64,000 nucleotides of DNA from Nannochloropsis oceanica (Eukaryota; Sar; Eustigmatophyceae; Eustigmatales; Monodopsidaceae), in NCBI GenBank assembly GCA_004519485.1, contig CP038130.1, forward strand, positions 1,327,574 to 1,391,573, in the 5' to 3' direction. Shown here piece after piece: positions 1-64,000 of the stretch; positions within the stretch are counted from its first letter, which is position 1, and every line of letters starts with the position of its first letter. Both the position numbers and the translations under genes were made by a program. A model generated the notes under the pieces. It made no database searches. It was not told the origin of the DNA and saw nothing but the letters and a program-made list of their open reading frames with translations.

Positions 1-1176
1 ATTTGAAGGCCATGGGAAAAGAGGTAGGATACGGCGTACCGCGGTGGTACCAGTGCTGGGTGCTGTTTCAGCGGGCATTTGTGGATAGTCTGAAGGACAC
101 GGACAAGTTTTTGGGGGGGCTGGTGCTGAAGGGGAGTATCGGGCTCTTGGTGGGGGTGGTGTGGCTGAAGCAGGGCCAGGCGGCGGAGCAGAAGTCGATA
201 TTCCCGGTAACGGGTGCTTTGTTCATAGCGACGACGTCCTCGGTATTGGACACGCTGTTTGCCTGTATCCTCACCTTCCCCTCCATGAAGACGCTGCTGT
301 TGCGTGAGTACAAAAACGGCAGCTACTCCCTCCTTCCATTCTACATTGCCACCCTCGGGAATGCCATTTTGTTCAATGGCGGGTACGCCCTCTTCCTCGG
401 CACGCCCATCTACTTCCTCGTCGGCGATCCTGGCAACGCCCATCTCCTCGGACAGCCTTTTGATGCCTCCCGGTACTTCCTCTTCCTCGCCCTGCTTGCG
501 CTCTTGGCCACAATCGGCGCGGCGCTCGGCCTGGCGGTGGGTGCATTGGTAAAGGACATCCAGCAGGGGCAACAGGCAGTTATGCCCACGGTGATTCCCC
601 TGCTCTTGTTCAGCGGGTACCTGATTCCGTTCAATCAAAGTAAGTAGGGAGTGATTGAGGGAAGGAGGGAGGGAGGGAGGGTGGGGCTGGGAAGGGCAGG
701 TACTGAGTTCACAGAAGAATGTGTGTCTTACGGCTGCTATCTTCTCCCGTGAGCAGACGCATATGCCACGAAGCAGGCCTGCCACTGACTTCGACTTCTT
801 TCTCTCATCCCATAGCCTTAGGCCATACTAAAACGCACTTTTCGTCCCCTTTCCTTCCCTTCCCTCCCTCCTTACAGTCCCCAACTACTTCAAATGGCTT
901 TATCATTGCTCTCCTTTCGCCTACGCCATGACTGCCCTCCAAGCTGTCCTCTTCCGTGACGTCGTCTTCAACGACTGTGGCGCCCTTCCTTGCCCTACCG
1001 TCTGCTACGGCGATCGCAGTCTCTGCTTCTCCACAGGAAGAGAATATCTTGCTTCTGTGAACTCGGACCCGGACAATTTAGGCAGGTCCTTTGGTATGCT
1101 TGCTGTGATATTCTCTATCTTGTTTGTGGTGGGCTATGGGTGTATGAGTGTGCTGGTCCGAAAGAAAACGAATTAA
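1..1176 (+). CDS. ABCG-type ABC transporter, C-terminal membrane part (partial)
   Basis: The window opens inside this gene, so the ATP-binding half lies upstream. Two exons are visible: to 639, and 878-1176. The intron starts GTAAGT at 640 and ends TTACAG at 877. Splicing in phase 1 gives a continuous reading (FNQ-I-PNYFKWLYHCSPFAYA) that matches the conserved stretch before the last membrane helix of the ABC2 membrane domain. Hydrophobic segments lie at roughly 110-180, 200-290, 340-420, 470-560 and 570-625, with another near 1090-1150. The position before the last helix and the SPFAYAMTALQ motif are typical of half-size or full-size ABCG (White/PDR) exporters. The substrate cannot be told. 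The reading frame is set by codons starting at position 3. The stop is at 1174-1176. Family is fairly sure; subfamily is not. Confidence 0.85.
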
Positions 1177-2048
1177 CCGAGGGCTACTTGAGAGGACTGG
1201 TGCAAGGGAGAGGGTTCTCAGACATGCGTATGTTGGGTGTATTATTATCTGTCTAAATGGCATTCACATCAATGTGAAAGGTAACTCTGAAAAAGCGAGG
1301 CCGAGGAGGAGGAGGACTATTTCGACGGCGCCAGGGAGAGAACGTGTGTAGAACAAGATCGGCGAGGTAGAGCATGTACCACTTGAAGGCGTGAAATCAT
1401 GCCGGGATAGAGAGGGCGATAGGGATGAATGGCCTCATTCATGAAGAAATAGAACAAGATATCGGATTCGAATGGTAAGATTGTAGGGTTATAAATATTC
1501 TTCTTGCCATTCTTTCAGGCTGATGCCGTTTTCTCCCTCTATCATTATTGTCGTTGCCTTTTTGCCTGAATTCATCATCTTCAACTTCCTCTTCCGTTTC
1601 CTTTCCCTTCCCCATTGTCTCCCCATAATCTAACTGGGGCTTCTCGTCTTGATTCTGTGTTTCGGGCGAAACTTCGCCAGCCTTATATAATTATCTAGAG
1701 ACATTGTGGGCCGCGGACCCCCACCATATAATGGTTTCAAGGATCTGTCGCAGAGAAAATAAGGGCTCTCAAGGCTTGCGCAAGCGGCACCAGCAACTTC
1801 GACGATTGTCAAATCGATTGATTTCATGTTTGGACATCTCAAGTGGTTTACGGACTATCGCAAGGATTACCCCGATGACCAAAATTCTATGGTTAATGCA
1901 AGGTCTTCTTATTATAAAAAGAAGAGTCTCCGCATCCCCTCCCGTAGTACGCCCATCAGTCCCACTCGTTGGCGCGGGATGACCGGCAGCCAAAGGAGCG
2001 GCTTGTTTAGAGCGGAATGGCGTCATCGTCCCGCGAAAACGCCAGTGG
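1177..2048. other. Intergenic stretch, no gene supported
   Basis: It holds the 3' flank of the ABCG gene. AT-rich spots with TATA-like strings lie near 1682-1693 and 1905-1917, but no convincing exon follows. The last 80 bases (about 1968-2048) form an imperfect inverted repeat that abuts the foldback element. Short open frames here have no family resemblance. Confidence 0.5.
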
Positions 2049-2374
2049 CCTGATGCCGGCAGCGTCCCCGTCATGCGGGGCGGGCTTATTTTGGTGCTCA
2101 AAATATGGTAGAAGGAGATGTCACTAAGCCGGTGACAAGGCTCGTAATGGTGATTAAAATCCCAAAAAAGTAAAAAGAGCTAAAAACTTACTTAACTACC
2201 TATACAGAAAGTTACCTATACAGAAAGTTATTTAAGTTTTTTGCTCTTTTTACTTTTTTGAGGTTTTAATCACCATTACGAGCCTTGTCACCGGCTTAGC
2301 GACATCTCCTACTACCATATTTTGAGCACCAAAATAAGCCCGCCCCGCATGACGGGGAAGCTGCCGGCACCAGG
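2049..2374. repeat. Foldback / MITE-like element with long terminal inverted repeats
   Basis: The left arm (2049 to about 2190) is nearly the exact reverse complement of the right arm (about 2231 to 2374). Both read inward from CCTG through a GCCGGCAGC motif, a short CCCCGTCATGCGGGG palindrome, and a shared block ending in TAAAAAGAGC. Only a handful of mismatches separate arms of about 142 bases. The loop holds a 16-base unit (CCTATACAGAAAGTTA) repeated twice in tandem at 2199-2214 and 2215-2230. There is no coding capacity. No clear target-site duplication was found at the edges. The structure is that of a non-autonomous DNA element of the foldback/MITE class; the family is unknown. The near identity of the arms suggests recent insertion or gene conversion between arms. 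Confidence 0.8.
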
Positions 2375-4695
2375 TCGAGATCATGCAACACGATCCTGGA
2401 GGCCCACAGGAGTTACCTAGCGAGAGCAGGAGAAGCCTGTGTGGGAAAAGCACCGGGGCCTGTCTGCTGATCAAGAAGCTTGCCAAGGGAGGTACAAATA
2501 CAAAATAATAATGCGAAAAGCCACCCGAGACATTAGATTAAACGAACTCACGAATTTTCACACGTGTAAAAATTCTTTCACTTTTCTTCCCTTCAAAGTA
2601 CTTTTAAGCGAGAGCACTCCTTTTTGCATTCGTTGCATGATCTCCTATTGAGAGGCAGGTCACGTTCTGCAGCTGCACTCGCATTATCGAGGCAATGCCT
2701 CCTTGACGGCGCGTTGTGTCTTGGCCAATGGGCCCTTTCCACCTCTGTTTATAATGTACGGAAAATGGCACCATGGTTCCATGGATCCACTGACCCTGCT
2801 CATCTCCCTTCAATTCTGCCCCTTCTATCCCTATGCTCTGCATTCCGGCACGTCGTCGGCCGCCGTGCTCTCCTCCGTCCGCTCCTTATCATCTTTTCAT
2901 TAACGCTGCTGCTTCTCATGGTCACGCCGTCCTCCTCTTATCCTTGTCGTCCACGGCAACGCCGAACATTCCCTTGTACTGTCCTAATTTTGGTATCACA
3001 AAGAAGAACCTCTACGTCCCCCATCTTGTCTTCCACGCTGGCGAGCCCTCCTCATCGCGGTTCTCGTTTCCACCTCTTCCTCGCTGGTGCTAATGTTGGG
3101 GCTTGAGCATTTTCCCTCCGGAGCGCTGGATTGGCAGTCCATTTTTCTGTTGTTCGTTGGTGGAGATTCAGATTGTGGAGTTGAGTTACGAGCACAGTAT
3201 TTGTGCGGGTAACGAAGGACTTGGTTTGACGCTACTGAAAAGTCATGCTCCTGGTACGCGACTACAGCATACTTTCCTTTCCTTGCTTTCTTTCGTTCGT
3301 CAGGGCGACGGTCCGAGCAACTATTGAAGCACTTGCACCTATATGAGAGTAAGGCAAACCTCTCCCACTATCACGACTCATAAAAAGTCAATTTTCGATC
3401 AATTTACTGTCACGAGAAAGATTGGGACACACCTACCTGTCCGCATAATCATCCATACATAAAAAATCTAAGTCGCGCTGACAGCTGGCGAAGCACAGAA
3501 TTAAGGAGCCCCTGGTTCCTCCCATCCTTTCCCCGTACGTTTCACCACATGTATATGCAATTTGCCTTCCGTCCGCGGCTGAGTGTCACGTGCCATAGGC
3601 GCTACAGCACCGCATGCGCAGAAGCAGGTGTCAGGGTGTGTGAGAGGAGAATGTAGGAGTGTGGGTTTATGTATGACGACACACCATTTCTGAGTGACAT
3701 ACACGTTGGCACTTTCTGTGTGTACATACGAGGCAGCAGTTGCCCTGATGACTGCGGCAGAGGTCAAGCGACGACTGTTCAAGTACTTTGCTGCCTCATT
3801 CCCACAGGCTGATGCACTCGCAAAAAATTGGCCAATCGTAGATTCATTATGAATCTACGTAAACCAGCGTCGAAAGACTCAAACCCCTTCCAAAAATCAG
3901 GGGGGGAAAAAAACCAAAAAAACAGTTTTTTTCATCGTTTTTTTCAGTTTTTCTGAACGTAAAAAAAAACAGAAATCACTACACAATTCCTCGACATTGA
4001 TTGCTTGTTGTTTGTTTGTTTGTTTGTTTTTCGCGTGTAATTTCTCTTTGATCATTGTGGCTATGCAACACGTCCTTTGTCTGAAAGGCCTGCAGGGGCA
4101 TGGCATCCAATGCTCTGAAATGCGTAAGGCGACCTATGCGTTGCTTGGCGGCTCTTCTTTCCGCTTGTCTATGTGTGTTTGTGGGAAGAAGGGGTCCCTC
4201 CTCTCCTCCTTCTACCACATGCTTCACGTGGTTTAAGCTCTGAGACTAATCTGTGTGCGCGGTGTTTGCGTGTGTGCGCATTATGCTTGGCCTTTGCTCA
4301 CACATTTTGAACGTACTCCAGGTTTCGTGCCTTGGAGTGTGGCGGTGGTGCTGCATGGAGGCCATGCGCAACTCAAAGATTTCTGTCCCTCCAATAATTG
4401 CATTGTGCGGGAGACAAGAAGAGCAGAGCAGCCAAATACCAGGCTGCCCTCAACTTTTCACCACAACAAGCCGCAGCCACCCATTCTATGCATACACAAA
4501 TAGCAACCCACATTCACACCCGACCATGCCTCAGGCAGCCCCTGCAATGCGTTGTCTTGCCTATGGGACATCGTCAAGAAGTCTCTCAGTCGCGGCGCAC
4601 AGACTGCCACGATCCTCCTGAGTACGCCTCATGAGGTCCATAGATGGGGTTCATGTCCATCACTAGCGACAACACACTGCCTTGCAGTCTAGACG
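2375..4695. other. Long intergenic stretch, no gene supported
   Basis: No open frame here shows family resemblance, and none gains support by splicing. The longest candidate (2624-3106 +) is biased and is contradicted by equal openness in other frames. An A/T-rich stretch with long A and T runs spans about 3900-3975. It is followed by a short (TTTG)n microsatellite at about 4005-4029. A small non-conserved gene or a non-coding RNA cannot be excluded. Confidence 0.4.
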
Positions 4696-4698
4696 CAC

Positions 4699-4707
4699 AT
4701 ATATATA
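4699..4707 (+). promoter_or_regulatory. TATA-like box upstream of the secreted-protein gene
   Basis: An ATATATATA string lies about 110 bases before the ATG at 4818. This is a reasonable distance for a TATA box with a short 5' leader. It is inferred from position and sequence only. Confidence 0.4.
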
Positions 4708-4817
4708 GGGGCACAACAACAGTCTGAAGCTCACCGCAAAAATTTATTCACTGTTCTCCTTTCCACCCCTCCTCATATTTTCTTACAGCCTTTTTTTGAC
4801 TTCGCCGCCAAGCTACT

Positions 4818-6501
4818 ATGTTTCGCCACTCTGCTCTCCTCTTTATGGCCCTCCTCTGCGTGGCAGGTAAGTAAGTAGAGAACGATATTTTGAGGGACTT
4901 CTGCCGTACAGAGCTTTTTATTATATCTCTGTAATATTGTCTTTTTCCTTTTTGAGGACACCCTCCTGGCCCTCCGGTAGGGCTATATACATACGGCGAA
5001 GCAGGCCAAAAGACACTGTACCGTGCACGCCTCACAACCCCAAGGGCAGGGCACTTTCGAATTAAAATAATGTATCACAACCTCACTTTGGTTTCTTCTC
5101 TTCTTCCTCCCCTTCCCTTTCTCCTCCCTTTCCCCTTCTCCTTTCCTTCGCCTTCTCCTTTCCTTCGCATGCTCCCGCTTTCCCTCTTCCCTCTTCCCAT
5201 CCCCCGCTCCCCTCCTCTTCCCCTCCTCCACATGCATTCATCACGGCAGATGCCCAGTTCGAGGCGCTGACCGTGAAGAACAAGACCAAGACAGGCAACA
5301 AGCTACCGAAAGGTGTCCACAACGACAAGACCAATCTGCGCAAGGTAGATGGCTTTAATCTCTGCACCCAGTCCTATGAGGCCTACATCGGCGGGACAGG
5401 TATCGCCGGTACAGGCGCATTCTCGTACCCCGTCTACCCTGGGGACTGCAATGAGGTATGACCAGAGCACGTTTTCTAGGGATTCCTAAAAGGGCTGCGG
5501 CTCTCGTTCCTCACCCGATTACGTACCGTGCATCTCACAATTATTATTGGACAACTCAAAATCAACAGGTGGACTCCACGACCGAGCAAATCGGTACCTT
5601 GAGTGCCACGTGCTCGGGCAACCCCTACGAGGGCACAACCTTCACCTTTACTGCCCTAGCAACTACCGAGAACTTCGTCAATCCTTTGCAAGACCTTAGT
5701 TGCAGCAACACAAACGGCTGCACTTTCTCCAATCCCGATATCTTTCCTCAATTCCTGGGAAGCTTGGTGAATAATTCCGTCATTCCCGATAACACCACTG
5801 CCGAAGAGGTGCAGACGTTTACGGATCAAATTTGTGCTGACATATTCGATGTAGTCCCGGCGCTTTCTAAAATTTCCCAGTGCTCTGCCGAGCTCCGCCT
5901 CAGCGGCGACAATCGCAAGAACAAGCATCCGGGGAGCGGCTTGTCGTTTGACTACACGACCAACACCACTTTAGTTCCCGGTACGTCGTTATGACGGTGT
6001 ATATGGACGAATGCATGTTGGGATAGAGGTACAGGCCCGATGCAATATCATTTATGATTGGAAAGTTCGCTTTTAGCAAAATGTCAATCCCTAACCCTAC
6101 TTTACTTTCCCCTCCTTTTATTCCATCACACTTTCTATGCAGCTGGCAGCACTTACACCACCATCACTCAATATGGACTTGGCGCAGGCCTCGGGTATCT
6201 GAACCCAATTTTTTATGTTGGTAATATCCAATTTTACGCTTACCAGGTGATCGACAGTATCACGTGCGTTGCTCGGCCTAATACGATTGACGAGACGTTC
6301 GGTAAGATCTACTTTGGAGCCGGCCGCTTCGCGAAGTACGCCGCATCCAAGGTGGCCTCAGTAGAGCTGGACACGGTTTTGGTTACCGGTCCCATCGCCG
6401 CAATGAATCCTGCCAACATTTTCGAGCTTTTTCCCCAGGAATGGGAGACCCAGCTAGAGGTGAACTACGTAAAGCCCTACCTGCACTCCAGCATGCTCTA
6501 A
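4818..6501 (+). CDS. Secreted protein of unknown function, four exons
   Basis: Four exons join in phase: 4818-4866, 5250-5455, 5569-5980 and 6143-6501. Together they give a protein of 341 residues. Donors are GTAAGT, GTATGA and GTACGT; acceptors are GGCAG, AACAG and TGCAG. Exon 1 encodes only a signal peptide (MFRHSALLFMALLCVA), with cleavage expected just after the first junction. The mature part is Thr/Asn/Gly-rich, with about eight cysteines and several N-glycosylation sequons (for example NNS and NTT in exon 3). There is no transmembrane segment near the C-terminus. The arrangement points to a glycosylated extracellular, wall or vacuolar protein. I do not recognise the family. The in-phase splicing and the clean signal peptide make the gene itself convincing; the function is open. 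Confidence 0.75.
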
Positions 6502-7809
6502 GGAAGGGCCATGGCATAACAGCTGTACAAAGGGAGTACGCGTGCATTTCTTCCAGTTGTCCGACACTTCCAGCACTCCTTTTACCGGTAAAGCCAGCAT
6601 ACATCCTCGTGTGAGGATCTGAAGTTGTTGAGGATATGTCTGTGTCTGTGTCTGTGCTCTATGTGCTGTGTGCCTTGTAAGTCGTGTTGAAAGGCTGCGT
6701 CCTGCTTATTGCTTGCATGGCAGATGGGGCTCACCATTATATGTGAAGGGCTGCTGCCCGCAGTTGGGAATTCTGGAGGTGCTTGTGTACCTGCAGTATG
6801 TGTGTTGTGTCTTGTGGGAGTTTGGTCTTGCCTGTGATCCAGGGCGCATGAATGAAAGAGGACAACTGCACGGATCGTGAAAGAAAAACATGTTAAATAG
6901 ACATATAGTTCCAAACACCTTTTCTTTATCCATTAGTCAAAACTTGTGGGCACGTGTGTGACAAAACCCCATTTCTTTTTTTTATTTCTTCAGGTAAGCT
7001 CTTTAATCTCCACCAAAAGATCACAAACAATTGAGACCAAAGTCTTGATACCCCAGAGCATCGGCTTCAGCTCTTGGGTGGCGTTGATGCCCACAGGATG
7101 TGACTTTTTCTTCCCAGCCGCAGCAGTGCACAGGTCCCGTCGTCGTATGTTCCATGAAAGCTTCTTTCACCTCTTCCTTGCTCCCTGGTTCTTGTCCAAA
7201 TCCAGTCAGTCTTCTACGAGAAGGGATTCGATGCCGTGTATTGCATGTTATGATCATTAAACAAGCTGGCGAAGACGGAGAGATACGTTTGGGGGAAGGA
7301 GGGACACCTTGGAGGGAGGGAGGCAGGGAGGGAGAGAGAGAGAAAAGGTGAAATGGCTGTGTACAGAGTCCGAACCGTATTCACCGCTCCCTCGACATTT
7401 CAATAGAGAGAATCATTCAATTCTTGCTGGATTATCAGTTTTGCAAGTGAAGATAAGGCCCCAGGCAAGCTCAAAAATTACGTCAAAGGTGTGCCGGGGG
7501 CCGGGAGTCGATGGAGAAAGGTAAAGAAGTCGGATGGACTTTGCTTGGCTGCAATTTCAACTTTTGATGCGAAAAAGCATTGCAGCCTGTTGTAAAAGTA
7601 CTGCATGACCTCATTCACTCAAACTTACTCTTGTACGCTCTCAACACGGCATTTTAAGGGCCGCAAGGACACCGCCATCAACCTCCCCAGGTGTCATCCC
7701 ATCTTTCTCAAACAAGTCATCCTTCGCGTGTGCCGTTCTATTACAGTGGACAGACCTTTCCTAACGCCACTTCTCTACCACCAAACTAATAGGCCAGCGC
7801 ACCATCACG
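6502..7809. other. Intergenic stretch, no gene supported
   Basis: This is the 3' flank of the secreted-protein gene and the upstream region of the folylpolyglutamate synthase gene. Short open frames on both strands look random in composition. A small GGGA-rich patch lies at about 7293-7345. The upstream end of the synthase gene (7600-7809) is open in another frame but does not splice convincingly into it. Confidence 0.45.
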
Positions 7810-9894
7810 ATGCGACGCAACTCCTCGACATCATTGGCCTCGTCCTCGCCCCCATCGTCCTCGTCGTCCTCGTCCTCGTCCCTATCTCTAAGCCTTGCAG
7901 CTGCCGTTGCGGTTGGCGCAACTGTCGCCACTGCCACGCTGTACTTCTACCACCGACACCGCCACACCCCCAAACACCGGGAAGTCTGTGCGGAAGATCG
8001 TGCCTATCTAGATGCACTCCATCACATCGCCTTGTCGCTGGGCGTACCGAGGCTAAGAACTCCAATATCCCCACAGCAGATGGACGACGACGAGACCCGC
8101 TACGCCCGCCGGGATATTTTTTTCACGCATTTTTTTAGCAATGTTCTGGGTGGGGACCAGAAGTATTACAAATTCGTGCACGTGACGGGCACAAAAGGGA
8201 AAGGTACTGTGTGCGAGCTGGTCCGATGCGGCTTGATAGCGCATGGCAAGCGCGTGGGTACATTTACCAGCCCCCATCTTCACACTGTGAGGGAGCGAAT
8301 CCGCGTCAATGACATCCTAATTTCCAAGGCTGACTTTGTCCGTCTCTGGGCAAAGGTCCAAAAAGCGCTGGCGGGTTACTCGACTGAAGGAGGGGGAGGG
8401 CATTGGGCCAATTTCTTTGACAAGGTCCTGGGGGTGGCACTCGCGTGGTTTGTGGAGCAGAGGGTGGAGTACATTATTTTGGAGGTGGGGATAGGCGGGA
8501 GGTACGACCCGACCAACTTTATTGCCCGGCCCGCTGTATGTGTAGTAACGAGCGTGAGCAAAGACCACACGGAAATGTTGGGTGAGAGTTTGGAGGCGAT
8601 CGCCTGGCAAAAAGCGGGAATTCTTAAGGGGGGAGGGGACACAGTTTGCCTGACCCCCGCAACTCCTGCGCAAGATCCTGCAGTCCTCCGAGTACTGCGA
8701 GCTGAAGCCGAAAAAGTCGGGTGTTACATTGAGGAGGTTATTTTAGATCCTCCCTCCTCCCCTACCCCCCCCTCTGTTTCCTCCCCACCGTCTTCTCGGA
8801 CTTCCTCCCCCCCGCCCTCGATCGCGCCCTCGCCGCCAGCCCCCCACACCATCAGAGGGGTAGAGGTGCACCCAGAAAATTTTGCATTGGCCAAGGGCGT
8901 GCTTAAGACGCTGTTGCTCTCTTCGTCGAGGGGAGGGTGGGGGGGAGGGAAAGGGAGGAGCCGGACAGTGCTGATGAGGAGGGGGTGGGAGACAAGGGCC
9001 TTCTGGCCGGGGAGATTCGAATTGTTCCCGCTACAGTTGGAGGGAGGCAGAGAGGGAAGAAGGACGGGAAGGAATGGGATAAGGTTACACAAGAGGAGAC
9101 CGAGGGAGGCATTGTTGCTTTTGGACGTGGCACATAATGTAGACAGCGTTGCCAAGCTGTTGGATGAAGTCCGACGACGATTCTTCCCGGGCTACCCCGC
9201 CTCTTTCTCCTCCTTCTCCTCCTCCTCTTCATCCTCAACCACCATCCCGACTGCTAGAGTGCAGGGAGGTTGTGCCTTGTGGGTTTTATTCGGTACAGGC
9301 AACGATAAAGACGCCAAAGGCATGCTCGATATCCTTCTTTCGAGCTCGTCATCCTCCTGTCCCTCTTCCCCCCCTTCCTCCTCCACCTCCTCCTCGGGCC
9401 TCAAGCCGCTGGACCGTCTCATTTTCTGTCAAGCCAAGCATCCCCGCGCTCGCTCCGTCGATGAACTCGCCACCTTCCTCCCTCCTTCTCTCCTTCCCTC
9501 CCTCGACAATCCACCCATCGAGCCGAAAAGAAGGAGGAGGACGAGAACGAAGAGAAGGAAAGGGGACGAGAGAAAGACGGAGGTGACGATTCTTTCTCCT
9601 GCTTCTGGTGCCACGCCGGACCTGGCGCTCGCAGAGCTGTTGGAAGACCTCGATCCAAAACCGGAGGAGGAGGAGGAAAATGAGGAGGGAAAGGGGGAAC
9701 AAGGGGAAAAAATGGTATTTGTGGAGGAGGAGGAGGAGGAGGAGGAGGAGGAGGAGGAAGAAGACGTAGTGCTGGTGGTATGCGGGTCATTCTATGTGGT
9801 GAGTGCCGCGAGGGCCTACCTGGCACAGCACCGGCCGGGAATGCTGCGGGAGACAGATTGGGCCTTTGAGGCTGACCCGCCTTTATACACGTAG
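7810..9894 (+). CDS. Folylpolyglutamate synthase / dihydrofolate synthase
   Basis: A single exon of 694 residues. The enzyme adds glutamate to folates with ATP, which retains them in the cell or organelle. The ATP-binding loop TGTKGKGT lies at residues 126-133, followed by the family motif TFTSPHL near 152-158 and VRERI. Next come LEVGIGGRYDPTN and DHTEMLG...IAWQKAGI. The C-terminal Mur-ligase motif LDVAHN is at 438-443. Residues 1-45 contain a Ser run and one hydrophobic stretch, a possible organelle signal or membrane anchor. Ser/Pro-rich and Glu-rich insertions (about 315-345, 455-475, 515-535, 620-665) explain why it is longer than the usual 430-580 residues. LDVAHN resembles bacterial FolC more than animal FPGS, so a bifunctional DHFS/FPGS is possible. 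The first ATG of the open frame was chosen. Confidence 0.9.
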   Translation: MRRNSSTSLASSSPPSSSSSSSSSLSLSLAAAVAVGATVATATLYFYHRHRHTPKHREVCAEDRAYLDALHHIALSLGVPRLRTPISPQQMDDDETRYARRDIFFTHFFSNVLGGDQKYYKFVHVTGTKGKGTVCELVRCGLIAHGKRVGTFTSPHLHTVRERIRVNDILISKADFVRLWAKVQKALAGYSTEGGGGHWANFFDKVLGVALAWFVEQRVEYIILEVGIGGRYDPTNFIARPAVCVVTSVSKDHTEMLGESLEAIAWQKAGILKGGGDTVCLTPATPAQDPAVLRVLRAEAEKVGCYIEEVILDPPSSPTPPSVSSPPSSRTSSPPPSIAPSPPAPHTIRGVEVHPENFALAKGVLKTLLLSSSRGGWGGGKGRSRTVLMRRGWETRAFWPGRFELFPLQLEGGREGRRTGRNGIRLHKRRPREALLLLDVAHNVDSVAKLLDEVRRRFFPGYPASFSSFSSSSSSSTTIPTARVQGGCALWVLFGTGNDKDAKGMLDILLSSSSSSCPSSPPSSSTSSSGLKPLDRLIFCQAKHPRARSVDELATFLPPSLLPSLDNPPIEPKRRRRTRTKRRKGDERKTEVTILSPASGATPDLALAELLEDLDPKPEEEEENEEGKGEQGEKMVFVEEEEEEEEEEEEEDVVLVVCGSFYVVSAARAYLAQHRPGMLRETDWAFEADPPLYT

Positions 9895-10330
9895 ATTGCT
9901 ATTGAATTACTGTATGAAAAAATTCACAGTAAAACCAGTTAGCGAGAATAGACAGCTATTGAAAAGGACTAACAGTGATGTAGGTGGGGTTAACGGAAGC
10001 ATGAGGTATTACCGCATGAACTACAAAAGCCAAGCAAATTACAGGAACATCCTCCCTGGCTCTTGACATTTTCAAAATTATTGTTTTTTCGTTTTGTTAA
10101 GGAGTCATGCGCAAAAAATGCGTTCCGTGCTCTCTCTCTTCCTCATCGTTCCCTCCTCTTCACGAGGCGGTCTAACGGCCAACCCTGCCGCACGATCCAA
10201 GCCGTTACGTCCCCGCACAACCCCCCACGATAAGAGTAAGCAACACGGCACATTAAAAAAAACAACCAACTACTTCACAGCCTAGTTTTACATTCTTAAT
10301 TTTGGGCCCAATTTATACCCGATGACTGTC
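9895..10330. other. Convergent 3' region, no gene seen
   Basis: This short gap lies between the synthase gene and the membrin gene, which converge here. It is AT-richer than its flanks and probably holds both 3' ends. A 63-codon open frame at 10094-10285 has no supporting features. Confidence 0.5.
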
Positions 10331-11172
10331 TCATGACACGGCCTTCCAGCAGACCCATAGCACCACCAACGTCAGACACATCCCCCCCCCGACGATCACT
10401 TTATCCACCGCATCCCTCCTCTCCGCCATCCCCATGATCCGACTGCTCATCCCAAGCAGGCTTAATATGTCCAACACCTTCTTCCGCGCGCTTTTCAGGG
10501 AACTCCGTTGATCTAGAAGGTTCGAAAGCGTCGCCTGCCCCGACATGAGTATGTCATTCATCATCACCCCACTCCGCTGATAACTTGCTCCTTCCTCCAT
10601 CAATTGATCCATGAAAATCGTCGGCGTCTCCCCATCCTGCCCCTTCTCATACCGCCTCGCCAGCAAATCCTCCCTCTCCTTCGCCTCCTGTACTATCCTT
10701 CCCCTTGACTGCAAAAATCGATCTAAGACCGTCCTTAGGAACATGGCCTCATTTCCCAACTCGCTTATTTTCCTCCTCCACTGTTCCCGCGCCCCTGGCC
10801 GTTCTTGACCAACAAGCGTGTTAAGGATGCCGATCTGCCGTTCGAGTTCGCTCAGACCCATAAATACGTTGTCGGGCGAGACATAGCCCAGTTCCACCTG
10901 TGGGTGGGAGAGGGAGGGAGGGGGGATAATTAGGAGAAGGCGGAAGGGAGCGAGTTAGGGATGACAGGACGCTTCAGGCTGAAGCCAATCCCAGGCAGAC
11001 AAGCATTTAGTGGGCACGGATGGCAGGTCAACCTTCTGAGGCGCAGAGGAAAGGAGGGCGGGAAGGAGAGGGCATGCCGTGCACAAGGCGCATAAAATAC
11101 CTGTCGGACTTGGCTTTGGAGTTCAAAGGCCAGCTTCTTGGTCTTGGGCAGTAGCTCTGCAACGGATGTCAT
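10331..11172 (-). CDS. BOS1: Membrin-type Golgi Qb-SNARE (GOSR2/Bos1)
   Basis: Two exons on the minus strand, 11172-11101 and 10897-10331. The intron reads GTATTT...CCACAG and carries a CCCTCCCTCTCCC tract before the acceptor. The product is 212 residues, the same length as human membrin. The N-terminus (MTSVAELLPKTKKLAFELQ) is helical, as in the Habc region. The SNARE motif includes LLDQRSSLKSARKKVLDI and LGMSSRIM. It is followed by a basic/acidic patch and a C-terminal membrane anchor of about 18 residues that ends the protein. Membrin acts in ER-to-Golgi vesicle fusion with syntaxin-5, Bet1 and Sec22. The order SNARE motif, MGMAERRDAVDK, anchor matches membrin better than Gos28. The gene is head-to-head with the mTERF gene. 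Confidence 0.88.
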
Positions 11173-11521
11173 AGCGAAGCTGGGCTTTAAAGTGTGCGAT
11201 GGAGTTCTCTTGCTGATGTTGCTCTTGGGAGTAGTGGCGTGGTTATTGTGGCAGTAGCAGTGGGCCGGCAAGGATGGAGGGAGAGAGAGGTGATGATTTT
11301 GATAATGGCTTCAAAAAGCCGAGGGGAATTTTGGCTTGGTAAGTTGCTTCCTGCGCGTGTGTTTGTGCCTGTGGTGATGATATGTAGTGTGTCGCGTGAG
11401 GTAAGCTAGACCATCTAGGCATGCAAGGAGACCCAGGGCAAAGAAGCAAGGCATTAACTCGCTTGCTGTTTGCTTCACTCCGTTGGAGGCAATTCTAATC
11501 TAAGGCCCCGGCACACTCACC
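11173..11521. promoter_or_regulatory. Divergent promoter region between membrin and mTERF genes
   Basis: Only 349 bases separate two start codons that point away from each other. Both promoters and 5' leaders must lie here or overlap it. No TATA box or other clear element was recognised on either side. Confidence 0.4.
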
Positions 11522-14500
11522 ATGCCTCCCTTCACCACGCGCGTACACAGTGGCCAAAGAGATGACGTCGTCGATGACCGTGGCCTATTGAAGCTCCAGC
11601 GCCTTCTTTTAAGGCAAAGGCCCGCCAGAGTGATGTTGAGGATGAGAGCGCCAGCATCAACCCTCGGCTGCTACCTCCTGCTGCTCGCCCTCCTCATCGT
11701 CGTCTTGGTCAGCAGCAGCAGCAGCATGGGCAGTAGAGGAGGGCGAATGAGGGCTTTGTTCTTGCCCTCGCATCATAACCCCACAGAATCAGCATCCCCG
11801 GCTTTTTCGAAAAGCTTGCCCTTTTCCTCCTCCTCCACCCCCTCCTCTTCATCCTCCTTATCAACCCCATGCCCTCCGTCCTCCAGCGCCTCCGAACCAA
11901 GATCCCAAGACATGCACGCCTCGTATAATCGGGGACCAAGAAGGTCACCACCACTCCTAGCCCCTCTCTTTGCCAAGGACGCACCACAAGACGCTACCCA
12001 CTCCGAAGACACAGAAGTCGTCCAAATAGAAGAGGAAGAGGAGCTATCTCCCGAGGCCCTCGCCCTCTTTTGGAAAGAGGAAAGGGGCCTCTCCAAAGAC
12101 CGCATCCGCTACCTCATTCGTGCCGCCGAGGAGCATCCCCAACTGCGGTACCCGCGCACTGTCCTCCAACCATCCCTCGCCGCCCTCACCCGCGCCTTGC
12201 CTGACGTGTCTGTTAATGAGCTTGTCTCCCGCTTCCCCCAACTCCTCCTCCTTTCCCCCGCCGACATAAGCCGCCGCGTGGCCTTCATCCACAAAACCCT
12301 CTACGACCTCCCCCCCCGCTTCCTGGCTACTCGTGCTGCCCCCCTCCTCTACCTCACCTCACCCGAGGTCCAAGCCCGACTCACCACCTGGCAAGCTCTC
12401 CTACCTGGCGCAGACGCCGCTCGTGTTTGTCGCAGAGCCATCCCCCTTCTCCTCCAGACCCAGGCCGAAGCCTCATCCTCGGTCACCTCTGCTTTAGGTC
12501 TCCTTGAAGCGCACTTTGATCTATCCCCCACGGCGGGCATCAAGGTCTTGAGCACCGTTCCTACCCTCCTTTTCTCTTCCTTCCCTCCCTCCCCCTCCAC
12601 CGGATCGGACCCACGTGTGGCGAGAGGTACGACAGCAGCAGCAGCAGCAGCAGCACCAGCAGCGACATCCTCTTCCCTAACCCCCCTCTCTTCTTGCCCA
12701 CAATCCCAGCACTATCTCGAGGTCAAATCCCTCCTCCACGCCTACCTCCCGAATATCAACCAGGCCAAGCTCCTTCTCGCCTCCCCTTACCTCCTCTCCC
12801 TCCCCCTCGAGAGCGTCCATTCCCGCCTCCAAGCTCTGCTAAAAGCTACCCGGAGGATGGAAAAAAGGGCGGAGGAAGGGAAGGAGGAGGCGGAGGAGGA
12901 GGAGGAGGAGGGAGGGACGGAGGGGGGGGAGGAGGAATTGGCATCTGTAGTGAATTTATGTCCTCGTTTATTGAACTCGGACGCCCTGGCCCTCACCCGA
13001 GGATTGAGGCTTCTTCGGGAAGGGCTGGAGGGAGGAGGGGGATGGACGGAGGGAGGAAGGGTGAACATGACGCAGCTGGCGTGTAAATGCCCGGCGTTGT
13101 TGCTCAAGGCCGTGGAGGGGGTGGACCTCGCGGCCCGGGTACAGGAATGGCAAGCGGCCTTCGGGGAGAGAGGACAGGAGGCAGGGGGGGAGGGAGGGAG
13201 GGAGGGAGGGGGGATCGACACGAAGGCCCTGCTCCGCAAACACCCTCTTCTCCTCCTTCCCGATTTCAATACGATCCTCCAACGCTTCACCGCCTTTGAA
13301 CGCGGCCTCCGAGCACCCTTCCCTCCCCCTCCCTCCTTCCCTCCCCCCCCCTCCCCCCCTCCCTTCCCTCTAGACCGCATTGCCATTCTTCGCAAAGCCC
13401 CTCTCCTTCTGGCGGAAGACGCCCTCCTCCTCTCCCGCCGTGCCAAGCAGCTCAGCTCCCTCATGGGCCCCACAGATGCGTTCCTTCTCGCCCGTCGCTG
13501 CCCCCGCATATTCCTCAAAGACTACCATCGGAACCTCCTCCCCAAGGGGTAAGGAGGGAAGGAGGGAGAGAGGGAGGGAGGGGATGGAGGGAGAATTGAT
13601 GATGTCAAACGCTTACTGGTGTCTAACTCATCATCCACCACTCCTATTCTCCCTCCCCCCCTCCCCCCCTCCCTCCCTCTATTTCTTCAGTAATTGGCTC
13701 GCCCGTGCCCTGGGCCCCCCCCTCACCCTTCCCCTCCTCCTCCGTGACTCCCCGCAAGTCTTTTTCTACTCCTCCTCCTCCCTCCAAAGCAAGGTCCAGC
13801 GTCTCCGTCGCGTCCTTCCTCCCGCCCTGGACGTGCTGGCCATGATGCGTGCCTTCCCCGGCATTGCCTGCATGGACGTCGAGCACAACGTACGGTTGAA
13901 GGTCGTCTTTCTGGCGGGGCTGTTCCCGAAGGGCGGGGCACAGGGGGCGGTAGGAGGGGAGGGAGGGGGGAAGGACGACATGTATCGGTTGATGGAAAAG
14001 GACCCTCGAGTGTTGATCCATGGATTTGGGCGGATTTCGAGGGCTGAGTACGTTGTGAAGGAGGGAGGGAGGGAGGGAGGGAGGGAGGGAGGGGTGACGC
14101 CGGCGGAGGCCTTGAGGGCAGTGGCCATGACGTGGCCGGAGCTGCAAGAGGCTTACCCGAGGTATGTACATATGTTGATGACTCTGAAGGAGGAGGGGGA
14201 GGAGGAGGAGGACGGAGGGAGGGAATGGGAGGGGAATAGAATGGCGGAGGAGAAGGAGGAAGAGGAAGAGGAGGAGGAAGGAGTTGGAGGACGAGGAGGG
14301 GATCTGAGTGGTGGTGATGGTCGTCATCCCTTGTTGTCCCTGCTCGAGGCGCAGAGGGGGCACACACTCAAGGAACGCTTGGCCCATGAGATCCCGGCAT
14401 TGGTGGACGAGGGAGGGCAGAAGGAGGAGGGGCAGCTGCTGCCTGGCATGAAGGAAGTACTATCGAGAGGAGGCGGAAGACTAGGAGGAGGAGGAGGAAG

Positions 14501-14726
14501 AAGGGGGGGGGGAGAGGGACGTAAGACAGGAGAGCTGGCAGCAAGGGATTTCCTTGTCGAGGACGAGGACGAGGACAGGAAAGCTGTAGTTGTGAAAACT
14601 CAGGCAGGGGGAGGATGGGTGAGGAAGACCCCCCCGCTCTCCTCCCCGACCTCCCCGAAAGGCTTCTTGATCCCCATTTCGAAGGGGGCGAGAGGAGGAT
14701 CAAGAGGAGGAGGAGGAGGAGGATGA
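11522..14726 (+). CDS. mTERF-family protein, probably organelle-targeted
   Basis: Two exons, 11522-13548 and 13691-14726, join in phase 2 (GTAAGG...TTTCTTCAG) to give 1020 residues from the first ATG. Repeated helical units with LP/FP-type turns (for example SVNELVSRFPQLLLLSP, IDTKALLRKHPLLLLP, ALDVLAMMRAFPGIA) are typical of mTERF repeats, which bind organellar nucleic acids and act in transcription, splicing or ribosome assembly. An in-frame ATG at 11633 would start the protein just before a strong hydrophobic segment (LGCYLLLLALLIVVLV). That looks like a signal peptide followed by a Ser/basic transit region, so 11633 may be the true start for a complex plastid. Several Glu/Gly runs expand the protein beyond the family's usual 300-600 residues. 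The stop sits inside a GGA-rich satellite. Confidence 0.78.
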
Positions 14727-14818
14727 TGAGGAGGAAGAGGAGGATCAAGAGGAGGAGGAGGAGGAGGATCAAGAGGAGGAGGAGGAGGAGGAGGAGGAGG
14801 AGGAGGAGGAGGAGGAAA
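14684..14818 (+). repeat. GGA-rich minisatellite across the mTERF stop codon
   Basis: The stretch is made of GAGGAGGAGG runs interrupted by regularly spaced GGATCAAGA blocks. These occur near 14696, 14743 and 14766. It begins in the last codons of the mTERF gene and continues past the stop at 14724-14726. Length change here would alter the protein's C-terminus. Confidence 0.7.
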
Positions 14819-14826
14819 AAGAAGGG

Positions 14827-15790
14827 ATAGCTTGGAGAATTTTGTTACATAGTGGTCTATAAAACAAAGAAGGATGACGAGATGGAAGAAAAGGAGGGAA
14901 ATGAATGGTGAAATCGAGCAGGCATATACCGACGAAAGATTGACGACTATGGTAAAGTATATGAACACAAGTACGCTTTTGACTGATTCGGCGAGATCGA
15001 AGTCGCTCCTACTGGCAAGAGAATGGAGCTAACGCGAAAACTGCCACGCTGTTTCCTCGGTTTGAGTTCCGGCGTTGTCTTTCTATCGCATGCAGTGAAG
15101 TGAAAGAACAAGAGCAGAACGCACAAAAGTATGAAGGGGCTTCTGATGGGCCAGAGCAGAAAGTAACTGGAGCACTAGAGAAGGCGAAGAGGCGCGGGAG
15201 AAAATACTTTGTTTTCTTCTATGACTTATGTGTCTCGCCTGGACCCGTCCGTATGGTGTTTCTCGTCCTCATACTCATCTTTATCATCCCACACACTATT
15301 CAGTGTCCTTAAAACATTGTTGCTGGTGCTACTGCTTATTTTCTCGGCCTTAATAGTGTTATTGCATTTGTCCTCTGTAATGTGTACTTACGTCATTTCT
15401 GCTGCTGCAGCTACTGCTGCTATTTCTACTGCCGCTGCTGCTGCTACTGCTGCCGCTACTGGTACCACTCCTGTTGCTACTGCCACTCTTGCTGGAAATT
15501 GCTGCTCTTAAAACACATACACGCGCGGGGGTGCACAACCACCACACACTGCTACTCTGCTACTGCTATAGACTTATTATTACCTCCTCGTCCCGGCCGC
15601 GTGCGAAAAAGACGCGGTGCATGCAGGCGAGTTCCACGCGAGCTTTCCCTGCCGTCTCTCTTCCTCTCTTCTATATATTTCTACAAACCTGCTTATTACT
15701 TGCTTTGTGTTGTTGCCGTTCTCGCATCCCCTGCGACTCTCCACAATCAGCTACCATCCAGGAGCGGTAACCACTCTCTAATCCCTTCCT
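14827..15790. other. Convergent 3' region, no gene supported
   Basis: The region between the mTERF stop and the end of the VTT gene has no supported exon. It contains an imperfect GCT/ACT triplet-rich patch at about 15398-15500, which opens several frames at once. The short frame at 15100-15312 has no recognisable features. Confidence 0.45.
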
Positions 15791-17536
15791 CTATAGCCCC
15801 TCTCCTTCTGTACTTGGTCTCGCCACCGGTCCTCCTCCTCCTCCTCCTCCTCCTCCTCCGTCTCCTATCCCTCCTCCTGCTGCTGCTGCTGCTGCCGCAA
15901 CCCTCCGCCTTTCCTCCTCGGCCTCCTCCTCGGCCTCCTCTTTCTCCCTCTCCTCCTCCAAATGCTTGGCGTACTTCGCCGTGTACCTCCTCATCAGAAA
16001 CCCCAAAGCCACCAGCAACACCACCGACAGAACCAGCAACAATATCTCATGCAACAAGTGTGACTTTCCCCTCTGCCGTCCCTCCATCGCTTCCAACAAC
16101 GACCTAGTGCTCTGCCCGATGTGGACCCACAGAATCGTGAAGGGCAGCTCCGCCACAAAGCAACACAAGGTATATACTAAGAGAGGGAAGGGTAAGCACG
16201 ACATGCCATAGTTTTTGACAGCAATCGGGAGTGGGAGGAGTCGAAGGAGGAAGCATATTTGCCAGGGGTGTGTTTTGACAGCCCACGTCAAGGCCTCAAT
16301 GGGGGTCGTTTTGCGTCGGCGGCGACGAAGAGGGGAAGGAGGAGGCTGAGAAAGGACTCTGGGTGGGGAGGGGGGCGAAGTAGCCGGGGGAACAGGAACG
16401 GGGAGTTCAGATGAGGGGGGGAGGGATAAGGGAAGGGGTTCTGCTACTGGCTCTACAGCAGTAGGGGCGTAAATGGTGGTGTTCGTATGTGGTAAGTTCA
16501 AAGCGGAGTCTATTGACGTGCTGCTACCGTTGTTGTGACTGCTCCCACTTGTAACCCGCTGGAGGGCGGTCCGCGAGTTCTCAATATCGGATTCCTCGTT
16601 CTCCTTATCCGCACCTACTTCCAAGGCCCCTCCCTCGATCTCTCCTCTTTCCATCCCCTCCGTTTCACTACTGCTTTCACCTATTGCTGCTCCCCGTGCC
16701 TCCGCCTCCTGCTTCCTCTGCGCCAGCCTCCCCAGAAACACCTCCTTAAACGAGCCCGTAGTAATACACTGTCCCAACCAGAATCCCAAGTTATTGCCTA
16801 TCTGCTTTCCGACCGTAATGGAAACGACAGCCACGGGCCACGTGTAGATCATCCCAGCAATTATCTCCAATAAGGTGGCAGGGAGACAGAGCACGATCCA
16901 CAGGACGAGCAAAAGGGACATGTAAACGGCCGAGAGCGGCGCCTGGTCTTGGATGTACTGGGCGACTTGCAAGAACTCATCTTTGTACCGGGCCATCGCA
17001 TATGTTCCAATAACCAAGAAGGTCGTGACGAGGAAGAGGAGGAAAAAGAAGCGACGGTGGTTGTGGAAATATAGGCGCCATGTACGGGGAGCTGAGGAGG
17101 GACCGAGGGTGGAGGATGTGGAGATGCCGCGGGATCGGAGGGGTGACATGGGTTCGGCAGGAGGCTGTCTGCTGCCATCGCAACCCTCTCTACTGTTATT
17201 GCTGGTGCTAGTGGTCGCGCTGTGTATGTCGGCATGCACCAGGGGAAGAGATGGGGTGGTCGGGTCAGGAGTGTTCAACGGCAGCAGCGGCAGAGGCAGA
17301 GAGCGACTGTTTTTCGCTTCCACGTCCACGTGGTGTAGCTCCGATAAGTCTGGCAATGAATGTGCCGGATCGACCACATGGGTAGGCTGTTCGACCCGGG
17401 TGTCGTCGTGTGGGTCGGTGGGAATGGCAGCAGCATCCAGCATCCTATCCTGATGAACCGAGGGCACGCGTGTTTGATGATAGGCGATATGGCCCCGTGT
17501 GCCACCAGACCTTGCCGGGGGACTCAAGCTTGTCAA
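15791..17536 (-). CDS. VTT (SNARE-associated Golgi / TVP38-TMEM64) membrane protein
   Basis: A single exon of 581 residues. Residues 1-150 are a disordered cytosolic head. Membrane segments lie at about 163-181, 203-225, 228-247, 425-440, 451-475 and 498-514. The VTT hallmarks are present: LPATLLEIIAGMIY, GKQIGNNLGFWLGQ, then LLRLLPLPIAVKNYG and LPFTILWVHIG. VTT proteins (TVP38, TMEM64, TMEM41B, VMP1, bacterial DedA) act in ER/Golgi membranes, where some scramble lipids or affect ion homeostasis. The domain core is split by about 140 residues of Ser/Pro/Glu-rich sequence (about 275-415). The C-terminal tail is a charged coiled coil followed by an Ala/Gly run. The closest type appears to be TVP38/TMEM64; the exact role is unknown. 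Confidence 0.8.
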   Translation of the reverse strand: MTSLSPPARSGGTRGHIAYHQTRVPSVHQDRMLDAAAIPTDPHDDTRVEQPTHVVDPAHSLPDLSELHHVDVEAKNSRSLPLPLLPLNTPDPTTPSLPLVHADIHSATTSTSNNSREGCDGSRQPPAEPMSPLRSRGISTSSTLGPSSAPRTWRLYFHNHRRFFFLLFLVTTFLVIGTYAMARYKDEFLQVAQYIQDQAPLSAVYMSLLLVLWIVLCLPATLLEIIAGMIYTWPVAVVSITVGKQIGNNLGFWLGQCITTGSFKEVFLGRLAQRKQEAEARGAAIGESSSETEGMERGEIEGGALEVGADKENEESDIENSRTALQRVTSGSSHNNGSSTSIDSALNLPHTNTTIYAPTAVEPVAEPLPLSLPPSSELPVPVPPATSPPSPPRVLSQPPPSPLRRRRRKTTPIEALTWAVKTHPWQICFLLRLLPLPIAVKNYGMSCLPFPLLVYTLCCFVAELPFTILWVHIGQSTRSLLEAMEGRQRGKSHLLHEILLLVLSVVLLVALGFLMRRYTAKYAKHLEEEREKEEAEEEAEEERRRVAAAAAAAGGGIGDGGGGGGGGGGPVARPSTEGEGL

Positions 17537-18982
17537 CGTCAGTCCTGTTTAATTATGTCATGAAGGGATTAGCGCGTATGGTGGGTACCGGGTTGATATC
17601 TGGAGGGATGCCCGGCAAGCTGGCACCTGATCGAGCGCTCGCCGCGGTCCCGCCAACAGGATGAATCATCTATCATGATTCATGAATCAACGCATCTCTT
17701 CAACCGGAGCACAACGGGTAACCGCACACAGCGATATAAATTACACAGTAGAGACTTAAAGGGGGTATAGTCTGTGGTGGGAAGGAGCTGCTGCAGGATC
17801 AAGCGCTCCACCTGCGTGTGCAAGGCTTGCTAAGCTCAAAATGCCTGTGTGCCAGCCATAGGCAGAGCTAGTTGTGAGAGCCAAAGTCAACCAGCATTGC
17901 CTATTTATTGGGCCAGATAATTGCAGGCACGAAAAATAAACATTGGACAATTTTATGCAGCACATTTATCAAAGGGTGAGGGCCACGGGATGACCAAATT
18001 TGCAGATTACAACCATGCTTTGTGTTGTGCCTGTGCCCCATATCTCACCTTCCACGAATCAACCGGTCACATTCAGTCGTTGCCTTCGATCACATTTTCC
18101 AGTTCATCGCAACCCACACAGAAACAAAATCCAATAGAGGAGCCACAAAAAATAATGTTCATGCAACAAAGCCTGTGTGAAGAAGCAAGGCGTCGCCTCC
18201 ACCACCCTATAGACGCCAGCGTAGGTCCTGGGGCCCATTCTCGCCTGCATTACATCCTTCCAGTCTGCCTTGTTCGAAGAGCTAGACATGGACGCCGCTC
18301 TCACCACCCTAGCCTTTTCTTCAGAGACGTCGATGTTCGACAACCATTTCCTTATATACCGCGTGGCCCCAACACAAGCAAGCTTTAGATAGGAGGGGAA
18401 AGTCGGCCATGGCAGCTGCGGCTTTGTGATGGTGTAATTTATTGAACATGGAAACTGACTGGAGATTTCCCCACGGTGATAATTATTAAGTCGTTACTAC
18501 AAAATTTGTTCATAACAACCACTTGCCAATTTCTGGCATGTTTTATAACTTATACTTTTGTAAACCGAATCGGAGACCAATGTGGAATGACGAGCTTTTC
18601 GCGCTGCGGTGGCTGCTGCAAGAAGCATTTCACATTCCAATTTGCATTCCACACGCCAGTAGAAGGACACGGCAAGGAGAAATACTTTGGGAGGATAAAA
18701 TTAAGGGAGGTCTGGAAGGATAAGAAAAAAAAAGAGGTTAGAAGACTGGTGCTGCAGCTCAATCACGAAAATCGCCAGTTGTTCTTCAGCGACGAATGGC
18801 CTCAGAAGACGGGACACTGAATTGTACCACCACTCAAGCCCACTCCATTTCCCTCTTCACCCTCCTCCCTCACCAGGCTTTGTACTCATATTCGAGCAGT
18901 GGTGTCTTCTTTCCTCCATTCCGTTCTCCATTTACTAAGCGCGCAAGAAGGCGGGGAGCGAAAGCTCAACGCCATCATCGTT
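17537..18982. other. Divergent intergenic region, no gene supported
   Basis: The region lies between the starts of the VTT gene (-) and the GltS-TLDc gene (+), so both promoters should be inside it. A TATA-like string occurs near 17731-17739, but it is 195 bases from the VTT start and over 1.2 kb from the other. A 114-codon open frame at 18476-18820 has ordinary composition and no family resemblance. It could be a short lineage-specific gene, but nothing supports it. Confidence 0.4.
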
Positions 18983-21900
18983 ATGGCGGAGGCAGCGTCT
19001 ACACCCGGGAGCGATTTGCCCATCTCGGACCAGACGTCCAAGGAAGTAAGTAGCCAGAAAGCAGAGGAAACAGTATTGTGAGAGGGGTCTCCGGAGGAGG
19101 AGGAGAGTTTATTTTGGAGTTGCTCCATGTGCAGCACACTCCCAGACCTCCTCACCCTCTCTGCACACAACAGGAGTCCCTTCGAGAGATGGGGGAGTGG
19201 GCGGCCCGGTACGAGATGATAGCTGCCATGGGCTACTTGGCCGCGCTATTGATGGTAGGCAAGGCCTTACACAACTTGGGAAAGATTGCAAAGGTATGGC
19301 AGGTTGGGTAAATGGGGAGTAGGATATGTGGTGGTCACGAGGGTTGGCCCGGGATGGTGATGTAGGCGAGCGCAAAGCTCATATTACGTCAACCCCGCTT
19401 CCTCCTCTCTATCCTCTTCCATTCCTCTGACACGCTTGCAAGCCACCCACTCATTCCAATCCCTCTCCCTTCCTCGCTTGTAGTTCCGGTTCACCCCTCC
19501 CTCCGCCGTTATCTCGGGTTTTCTGGGCTTGGGTCTCTATGACATCATGGGGGCTTGCTCGAAGCTCCTGCAGGTGGAGCTGGAGTCTAGCTTGCGGTCG
19601 ATTGAAGTGAACATGTACGTGACAGAGAAGACGCGGCCGAAGGGAGGGTAAGGGGAAGGTAGGGGGGAAGCGAGGCATGCATCATCTCTACTGTGTATGG
19701 CGTCCATGAGTTTATCTGTGCGGAGGCCCTTCTCCCTCCCACCACGATCACCATCCTCCCCACCCCTAGCGTCAACTTCGTCTTCACATCCCTCATCTTG
19801 GGCTTCACCAGCGGAACCAAGAAAACTAAGGTACGTAGGTAGCCTTCCCCTGCCCTTCTTCACCATGTCCCTCCGTCCCTCCCTCCCTCCCTCCCTCCCT
19901 CCCTCCCTCCCTCCCTCCCTCCCACAGTTCCTCCCTCCCTTCCTCCTTTCCCAACAGATGACCTACAAGAGGATCTTCGGCCTGATTTTCCACGAGGGCA
20001 TGCCTATGCTCCTCTACGCACAGGCGCTCATTTGGGGTGAGGAACGCACCAAAATAGGGAGAGGAGGGGGGGAAGAAGGGAAAAAGGGAGGGAGGGAGGG
20101 AGGGAGGAAGGGAGGGGCGAAAGAGAGAGGTGCAAGAAGTGCCTCACATTTTTGCGTCTGATTCCCTCCCTCCCTTCCTCCGTCCTTCCCTCCTCCCTTT
20201 CTTGCCTCCCTTCCTTCCTTCCTCCGTCCTTCCCTCCTTCTCCCCCCCTCCCTCCTCCCCCTCCCAAACAAAGGCAATTCGGTGGTGGCGCTTCTCATCA
20301 CAGGCATCTACCGTCTCTGGAACCATGACATATCAGCCTATGAAGGCGGTCTCGTCACCCTCGGTCAGTCCCTGCCCTCCGTCCCTCCCTTCCTCCCTCC
20401 CTCCCTTCTTGCTCTATCGCCTCCTCACCCCCGCTCCCTCCCTCCCTCCCTCCCTCCCTCCCTCCCTCCAGGCCTGGAAGCCGGGCGTGACATCCTCCCT
20501 TCCCGCATCAAGTTCAAGGAAGAGTCTCTCGCCGTCGTGCACATGGGTGAGAAGGGAGGGAGGGAGGGAGGGAGGGAGCGAGGGACGGTGGGTGGATGTG
20601 GTAGCTTGCATCTGTTTCTCGCACCGTTCTGACCTCCCTCCCTCCCTCCCTCCCTCCCTCCCTCCCTCCCTCCCTCCCTCCCTCCCTCCCTCCCTCCCTC
20701 CCTCCCTCCCTCTTAGCGGACTCGGCCGGCCTGACCATCTCCATCCTGGTCGGCGTCATCCTCGTCGCCTGCCGCAGGGTCTCGCCCAACAGGTAGGGAG
20801 GGAGGGAGGGAGGGAGGGAGGGGAGGATGTAGGGAGGGAGGGAGGGTTGAGTGTCTACAGTGGGGCGTACGCAGTCGTTCACAAGCACGGCTCCCCCCCT
20901 CCCTCCCTTTCTCTTTCGCGCACGACAGGAAAGAGGAATGGTTCGGCATCGGCAGCTGGCGGAAAGAACGAGGCGCGTATTTCCCCTCCCTCCCTCCCTC
21001 CCTCCCCCCCCCCTTCCCCCCTCCCTTCCCCTCTCCTTCTAACCCTCCTTCCCTCCCTCCCTCTCTCCCTCCCTCTCTCCCTCCCTCCTCCCCTCCCTCC
21101 TCCCCACCCTCCTCCCCTCCTTCTAACCCTCCTTCCCTCGCCCCCTCCCCTCTCCCTTCTCTTGCAGGCGGGCAGGGCCCTCTGACAAATCGCGAGCACT
21201 TCCAGCGCCATGTGGGAGGGGGGGAAGGAGGGATGCACCTCCTCCCCCCTCCTGGGCGGGCACTTCGGGAGGAGGAGGAGGAGGAGGAGGAGGAGGAGGA
21301 GGGAGGAGGGGCGCAGGAAGGGAGGAGGGGGAGGAGGATGGAGGAGGAGGAGGAGGAGGAGGAGGAGGTGGAGTTGGAGGAGGGGAGGGCAACTCCGTCC
21401 TTCGGTCCTTCCTCCTCTTCGGTGAGCAAGAGGACGAAGTCCATCGACACGCAGCAGCAGGAGGGGCAGGAGCAGCAGCAGCAGCAGCAGCAGGAGCAGG
21501 AGCAGCAGCAGCATAAGAAGAAGGTCTCTGCCCTATCCATCCTCCCCTCGCCATCGAGTGGGGCTGGCAGGAGGGGAGGGAGGAAGGGGAAGAGGCCTCG
21601 GGCTCTTCCAGGTGTGCAGCAGCAGCAGCAGCAGCAGCAGGAGGGAGGGTGAGTGCCGTGGTTGGTTTTAGGAGAGATACGACAGACACACGGGCCAGCA
21701 CACATCTTGATCACCCCTCCCTCCCTCCCTCCCTCCCTCCCTCCCTCCCTCCCGGTCCACAGGGCCACTCCCTCCGCGGGAGAAGACGCGGCGCTGGGCT
21801 CTCACATCGCTCTCATCGCCCTGTCGGTGTTTCTCGGTTACCTCTTGAACTTATCCCTGAAGTACCTCGGTGGGCAAGGGAGGGAGGGAGGGAGGGAGGG

Positions 21901-24812
21901 AGGGAGGGAGGGAGAGAAGGGCATGTGGAGAAGGGCATGTATTATACGTATATAGTTGTTTTTGGAATCGGCCCCAAAAAACACTTCACCCACCCACCCT
22001 CCCTCCGTCCCTCCCTCCCTCCGTCCCTCCCTCCCAAGAGCTGAACCGTCCATTCCTCCGCAATCACCACCTCATCTCGGGCATTCGCCTCTTCAAGATC
22101 TGCATGGTGGCAGCGGTCGTGTGTGTCACCACCATCCGATCCCTGTCGAGCCTGAGGTAGGTAAGGAGGGAGGGAGGGAGGGAGGGAGGGCGGGCAGGGG
22201 AGAGTCAAATACTAAGTGATACTTGAACACTGACCCTCCTTCCCTCCCTCCCTCCCTCCCTCCCTCCCTCCCTCCCTCCCTAGGTTCAAACCCGACTGGT
22301 TCCACCGCCTGGCCGGCTTTAGTTTAGACCTGATGGCCATTGCTGCCATTTCCTCGCAGCGTTTCGACTATTACAAGCAGGTACGGAGGGAGCGGGGGAG
22401 GGAGGAAGGGAGGAAGGGAGGAAGGAGAGAACGAAGGGCAGCGAGAGGTTGGCAAAATTTCGATTTTAGCATCCCAACGCCTCCCCTCCCTCCCTCCCTC
22501 CCTCCCTCCCTCCCTCCGCCTTGCCAGGTGGATAATATGGAGCTGGTGGTGCTGATCATTTTGGGCTGCGTGCTGTGGAACCTGTTGGCCTTCTTCGCCT
22601 TCGCCAAGCGCATGTTCCCCAATTTCTGGTCGGGAGGGAGGGAGGGAGGGAGGGAGGGAGGGAGGGAGAGGGTGGTGTCTGACCATTTACGACCTAGACC
22701 GTGCTTCCCAGTGTCTCTTGAGAAGAGGGAGAGCAGAGAGAGAGCAAAGAAGCAAGGAGAAGGAGGCCTCGTTCAAGTCGGACACACCGACTCTTCCCTC
22801 CCTCCCTCCCTCCCTCCCTCCGCAGGTACGCTCGTGGTGTCACCCTCATGGGAGATGCCCTCGGCCACAGCTGGGTGGGCCTGCTGCTGGCCCGGGCCAT
22901 CGACCCCGCGCTCCAGACGCCCGTGCCTTTGGCCTTCACCTACAAGCTACTGGTAAGGGAGGGAGGGAGGGAGGGAGGGAGGGAGGGAGGGAGGGAGGGA
23001 AGGAGGGACAAAGAGGTCTATCTCCCGACAGGTCTCAAGCAATCCTCCCTCCTTCCCTTTCTCCCTTCCTCCCTCGCCCGCAGGTGTTTGTCGTCCCCGG
23101 CTCGGGCGGCAAGAACAACATCGTGATGAGCTTGATCGACGTCTGGGGTCTCTGGCCCGCCTTGTGTGTGTGCCTTACCATGCTGTACTTCTGGATGTAC
23201 ATCTTCGACCGATACTACAAGCGGAGGTATGACCCCCTCCCTCCTTCCCTCTTTCCCTCTCTTCCGTCCCCTGTGACAAATGGAAGCATTCTCCTTCCTC
23301 CCTATCTCCCCCCCCCTTTCCCTCTCCTTCCTAACTCTCTTCTCATTCACTCACTATGCGCCTCCCTCCCTCCCTCCCTCCCTCCCTAGATGGCCTCGCC
23401 AACCACGAGGAGGCAGTGCAGGAGGCACGGTACGGGAAAAAGACGCGAAGAAATACGGTGGCGAGGGACGAGGAAGGAAGGGAAGGGCCCGTCTGGACAC
23501 AGAGGAAGAAGAGGCGGAGCTGGAACTGCTGGGTAAGTGAGGGAGGGGAGGGGAGTTGGGAATGAGAAGGAGAGAGGGAGGAAGGATAAGAGGAGGGAAG
23601 GGAGGGAGGAAAGGAGGAAATGAGGGCGGGAGGGGAAATGATTCGATTCAAATATCTTGTCTTACTGACCTGCACGTCGCTCCCCCTTCCCTCCGTCCCT
23701 CCCTCCGTCCCTCCCTCCCTCTCTTTTTTAGCCATCCAGGGCGATAACTCGCCCTCCCTCCTCCCTACCACCGGCCACGATGCCCGCGACCTCGACTCTT
23801 TCGCAGGCTTCCGGCCCTTCCCCTCCCTCTCGGAAGCCTCGACCGTCCTGTCCAAGGCCCACATAAAGCAGATATTGCCGTGCCTGCCGGAGAGAGACGC
23901 GGTGCGAAAGTGGATCAAAGTTTACTGTATGTCCCGCGACGGGGCCAGCCTCGGCACACTCCTTTTCAAGGTACGGCTTCTTCCCTCCTTCCCTCCCTCC
24001 CTTTTTCACGCATCAATGTTGAATCCTTTCCCCTTTCCCTCACCCTCTCCCTCCTCCCCTCCCTCCCTCCCTCCCTCCCTCCTCCCTCTTCCCCTCCGCC
24101 AGGTCATGTCGACGGAGCGGAAGCTGACGTCCTTCCTGATCGTTATTGAGGACTCTTGGGGTTACATTTTCGGAGGCTACTGCCCTTGTCCTCTCCAGAA
24201 CGCCACTGGCTATTACGGCACGGGGTGCGAAAGCCTTCTTTCCCTCCCTCCCTCCTTCCCTCCCTCCTTCCTTCCCTCCTTCCCTCCCACTTGAGATGAC
24301 GGCTTTGCCCCTCAGTTTCGTCATGCCTTCTTCCCTTCCCTCCCTTCTTCCCTCCCTTCTTCCCTTCCCTCCTTTCTTTCCTTCCTTCCTCCCTCATCCC
24401 CCTTCCCCCCAGCGAGAGCTTCGTGTTCAAGTTCCACCCTCAATTCACCCCCTACAAGTGGACGGGCAAGAACGATTACTTCATCCTCTCCAACGCCCAA
24501 CACCTCGCCATGGGCGGTACGTCCCACCGGAATTCCCCCCCCCCCCCCCCTTTTTCCATCCCAACACTCCCCCCGCCCATATCCTTGCTCCTTCCATATG
24601 CCTCGCTCAACCCCTCCCTCCCTCCCTCCCTCCCTTTGGGTTCTTTCTTCTCCCTCCCAGGAGGCAGCGGCTTTGCCTTCCAACTGGACGATGAACTAGA
24701 CACAGGGGTGAGCGGGCCCTCAGACACGTTCGGGAACACTCGTCTGTCCTCCCGGCATGTCTTCAAATGCCTCTCTATTGAAGTATGGGCCTTTGGGGAA
24801 ATGAACGATTGA
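18983..24812 (+). CDS. GltS-like sodium/glutamate symporter fused to a C-terminal TLDc domain
   Basis: I could join 21 exons in phase: 18983-19045, 19174-19293, 19484-19647, 19770-19830, 19958-20036, 20274-20363, 20472-20546, 20717-20792, about 20936-20976, 21168-21648, 21763-21869, 22039-22156, 22284-22380, 22528-22628, 22826-22952, 23084-23226, 23390-23532, 23732-23970, 24103-24224, 24413-24516, 24661-24812. The product is about 900 residues. Residues 20-255 and 417-648 hold two bundles of hydrophobic helices with GltS order and motifs, notably GFSLDLMAIAA, the long helix before a short basic turn, and FVVPGSGG near the end. They are separated by a Glu/Gln-rich loop (about 257-417). Residues about 720-900 form a TLDc domain (LPERDAVRKW, SLGTLLF, YKWTGKNDYFI, AMGG...GFAFQLDD, CLSIEVWAFG). 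Bacterial GltS signature loops (SGGHGT, GATPTA) are not recognisable, so the substrate is uncertain. TLDc proteins bind V-ATPase. Confidence 0.82.
19871..19923 (+). repeat. CCCT tetranucleotide tract in intron 4 of the GltS-TLDc gene
   Basis: About 13 copies of CCCT lie upstream of the acceptor used at 19958. The tract is on the coding strand and supplies the polypyrimidine signal. On the other strand it is a run of GGGA, able in principle to form a G-quadruplex. Confidence 0.85.
20633..20713 (+). repeat. Longest CCCT tract, intron 7 of the GltS-TLDc gene
   Basis: About 20 perfect CCTC units (81 bases) fill the 3' part of intron 20547-20716 and end one base before TTAG. The same intron begins with a (GGGA)n run at about 20554-20578, the reverse complement of the tract. 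Confidence 0.9.
22629..22825 (+). repeat. Intron with opposed GGGA and CCCT tracts
   Basis: This intron opens with GTCGGGAGGG and about nine GGGA copies (to about 22668), and closes with about six CCCT copies (22795-22821) before GCAG. It is one of the clearest examples of complementary repeats at the two ends of one intron. Confidence 0.85.
22953..23083 (+). repeat. Intron with a long GGGA run after the donor
   Basis: GTAAGGGAGGG is followed by about eleven GGGA copies to about 23000. The 3' half is C/T-rich with CCCTCC blocks and ends CGCAG. The tract is perfect and therefore likely to vary in length between strains. Confidence 0.85.
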
Positions 24813-25198
24813 GGGAGGGACGGGGGGGGAAGGAGGGAAGGCAAAAAGCAGCAGCAGCACGAAAAAGACACGAATGTAAAGATGACGACCATCGACCCTC
24901 AAAAAGTGTTGAGGCCAAAAATCAGTATAAAGGAATCAAACGACAGACAAGCGTTCTAGAAAATTCTAGAAGATAAAGACTGGACGAGGAAACGATGGGA
25001 AAGAGAAGCCAAGACAAATGCTTGCTCCCACTCCCTTTTCCCTCCCCCAGGAGATTCCGAAATTTCATGTCTATAAACTGGCTAGTTAGTTAGTTTGCTG
25101 TCTTTTATGGGGCTAGGGGCTATGGCACACACACACTAGTTGTGTCTGTCTTTTTCTTTGTGGACATCTATGTCGGTTGATGCTGCCTCCTAACCTCT
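24813..25198. other. Short convergent 3' region
   Basis: The gene on the plus strand ends at 24812 and the minus-strand gene ends at 25199. This gap should hold both 3' ends. No gene or RNA was seen in it. Confidence 0.5.
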
Positions 25199-25269
25199 TC
25201 ACCTGTCTCCCTTGTCTTTGGGGCTGATCCGCGCTGCTGCTGTTCTAAGTGCTGCTGCTGTTGCTGTTG

Positions 25270-25301
<32 letters not shown>

Positions 25302-27331
25302 ACACGATACTGTTGCTTGTGATGCTGCTGTGACTGAGGCTGCTGCTGCTTGGCAGCTCCACGTCTCGCAGTACTACTTTTCTTATTTTTCCCTTGGCCA
25401 GCAGGAAGGGTCTGCCTTCCCTTCTCCACACCGCCTCTTCCTCCTCCCCCTTCTCCTTTACCGCCATTCACTGCCGCATCCACTGTCGCTCTTCCAACTT
25501 GCCGTTGCAGTTGCTCCTGCTGCTGCTGCTGCTGTTGTTGCTGACTCTGACGCAATTGCCGTGTTGGTTGTTGTGGTTGTGGTTGTTGTGGTTGTTGTGG
25601 TTGCTGCTGCAGCTGCTGCTGCTTGGCAGCTCCACGTCTCGCAGTACTACTTTTCTTATATTCCCCTTGGCCAGCAGGAAGGGTCTGCCTTCCCTTCTCC
25701 ACACCGCCTCTTCCTCCTCCCCCTTCTCCTTCACCGCCATTCACTGCCGCTCTTCCATCTTGCTCTTGCTGTTGCTCCTGCTGTTGTTGCTGCTGCTGCT
25801 GCTTCTGCTGCGGCACCGGCTGGTACATCTTGGTTCCCCTCGGCTGGATGCTCCCTTTTTCCCCTCCTCCACCTCTTCCTGCCTTTCCCCCTCCTCTTCT
25901 CGCACCTCGCACCCCAGACCTTCCCCGTCCTGCACCTCGTCCTCCCCCTCCTCCTCGTCTCAGTCCTCTTTCTCCACCCACCTCTTCTTTCCCTTGTTTA
26001 TCCAAATGAGTCAAAAATGACGATGCCATTGCCCTACCCTCCTCTCCACCCGTGTCAGTCACATGGAATGCGGAGGAAGGGGATGAGATCAGAGAGGCAG
26101 AGGAAGCTGGCAGCCCCCACAGCTGGGCCGCTGTGGCAGAGGAAGACGAGGAGGATGAGGGAAGGGGGGAGGATGCTGAATGCATCGAAGGAGGGAGGCG
26201 GGGCTTGGGGTGTTGCTTGTGAGATGGTGTCGAAGGAGGAAGGGAGGGGGGGGGGGATGGAGGCTGGATAAGCATGCCGGGCAGGCCCCAAGTGCTTGCT
26301 CCCTGACCTCCCGTGCCTACGCTATTGCTGCTGCTGCTGCTGCTTCTTTTACTGCTGCTGTTGCTCATGGCGCCTCGCCCTTCTCCAGCACCGCCAAGAC
26401 GGGCGTGAAGATGAGGAGGAGGGACAGGACCAGTCCCCGTCCTATTGCCAAGTGCCCCCTGCTGCTGCTGCTGCTGCGGCGGCGGCGGCGGCGGCTGCTG
26501 CTGCTGTCCCCATCCAAGACTACCTCCTGAAGGGCCTGGAGCGGCGAGAGGGGTCTGTCGAAGCAAGGAGGAAGAGGACGAGGAGGAGGAGGAAGGAGCA
26601 GCCGGTGGCCCTTCAACCCCAACGAGGCTGACGTACCAATCTTCAGAGAAGGAGGAGGGGTAGAGGCTCGAGCCCTCCTCTTCTTCCTCCTCGACCTGCT
26701 TCGCCTTCGCCACTGCCACAGGTTGCAGCTTCATCGAAGGTAAAAGAGGGGCTGAGGAGGAGAAGGAGGAAGAAGGCTCGGGGGCAGAAGAGGGCTCGAG
26801 CGTCCACGACTCGGCGGCTGAGGCTGCAGACCAAGATGCGGGTGGGAGCGGGTGCCCCCCACCACGCCCTCCTCCTCCTCCTCCTCCTCCTCCTGATCCA
26901 GCCGTAAGACTCCACTCCCCTGTCCGTCGCCCCCCTCCTTCCTCCCTCCCTCCCCTCATGTCCTGCCCACCCAACGCCCCTTCGAGGCCTCCCCTCGCTC
27001 TCTGAGTACTCTCCAGGAAGCCAATACAAGGATGCAGTGCCATCCCTGCCGCTTCTCCCTTTCCTCTCCCTCCTCCTCCTCCTCCTCCTCCTCCTCCTCC
27101 TTGACCATCACCACTACTACTGCTAGTGCCGATGAGGCGGCCGATAGATTGGACAAGTGAGGTGCTTTGCTCGGGCTGCTGGAGCTGGTCCTGCCGGTGC
27201 TGCAGGTGCTGGTGCACGATCAAGGGAGGAGTTAAGATGGACGAAGAAGAGAACTGCTGCTGCTGCTGCTGCTGCTGTTGCTGCCGCTGTCGTTGTTGTT
27301 GATGCAACAGGCTATGATGACCGCGTTCCTC

Positions 27332-27362
<31 letters not shown>

Positions 27363-30300
27363 CGCTGGTACTGCTCCTGCTCTTGCTGCTGCTTTTCATC
27401 ATCTTGAGATTCATCTGTATCTTCCCGGCCTTTCTTTGCTTTAGGCTTCTTCTTCCCCCTTTTCCTTGTCTTCTTCTTCTCCCCCACCTCTTTCCCTCCC
27501 TCCGCCTCTTTCTCCTCCCCCTCTTCCTCGCCCTCTTCCTCCTCCTCCTCCCCAAGAGGTAGGCCGGCTGTTGCTCTCTCCTCTGCCACAAGTTTTGCCA
27601 TTCCCTCACTCGACAGCAATGGACGCATCCACGCACTTACTGCCGGGGGAGGCCGAGGGATCTGTGGCGGTTGCTCTACCCCGCCTGCAGGTGTATCAGC
27701 ATCATCAGTAGGAGCAGCGTCTCCTTCCTCCTCCTCCTGCTGCTCTTGCCCTTGTCGCTCTTTTCGCTGCTGCTGTTCCACGTCCACCTTCTTTTTCTTC
27801 CTCTTCTTCTTCTTCTTCTTCTCCTCCTCCGTCCTGTCTCTCGGAGGGTCAGCACTCACGATCTCCCCGTCCTCGTTATACATCCAGAGACGGCCTTTCG
27901 TCCTGGGCCCTCTCCTCGCCCTCTCCTCCGCTCGCACCCTCCGCCGAGCCTCTGCAGCCGCTTGCGCTTCAGCTGCCGCCGCCGCCGCAGCAGCAGCCGC
28001 TGCAGTAGCAGCCACGGCATTCAGCTTCTCTTGATCTGCATGCTGCTGGCCAGGGGGTGGTCTGACAAGGGGCTCCTTCCGTACCTTCCTCTCCCGCTCT
28101 GGCCTACGTCCCCTCTCGGTCATCCCTCCTTCCCTCCTTCCTTCCCTGCCCGCCTTCTCCTTCACATCTACCAATTTCCCCTGGGAAGGGTCAAAGAGCT
28201 GCCGCTTTCCCCCACCCTCCCTCCCCACCTCAGTCCCCCCCGCCCTGTCCCTACCCTCATCATCAAATGCCACAACCCGTCCCTCCTCCCTCGCTCCTTC
28301 CCTCCCTTCCTCCGTCTCCTCCGTCGTGGAGCGTGGATACTGCGAGTAGGTGGGGGGCACTATGAAGCCCCTCTCCTGCACGTGGTGCTGCTGCCACAAC
28401 TGCTTCTGCTGGTGCTGCTGCTCTTGGTCAGGCACAGACATGACAGGCGAACCTTCCTCCTTGCCTCCCTCTCGCCCACCCAAGACGCTCGCATAAGATG
28501 ACGGACGAGGACGAGGGGAAGGAGAAGAAGGCCGCCGCTGCTGCTGCTGCTGCTGCTGCTGCTGTCCAAGCAAGGAAAGCGTGGAGAGGTGTGATAGCTC
28601 CCATCCTACTCCTACTCCTGACCGGTGCGAGGGAGGGGAGGAGCACAACTTGCCAGCGGCTGGACGAGGCAAAATTGTACAGGGCGGAGCAGACGCTTGA
28701 AGCCCTTGTTGTTGTTGCTGTTGCTGTTGCTGCTGTTGCTGCTGTTGCTGCTGTTGCTGCTGCTGCTGGTGCTGGTGCTGGTGCTGGTGCTGGTGCTGCA
28801 TGTGTCGGCGCTCCCTCTCCTGTTCCTCCCTTTCCCGTCGTGCCCTCTCTTCCTGCTCCTTCAGACTCTTTTTTTCCAAGGCCTTTCGCCGCATGTACTC
28901 CGAGATGTCCTCTCCGGGCAGCAAACCCCTCTCTCTCTCCCTCCCCCCTTCCCTCGAGGAGGAGGAGGACGAGGAGAGAGAGGGGGAGGAAGGAGGGAGA
29001 CGGTGCCTTTCTTGGACGTCGTTGAAGGGCGTGTGCTGCTGCTGCTGCTGCTGCTGTTGCTGCTGCTCCTCTTGGACTAGCTGCCTCCGACGCCAATCCT
29101 CTTGCTTATCCTTCAATTGCCGCTGGTGCTGCTCTTGTTTCTCTTGCTGCTGCTGCTGCCGCTGCCATCGTCCCTCCACTTCTTCCCTTGCCTTTTCCTT
29201 TTGAAAATCCTCCTCCTCATTAAGCGCTGCCAAGCCCAAGGCGGCCCGGCTCTGACCCCATCCGGCTGCGGAGGAAGCCAGGGAAGGCAGGAAGGAAGGA
29301 GGGGTTGTAGGGGAGGCGAGTGGGGAGTGGGGGCCGTGGGGGTGAGGGCTCCTGTCGAGGGTGTACTCGTAGGCAGCCGAGGGAGAGGAGATGGCGTCGC
29401 CTGTGTCCCTTCCCCAGGCGGGGGAGGAGGAGGAGGAGTAGCCTGCTCTTCCATTGCCTCGATCGCCTTGGGAGTAGTAAGGGCCGCGACCTCTCTCGCT
29501 TCCTCCTCTGGCTCCCCTACCACCGCCTAAATCACCCCGACAACCCCCTCCCCGCTCCACGGACGCGAAGGTCCCTCCTCCCCTCCACCCCTCTCTCCCT
29601 GCCCCCACCGCTCCCCAACCACCTTGCTCCTCGTCCCGACGACCTCCATGATGGTGACTGTGATCCTCTACCCCTCCTCCCTCCCTCCTTCGCTCCCACC
29701 CTCCTCCTCCCTCCCTCCTTCCCTCCCACCCTCCTCCTCCCTCCCTCCTTCCCTCCCACCCTCCTCCTCCCTCCCTCCTTCCCTCCAACCCTCCTCCTCC
29801 CCTCCTTCCCTCCCACCCTCCTCCTCCTCCACTTTCTCCACCCCATCCCGAGCCATAACATCTTCTCTCTCCGTACTCTCTTCTCTCCCCTTTTTCTCCC
29901 CTCTCTGCCTCCCGCCGGTGCGGAGGCACCCACCTCCCTCCCGACCTCCCCTCCGCCAACGCCTCGCCGACGCCCCTCTCCCACCTCTCCTCTCTCGCCT
30001 GTCCTCCTTCTCCCAACCGGGAAGGTAGTGATGCTGAAGAAGAGGAAGAACAAGAGGGGAGGGGAGGAAGAGCGGAAAGGTGCGATGCAGAGTCTCTCTC
30101 CCCCCATTCTCCCCTCTCTCGCTTCCAAGTCGCGACCGGATAACGCCGGTAGTCCTCCTCTTCTCCTTTTTCCATGTGTGACGAAAAGCGCGCCGACGGC
30201 CTGAAGGCGTCGTCTTCTTCCAAATACTCTTTGTGGATGCTGACGCTGCTGTTACTGAGACCGTCGCCACCGGCACCCTGAGTGGCGCTACTACTACTAC

Positions 30301-31015
30301 TACCACCACTACTTGCTGCTGTTGTCGCCGCTGCTGCTGTCTTTGTTGTTGTTGCTGCTGGATTGCCACCCCACCCTCCCGACGCAGCTCCCCCTGCCTT
30401 TGAGGGTAAAGCCTTGGTTTCAGGCACCGGAGAAGGCGGTTCTGGCGGTACTGGCAATTGTGCTGGTGGCATCAATTTGTTGCCCCACCCACCCTCGGCG
30501 CTTCCGGAGGCGGCCGTTAAAACAGTGGCCATCATGCCTCCCGCGCCTGCACCCCCCCCTGCTTTGCCCCCGTGCCCCGCCACCTGTGCCGCGGTCGGTG
30601 CCACCATCCCGTCTCCACCCGCCGCGCCACTGCTGCTACCTGTCTTAAGCAACGTCAAACGATGACTGGTGGCCGTGTTGGCAGTACCACTTCCAGCCTG
30701 ACTGGCGCTAGTCGGGGGAGACGAAAGGGCGGCGGCAAAGGAAGACGACGCTGCACCCGACGCGCCAGCAGCCGTGCTGTGAGGAGAGATTGAAGGATGG
30801 TGACCTTTGCTTCCCAAGCCCCCTTTTACGCGGTAGACCAGGGCCTGCGTGAGGTTCTTGGCCGCGTAGGTCTTACGGGGTGGGGGAGGAGGAGGGGAGG
30901 ATGCAGACGACACCGAGGGGCTGGACGATGCCCCGCCGGCGGTTGTTGTGGCCGCCACCGCCACCTGCTTCTCAGTCCCCGCGTCCACCGTGGTCATGGC
31001 GGTGGGTTGCCCCAT
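25199..31015 (-). CDS. Very large low-complexity (Gln/Ser/Gly/Glu-rich) protein, function unknown
   Basis: An uninterrupted frame of 1938 codons from the ATG at 31015. The frame stays open although many stretches are simple repeats: CAG-encoded Gln runs (longest Q/H region about residues 738-770), Gly/Arg/Glu repeats (about 390-560), a Lys/Arg run near 1058-1070, and many Ser runs. Less repetitive islands recur: the N-terminal KTYAAKNLTQALVYRVKGG, a charged coiled coil beginning ISEYMRRKALEKK, and GRLWMYNEDGEIVSADPP near residue 1043. The last is the best candidate for a conserved motif. No transmembrane segment or catalytic domain is visible. The composition resembles RNA-granule or nuclear scaffold proteins, but this is only a composition argument. 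Small introns hidden in the repeats are possible. I do not recognise the family. Confidence 0.6.
25342..25477 (-). repeat. 136-base direct repeat inside the low-complexity gene, copy 1
   Basis: This block recurs almost unchanged at 25615-25750. It encodes the KGRQTLPAGQG...KKSSTARRGAAKQQQ segment near the C-terminus of the 1938-residue protein. The two copies differ at only a few bases and keep the same reading frame, so the protein has a recent in-frame tandem duplication. Confidence 0.85.
25615..25750 (-). repeat. 136-base direct repeat inside the low-complexity gene, copy 2
   Basis: The partner of 25342-25477, in the same orientation and frame. The sequence between the copies is a CAG/CAA-rich Gln tract, which probably served as the site of unequal exchange or slippage. 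Confidence 0.85.
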
Positions 31016-31591
31016 CCTGTGGCTGCGTTGGAGGGATTAGAGAGGGATGGGGAGATGTGATGGCTTCGGCTTGCTTTTTCGTCGCTTTTCATCGTCAGTG
31101 GAGAGCGAGAGGGAGCCAAAGCTATGGCTTTGCTCGTCCTCATGCTCTCTGACATGCAAAAGACTCGCGAAAGCCTGAAAGTGGTGCGGAATGAGCGGGT
31201 GTGTCTCTCACGGGTATGGTTGAGACGCAATAATAGGAGTGAGAAGCACATTAGAGCCGAAGGCGAGCGGTTGTTGTTCGTTGCTTGACGTTTGCGTATG
31301 GAAAATGTAAAGCATACATGAACGCGCCCACAAGAAATGAGAAGCAGGCTTTCAGGCGCTTGGACCTACGTAATCGGTAAAATTGTTTAATCATGGATCA
31401 TCTAGGTGCTCAGGAAAAGAAGCGTATGGTTACAGGGCAACATAAAAATACAAAGGAACGGCAGCGGCATATTTTCTCTTCATCTCATCGTTTACTTTGG
31501 TTTTGGTTTGTATGACGTGGAGTAGAGTTGATCCGGCCATTCGACAGATTTCTGTCTTTCTCGCTGCCTTCCTTGAGTCTCGACTTGATAA
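31016..31591. other. Intergenic stretch between two minus-strand genes
   Basis: It should contain the 3' end of the PPIL1 gene and the promoter of the 1938-codon gene. No open frame with family resemblance and no clear TATA box was seen. Confidence 0.45.
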
Positions 31592-32828
31592 TTATCGTAC
31601 TGTGGTGTCAACGGGCGGCCCCGTCAGTGGCGTCGCCTTAAATACCCGCACGTCGGTCAATGGCCTGTATTGAGAAGATTTGTGTGTAAGTAATATAAAA
31701 GAAGACCATTCATACAAGCTTCATACGAATTATAACATACAGCAATATTCCCTCAACTCCTTCCTCCCCTCCGTCCCCTTCCTCCCTCCCTCACTTCCCT
31801 CTCCTCATCCCTCTGCACTCCCCTCCTTCTCACCGGTCGCCGTCGCCGACTTTCACCAAGCCCAGCTTCTGCACGATCGGCATGCCGTGCGACACACGCC
31901 CAAAGATGGTGTGTTTCCCGTCCAGCCAGGGCGTGGGGGCGAGGGTGAGGAAGAACTGACTGCCGTTTGTGTTGGGACCGGCGTTGGCCTGTCAAGTAGG
32001 GGGAGGGAGGGACGGAGGATTAGAATCGGACGGAGGACGGTGAAAAACTCGGGCCATGGAAAACTCGGGCCATAGATATGTACGTACCATGGAAAGGATA
32101 CCGGCACCCGTGTGCTTTAGGTCCCGTGTTATTTCGTCCTCAAACTTGCCTCTGAGCGTATGGGTGGATGTGTGAATCGACTGATGTGCTGCTGCTTGCT
32201 TCTTATTTTCCTCTTGTTCTCGCATTTCCCTTGTTCTCGGATTTTTTCATGACCCAGAACACTTACCCGTAAATCGATTCTCCTCCACGCCCTGTGCCTG
32301 TGGGATCTCCACCCTGGATCATAAAATCCTGCAGGGATAGGGGATAGCAGGGGTGGAGGGTGGAAATGATGTATGGTATGTAGGACATGGGCATAGCCTG
32401 GCATGTCCGAGTTTCCTTGCCCATAACAAGCTAAACGGACAGTCCCCTCCTCCCGCCTACCTTGATGATGCGGTGGAAAATTGTGCCGTTGTAATAGCCG
32501 GCACGGGCGAGCTCTGCAGTTGTGGGATGGGGGAAAGGGGAGGGAGGCAGGATGACTGGGTGGAATACGAGACAGCAAGAGAGGGGGCCAGCCAAAATAC
32601 GTACCAGCAAAGTTGTGGCATGTTCGTGGGGCATGTTGATAGTAGAGCTCCAGCGTGAAATTGCCCTGTGTTGTTGCAGTATATTGTAAGGGGACCTGGC
32701 ATCTGCCAACAATCACCATCATCCCCAACTCCGCCTCCCCACCCCCTTCGCCCCTCCCTGTACCCCTCCCAACACTCCCGCTCGCTACGTACCACAGAGG
32801 TCTCAAACCGTACGTGTGTCCAGGACAT
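31592..32828 (-). CDS. PPIL1: Cyclophilin-type peptidyl-prolyl isomerase, PPIL1 type
   Basis: Seven small exons join in phase: 32828-32793, 32665-32605, 32513-32461, 32328-32267, 32151-32088, 31988-31834 and 31664-31592. The product is 167 residues; human PPIL1 has 166. The enzyme isomerises X-Pro bonds and is a stable part of the activated spliceosome, bound to SKIP/SNW1. Conserved residues are in place: Arg in [14 protein letters not shown], Gln-Phe in [14 protein letters not shown], Trp in [12 protein letters not shown], and the PPIL1-style start ([19 protein letters not shown]) and end ([15 protein letters not shown]). The first exon has only 12 codons. Introns run from about 91 to 169 bases. 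The last exon lies 169 bases beyond an in-frame TGA in the unspliced sequence; its match to the family C-terminus supports the final splice. Confidence 0.93.
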
Positions 32829-33330
32829 GACTTTTATCTCATTCCAGTTGTCCTGTGCGGTTGTGGGATTCCGGGTGTATGCATGTGGGAGATGGGAAGT
32901 GAGACACAACAAGGAGAGCATCGCTGATCAATCGCCCAAGGGTGGATTGTGGATTTTCGACGCAGGTGCTGCTCCCACGTGTGATCTTGAGGTTGCGATG
33001 GTAATGCCTGTTGTTTTGCCTGTAATGGACTCTTCCGGAGCTCGAACGGAAGAGTGCCGTCCTTTGTGTGTTCGTGGAAGGAGACGGGGACAAGGCTGGA
33101 TCTTTTCAGCTTGGCCTCGGCCCGATTTGACAGCTGCTGCTGCTTGCACAGAAGTTCACCTTCGCGGCAGCAGAAGCATCCCCTGTGTCCTTGTTTGAGA
33201 TATTCCTTTATCTCTTTCACTTACATTCTCCTCCCCTCTTTCCATATCAAGGAAGCTGGTGACTGTAGCGGGAGCGTCGCTGTTACAACAAGCGCCGCAT
33301 AAGAAGTGGGAGACGCAAAAGAGCTGAGAT
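32829..33330. promoter_or_regulatory. Divergent promoter region between PPIL1 and Yippee genes
   Basis: The two start codons face away from each other across 502 bases. Both promoters should lie here. No TATA box is evident. Short open frames in it are shadows with no resemblance to known families. Confidence 0.4.
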
Positions 33331-34650
33331 ATGGCCACGACGGTGATGCCTTCAACGCCTTTCTTCGTTCACCCTCCTGCTCATCCTCCTGTGCAGAGCC
33401 ACCAGGAGGGCGATAGCGATAGCGACGAAGAGGTTGAGCACTTGCAGGAGGAGGAGGAAAATGATGAGGAAGAGGGAGAGGGCCCGGTGGTACCTTGGTG
33501 GGCGCAGCAGCTCCCGCAAGCTCCCGCGGAAGAAGGTGGGAGGTCAGATCAGCAGCAGCACCAACAGCAACAGCAGCAGCAACGGCAGCACGAAAGTGGT
33601 CGTTGCGAGGGGTCCGTGACATACCTTCTCCGTCAGCTCTTTTTCCCGCTCCTGAGGCCTCTGTCCGCGGCATTAAAAAAGGCGCAAGGGCATGCAGTAG
33701 GGCAACAGCACCAACAGCAGCAGCAGCAGCAGCAGCACCCCCATCACCATGGAGAACGGTCGGAAGATGGATCGTATACGAGACAAGAGCAGCAACAGAA
33801 AAAGAAGAACAAGAAGGACGAGGACGAGGGTAGGATGGTGCACCTGGACGGGCCTTCGGTTTATTCCTGTTGCATGTGTCGCACGCATTTGGCAACGGAT
33901 ATGGAGGTGGTTTCAAGGGTGAGGAAGACGGGAGGGTGGCAAGGCGGCGGGGGGGGAGGGAGGGGGGGTAGTCGAAGGGGATGAAGGGGAATGTGGGGAA
34001 CACTAGATGCATGCATCACACACAGACATAACTCGTCCCCTCTCCCGCCTTAACACCTCACACACACACATACATATATAGGCCTTCCACGGACGGGGTG
34101 GACGTGCCTTTCTCCTCGACAAAGTGTGAGTACCTCCTTATCCCTCCCTCCCTCTCTTTCCCTCCCACCCATTTTTCCCTTTCGCCCGCCAACTACTTAT
34201 GCTCGACGGCCTTGCGATTCCCTCCCTCCCTCCCTCCCTCTCTCCCTTCCTCCCCTTCCTCACCCAGCGTCAACATATCACCTGGTCCCTCGGAGCAGCG
34301 CATGCTTATGACGGGCCTCCACTCCGTGTCCGATTTGAGGTGTGCCACATGTCACACAGTGCTGGGGTGGCAATATGTACGTAGGGAGGGGGGGAGGGAG
34401 GAAGGGGTCAGGGAGGGAGGAATGGAAAGAAGGATGAAAGACGGAGAACAAGGGAATCTCGACGAATGGGAGAAAGGGAGGGAGAGAGAGAGGGAACGGC
34501 GTCGGACTCACGTCGTATTATTTTCATTACGCATGCATGCAGGACAAGGCATTTGAGCCCAGCCAGAAGTACAAGGAGGGGAAATTCGTCCTGGAGATGG
34601 TGCACGTGCGCTTGGAGGAGGAAGAGGAGGAAGAGGAGGCGGAATGGTGA
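33331..34650 (+). CDS. Yippee-like zinc-binding protein with long N-terminal extension
   Basis: Four exons, 33331-33918, 34082-34125, 34268-34376 and 34543-34650, give 282 residues. The C-terminal 105 residues are a complete Yippee domain. The first zinc pair is C180-x2-C183, then AFHGRGGRAFLLDKVVN, GPSEQRMLMTGLHSVSDL, the second pair C236-x2-C239, TVLGW, and KAFEPSQKYKEGKFVLEM. YPEL proteins are small nuclear or centrosomal proteins, and the fold is shared with cereblon and Mis18. Ordinary YPELs are 110-130 residues. Here about 178 extra residues precede the domain, rich in Glu/Asp, Gln (CAG tracts), Ser and Lys/Glu. The acidic C-terminal tail (EEEEEEEEAEW) is also longer than usual. Donor choice at 34125 (GTGAGT) is supported by restoring DKVVN. 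Confidence 0.9.
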
Positions 34651-35956
34651 AAGAGGGAGGGAGGGAGAAGGGGAGGAAGAGTGTGAATACGAAGGAGATG
34701 TGAGTAGATATCAAGGTGGTGTGAAGCAAGAGGGAGGGAGGGAGGGAAGGAGGGAGGGAGGGAGGGAGGGAGGGATAGTGGCGGTGTACAGATAGACGTC
34801 ATTTATGGGTTCAAACAATAGAAAGAAAATGTAGAGGGTGCACGAGAAAAAGGAGAAGAAGCATAAGAAAGAGAGCAGAGAAGGAGGGGACAATTAAGAG
34901 AGGGGAAGAAGAAGAAGACGAAAAAGACGAAGAACAAGAAGAAGAAGAAGGAGTAGAAGAAGACAAAGAGAGAGAGAAAGAGAGAGAGAGAGGATGATGG
35001 ATATAGCGAGGGGAGAAGACGGTTTGCCATCACGCCACTGACAAACACTCATGGTTCGGTGAAAAACAACAAGGAGAGATAGAAATTGACGGCGATGTAG
35101 CAGAAGAAGGAAGGAAGCAAGTGTGTTTATATATGTGAGGGTCATCTCGGCGGGAGTCCACGCGAGATCGTGCAAATGTCCGAGGAAATCGACAAAGGAC
35201 AAAGAGGGGCTTGGAGCGAAGGAGGAGGGAGAGTAATATCAGCAGGTCTCATGTCGTGTGAGGTTTCCCACCCTCTGTTTGCATTATCGTCGCTCTGCCT
35301 GTCGTTGCGGTTGTTGTTGTCGTCGGGGTGATGAAAAAGAGCGAGAGAGAACGCGCATGAGCGTTGATGAAATAGTGTTGATGTATTTCATAGTGTGGAT
35401 GTAATGCGCCCATGCCCCGTGTAGAGAGGAAGGATAAGAAGAACAGGAAGAAGACGACGACGAAGAAACAGACGAATGAGAAGATGAAGACGACGACGAA
35501 GAAGAAGAATAAGTAGAAGAAGAAGACGAAGAAAAGAAGAGAGGAAGGAAACGGGGAGTGGGATGATTGAGCAGAGGAAGAGAAGAAATCCCGCCTTGAT
35601 ACAAATCCCTAAAACCAAAACACACAAAAGATGGAACGAATCAAAACAGCCTCCCTTTCCTTCGTCCTCTCTTCCTCCCCCACGTGCACTCATTCATCTG
35701 TGCTGGGTATCTTTCCTCGTGCATTCTGTATGTTGTTTCTTCTCGTGCATTCAATAACAGTGAACTTGGTGAATTCGACGTGCTTTGTCCCTCTTGTACT
35801 TACAATTTTGGTGTTGCTCTTGTTGCTGCTGCTGCTGCTGCTGCTGTCATCATTTCACTTTGTCTCCAATACCCCTCCCTCCTTCCCTCCCTCCCTCCTT
35901 CCCTCCCTCCCTTCCTCCCTCCCTCCCCCCCTCCCTCCCTGCCTCTCTTCCACCCG
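34651..35956. other. Convergent 3' region with purine-rich tracts
   Basis: No supported gene. Almost pure purine stretches lie at about 34805-35000 (GAA/GAGA) and about 35425-35555 (GAAGAC, GAC and GAAGAA repeats). A GGGA run sits at 34732-34776 and a CCCT run at about 35875-35945. Long Ser or Phe/Leu open frames on the minus strand come from these repeats. Confidence 0.5.
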
Positions 35957-36845
35957 TCATTCCGCGAAGCTTCCGTAGCCAGGCAATCGACTGTTTCGCC
36001 CACTTTCTTTACGTATCCTTCGATCTCCAGCTCCTCCTTCTACTCCCTCCTCCTCTCCAACTTCCTCGTTTCCTCTCCCACCTCCTCCTCCAGCTCCTCC
36101 TCCTCCTCTAATCCCTCCTCCTTCGTGGCACACAGACCGGATCTGCTTATCTGCCCCCACCATGCCACCCCTCCCTCCTTCCCCCCCTCGGGCTGGAAAA
36201 GGACGCACACACTTCCCATCCACAGGGCTTGTAGTGTCCTGAATGGAAGATAACGAGGAGGAGGAGGAGGAGGAGGAGGAGGAAGGAGGGATGATGGCCA
36301 AACCCCACCCCAAGAGCATCATGCCCGTGACGCACAGCAGTACTCCCAGAGGCCTCCATACGCTCCTTCCCTCTTTCGATCCCTCCCTTGCTCCCTCCCT
36401 CCTTTCCCCCCTCCTCTCCATGCGAACTGGCACCTGATGAAGATCCGACACAGGATAGTCGTCGCCCTCCCTCGCTCCCTCCCTTTCGCCTTCCTCCTCC
36501 AGCCCCTTCAGCTCGCCCTCCTCCCCTTCCTCCTCCTCCTCCCCTTCCTCCTCCTCCTCTACATCCGTCTCCTCGTCTCCTTTTTTTCCATCCTGATCCC
36601 CCTCTTCCTCTTCGTCCCCCTCCTCCTTAAACCTCTCCTGCCCCTCCTGCTCCTCCTGCTCCTCCTCCTCCTTGTGTTGCCGCTGCTGCCGCTGCCGCTC
36701 CTGCTCCTGCTTCTGATGCTGGGCTGGTTCCAGAGCCCATAGAGGTGGTGGAAAGTGCGAGGAAGGAGGATCATGGGATAAGACCGAGGAAAAGCCCGAT
36801 GGAGAAGAGGAAAGACGCGCTGGGAGGGGGGGGCGCAGCTGTTGC

Positions 36846-36885
<40 letters not shown>

Positions 36886-38323
36886 AATGCCTGCGCTGAT
36901 AGGCCGAGAGGAAAAAGTAGGGCGTGGGTGGAGGCCGTCCTTCCTGTGCTTCTGCCAGCGCCCACTCCCTCTTTTGCTTCTTTTCCTCCCGCTGACGCCA
37001 CTCCCTGTCTTCCTCCCTTCCCTCCCTCCCTCCCATCCCCCCTCCTACTATGTAACATGGAAAGCGGGTGTTGGGCGTCGGAATATGAGCGTAGGTGGGC
37101 TGGCGAGGATAGACGGGAGGCAAGAAGGGATGACGCGTAGGAGGGGGGTTGATTTCGTGGGGAAAGGGAGAGGGGGAGGAGGAAGAGGAGGAGGAGGAAG
37201 AGAAAGAGGAGGAGAAAGAGGACGAGGGCGGAAAGCGGGTGCTGTCCCTTTTCTGCCGCTTACACTTGTCCTTCTCTCCCTCCGCGTTTGCCGGGCCACC
37301 TTGACCATAATGTACCTCTTCTCCCTCTGCCCCTCTCTCCCCCCCTCCCTCCTGCCCCCCCTCCTGCTCCTGGAGTCCCTGCTTGGAATACCGCCATTTG
37401 ACGTGATTGTTCCGCTTCGAGGGTGTTATTAGAGGTATCCCCCCTGCGTACGTAGCAGCCGCGACCAAAGAGGTTAAGGTCCTGCTCCAATCCCCCCTGT
37501 GTGTTCCCCCCCCCTGCTGCTGTAGGAGAAAGAAAGACGCCGCGTGGCGTTGTTGATGTTGTCTTTTACCCGCTACTCCTCCGCCTTGTTGTTCAAGTCT
37601 CATCTCTTCCACCTCTTCTTCGTCGATATCCATCTTGTCGGCCTCTTCGTTGTCGTCTTCTTCTTCTTCTACTAATGTCTCCTCCTCCTCCTCCTTCTCC
37701 TCCCCATCCTTCCGTTCCCCCTTGCCCTCCCTCCCTCGGTGTTCTCGTGGCGGGGAGGATGGAGAAAGAAGGGCGAGTGGGCCTCTGACTCCCCCTTTAT
37801 CTTTAAGTTTGATATCCATAGGCATAGGGGAGCAGGTTGAGGTGGAGAAAGGTGGGGGGGAAATCTGTAGACGGGCGAGGATGTCGGAAGGCGGGTGGGA
37901 CGTGGAGGAGGAGGAGGAAAGGGAAGGAATTACTCGCTGCTGCTGATCATCGTGCTGTTTCTGTTGTTGGCGAGGATCTCGCTGGCCATTGAAATTGGCG
38001 CATGGGGGAATGGCGTTTCCTTCTGCCGCTGATTGTGGTGGCCATGCATAACCATCTGCTTTTATTGTGGACAAGGTAAGCAGATTAAAGCGAAACGAAA
38101 GATTTCGCTTTTGAACTCGACATGCTTCCTTTTGCCCTTTTCTCTCTCATTCATCCCTACATTTATATTACTCTGCTCGTATGCTCCTCCCTCCCTCCTG
38201 TCCCTTTTTCTCTCCCTTTCTCTCACCTGTGGGCCAGTCTTGCGCTCCGCCCGGCGACAAAGGGGGAGAATAAATTTGTTTTTTTTCCCTACCACCGTGC
38301 AGCCTCCGGTAGTACTGGCTCAT
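35957..38323 (-). CDS. Low-complexity protein with one membrane segment, function unknown
   Basis: The main open frame (minus, 38058-35957) has no ATG before 37825. A spliced first exon solves this: 38323-38227, beginning MSQYYRRLHGGRE, with donor GTGAGA and a weaker acceptor (AATAAAAG) at 38059. It joins in phase 1 and gives about 732 residues. If that exon is wrong, the first in-frame ATG at 37825 gives 622 residues. The protein has Glu-rich stretches, a CAG-encoded run of about 16 Gln, and a Pro-rich island with PVYPRQPTYAHIP. One strong membrane helix (GVLLCVTGMMLLGWGLAII) lies near residue 603, followed by a Ser run and a Gly-rich tail. It may be a single-pass membrane protein with a large acidic cytosolic or lumenal domain. 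I do not recognise the family. Confidence 0.5.
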
Positions 38324-38863
38324 CCGAGGCCCTGGACGGAGGACCACGTCCGTGCCTGTGTTTGGTGGTGCGCGGGTATTGTTGTAGGCGAGGTGAGTGA
38401 CTGTGACAAGATACTGGTGGAGTATTATCATCATGAGTGTCGTGAACGCCTTGCGTTGCATCTCTCGCCGACGAACGTTCCGTTTTGGCATCTAGCCATG
38501 CCCTCTAGTCGCCGCGGGGTTCCTCAGGGCATGCTAGTACATAGTACAACGACATTGCAAGGATAGGTAATTGCAAAGCGGTCATACGAGATGCCCGTCA
38601 ACCTCCTCCCTCCCCACACACCGTAAAGATTCCATCGCGCATCCAGCACACACCCGGCATCCAAACTAGTCCATGACGGAAGGGGGAAGAGGCAGAGCGA
38701 AAGGAAACGGTATGACGTGCAAATATGCACTACTTGAATTCATGTCACTGACATCAAATTAGTTCTTTATCTCTTGCGGCTACGTTATTTGACCTACTTT
38801 ATCTCGCACGTTACGCATACACATCATCACCTCCTCCACACATTCCCGTACCTCCTCCTCAAC
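38324..38863. other. Intergenic stretch between two minus-strand genes
   Basis: It holds the 3' end of the methionine synthase reductase gene and the promoter of the downstream low-complexity gene. No other gene was seen. Confidence 0.45.
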
Positions 38864-40998
38864 TTAAGACCAAATATCAAGGACGTACCGCTGTCGCTGC
38901 TTAAGTTCACTCAAAAACGCCTCCGCCTCCTCCTCCGTCCGCACCCCTCCTTGCTCCTGCCCCGGCTTCCCTGGTTGTCCCTGTCCATGTTGCACCAGCA
39001 ACGCCTTCAAGTTAGAATGCACATCCCTAGCCATATTCTCTGCATCACCACACACATATAAATACGCCCCCTCCTTCAACAATAACCGTGCCAGCCTCGC
39101 CCCCTGCTCGCGCATACGATCCTGCACATACACCTTCTTCCCCGCCTCCCTCGAGAACGCCGTGTGCATCTCCGTCAACACCCCCTGCCTCAAAAAGTCC
39201 TCCATTTCCTCCCGGTATATCCAATCCTTGTCCCGCGTCCGACAGCCAAAGAACAACAATATGGGCCCTTCCCCCTCCTTTTGCGCCCATCCCCCCAACC
39301 CCCCCTCCTCCTCCCCCCCTTCCACTTCAAATCCCCCCCTCCAGTAGCCACTACACACCTCCGCTTTCGCGCTCTCAATAGCCGCCCGGCGTGCCCGTCG
39401 GTGCGACAAAAAGCCCATAAATGGAGCAACACCTGTGCCAGGACCGACGAGCACCAAGGGCCACTTGGCGCTACCCGGCAAAACAAATTCCTTCGCAGGC
39501 TTGAGGAAGATAGAGACGGAGGTCAAAGCAGAAGACAGACGGAGGTCCTGGATGTTGTCGCCCGATGTCTCACCCGTGGCACCAGCCTCCCGCAGCATTT
39601 CCTCCAACCAGGTCGTGCACAGTCCCTTCCTCCTAACCACCCCTCCCTCCCTCTCTCCCTCCCCGGCCACGGCCAGCGTATACTTCACCACACTGAACGC
39701 CACCGTCAGCTTGGAGGGACACACCAACGGCGAAGACGCCACAGAATAATACCGGGCGGGGATGGGCGACAACACATCCAGCAATGCTGCTAAGGTGGGT
39801 CTGCAGCTCGGCACCATCTCCAACACCTCCCCTATCGTCAACCGCTGCCTGACCACCCACTTCTCATACATGGCCTTCCCTCCTCCACTCCCTCCCCCTC
39901 CTCCACCCATCCAAAACAACACCGCTCTGTCCTCCTCGTCCTGCGTGAAGGAGGCCAGCACCCGCAGGACATGCGGCTTGGGCGAGCCCTCCAAATCCAT
40001 CATCTCCCTCACCACCTCCTCCACCTTCCATTCCTCTGCCCCCAACAGCCCACCCAGCGCCATCCCCGCCACCACCTTCACCATGCCCCCCCCCCTCCCC
40101 CCCCTCCAACCCACCCTCGCCATGACGACGTCCACGGCCGCCGGTCGGTTGGGGCACCTTAGGCCTATGGCATCCCCAGGAACATATGGAAAGGGCGGGG
40201 AGCAGGCGCTTGTATCGATCTCTATCTCAAGCACCCGTCTCTCCGCAGTTTTTTCCGCAGTCTTTGTCAAATACCTGGCACGGGTCACCAACCCACGGGC
40301 CGGATGTTCGTAGCAGTAAGGGGAGGTGCCACCAGCAGCCACCGCAACACCAGCAGCAGGAACCCCGGCGGAGGTGGTGGTGGGGGAGGAGATGGAGGGA
40401 CTGTGCCAGCCGCCGTTGGCGACTCCGCTGAAAGGAGAAAGACGGCCGGAGATTGGGCCGGGGCTGATGCTGGTGCCGGCGCCGGCAGGGGAGGAAGAGG
40501 AGGGAACAGAGGACGGGGGGAAGGTCGTCTTCACTTGCAGGGAATGAGGCGTGCCGTTGCTCATGGTCATTGGGGGTTGAGTGGGTGGGGTGGAGGGCAC
40601 CGATGCCGGAGAGGGGGATGCGGCAACTGGAATAGGTGCAGCAAGGGCGAGGGGGTTACGCCCTGCTATACTGGTACCTTTGGTAGCAGCAGGAGTAGGT
40701 GCCGCAGCTGCTGTTTCCTCCTCCTCCTTTGAGACGACGATCTTGACCGAGGGTGCGTAGGGTACCAAGGGCGTGGCCTTCAACATCTCCTTCGCCTCTT
40801 TTTGTATCCGAGAGAACTCCTCAGAAAGCACCATATCAGCCAACCATCTGGCTCCACTTTCCTTGGTCAGCGCCCCCCCCCGCGTTTGCATTTGCGGCCC
40901 TGACATTTCTGTGGGGTTTTGATGCATGGCTTTCTGTTCCTTCAGGGTTAGCTTGGCTTCCACTGCCGTTGTTACTGCTGCTGTAGCCGCGTCCTCCT

Positions 40999-41030
<32 letters not shown>

Positions 41031-41843
41031 TCCTCCTTATCAACCTCTTTGCCATTGACCGTCGGGGCAGCGGCCGCCGCGACAGATGTCGCAGCTACCA
41101 CTGCAGGGGTCTCGACACCAGCAGCAGGAGCAGCAGCATTCCCAACACTCGCCGTCGTCGCACTCGTCGCAGTCGTCGTCGTCGGTGGTGAGGCCTCCAC
41201 TGCTCCTGCTCCTGCTTGCCCATCGAGACCCAACACCTTGAGCAAGGCCGGGTACAAGGCGTCAATCCAAGGTTCCACAGTCCCTTCCAACCCCATGGCC
41301 TCGTCAGCCATCCCCACCTTGCACACTCGGCGTCCCCCCACCTCCCCCAAGCGCGCGTCCATGCTCTTGCCCATGTGACAAAACTTGTCATAGTTGGTGT
41401 CGCCCAGCCCCAGGACGGCGAAGTGCATGCCCTTACTCAACAAGGTCTTGGGCTGCGTGCGGCGTTTCAAAAACCGCCAGAACTTCTCTGCGTTCTCCGG
41501 TGCGTCGCCATTCCCTGTGGTGGCGCAGACAAAGATTCCTGCTTGGTACTCCTCAAAGGTCGGGTCGGACAACTTCTTCCAATCGTTCAAGGCAAAGAGC
41601 TGCACTCTTTTCAGGCCGTGCTTTTCTTGTAGTTCGGCATGGATCCGCTTAGCGATGAATTCGGAGTTGCCCGTGGCACTGCCAAAGCCAACCAACACCG
41701 ACGGTTGACTGGGGATGAGGAGGGTGGTGTGTGTAAGGTGGAAAGGGTGAGGTGGTTGCAGCTGCATGTGCAGCCCGATGATGAGGAATAACAAGGATAA
41801 GGAAAGGAAGAAAGGAAGCCTACCTTGCGGGGTCGTCGCTCAT
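38864..41843 (-). CDS. MTRR: Methionine synthase reductase (diflavin reductase)
   Basis: Two exons, 41843-41824 (six codons and two bases) and 41708-38864, give 954 residues. The enzyme passes electrons from NADPH through FAD and FMN to reactivate cobalamin-dependent methionine synthase. The FMN flavodoxin domain is at about residues 10-165 (GSATGNSEFIAKRI, CATTGNGDAPENA, LGLGDTNYDKFC). An Ala/Thr/Ser-rich linker of about 300 residues follows. The FAD domain has PGDAIGL and RYYSVASSPL near 658, and the NADPH domain has GPGTGVAPFMGF near 759 and YVCGDAENMARDV. The C-terminal YVLDIWS, ending in Trp-Ser, is the signature of MTRR rather than cytochrome P450 reductase or NDOR1. The linker is longer than in animals and contains Ala and Gly runs. 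It implies a B12-dependent methionine synthase elsewhere in the genome. Confidence 0.88.
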
Positions 41844-42370
41844 GATGGCGTGGATGGCGGGGCTGTGAATGTGCCTGTGTAGGGTTTGTATGTCGGATTG
41901 GAATGTCACTAAGGCACTCCTCACTAAAACTCTGACTGAGCAAAAGAAATCACATCCGGGGAGCCTTCCTTGTCTCGGGCGGGAGGGTGGAGGATCAGGC
42001 CAGGTGTCCGATTTCGCAGCTATGGAAACTTCCCTCCATCGGCGAGGCTTGTTCGTACTATTCGATCCCAAGCCATTTAACTTTTAAAAGTCGTGCTCGT
42101 CATACCGATTGTATTTTTTCTTTTTATTATCTACCGCATGTCTATACTTATATTTTACTCTATTTTAATTCCTCTTTCTCTTCCCTTTTGGAGAAAAAAT
42201 GATTATATTATGCTTTTTTTTAATACGCACGGGTAAACTATATAAAATGAATACATACATGCATACATGCTTCTGAATTTTCCCTTTTCAGTCTCCTTTG
42301 CTTCCCCTCCTCTTTATTTTATTCCCGCCACCACCCATCGCCACCACTACCACCCCTCTCTATTCCAACT
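41844..42370. other. Intergenic stretch: MDN1 3' end and MTRR promoter
   Basis: The stretch is AT-rich from about 42060 to 42290, including TATA-like strings (for example near 42236-42246). These lie toward the Midasin 3' end and may belong to its polyadenylation region. No gene was seen. Confidence 0.45.
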
Positions 42371-45300
42371 TTATCCACGACTCAAAAGCTCAAACCACTG
42401 CTTCAACGCGTCCGCCATCACTTCCGGCAGCGCCTGTACGTCTCTCAACACCACGTAATACGGGAACGGGTACGAATCCAAATAACGCGACAATTTTACC
42501 CCGCCCGCCACCGAATACTCCACCTCCTGCCTCTCCTCGATGGACTTGTCCACAATCAACAACACGAGCAACTGACCCTTCTCCGCCATCTCCCTCACCA
42601 ATCTCCTCAACGTTGCCTTATCCCCCCGTTCAAATGACCCATCTGACACCACAAACACTAACTGCAAAATCTTCTCCGGCAGCCCCATTGCCGAAGACCG
42701 TCGTTGCCGCGCCCCCCCCGCCGCTGCCTCCAAGGCCGCCGACACACTCTCCAACATCGCTGCCCCGTCCGTCGCCTCCTGCTCAAAAGTAAACGATGAT
42801 AACACCCTTGCCCCAGCATCCTCCGTCCAAGGCTCCCCGAAGCCGTGTACCAACTTGAGATTCTCCCCAAATGCTGCCACCCCCAATTCCCCTATCTCCA
42901 AGGCCGACATTCCAGACGCTAAGGTAGCAAGAGCTGTCAGCGCCATGTCCTCTGCCTCAAAATGCTTCATCGACCCCGAGTCGTCAATTGCCAGCAGCAC
43001 TTGATACGCCCTCTTGGCCGGTTTGGTCCGTCGCAGCCAAATCTTATCCTTTCGATACCCGGAGGCGATGTACGGGATGACCCTCCGCATATTGATCCTC
43101 TTCCCACTTCTGTAGTCGCCCGCCAGCTTGCTCGCCACCAGTGGCTCTAGAACAAGTCGGAGTTGCTCACACAACCGCAGAGCAAGAGGGGCTGAAGCTG
43201 ACCGATAGCGGGACCAAAGCTCCATGGTGGTATCCGAGGACGGGTGGGGGTGCTCGTGCCAGAGGCCTTGCACGGCTTGACGGAGATCCAGTACCTCTTC
43301 CTCCTCCCCTTCTTCCTTCTCATCCTCGTCATTGTTTTTGGTGGAGGCATGAGACTGTTGTTGTTGTCGATGCTGCTGCTGCTCCTCCTCGGGTGGAGCG
43401 TCCTGTAGATGAAGTGCGGCTTGGTTTGTGGTGATCTTCGCCCCGGCCCCGCCCGTGCCCATCTCGTCCTCTTCCTCTACATCATTACTGCCCTCAGCAA
43501 TACCATCCCCATTCCCTTTGTCCGTTCCCTTCTCCTCTTCCTCGCCTGCCTCGGGCACTGGCGGCGGCGGCAGCGGGGCAGGCAGCGACTCGCCTCGGTC
43601 GTTTTCCCCTGTTTGTCCGCCTCTCCCACCCTTGGCCTTGTGGGCCTTGGGGGTGGAGGACGAGGAGGAGCTAGACGCTGTAGTTGCAGCTAATTTCCGC
43701 TCTTCCTCCGCCGAACACCTCGAGGGCCCGTCCTCGTTGTCGTCCACGTCCATTCCCTCCTCCTCCTCTTCTTCTCTACCCTGCTTGTTCTCTCCTTTCT
43801 CTTCTTCCTTCCCTCCCTCCTCCTCACCTTCCGCCCCCGCACCTTGCTTTTTATTGTCTTCCTCCCCTCCTTCCTCCTCTATCTCTTGCTCCATCTCCGT
43901 CGGCGCTAACACTTGCGTCGTCGCTCCCTTTCCTCCCTTCGGAACATGCTCATATGTCCCCTCGCCCTCCTTCCCTTCCTCCCCCCCTCTCTCCTCCTCC
44001 CCTTCCCGCTCCTCCTTCCCCTCCTCCTTCCCCTCCTCCTCTTCCCCTCCCTCCTCCCGCTGTAAGACATCCAAGCGCCGATGCCAATGCTCCATTGCCG
44101 AGCCTGCTTCTCGGAAAGGATTAGGAGCTTCCCTCCGCTTGTGCTGCTGTTGTTGTTTCTCTTTCCTATGTCCTTTCTCCTCTCCTTCTACTCCTGTGTG
44201 CCTCCACTCCGCATCTCCATCCCCTCCTTCTCCGCCCCCTGCCATACCCTCCTCCTCCTCCTCTTCCATCACTCCGTCCTCTTCCTCTACTTTCTCCTCT
44301 TTCTCCTCCTCCTCCTCCTCCTTGCCCGCGGCCTCGCCAGCCTCGGCCTGCTGCTGTCGTTGCTGTTGGGACTTTTTTTTCTCCTTTTTCGCGCCATCTG
44401 CGCCCTTGCTCATTGACTGATCCCCCTGAGAGTCCCGCAAGCCGAACGTCTTCTGCTGCTGTTGCTGCTGCTTTGCATACTGCTGCTCCTCCTCGGGCTT
44501 AGCAGCATTTTCTGGCCCTTCGCCCTCCTTCTCGTCCTCACCGCCATCACCGCCTTCCGGTTGGTCTGCCTCAGGTGGGTTACCTTCTTCTTCCTCCTTC
44601 TCTTCTTCCTCCTCCCCCTTCCCCTCTTTCCCACCCTCCCTGGGCGGAAGGTCTTCCTCCATCTTCTCCCCTTCCTCTTCTTCCTCCTGCGGCCCCCCGC
44701 TCGTCTCCTCTCCCTCCTTCTCCTCTCTTTCTCCCTCATCCACTTCCTTCTCTGCCCCCATCCCGCCGTCCTTCCCTTCCTCCCCTTCCTCCTCCTCCAC
44801 CTCCATGTCTTCAGGCAGCTCACTCTCATCCGCCGGCCGCACATCTACACCCGGTGTCCGCTCTTCATACTCTTCTTCTTCGTGCACTTCGCCTTCCCCC
44901 CCTCCCTCCTCCTCCTCCTCCTCCTCCTCCTCAAACATTTTGCGTGCCATCTCTTCCTCCTCAACTCCCTCCTTTCCATCCTCACCCGCCTTTTCCTCCT
45001 GCTGTTGCGGTGGTACAGCAGGAGAATCCTTCTCCTCCTCCTTCCCTTCCCCCATCTCCTCTTGCCCTTCTTCCTTCGTGCTCATCTCCCCTTCCTCCGG
45101 CTTTCCTTTGACCTTTGAATTCCTCTCCATCTTCTCAGGACACTCCTCTTCCCGTCCTTCCTCCTCCTCTTCCTCCTCATCCTCACTACCCCACATTTTC
45201 TCGTCCACTACATCCCCCTCCTCCTGCACATCCCCCATCTCCCTATCCAGCTCCTCCTCCGCATTCTCCCTCTCCTCCTCCTCTTCCTTCTTCCCCTCCT

Positions 45301-48300
45301 CCAGTTCATGCATTGTCCCGTCAAAGTCGCCATCCATCTCCATTCCTTGCTCCTGCTCCTCCTGCCCCAACTTTTCCCCCTTCTCCTCCTTCTTCTTCTC
45401 CTCCCCCCCGTCCTCCACTTGCTCTTGTTCATTCTGCGTCCCTAACAACTGCTCCTCACTCTCTAATTCATCCGTCACATCCTTCTTTCCCTGCCCCTGC
45501 CCCATTCCCGTTCCCTCCACGTCATCCTCAAATGTCATCCCCGCCCCTCCTTCCTCCCCTTCCCCTCCTTCCCCACCTTCCTCCCCCCCCCCCCTCCTTC
45601 CCATCCCCACACAACCCCTGAGACAACAGGGATCTAAATACACGCAAACAGACATAGGTCAGCTTACACGTGCCTTTATTTCCCATTATTAGCTCCCCCA
45701 CCACCCGCCCCGCTCCCGCCAGTACCAACGACAGCAGTCGGTGCACATGCACAAGAGTGGGCACGTCGAGTTCCTCCTCCTCTTCCTCGCTTTTCCCAAG
45801 ATCGTCCAGGGAAGGAAGGAGGGCAGCATGCAATTTTTGCACCCGGGCGTGGAGTAGGCCCAATTTAAGCCCCTTGATTTCGGCCACGCCTTGCGTCAAT
45901 GCACCTAACAGCGTCTCCTCCCTTTCCTCCTCCTCTTCCCTCTCCTCCTCCTCCTCCTCCTCCTCATCCTTCTCCTTTTTGAGAGGAGAAGGGCGGTTAG
46001 CCGTCAGTCCCTGTACTGACAAGAGGCAAGCCTCAGCCACACCCTCCAACGCCATCTTCACATCCTCCCTCCCTCCCTTTCTCGTCCTCCCTCCCTCCCT
46101 CCCCCTCTTCACACGCCCAACCGCCGCCAATGCCGTCAGCACAGGCGCAAGCACCCGAGGCGGGGCGAGGGCAGTAAGGATCACCTGGCTGCTGCTCAGG
46201 TTTGCTGCTGCCTCAGCTGCGAGACGCACCCCTTCCTCCCTCAATACCTCCTCATGATAAGTGAGAATTGCGCTGGTCAAGGCCTGCCGCATCTCCACTG
46301 CCAGGGCCCGAAGGCGCTGCTCCCACGACAAGAACAAGGAGGGGAGAAGCGCAATTGAAGGAGACGAAGAGGAGGAGAAGGAAGAGACAGATGAAGTCTC
46401 CTCCTTTCTCGCTCCAGCTACGGTGGCTACCAGAACATGCACCTGCCCCAGTCCCTCCCCCGCTGCCTCCAAAAGCGCCGCCTGTCTCGTCAGCGCTATT
46501 CTCAGCCCACCTTGTGCCGGCAGCACCCTTCCTCCCTCCTCCTCTTCCTCTCCCCCCACCTTCCCCATCCATCCAACCGCCCTCTGGAGCTTCTCTACCC
46601 ATGAAACGACCTCGAAGAGCAGCGCTCGCTGCTGAGTGGCCATGGTGGAAAGACCCTCGGCAAGCCGGAGCATCGTTTGAGCTTGTGTCGGCGGGACGTC
46701 GCGGTGAGGAGGGCGGTTGAGGAGGTCAGCCCGGAGGCCGGTGAGTTCGAGCAGCCCCCGCATGTAGTACGTTTGGGCCTTGCTCCATCCAGTGTGGACC
46801 TTGGGCGAAAAGAGGAGGTGAGAGGGAGGGAGGGACGGAGGGGGGAGGAGGCCTTCAAGGACGAAGGGTGTGGGGGCGTGGGCGAGTGCGATGGGGTCAC
46901 GGAGGAGGCGAGCGGCAAGAGAGGTGCCTGTGGCACAGCCCTGTCGACGAAGCTCCTGCAGTAAGTCCAAAACGGCTTTTTGTTTCGCTGATTTGGTGGA
47001 TCCTCCCTTGGCCTTTCCCCCTTCCTTCCTTCCTTCTACTCCTTCTCCTCCTCCTTCTACTCTTGATCGTTGTTCCTGCTGCTGCAAGGCCCGCATGCGT
47101 GCGAAGACAGCGTGAGCAACCGCCTCGCTCTCGACCCAGAGTTTCATTCCTCCTCCCTGCCGGCAGGCATCAGGGGCATACACATGCCGCAGTAGCACCG
47201 TTGTCATCCGCGAGACCAGCTTTGGCAGCCGATTCAGGTAGGAGGAGGAGGATGGGATCGGGAGGGGGAGCTTGCTGAAAGCAGGAAGGGAGGAAGGAGC
47301 TGGCAGAGGGTGGCCCAGCCAGGTCACGTCGTCGTCCTCTTCTTCCTCCCATTGCCTTTCCATCAGCTGGCTCTCGCCCTTCTTTCCCTTCTTCCCCTTC
47401 CTCCCCTTCCTCCCCCGCAGTTTCCTCTCCTTTTCCATCAGCCCTTCCTGCACCATCTCCTCCTCCTCCTCCCCCTCCTTTTTCACAACCAACAGAGGAG
47501 ACGACGAGAGCTCCCCGTGCCCATGATCCTTCATCGCCTCCACCACCCCAAACACTTTCTTTAAAGCGGGGAGTTGGGTATTTTTTCCTCCCGGGCCATC
47601 CGTCCACCCCCCTTCACTCCTGCCCTCCTCCATCTCCTTCTCTAGCAGAGCTCCCACCGGTGCCTCTAACCCTAATCGATGCTCCCTCAACACCCTCACC
47701 AGGCGCTTGTGTGACTTGGTCGTGCTTTCCTTAAGGGCATGGTAAGTCTGATCGTCCCATCGACAAAGCTTCGCCTCCTCCTGCAGCTTCTTCTCTAGCG
47801 GCCCTCGTTTGGCCTTCAAGACTTCTCGAACGCGGGGCAACATTTGCTGGTAGTAATTCACCAACAGCGCCAACATCCTCCCAATCGACACTGCGTAGAC
47901 CGCCAGCCCTCCTTCCTCCCTCCCTCCCTCCTGCAATTCCCCTTGTTGAAATTGTCCCACGAACTCGAGGGCGAAGGCCCGAAGGAGGGAGAGACGCGCC
48001 TCGTACTCTCCCAAGGGACTTCCCCGCATAAGCAAGTCCAGAGCATCGAATAAGGCGCGAAGATCGGCCGTGATGGTAGGGGCAGAAGGGGGGAAAGAAG
48101 AAAGCTGCTGCTGCTGCTGCTGCTGCTGCTGGAGCTCATACAGCAACCACGACGACGAGGACGATATGGAAGGGGCAAAAGGAGGAGCAGTAGCTTCTGC
48201 TCCTCCTTCTTCCCTTTCCTTCTCTCCTCCCTCTCCCCCTCCCACTCCCAAAGCTTGCCGTGTCAACCGATGCAAGTGCAACCAATACCTCACCGCTTTA

Positions 48301-51300
48301 CTCGCCGCCTGCCTCTCCTGCAATGCCAGCAGGTCTGGCCATGTCTCCAACTCGATCTTTCTCCATCGAATCACAAGCGTAGCCACAGCAGCCATCTCTA
48401 CACTCAGACTCGCGGCCTTGCTCGCGTAGGCCTCCCATTCCTGCGCTGCTGCCAGGGCGGCTTCCAAAGCAAGGAGGAGGCGGGAGAGAGAGGAGCGCAC
48501 GCCAAGATGACGAACTTTATCAGCCGCTCGGGTTGCTTGCACCAAGCCGGCGTGTCCCGGCCACTGCTTTAAGAGGGAGCCGAGGCGTGTGAGAAGTGGA
48601 TGGAGGACAGGAAGGACTAAAGCAACCTCCGAAATGGGGGCGGGGTCGTGATGAAAGTCGTAAAGACGGCGACTTCCAATATTGGTGGTGCTGCCTTCCG
48701 CCTCTTCGACGAGGCCGGCCCGAAGCAAACCTTCCAACCCTAATCCCGCCTTGTCCTCCGCTTCTTCCTCCTCCTCTTTCATCCAGCTCTTGTTCACCAT
48801 TCTCTTCTTCTTCCTCCCATTGCGCAGCGTAGATGTAGCCACAAGAACCGATGGGACGGCAGCACCTAGACCCTCGACAGCAATGGACAGAGCAAGTAGA
48901 TGGGATCCCTCCAACGCATCATCCAGGCCCGGAGCGAGGACCAGTGCCCCCTGCCATCCACTCTCACCGCTGCTACTGCTTGGGGAGGCGGGGCCGTCAA
49001 GGTCTGCGGGCATAGTCAAGGTCGAGGCCAAGGAGTAGGAGAGACGGAAGGCCAGCCGTCGCATCACCGAGTGATACTGCACAAAACTGTTGCTGCTGAT
49101 GCTACTGCTGCTACCATCACCCACCGCCAGCCGAGACCACGCCCCAACAATGACCGAAACTTGCTCGTCTGTCAATCCCAAGGCACTACAACTGCTGCTA
49201 CTGCTGCCACTGATGCCACCATCCGCAGACCCAGCAAATCCACCCTCAGGCAGTTCCTCCCCCCCTTCCTCACCAGGGAAGAACCGCTGGAGCTCAGCAG
49301 CCTCTTCGCGGGCCACCGCTGCGATAGCTGCCGCATCTTCTCCTTCCCTCATCGCCTCCTCTTCCTCCCGCTGTCGAAAGATACTCTCCCTCTTGGCCCT
49401 TTCCTCCTTCGCCTTCTCCTCTGCAGCCACCCACGCCTCGCTCAACTGACTCAACAAAGCTTCAACTTCCGCACGGAGACGCGTGCGGACATCAGGAGCA
49501 TGCGTGGCGTGCCATTGCACTTCCAAGCGACAAAGACGGGCAATTAGGGCAGGAACATGTAGCTTGGCCGGAAGGGAGGAAGGAGCCAATGCACCCGCTA
49601 GGCAAGTTGTGTCATCGTTGTGCTCCTTCACCTCCTCGCTTACAACGGGGAAAGGGAACTGCGCTAAGGCTTGGACAGGGTGGTATGCCTCCCTCTCTGC
49701 ATTCCGTACAGATGCTGCCACCGTGGCGGCCGACATGGCCAGAGCAAGTCCATACCTCACATCCCCCAACGCTGCAAGCAAGGGGTTTAGCACATCAAGG
49801 TGGTAAGGATAACGCACCCGCAACCGCTGGATCAAGCTTCCGACTGCGGCTTGCCACGCTGCTACCTGTGCGTGTGCTCGGGCCAAAGCCTGGACACGTG
49901 CTGCCTTTCGTAGCGTGCTACTGCCACTGGCCTGCTTTCTTAGACCGCTGCTGCTGCTGTCGGCGGTGACAGCAAGTGCCTCAATCATCGCATTCAAGCG
50001 CGTCGGAGACATTAGCCCCTTCACCGCCTCCAGCATTTCCGCTCGCAATGACACAAATCTTCCCCCTCCCTCCTTTCCTTCCTCTCGCGGCCTCTGCACC
50101 GCCAGGAGTCCCAAACGCACGCTTTCCTCCCGAAGCTCCGCCATCTCCTGCTTCAACTCCTCTAGACGCCCTCCCCCCCCCTCTCCCCCCACAACTCCTC
50201 TCTCCAACCGTGCGCCCCATGAGCGAGCTGCAGTTTCAGTCTCCAAGACAATCAAACGTTCTTTCACAAGGGATTGCTTGGCTAGCGGTGCTTCTCCTGG
50301 ATCCACTGGCCGAGAAGGGACGAGCAGATGGAAACGAAGCAGGCCTAGACGTACCCACGCCAGACCCGCCAAGTGGAAAGAGAGAGGGACTGAAGACGAG
50401 GAAGAGGGAGAGGAGGAAGAATAAGGTGAGATGATAGCAGCCATGGCCCGAAGTGCGGGCTGCAGCAACGCGGTCGCGGCAGAGGCGAAACGATGATCCT
50501 TTGAGCGAGAGGACAGCAGGGCTATCTGCTCTAACCAAGCCTCGACGGAGGGTGAGTCCGAGGGAGGTCCTTGGAAGAGGAGACGATGGAGGGCTTGCCA
50601 ATCATCTGAGGCAAATGTCCCCTCAAACGCACCAATCATGTACAGCAATGCATGCTGAATGTGCCTCCCTTCCTCGTCGTCTATGTCGACCTTGCCTACT
50701 TCCCTCCCACCTCCCATCGCCACCGACTCTTCCTGCTTCTGCTCCTGCTGCACCTGCTCCATTTGTTGCTGTCTCACCAACGATAGCAACCTCACTGCCT
50801 CCTGAAGTTGCTGTTGGCGTTGTTTCCCTCCCTCCAGGGTTGTCAGACCCACCGAACCTCGATCTCCACCTCCTACCCGCAGCAGTGACCAAACAAGACG
50901 AGACACCGGCGCAGCCAGCACCCACGAGGGGTCAGATGGTCCCAAAGGAACGAGGGAGGGAGCGATAGGAAGGGGGAAGGAAGAGGGATTCTCTTCTTCC
51001 CCTGCAACCAGGCCCCAGTGGCCGTCCCGTCCTAGTCCCTGCCAGAGGGCGTGGTGGAGGTTGGTGCGGAGGGTGGGGAGGAGGGATGCAATCAAGTGCC
51101 CGAGTGGATGAAGCTCCAGAATAACGCCACCTGTTCTTGTTTCTCCGTCTCCTGTAAGTTCTGCTCCTCTCGCTGAAAAGTTGGCCTCCCAGAGCCAGAC
51201 AAGGGTTTGATAGGGGCGAAGATGAGAGACATCGCGGACTTGGTGTCGCACACACAGCTGCAACAACGCCCGCGCCTGCACCACAGCTCCACTCACCGTG

Positions 51301-54300
51301 GCCAGGACCATTTTGAACGTCTTACACGCAGCCTCGCCCGCCATCCCTTCCTTCATCCCCCCTTCCTTCTCCATCACAAGCATCAAGGCTTTTTCCAAGG
51401 CGTAAATGATCCTCATCTCCTGCTGAGCCGCCCAAGGGAGAAGCAGGCGTCCGAGCTGCACCTGCGCCCACGTCATAATCCTATCATTCTCCACCAACAA
51501 CACCATGTACCGTTTCTTCCGTCCTCCTTCTCCTCTCTCCCTCCCTTCCTCATTATTCACTTCATCGCCTTCCTCGTCGTCACTCTCATTGTCATCCCCT
51601 GCAGCAAGAGAGACATCAATACTCTTCTCATCTACCTCTTCCTTTGCTGCCGCACACAGCACCCGCACCCTCTCCTGAAACGACGCCGGCAAGCCCAAAA
51701 GCATCACCTCTGATGCGGACGAGAAGGGTGAAGAGTGGGAAGAAGCAAGGGAAGGACGGTATTCGTCCGTGAAGGCCCAATGCAAGGTACAGAGGGCTTG
51801 GAGCACTTCCTGTCGGACTGACTCGGGCACGGCCACGATAGGGCTGCCCTCGCGGAGGACCAGGTCGAAGGAGGGGGCGGAGGCGGAGGTGAGGGACTGG
51901 CCTAGAAGATGCAGAGCTCCCAGGGCTCTGGCTTGCTCCCCTTGGAAGCAGACGGCTGGATGTCCGCCGCGTTTCCACAATCGATCCTTCAGGCCAAGTA
52001 CACTGCCGCCACCACACGCACGTTCAATATCGTTCCTCACCCGCTCCAGAAGATGGAGGAGCTGTTGCTGTTGCTGTTGCTGTTGCTGCGAAGAAGAAAA
52101 ATGAGGAGGAGACACGGCCTCACGGACAGTCTTAGCAAAGCGGGGCCAGGAGGCCAAGAAACGCGGCCAGGGAAAAGGAGCCAGTTGCGGCAACGAGGAG
52201 GAGGAAGAGAAGGGAGGATTCGAAGGAGACAGTTTAAGTGCCACCACCCGATCCAATGCACCCCACATATCGTCACGTCGGCGCCATAGTAACTTCATCT
52301 GCTTCTGCTGCTGCACCGTTTTGTCCTGTCTCTCGTCCTCACTCGTTTCTACCCTTTCCTCTTCCGCCAATGACATTTCTACCATCACGCTGTCAAAAGC
52401 TTGGAAGAGGGTGGGCAAGTGTGGCAACATCGGGTAAGCTTCCAAACCTCCCGGCAAAAGCTCTTCAGCCGCTGCCACAGCTGCTCCTCCTCCTGCTCTT
52501 CTCTCTTCCCCTTGCCCTGCAGCTGCAGTTGCTGCCGCTCCCATCAAAATAGCCACCTCCATCCAGGTCAAATCCTGCCGGTGCTGTAACTGGCCTCGCT
52601 GACAAGTGTAGAACCCAAACGCTTCCGCTTCCCGTACGCGCTGGGGCAGGCGAGCCAGAGTCCCTACGCGCGCTGCTGCTGCTGTCGCCTGGAATATACG
52701 CCATTCCCTCCTGTTTTCCTTTCCTCCCTCCCTTCTTCCCCCCGTGACGATGAGATGGGCTTCCCACAGCTCCTCCATTTCTCGGTGGTCCAATGGCCAT
52801 TCCAATACAGAAAAAGGGCTGGAAGAAGACGATAATGATGAGGCAAGCGCCAGGCCGAGCTGTAGGGCCTTGGCCACCATGGGACAAGATCGAAGAATAT
52901 CCGTTGCATGACCGAGAGCAAGAGACACCTGATGGCCGTGAGAGAGAGGAACAATCGCACCAGACCCCAGTCCAGAGGGAGGGAGAGACGCGCTGTCGAA
53001 GGAGCGGAGGAGGGCTTGCAGTGCCTCCACTCGCGGAGTTAGACGCGTGGCAACCGGACAGGCACGCCGAAGCACTCGCAGGCAAAGTTCCAGCAATAAA
53101 CAAATGCCATTGGGGATACTGGTAGCACAAGAGAGAAAACACGGGACATTGCTGCCTTCCCTCCTTCCCTGCTTCTCCTGGCCCTCTCGTAGCTTTCCAA
53201 GTTCCAAACTTAAGCAAATGCGGCGAGCTACGTCTGTCCCGTCTTTATCATCATTACTGCTCTTCAATGGGAAGAGGAGGGGGAGTAGCAGTTCCTTCAA
53301 AGCCACTAGTAGATGCAGATCACGCGTCATTGTCCCTGCCTCGGCGTCTACAAAGGTTAAGCAAATGCTGTTACTACTGCCGCTGTTGCCGCTGCTGCTA
53401 CTACTAACGATGTTGCTGATACCATGATTAGGTCTGCTTATACAACAGTTCTCATCAAGCAAACGCATCCAAGCCGCGCTTGAGTCGTAAAAGAGAGATA
53501 ATGGGATGTGAGGAGGGAAAAGGCCACTATACGTCCGGGTATGGGCCTCAGTCAGCGCCTCGCTCCGGACATGCCCCTGCTCTAGCAGACAGCCCGTCAC
53601 CTCCCCCCATCGCAACAGTGCACCTTGGTGTCGCCATAACGCGGTCGAATCTTCCACGCCGGCAAAATTATTAAAGGTGGCTGCTGCTGCTGCTGCTGAT
53701 GCTGCCTCCTTTCCCCTAGTTTTCCCTTTCTTTCCTTCCTTCCGCTGCACCAGCTCCATCAGCGCCGCATGCGCTTCCACCATCCCCGCCGCCAAAATCA
53801 AACCTCCCTCTTTCCCTTCTCCCCGTCCCAAAACCCGTGCTACCGCCAGAGTCAGTGGCCCAGCCAGCGCCATCCTTCTGTCCCCTTCTCCCTCCTCCCC
53901 TCCCTCCTCATCTCCCTCCATCACTGCTACCTCCACGCATCGGTTCCTCATCGCCCTGGAGACCTCCCCCACTGCCGGGTCCATAGACAAAAACAATCGA
54001 AAATTCGGATGGGGGCGCAACACACGCGGGGAGGGCGGGAGGGAGGAAGGGTTGGAGGGAGAAGAGTTGGTGCCTGCTTCGCTGAGTAGCAGCGAGCCAT
54101 TGGGTTCAAGAAGGGCATTTAGACGGTCGAGGACGGAGGCGGGGCAGAGGTTGGCGTTGCTGAGGAGGAGCCAGTGGCCGCGCTCGAGGGCATTGACAAG
54201 GGGGCCATCAACCCAGACAAAGCGGCCTTTGAGTTGCTTCAAGGAAGAGGAGAAAGAGTAGGAAGGGGAGAAGGAGGGGAAGGGCGGAATGTGCTGTTGG

Positions 54301-57300
54301 AGGTGGCGGAGCTCCGAGCAGAAGGAGGAGGAAGACGAAGAGGTCGTGGAGGGGAGAGCAGCGATGGCTCGTTCCAAGGCCATCAACAAAGATCGCTGTG
54401 TTTTCTCCACCTCCTCCATTACCGATGTACTACTACCGCCACTGCTCCTCCCAGCCGTCGCCGATCCTGTAGCTGTCGTAGCCGCCCATACTGCCGACTC
54501 TAGTCCACTCAACGCCTCAACAATGGCTGCAAGATACATCCCTCCCTCCGCGCCTTCCCTCGCGGCCTTTGCTAAAGCCAGTAGCAAGGTTCTGGTCACC
54601 CCCATCCGAAGAGATGCCACGCGCCGTCTCCACGCCTCCCACTCCTGGCTCTGGTCCTTCTGCTCAAATGAACCCAGCAATTCCGAAACGTCCGTCGCTG
54701 GCGTCAGCGGCAGCTCTTCTAACACCACCCCTCCCTTCCTCCCGCCCTCGCGCCCTCCTAGGAGCTTCGCCAGCGCACGCACCATTTGAGCACTGCTATT
54801 CGGTAGTTGACTGCTGCTGCTGCTGCTGCCGTCGCCGCCACCTGCACTCACCAGCAGGCAGGGCCACGCCTGACGCACGCAGCGAGCGACAGATAATAGG
54901 GGTCGCCAGAGGTGAGGAGTAGAAAGAAGGAAAGCGAGGGAAGAGCGGCATTCTAGGTCGTTCAACGCGCCGGTAGGGGCACGAGGAAGGAGGATGGGGC
55001 CAATGCGCAGGAAAGAGGGGGAGAGGATAATCTCGGGAGGAGGGGGGGGGGAGGAGGGAGGGAGGGAGGAGAGGAGGCCATGGGCAACCATAACCTCTCG
55101 TAAGGTCTGTCGCATGAACATTCGGTCCTTCGAGTCGCGCATTCGCGCCGCATAAATCGTCTCCATCGTCCCTAAGACGTGTGCATACGCTTTCTCTCCC
55201 TCCTTTCGAAGATCCACCCCTCGCTCTGTCTCTGCCAGCTCAGTCCATCGAAAGATGTCACGAAGGTTGAATTCCCAAGGCCCGCCCTTCCTCCCATACA
55301 GCCCCCGTCCCACAACCTCCTCCGACACCCGCTGGTTAAACGCCACCATTGCCCTAACCAAGCCCTCCTTCCTTCCTTTTTCCTCCTCGTCTTGACGCAC
55401 CACCTCCATCTCATCCTCCTCTCCCTTTTCCTCTCCCTCCCTCGTCTTTGCCGCAGAAATCAACCTTAAATCCTCCTCTCTCAGTGGATCCACCACAACC
55501 TTTGTAAATCGATTCAAAAAACTCTGTGGGAGACCTTTCCTCCCTCCTCCTTGTCCCAGAGGATTCTGAGCCGCGAATACCCGGAAACCAGGGGCACACG
55601 GAAACGACCGCCCGAGTTCCGGTAGGTACACTTCGTGTCGGTGGTCGAGGAGAGAGTTCAAGCCCTCAAGCACTGCCTGCGTGGCCAGGTTAAGCTCATC
55701 CAATAACACCCATTTTCCTTCCTGCAACGCCGCGAGCAACGGTCCGTCTTGCCACGCAAATGCAGGCCCGCTATCCTCTCCCTCCTCCTCCACCACCAGG
55801 TGTTTCTCCTCGTCTTCCCTCTCTTCCCCTTCCGTCCCTGAAGAAGACGAAGAGGAAGCAACTGGGAGATCGGCCCCCAACAGATCACTCAGGTCCGTCT
55901 GTTCGCTCAAATTGATTCTGGTTAAGGCGTATCCACTGGCTCGAGCCAGCGCTTCCACCAACGTCGACTTCCCCACCCCCGGCGACCCTTCCAAAAGAAT
56001 AGGACGGGGCATCTGCAGCGCACGCAGGACCCGTAGGAGATTGCTAGCCGTGGTGGGAGCATTAAGGACGAAATGCGGATCGATATGCGGGAGGGGCCCG
56101 CGGGGGATAAGAAAACAGTTCATGCCAAACGTATGGGGGTTGGAAATATGGAGGGAGGGAGGGAAGTCACGGGCGAGGGAAGCCCAGGCTTGTAGCGCGG
56201 CGGCGTGGTGGGAAGGGGAGGGGAGGAGGGTGAGGAGGTGCTGACGTGCACGGGAGCGGAAGGCATCGATTGATGAGGAGGAGGTGGAAGAGGATGCCCC
56301 TAGACCAAGACCGTCCAGGAAGACAAGCTCCGCACCGTGGACGAAGGCCTCCGGGAGAGACATGATTGCAGGCTGATAACCCTCATTCTTTTTGTTGCTG
56401 CTGCTAGCATTTGGCATGCTAATGCTGCTGTCGCTGCTTCCAATATTATTCTTTCTCCTCCCTTTCCGGGTCCTCGTCGTCGGCATTGTTGCTGCAGCTT
56501 CTTCTTGCCTCTCCAACGTTGCTGTTGCTGCTGCTGCTGCTGGCAGTACTGCTGCACTTGTCGTGGTCATGCTGACCACAAATCCCGCCCACGTCAACAA
56601 ATCCCGGAGCGAGATCGCGGGCGCCGCTAATGCTCCCCCTCCCATCATTCCTGCCCCCCTCCCTTCTCCCTTCCTCAACCAATCCACAAAGTCTAGCATC
56701 GGATTCGCCAGCGACGCCAAGCCCAGGGAGGGAGGGAGGGAGGGAGGGCTCAGCACTGACAAGACCACGGCTGAGACGTCTTCTCTCGCCCGAAGAGGAG
56801 GGACCCAAATCTCAGTAAAACGTGAGCGCAAGGCCGGCGATAGCTCCCTTTTCCCATAATCGCCCCCCGGATTCATGGTCGCCAACAGCCGAAATCCCGG
56901 TGCGGCGACCAAGTGCGAACCATCCTCCCCGCTCTCTTCCCCTCCCTCCTTCCCCCCTCCCTTCTCTGCCAATGTCAAGGATCGGCCCGGCTCCAAAACG
57001 GAATTGAGACGTTCGAGCACTGCGTCTTCGGCAAGGGAGATCTCGTCCAAAAGTATCACGTGCCCCTCTTTCATGGCTGTTACCAAAGGGCCATCAACCC
57101 ACTCAAACAATGTGGAGGACAGTTTTTGGGAAAGTGCAATGGCAGCGTGGCCGAGGGAGGAGAGGAGGGCGAGGGAGGCAGCATGCGATGAAGAAGGAAG
57201 AGATGAAGGAGAAGGAAGAGGGGGTGATGAGAAAGGGAGGCCGTGGGTAGCAGCATTTGAAATGGCGCGCTTGCGCTTTCGTGTGCGGGAGGAGGAGGTC

Positions 57301-60300
57301 GAGGATGGGGAGGAGGTCGAGGATGGGATGGTGGTAGAGATAGCGGTGGGGGTCTGAGGCTGATTATCTTCTGGCCCTTCCCCTTCTTCCGCTCCGTCTT
57401 CCATCCCTTCCTCCATTCCTTCGTCTTCTCTTTCTTGACGCTTGGCCGCCACAGCCAAGACCGCTTCCAACCATGCCTGAACCGCTCGCGGTTTCTCCGG
57501 GTCAGGCAACACGGGCAAGACCATGTCTTGCCCCTCATTTCCTCCCTCCCTCAGTACCTCTACCATCTTCTTCATCTTCCCCTTGATGTCCTCCCGTATC
57601 ACTCCCCGGCCCCTCAACGGCCGCAGGGATCCAAGCAAATCGGCTGTTTCAGTGTTGGCATGACACCCCACCGCATGCAAAGGCGACTGCCTCAAACGAG
57701 CAAACACCTCACACACTGCTGTCTTGCCAGCCCCCGTCTCTCCCACGAGTAAAACAGGCTCTTCATGTGCCACACACCTCCCCACCAACTTGAGAAGTCG
57801 AGCAAGAGAGGGAGTCATCGCCATGCCTGTCATGGCTTGTCGGACCACTTCCTCCCTCCTGCCCTCCGACGCTTCCTCCCCCACGCCCTCCACGTAGGGA
57901 GCCAACCAAGCCCCGATAGCCGCAGGGTCCGCCGTGAAGGACGAAGACGAGGACGAGGACGAGAAAGCGAGGGACGACTGGGAAGAAGGCAAAAAAAGTG
58001 TCGCCGGATCCAATGTAACCTTACATGCCGCTTCCAACACAAGCCTGACCTCTTCCTTCTCCTCCTCCCTCCGCAGTCGCTCACCCAAGAGCATGAACCC
58101 CTCCTCGGCAATTTCCTGTCTGTTGCTCGGCTTCCTGCTCGCCCATCGCAACAAGTCTCTTGGCGTCACAAAACCTTCCCTCCCCGCAAACACCCCCGAC
58201 CGCGTTCTCTTGCCCTGCAGCGCCGCCATTACCCCCACAAGCATTCGGCAGTGGGAAGGAGCCATCCCTATCCTCTCGTGCAGGATCTGCTCCATCTCCG
58301 GCGTAGGGATCGCGCCGAGATCTATCTCCAAAAACCGGTTCCGAAACGCCCGAGACAAGGGTTTCCGGCCACCATACGCCCCTCCGGGTGGGTTCTGCGT
58401 GGCGAAAAGTCGAAAGGCAGGGTGAGGAACAACCACCTCCTGCGTCTCCGGCACGAGTAGCTCCCGATTGTCGTCCAAAAGGCGATTCAACCCTTCCAAC
58501 ACTTCTGGAGGGGCGAGATTGAGCTCATCGAGGATTAGCCAAGCGCCCTCCCTCAGTGCTTTGACCAGCAGCCCATCCCGGTACTTGAGCTGGCCTGTCT
58601 CGGGGTCAGTGCCATAGCTGCCCGTGTATTCGCTCACGTCCGTGTGCTCGTGGTTGTTTATCCTCACGCAGACATGCCCCGTCCTTCCCGCCAGGTACTC
58701 CACCAGCGTCGTTTTCCCCGCGCTCGTCGGCCCCTGGAGAAGAATGGGCGCGCCCTGCCCTCCTGCCACTGCGCGCGCGAGGGCACGGAGAGCTAACTGC
58801 GCTGAGGGGGTAGGGACAAAGCGCTTGGTGCCGCGTCCTCCTCCCCCCTCTTCCTTACTCCAGTCCCGGAGAGGGAGGGGGCCGGAGGGGAGCCAGAAAG
58901 GGCCGGAGACGAGTACCCAGGAAGAAGACGAGGAGGAGGAAGAGGAGGGATGTCGACGGCTTGGTTGCTCGAGCTCCTTGTCAGAAAGGCCGGGAAGGGC
59001 CCTGTGAGAGGTGGCAGAAGAGGAGGAGAGGATAGACGAGGAGAGGGCAGCGAGGAGCTCCCGACGGAGGACGGGTCGACACGCTTCTTGCAGCTGTGTC
59101 TCAAAGGCCAATGCAAATCCTTCCAGTAACGCCCGCAATGGTGGGAAGTGCTGCGGCGCTGCTGTTAACGCCCGTGCCGCCGCCAGGGCTCGGGTGAGGG
59201 TCCGAAGGGAGTACCGAGGCCGTTGCCCCGCCCCATCTACAAGCACCGTCTCTGCTAGCGTCCGACATCTTAAATAGAGCTTGACAAGATCGCTTGGGTC
59301 AATCCACCCTCCTCCTCCTTCTCCCCCCTCTCCCCACGCCTGCCGGACCACCGCCCTCAGGTCTTGGGGATCGGTCAACTCACTCACTTCCACCTCGGTG
59401 AAACGGGCGCGGAGTGAGGGAGGGAGCTCCTTCTTCCCCGCATCATTAGCAGGGTTCATGGCTGCAAACAACCGGAAATTCGGGTGACGAGGCACAGGGG
59501 CCACGTCTCCCTTCTCCGTCAGTACCAGAGAACCTCCTCCTCCCCCCCCACCCTCGCTTCCTCCCTCCCTTCCACCCTCGTGGTCGAGGAGGGGAGTAAG
59601 GCGTTGCAGGACCTCGGCAGAGGCAAGGTTGATCTCGTCGAGCAGCACCCAGTGGCCTTCCCTTACAGCCTTGACCAGCAGCCCCTCAACGAACTCAAAT
59701 GCCATCATCATCGAGGACGAGGACGAGGACGAGGAGGACGACGCCGACACCCGCCGGTCAAAACGATGAACAGCCACGGCCAGATTTGCCCATCGAGCCC
59801 GTAGGTTCTCTCCCTCCCCCCCTCCCTCTTTTTCTCCCTCCTCCCCCTCCATTTCCTCTTTCTTCAATTTTTCCTCCGCCGAAGCCAACGCCCGTTTCAT
59901 CCCCTCCGCGAGCCTCTTCCACTTCTGTCCTTGCACGGCCATGGCCAGGGCATCCAGGAACCTCGCGTTCTTCTTCCGTGAAAATAAAGCCTCAAACGCA
60001 GGTAACAATTCAGTGTACAGTCGTCGAGCCGCCTGTGCGAGCTCCACCGGCCGAAAGCCTCCTACCAAATCCGCACCGTCGCTTTGTAAAGAGAGGTTCT
60101 GGACGACAAGGGTCTGCCCCGTCTCTCGCGCCAAGGCCTGGATCATGGTTGTTTTCCCACAGCCTGTCTCTCCTATGAGAAGGACGGGTTCATGGGCCCC
60201 CGCAGCCACCGCGACCCGTTCGAGGGCGCGCAATGCGTGATTTGTCCAGACGAAAGAGGAGGAGGAGGAGGAGGAGGAGGAGGAAAAGGAAGAGATTGAA

Positions 60301-62537
60301 GATAGGTCGTTGCTACAGCTGCCGCTTCTTTTCCGAGAGTCCTCTAGGTCAAAACTTCTACCCCCAAGCCCCAAAGACTTAAAATGAAGACAAGGAAGAA
60401 CCGCACGGCCAATCCGTAGGACGACACGTTGCACTTTCTCGTCACGCTTCCCTCCTTCCACTTCCTCCGTCCCTCCCTTCTTCACTGTCACCGCCACGTG
60501 GCCCCAAGCCGGCCGATGTCTCAAACATGCCTCCTCCAATCGCTCGACTCGCACGTTCCACAACCGTGTCAGCACGCCATATGCTATGCTGCCTTCTCCG
60601 CCCTCCGTCCCTCCCTCCCCTCCTCCAACCACATCCAAAAGATGGGACAGGACCTCAAGTCGCTGCGCCTCCGTGATATACGCCTCCCCTCCTTCTTTCT
60701 CCTTCCCCCCAGTCTCCATAAGGGAGGAGGAAGGAAGGAGGGAAGACATGCTGGAAGCTAAGCGCCGTCCCACCTTAATGATATCCCTTAACGGCGAAAC
60801 GCGCCGTCTTCTTATTTGAGGCGGAAGCGCAGCGAATGTCTGCAGCAGCAGCGAATACACCAGCGAAGGCAACCCCGGACACACGCCCCTCACGACCTCG
60901 CTCACTTCCTCCTCCTCCAGGCCCTTTACACGCACATACACCCACGGGCCCGCCAAAGCCGCCAAACCACCCAACAGCGGCTTCAGCGAGGAAGAGTCCG
61001 ACGTTGTCACGGTCCCGAACAACCGGAAATTCGCATGGGCCTGGATCGGGGTCGCTCGTCCAGGCAAGGTCAGCTGCCCCGTCTCTAATAGAGGGCTTAA
61101 GGCCGCCAGCACCTCTACAGGGGCCCGGTCAACGTCCTCGATGCACACCCATTGGCCTCGTTCTATTGCGAGGGTCAGGGGGCCTGCCCGCCAGAGAAAC
61201 TCACCCGGTGTCTCTCCACACACCACAGCACCAAGCAAGGCTTTCGCGTCTGCTTGGTCGTCTAAATGCATTTCGAGCATGTCCGCGTTGTTAGTGGCAT
61301 GAGCGAGGAAGCGGAGGAGGAGTGACTTCCCGCAGCCCCCGGGGCCGGCGAGGAGGAGCGGGCGAGGGGTACTGCTGCTGCTGCTGCTGCTGCTGCTGGC
61401 AGAGAGCTCAACGGCAAGGGCACGGCAGGCAGCACGAGTGGAAGGGGTAAGGATAAGACGTGGGTGGCCTTGTCGCTGGCGGCGCCTTGAGGACGAGAAC
61501 GAGGCGGAGAAAGGGAGGGAGGAGGGGCGCTTGGGGAGGAGGATGCCTTGGATATTGACTAGGCGGTCCTCGGCCAGAGGATGATAGTCGCGGGCGACAT
61601 CAAGAGAGACACTCTCTTCCGGTAACTCTTCTACTTCATTGTTTGAATCGGCGGGTAATGACAAGTCGAAAGAAGAGGGGGAAGGATGGCTTTGGTAGGG
61701 TGCTAGGGCGGTGCGAGCGCAGGCCTCTGCCTCAACCGTGCTGCTGCTGCTGCTGCTGCAGCTGCTGCCACAGTTGGTTTCAGAGGAGGAAGTGTAAAGG
61801 CCAAGAGCCTCGTAAAATGTTTGTGATTCCTTCTCGGAGAGGTGAGAAAGGAGGGCAATGCATTGAGCGGCCCAGAAAATAAGGCTCCGGTTGGTCGGGG
61901 TGGTGCCCGTCGTCGTGTCTGCTTTCGTGGCCGTGAGAAGCACAGCCCGCAAACGAGGCAGCAGGATGGCCTGTAGCGTCGCCATGTCCTCGTCAGTGTC
62001 GTTCTTGCTGCTGTTAGTGGGGAGGCAGGAAGAAATGCATGTGTGTAGCGCGGGTAGCACGCCCTCGAGCTCCAGGGGAGGCAGGCGACGGGGCTGGTGG
62101 CTGACGCCATGTAAGTAGTCATGGACGACCGGTCGCAGGTGCCGGCCCCGAGGGAGTAGACGCCCAAGGAGGAGAAGAAGACGTAGACGACGATTGCTTT
62201 GGTCGTCTTCTTCTACCTCCTGGTCAGCGGAGGCGGCAGTGTCGTGGTGAAAGGTGGAGACAAGCCAGGCCACCAGGTCCAGAAGGACTGGGCGGAACAG
62301 GGTTTCGATGCGTGGAGAGGCTTCGTCGTCCCGAAGCAGCAGCTCTCCCAAGGCCTCAGCGGCGATTGTTGCAGAGCGAGTTGTCTCTTGTCCTCCTCCT
62401 GGTTGTAGGGCCCGCGTCATAGCGGCACGCCAATATGCAGAGGCAGAGGGAGAGGAGGTCGACGACTCAAGAGTGCGTAAAAAGTGTTGGCAGGCTCTCC
62501 AGAAGGGCGATGCATGGGCTTTAGATGATGTGTCCAT
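42371..62537 (-). CDS. MDN1: Midasin (MDN1/Rea1), giant AAA+ ATPase of 60S ribosome assembly
   Basis: This gene fills a third of the window and encodes about 6,700 residues with no evident intron. Midasin is a dynein-like AAA+ machine that strips Ytm1 and Rsa4 from pre-60S particles in nucleolus and nucleoplasm. Walker A loops mark the AAA modules: GPGGCGKS near residue 396, GETGCGKT near 788, GPTSAGKT near 1268, GETGAGKT near 1598 and GSPGVGKS near 2182. AAA6 near 2562 is degenerate (SAGGGDG), as is common. A long helical linker, a Glu/Asp-rich region (about 45.5-43.3 kb) and a C-terminal VWA/MIDAS domain with DDSGSM (42967-42990) follow. Upstream frame and downstream frame differ by one base at a run of 12 G (plus-strand C, 45583-45594). 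The family block GTGMGQGQGKKDV lies just after it, so the two parts belong to one gene. The start ATG at 62537 is the first in frame. Confidence 0.93.
45583..45594 (-). other. 12-base G homopolymer at the MDN1 frame break
   Basis: On the coding strand the run of 12 G lies between LLSQGLCGDGK (upstream frame) and GMTFEDDVEGTGMG (downstream frame). Both are conserved in Midasin. The frames agree if the run is one base shorter or two longer. A sequencing or assembly error is the simplest explanation; a true allele, a tiny intron or ribosomal slippage are alternatives. Confidence 0.75.
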
Positions 62538-62914
62538 TGCCGTGGCCCTTTCTGGTAGGTTTCAACACTGTAGATAAATGCGTATAGTGTTGGTGGAAGG
62601 GTTGGTGGTAAATATTGGCGCATATGGCCAGACAGATACTAGCTATCCAACCATTAAAAAATGGAGGGGGAAACAACTCCCAAAAAGTGCCACAGGCCAC
62701 AAATCCATTCTACTCTTGAACGGTGCTCTTTACCTCGTGTCTGTGGATGTGCTTGGGTGAATGGAGCGTGGTACTTTGAGAGTTTGTGGTCACAAGCGTG
62801 GTGAGGTCGACTGGATGGTGGAGGCGGCGAAGCAAAGCAACGGACGCATCATGCTTTGACTTGTGGCTTACGCAATCTAATACAACCGTCGCACACACAC
62901 AGTGCTGCGTGGCC
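62538..62914. promoter_or_regulatory. Divergent promoter region between MDN1 and NAA35
   Basis: The start codons of MDN1 (-) and NAA35 (+) are separated by 377 bases. The gap is less GC-rich than the coding flanks. No TATA box was identified. Confidence 0.45.
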
Positions 62915-64000
62915 ATGGAGGCCGGGACGCAAGATATTGTGACGGACGGCAAAGGTAGCGGCAGCGGCAGCGCGGTTTGGAAAGACATCACAGAGGTACG
63001 TCTACGGTCACCATGCAGTAGCCTCCGATGTCTCTCAGCCGCGTGCACCACGCCCACGCATCGAGTGAAATCTCCTCCTCGATATGAACTGGATAGAAAA
63101 GGGTTTATTGTGACTGCTGACAGCGCCTTGCCGTTCTAGTTCTTTCTTCTCTCCCATGCGTCTTGCCCCTGACCATCCCCTCCTCCAACCCCATATCCCC
63201 TCGCCTACCCCTCCACTCCGATGAATAGGAATGCCGCGCTGCCGCCAGTTCGCTGGGTACGGGCGAAATGATTTGTGCGCCGTCCTTTTCCTTGTTCGAG
63301 TCGATGAGCGCCTTGGAACTGATGGACCCCAAGATGGACGAATCCTTGCTCGAGGTAGGGTGGAAGTATAGGGAGAAAGAGAGCGAATCCTTAGCAGTAA
63401 TGAGTGACCGCTGTAAAGACCCAGTGATTTCATTCATCCTACCTTTGAGCTAATTTGCCCACTTTGTACACTTGAACCAACACAGCCTGTGGAAGGCGTC
63501 TCCTCCCGCCTGGCCCGTGGGGAGCTGCCCATCCAAGTGTCTCTGACGCAGGCTGCCAGGATTGTTGGGGGCATGCTAGCGTACGAGGTAAGGGAAGAAG
63601 GAAGGGAAGGAGGAAGAGAGGGAAGGAGGGAGGGAGGGAGTGTGGCAAAAATTGTCTTGAGGTGCATGAGAAGCTATCAACAGCAGGAAGAAATCCCTGT
63701 GTAGGCTTGTTTGATGCTTATGTTCTTCATCTCCCTTCTCCACCACAGGTGGCATGGTACGAGGGCGCGAGTCTCCTCGACTCCCTTTTCCTCTGCCTCT
63801 ATCCGCACGGGGCCGCTATTCACGCCTTATGCTCGATGGTGGGGGTGAAGCGAGGGGAGCAGAAGGAGGAGGATGGGGAGGAGGAAGGAAAGAAGGGCAG
63901 TGGAGGGAACGGAGGAAACGGGGCAGGAGGGGGGCCGATCATGCGCGGTAAGATAGGAAAGGAAGAGAGAAGGAGGGAGGGAAGGAGCGAAGGAAGGAGC
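62915..64000 (+). CDS. NAA35: N-alpha-acetyltransferase 35, NatC auxiliary subunit (5' part)
   Basis: Exons 62915-62995, 63229-63354, 63486-63587 and 63749-63947 join in phase, and the gene runs off the window. NAA35 (MAK10) anchors the NatC complex, which acetylates N-terminal Met-hydrophobic starts, to the ribosome with NAA30 and NAA38. The family signature is clear: WKDITE at the start, FSLFESMSALELMDPKMDESLLE (human form AMSAIEMMDPKMD), the block LPIQVSLTQAARIVGGMLAYE, and VAWYEGASLLDSLFLCLYPH (human [21 protein letters not shown]). After this comes a Glu/Gly-rich insertion (about 63855-63930) not usual for the family. The last visible donor is GTAAGA at 63948. Introns are 131-233 bases. 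Confidence 0.88.

Follow-up and report, generated by a model that had tools for sequence, protein, structure and literature searches.

A Nannochloropsis gene predicted to join a divergent GltS-superfamily carrier to a TLDc domain

Our analysis revealed a gene of the alga Nannochloropsis oceanica that is predicted to encode a membrane carrier fold of the GltS superfamily and a complete C-terminal TLDc domain in a single protein. The gene lies on the plus strand at positions 18983-24812 of the window, by which we mean the whole stretch of 64,000 nucleotides that was analysed, in contig C4 of the assembly searched as the genome (29.3 Mb, 32 contigs). The two domains are encoded in this order, the membrane part is homologous to divergent bacterial GltS-type carriers over its whole length, and six residues that are important for V-ATPase binding in a mammalian TLDc protein are conserved. 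The best explanation, to which we assign a probability of about 0.5, is a membrane-tethered V-ATPase regulator, in which an altered GltS-superfamily carrier would anchor a cytosolic TLDc domain.

Results

An exon-by-exon rebuild of the gene gave 21 exons, with an ATG at 18983 and a stop codon ending at 24812, and the gene is real as a prediction. The first rebuilt model had GT at all donors and AG at all acceptors. The N-terminus and the first bundle of the carrier are encoded by exons 1-8 (18983-19045, 19174-19293, 19484-19614 or -19647, 19770-19830, 19958-20036, 20274-20363, 20472-20546 and 20717-20792), assigned by phase, splice sites and hhalign alignment. Exons 9-10 (20929-21648) encode a low-complexity central loop, predicted to be cytosolic, and the junction between them is uncertain. 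The second bundle, supported by hhalign, and an extra C-terminal helix were assigned to exons 11-16 (21763-21869, 22039-22156, 22284-22380, 22528-22628, 22826-22952 and 23084-23226). Exon 17 (23390-23532) encodes a charged linker with an acidic end (EEEEAELE) and leads from the carrier frame into the TLDc frame, as judged from phase, splice sites and a mixed codon score. The remainder of the linker, the TLDc domain and the stop follow in exons 18-21 (23732-23970, 24103-24224, 24413-24516 and 24661-24812), which are supported by matches to Pfam PF07534 and to the PDB.

An earlier note, made from the sequence alone, had described these exons as joining in phase from a two-bundle membrane protein into a full TLDc domain with the stop at 24812. 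The start, the stop and the joining of the two bundles to TLDc were confirmed, and 19 of the 20 GT-AG introns keep the frame, but at exon 9/10, inside the low-complexity loop, the GT-AG pair 20976/21167 shifts it. The frame is regained with a GC donor at 20972, giving a protein of 890 residues, or alternatively with an extra intron at 21422-21611, giving 828 residues. When GT and GC donors were both considered, 49 of 192 donor-acceptor pairs for this junction were open, most of which rely on sites that we consider implausible. Among the three frames of exon 10, that of the 890-residue version scored highest under both codon backgrounds. A sequence error in this region, with its runs of E, Q and G, is possible. 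The end of exon 3 can be placed at 19614 (donor GTACGT) or at 19647, both in phase and 11 codons apart; the shorter form, ending at 19614, is preferred, and only this form was used in the alignment with bacterial relatives.

Half of the introns of the gene (10 of 20) begin with a purine-rich, (GGGA)n-like tract and end with a pyrimidine-rich, (TCCC)n-like tract, defined by a purine fraction of at least 0.7 in nucleotides 7-66 and a pyrimidine fraction of 0.78 or more over the final 40 nucleotides. Such ends could pair and thereby draw the splice sites together. The order (GGGA)n before (TCCC)n was ruled out as a rule for the whole window, where it was found in 8 versus 9 of 22 tracts. Two open frames were noted on the minus strand of the window. 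One, at 15791-17545, contains a VTT domain that was matched in two stretches. The other, at 25199-31036, spans 1945 residues from stop to stop and is mostly of low complexity, with runs of Q, S, G and E; its part at 28000-31033 matched no Pfam family at an E-value of 0.01.

The membrane part had no direct match in Pfam, NCBIfam or the PDB. The Pfam model of the GltS family, PF03616 (Glt_symporter), did not match the algal protein in hmmscan, and its alignment with a profile built from 43 rows of classical GltS was colinear but not significant (HMMER -5.4 bits, hhalign 0.9%); these are rows rather than genes, since L099 and L104, which have equal scores, are probably one gene. On the classical profile alone, GltS would be rejected. 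The verdict changed because divergent bacterial members of the family were found: a PF03616 search of 299 genomes gave a match in 46, a few divergent members among them, and two of these members match the algal protein with 59.5 and 53.0 bits. Against a profile of eight divergent bacterial sequences, the algal membrane part scored 110.3 bits in HMMER and 99.5% in hhalign, over 406 columns and its whole length. Each half was also recovered separately, the first bundle with 93.1% (E=3.3e-7) and the second with 99.1% (E=1.2e-18). The figures quoted refer to this set of eight, one of which (L161) is partial; the first version of the profile held ten sequences, from which L163, a chance match, and L162, which lines up with classical GltS, were removed. 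By eye, L163 resembles an unrelated enzyme.

Controls on the eight-sequence profile ruled out a chance hydrophobic protein: the maximum was 6.8 bits among 100 window-shuffled sequences and -0.5 for the reversed sequence, and the unrelated E. coli transporters XanP and YicJ scored -4.2 and -7.3, while E. coli GltS itself reached 54.5 bits. The subfamily profile in turn aligns with the classical GltS profile at 99.6%, and its member L135 exceeds the PF03616 cut-off (60.4 versus 26 bits). When four members were run through hmmscan, one matched PF03616; L136, which passed the cut-off in the genome search, had no match there in its trimmed form, and L154 matched no Pfam family; a profile of four sequences found no match in the PDB. 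The algal protein is 24-25% identical to five L135-like sequences and 17-22% identical to the other three. A tree of 19 sequences groups it with the same five (95/93), a place that is unsure because its branch is very long. These results support the assignment of the membrane part to a GltS superfamily that is broader than PF03616. The GltS-like carrier of the earlier note thus holds by way of the divergent bacterial subfamily, over the whole length, and fails by the Pfam model and the classical profile.

All 13 matches of a genome search with the membrane part fell within this gene. No paralogue of it was found in the genome by six-frame search, a method that is weak on short exons and that, with a bacterial relative as query, missed this very gene; a six-frame search with the PF03616 family, also weak on short exons, found nothing, and neither this search nor that with the bacterial relative speaks for absence. 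Scans of genome contigs and viral contigs found no close relative of the protein.

The two re-entrant loops of the carrier differ in how far they have changed. In the alignment, loop 1 (plus strand, 20474-20491, counted by hand from exon 7) has LEAGRD in place of GGHG; the GGXG motif is absent and the segment that follows is shortened. GGHG, scored as present anywhere in a row, occurs in 38 of the 43 classical rows and in 6 of the 8 from the subfamily, and the remaining rows have GGPAT, GGVGT, GGHA or QGPG; among bacterial relatives, L148 has QGPG and L150 has GGHA. Loop 2 (plus strand, 22851-22865, counted by hand from exon 15) has GDALG where the closest bacterial relatives have GQSMG, retaining both glycines of the subfamily motif, unlike the GFGLG of E. 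coli GltS; the algal GDALGHSWVGLLLARAIDP is recognisable beside GQSMGVTVTGLLLMRMADP of L135. The signature loops had been called unrecognisable, which is borne out for loop 1 and not for loop 2 once it is compared with the right bacterial relatives. The GGXG motifs in the GltS loops are reportedly functionally important, to judge by the title of one cited paper. Loss of GGHG makes ordinary sodium/glutamate transport unlikely.

The TLDc domain is complete. PF07534 matched with 153.7 bits (cut-off 24.5; E=5.8e-45) over model positions 2-170 of 170, and 11 distinct PDB sequences were found at E-values of 0.01 or below, in agreement with the full domain first reported from the sequence. The best of these was zebrafish 4ACJ (7e-31), named OXR2 in the available text of PMC8608904, which shares 66 of 163 aligned residues with the algal domain; NCOA7 chains came next, with E-values around 1e-29 to 1e-28, and OXR1 had 4.8e-14. 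V-ATPase binding of mouse NCOA7 is described there as abolished by G815A, G845A and G896A and weakened by S817A, L926A and E938A (PMC8608904). All six residues (G815, S817, G845, G896, L926 and E938) are kept in the algal TLDc domain, as read from the alignment to zebrafish Oxr2. Several of them are reported to be buried, their mutants folding poorly (PMC8608904), so that the conservation of all six argues equally for a sound TLDc fold and for an interface.

Further features of the domain may be compared with the accessible parts of the TLDc literature. Ncoa7 and Tldc2 carry acidic stretches upstream of TLDc, which showed a non-significant trend to stronger binding (PMC8608904); the end of algal exon 17 is such a stretch. 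The PF07534 match stops four residues short of the C-terminus and leaves a free end; for yeast Oxr1p, partial burial of the C-terminus in the V1 interface is described (PMC11094088). In the pull-downs reported in PMC8608904, V-ATPase was not bound by the purified TLDc domains of Tbc1d24 and Tldc1, so the presence of TLDc alone is not proof of V-ATPase binding. Nine TLD matches were found in the algal genome, of which three are exons of this gene and the rest lie at five other places; three of these (L001, L002 and L004) were scanned for domains, leaving out L003 and L006. An open frame at L001 (C11:219918-220415) contains ELMO/CED-12 and TLDc domains, and one at L002 (C1:1019949-1020446) contains TLDc and a TBC domain barely above the cut-off (25.6 versus 25.2 bits), a pair like that of TBC1D24.

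The orientation of the TLDc domain depends on the topology of the carrier. The central loop of GltS is said to be cytoplasmic in the title of one cited paper. Six helices follow this loop in the algal protein, including an extra hydrophobic segment near the end of the carrier that was seen by eye also in several relatives (L136, L154 and L160), and they are followed by a very basic tail (DRYYKRRWPRQPR). A cytoplasmic central loop with six further helices would place the C-terminus and the TLDc domain in the cytosol, where V1 is; given the eleventh helix, we infer a cytosolic TLDc domain. The positive-inside count agrees with this topology but is weak (0.16 versus 0.114 K+R per residue, with segments set by eye). 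The Glt_symporter family is labelled 10H-2RH-Nout in the accessible text of PMC8396727, where the label may refer to the first core helix.

Discussion

We propose that one gene encodes a divergent GltS-superfamily carrier fold of about 11 helices with two re-entrant loops, a charged linker and a C-terminal cytosolic TLDc domain. The carrier fold would keep TLDc permanently on a membrane that bears the V-ATPase, and the tethered domain would bind the pump and shift its assembly or activity, as reported for Rtc5 in yeast and mEAK7 in mammals. The carrier might move some other solute, or serve mainly as a sensor or anchor. The proposed link to the V-ATPase is strengthened by the six conserved functional residues and the predicted cytosolic C-terminus. 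The genome encodes V-ATPase subunit C, found as two exon-sized matches (best E=2.5e-6); these, the TLDc matches and the many introns of the gene mark the source as a eukaryote. In animals and yeast, domains of the TLDc kind bind the V-ATPase, the proton pump of acidic compartments. According to the text available for each, yeast Oxr1p promotes V-ATPase disassembly (PMC11094088), and so does Rtc5, which N-myristoylation and V-ATPase binding keep at the vacuole (PMC11066047). On the simplest view, the algal protein would act like Rtc5, with a polytopic anchor.

A dead carrier whose sole role is to anchor TLDc to the membrane overlaps with the favoured explanation and is the most credible of its competitors, although we consider it doubtful. 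The altered loop 1 with the shortened segment behind it, the very long tree branch, and the precedent of Rtc5, a TLDc protein that N-myristoylation and pump binding bring to the vacuole membrane in the available account (PMC11066047), all speak for it. However, the full carrier length and a recognisable loop 2 have been retained, which is beyond the needs of a mere anchor. A further reading, which we regard as unlikely, is that this eukaryotic descendant of the ESS/GltS superfamily works as a transporter-receptor. The altered carrier would change conformation on binding a solute and move the tethered TLDc on or off the V-ATPase, and vacuolar solutes would thereby set pump assembly within one polypeptide.

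An improbable alternative is that the fusion is a prediction error and that two neighbouring genes share this strand: the GltS-like carrier would end within intron 16 or close to it, and a separate TLDc protein would begin within intron 17. The evidence centres on exon 17, which is in phase on either side, with flanking splice sites GTATGA..CCCTAG and GTAAGT..TTTTAG; when it is omitted, the frame of exon 16 reaches exon 18 in a reading with an early stop. With the introns of the gene as background, the fusing frame of exon 17 scored 29.2 bits, compared with 22.8 and 6.5 for the other frames. Exons 16 and 18 are separated by just 505 bases, and the four signals looked for in between (AATAAA, ATTAAA, TGTAA and TGTGAA) are absent. 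These observations argue against two genes. Conversely, without splicing the carrier frame stays open until a stop at 23387-23389, and intron 17 contains an in-frame ATG from which a separate TLDc protein could begin. With its own base composition as background, exon 17 was negative in all frames, the fusing frame leading narrowly (-17.1, versus -18.3 and -33.4), and one frame of intron 17, at -2.5, scored better than any frame of exon 17. The training set of the codon test included exons 1-8, 11-16 and 18-21 of this gene and its intron background included introns 16 and 17, so part of what these exons and introns score is built in; neither set contained exons 9, 10 or 17.

Phase and splice sites thus favour the single protein that had been proposed for the carrier and TLDc, while the codon evidence is mixed, and we consider one gene, and hence a common transcript, quite probable. 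Judged by eye, exon 17 (23390-23532) is protein-like in another frame over its first half (GLANHEEAVQEARYGKK) and in the fusing frame over its second half, next to a run of five A. Because the halves read well in different frames, alternative splicing or an error of assembly is possible. The least probable alternative is that the carrier is still active and control is reversed, an anion or amino acid being moved across an acidic organelle membrane while V-ATPase assembly gates the carrier through TLDc: the retention of a recognisable loop 2 and many fold-defining positions and the variation of loop 1 in bacterial relatives (L148 and L150) would allow it, but AGRD stands at loop 1 instead of the usual GGHG, and the GGXG motifs there reportedly matter for function.

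If the membrane-tethered regulator is correct, its interest would be twofold. It would bear on the nutrient control of V-ATPase assembly, to our knowledge an unsettled matter. The TLDc regulators that we know of are soluble or are held by lipid and pump binding, and TLDc as part of a carrier would connect a solute to the pump directly and in a way that can be tested. Moreover, ESS family members are described as "not found in eukaryotes" in the available text of a 2025 paper (PMC12344293), and the algal protein would be a eukaryotic member of this carrier superfamily. The statement made at the outset that no described protein combines GltS and TLDc agrees with our literature search, which covered few subscription papers and found no publication containing both "TLDc" and "glutamate symporter", or both Pfam accessions. 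Likewise, no publication combining Nannochloropsis with "TLDc" or with "glutamate symporter" was found.

The predicted protein resembles several known systems in part. It shares with OXR1 and NCOA7 the sequence of the TLDc domain, including the six NCOA7 residues important for V-ATPase binding; in contrast to the algal protein, these proteins, as far as we know, have no integral membrane carrier part. Rtc5 of yeast and mEAK7 of mammals place TLDc at the membrane of an acidic organelle, as is proposed here, although in the accessible accounts N-myristoylation and binding to the V-ATPase anchor Rtc5 and mEAK7 is described as lysosome-anchored, whereas the algal anchor would be a polytopic carrier (PMC11066047, PMC9174246). 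With the divergent L135-like subfamily of GltS/ESS (PF03616, TCDB 2.A.27) it has in common whole-length homology, two bundles and the two glycines of loop 2, and it differs from this subfamily in lacking a Pfam match and GGHG, in its low-complexity central loop and in its eukaryotic host. The TAXI-GltS fusions of Lachnospiraceae, as described in the available text of PMC12344293, likewise join a GltS-type carrier to a second functional domain; theirs is an N-terminal substrate-binding domain, whereas that of the algal protein is a C-terminal TLDc domain predicted to be cytosolic.
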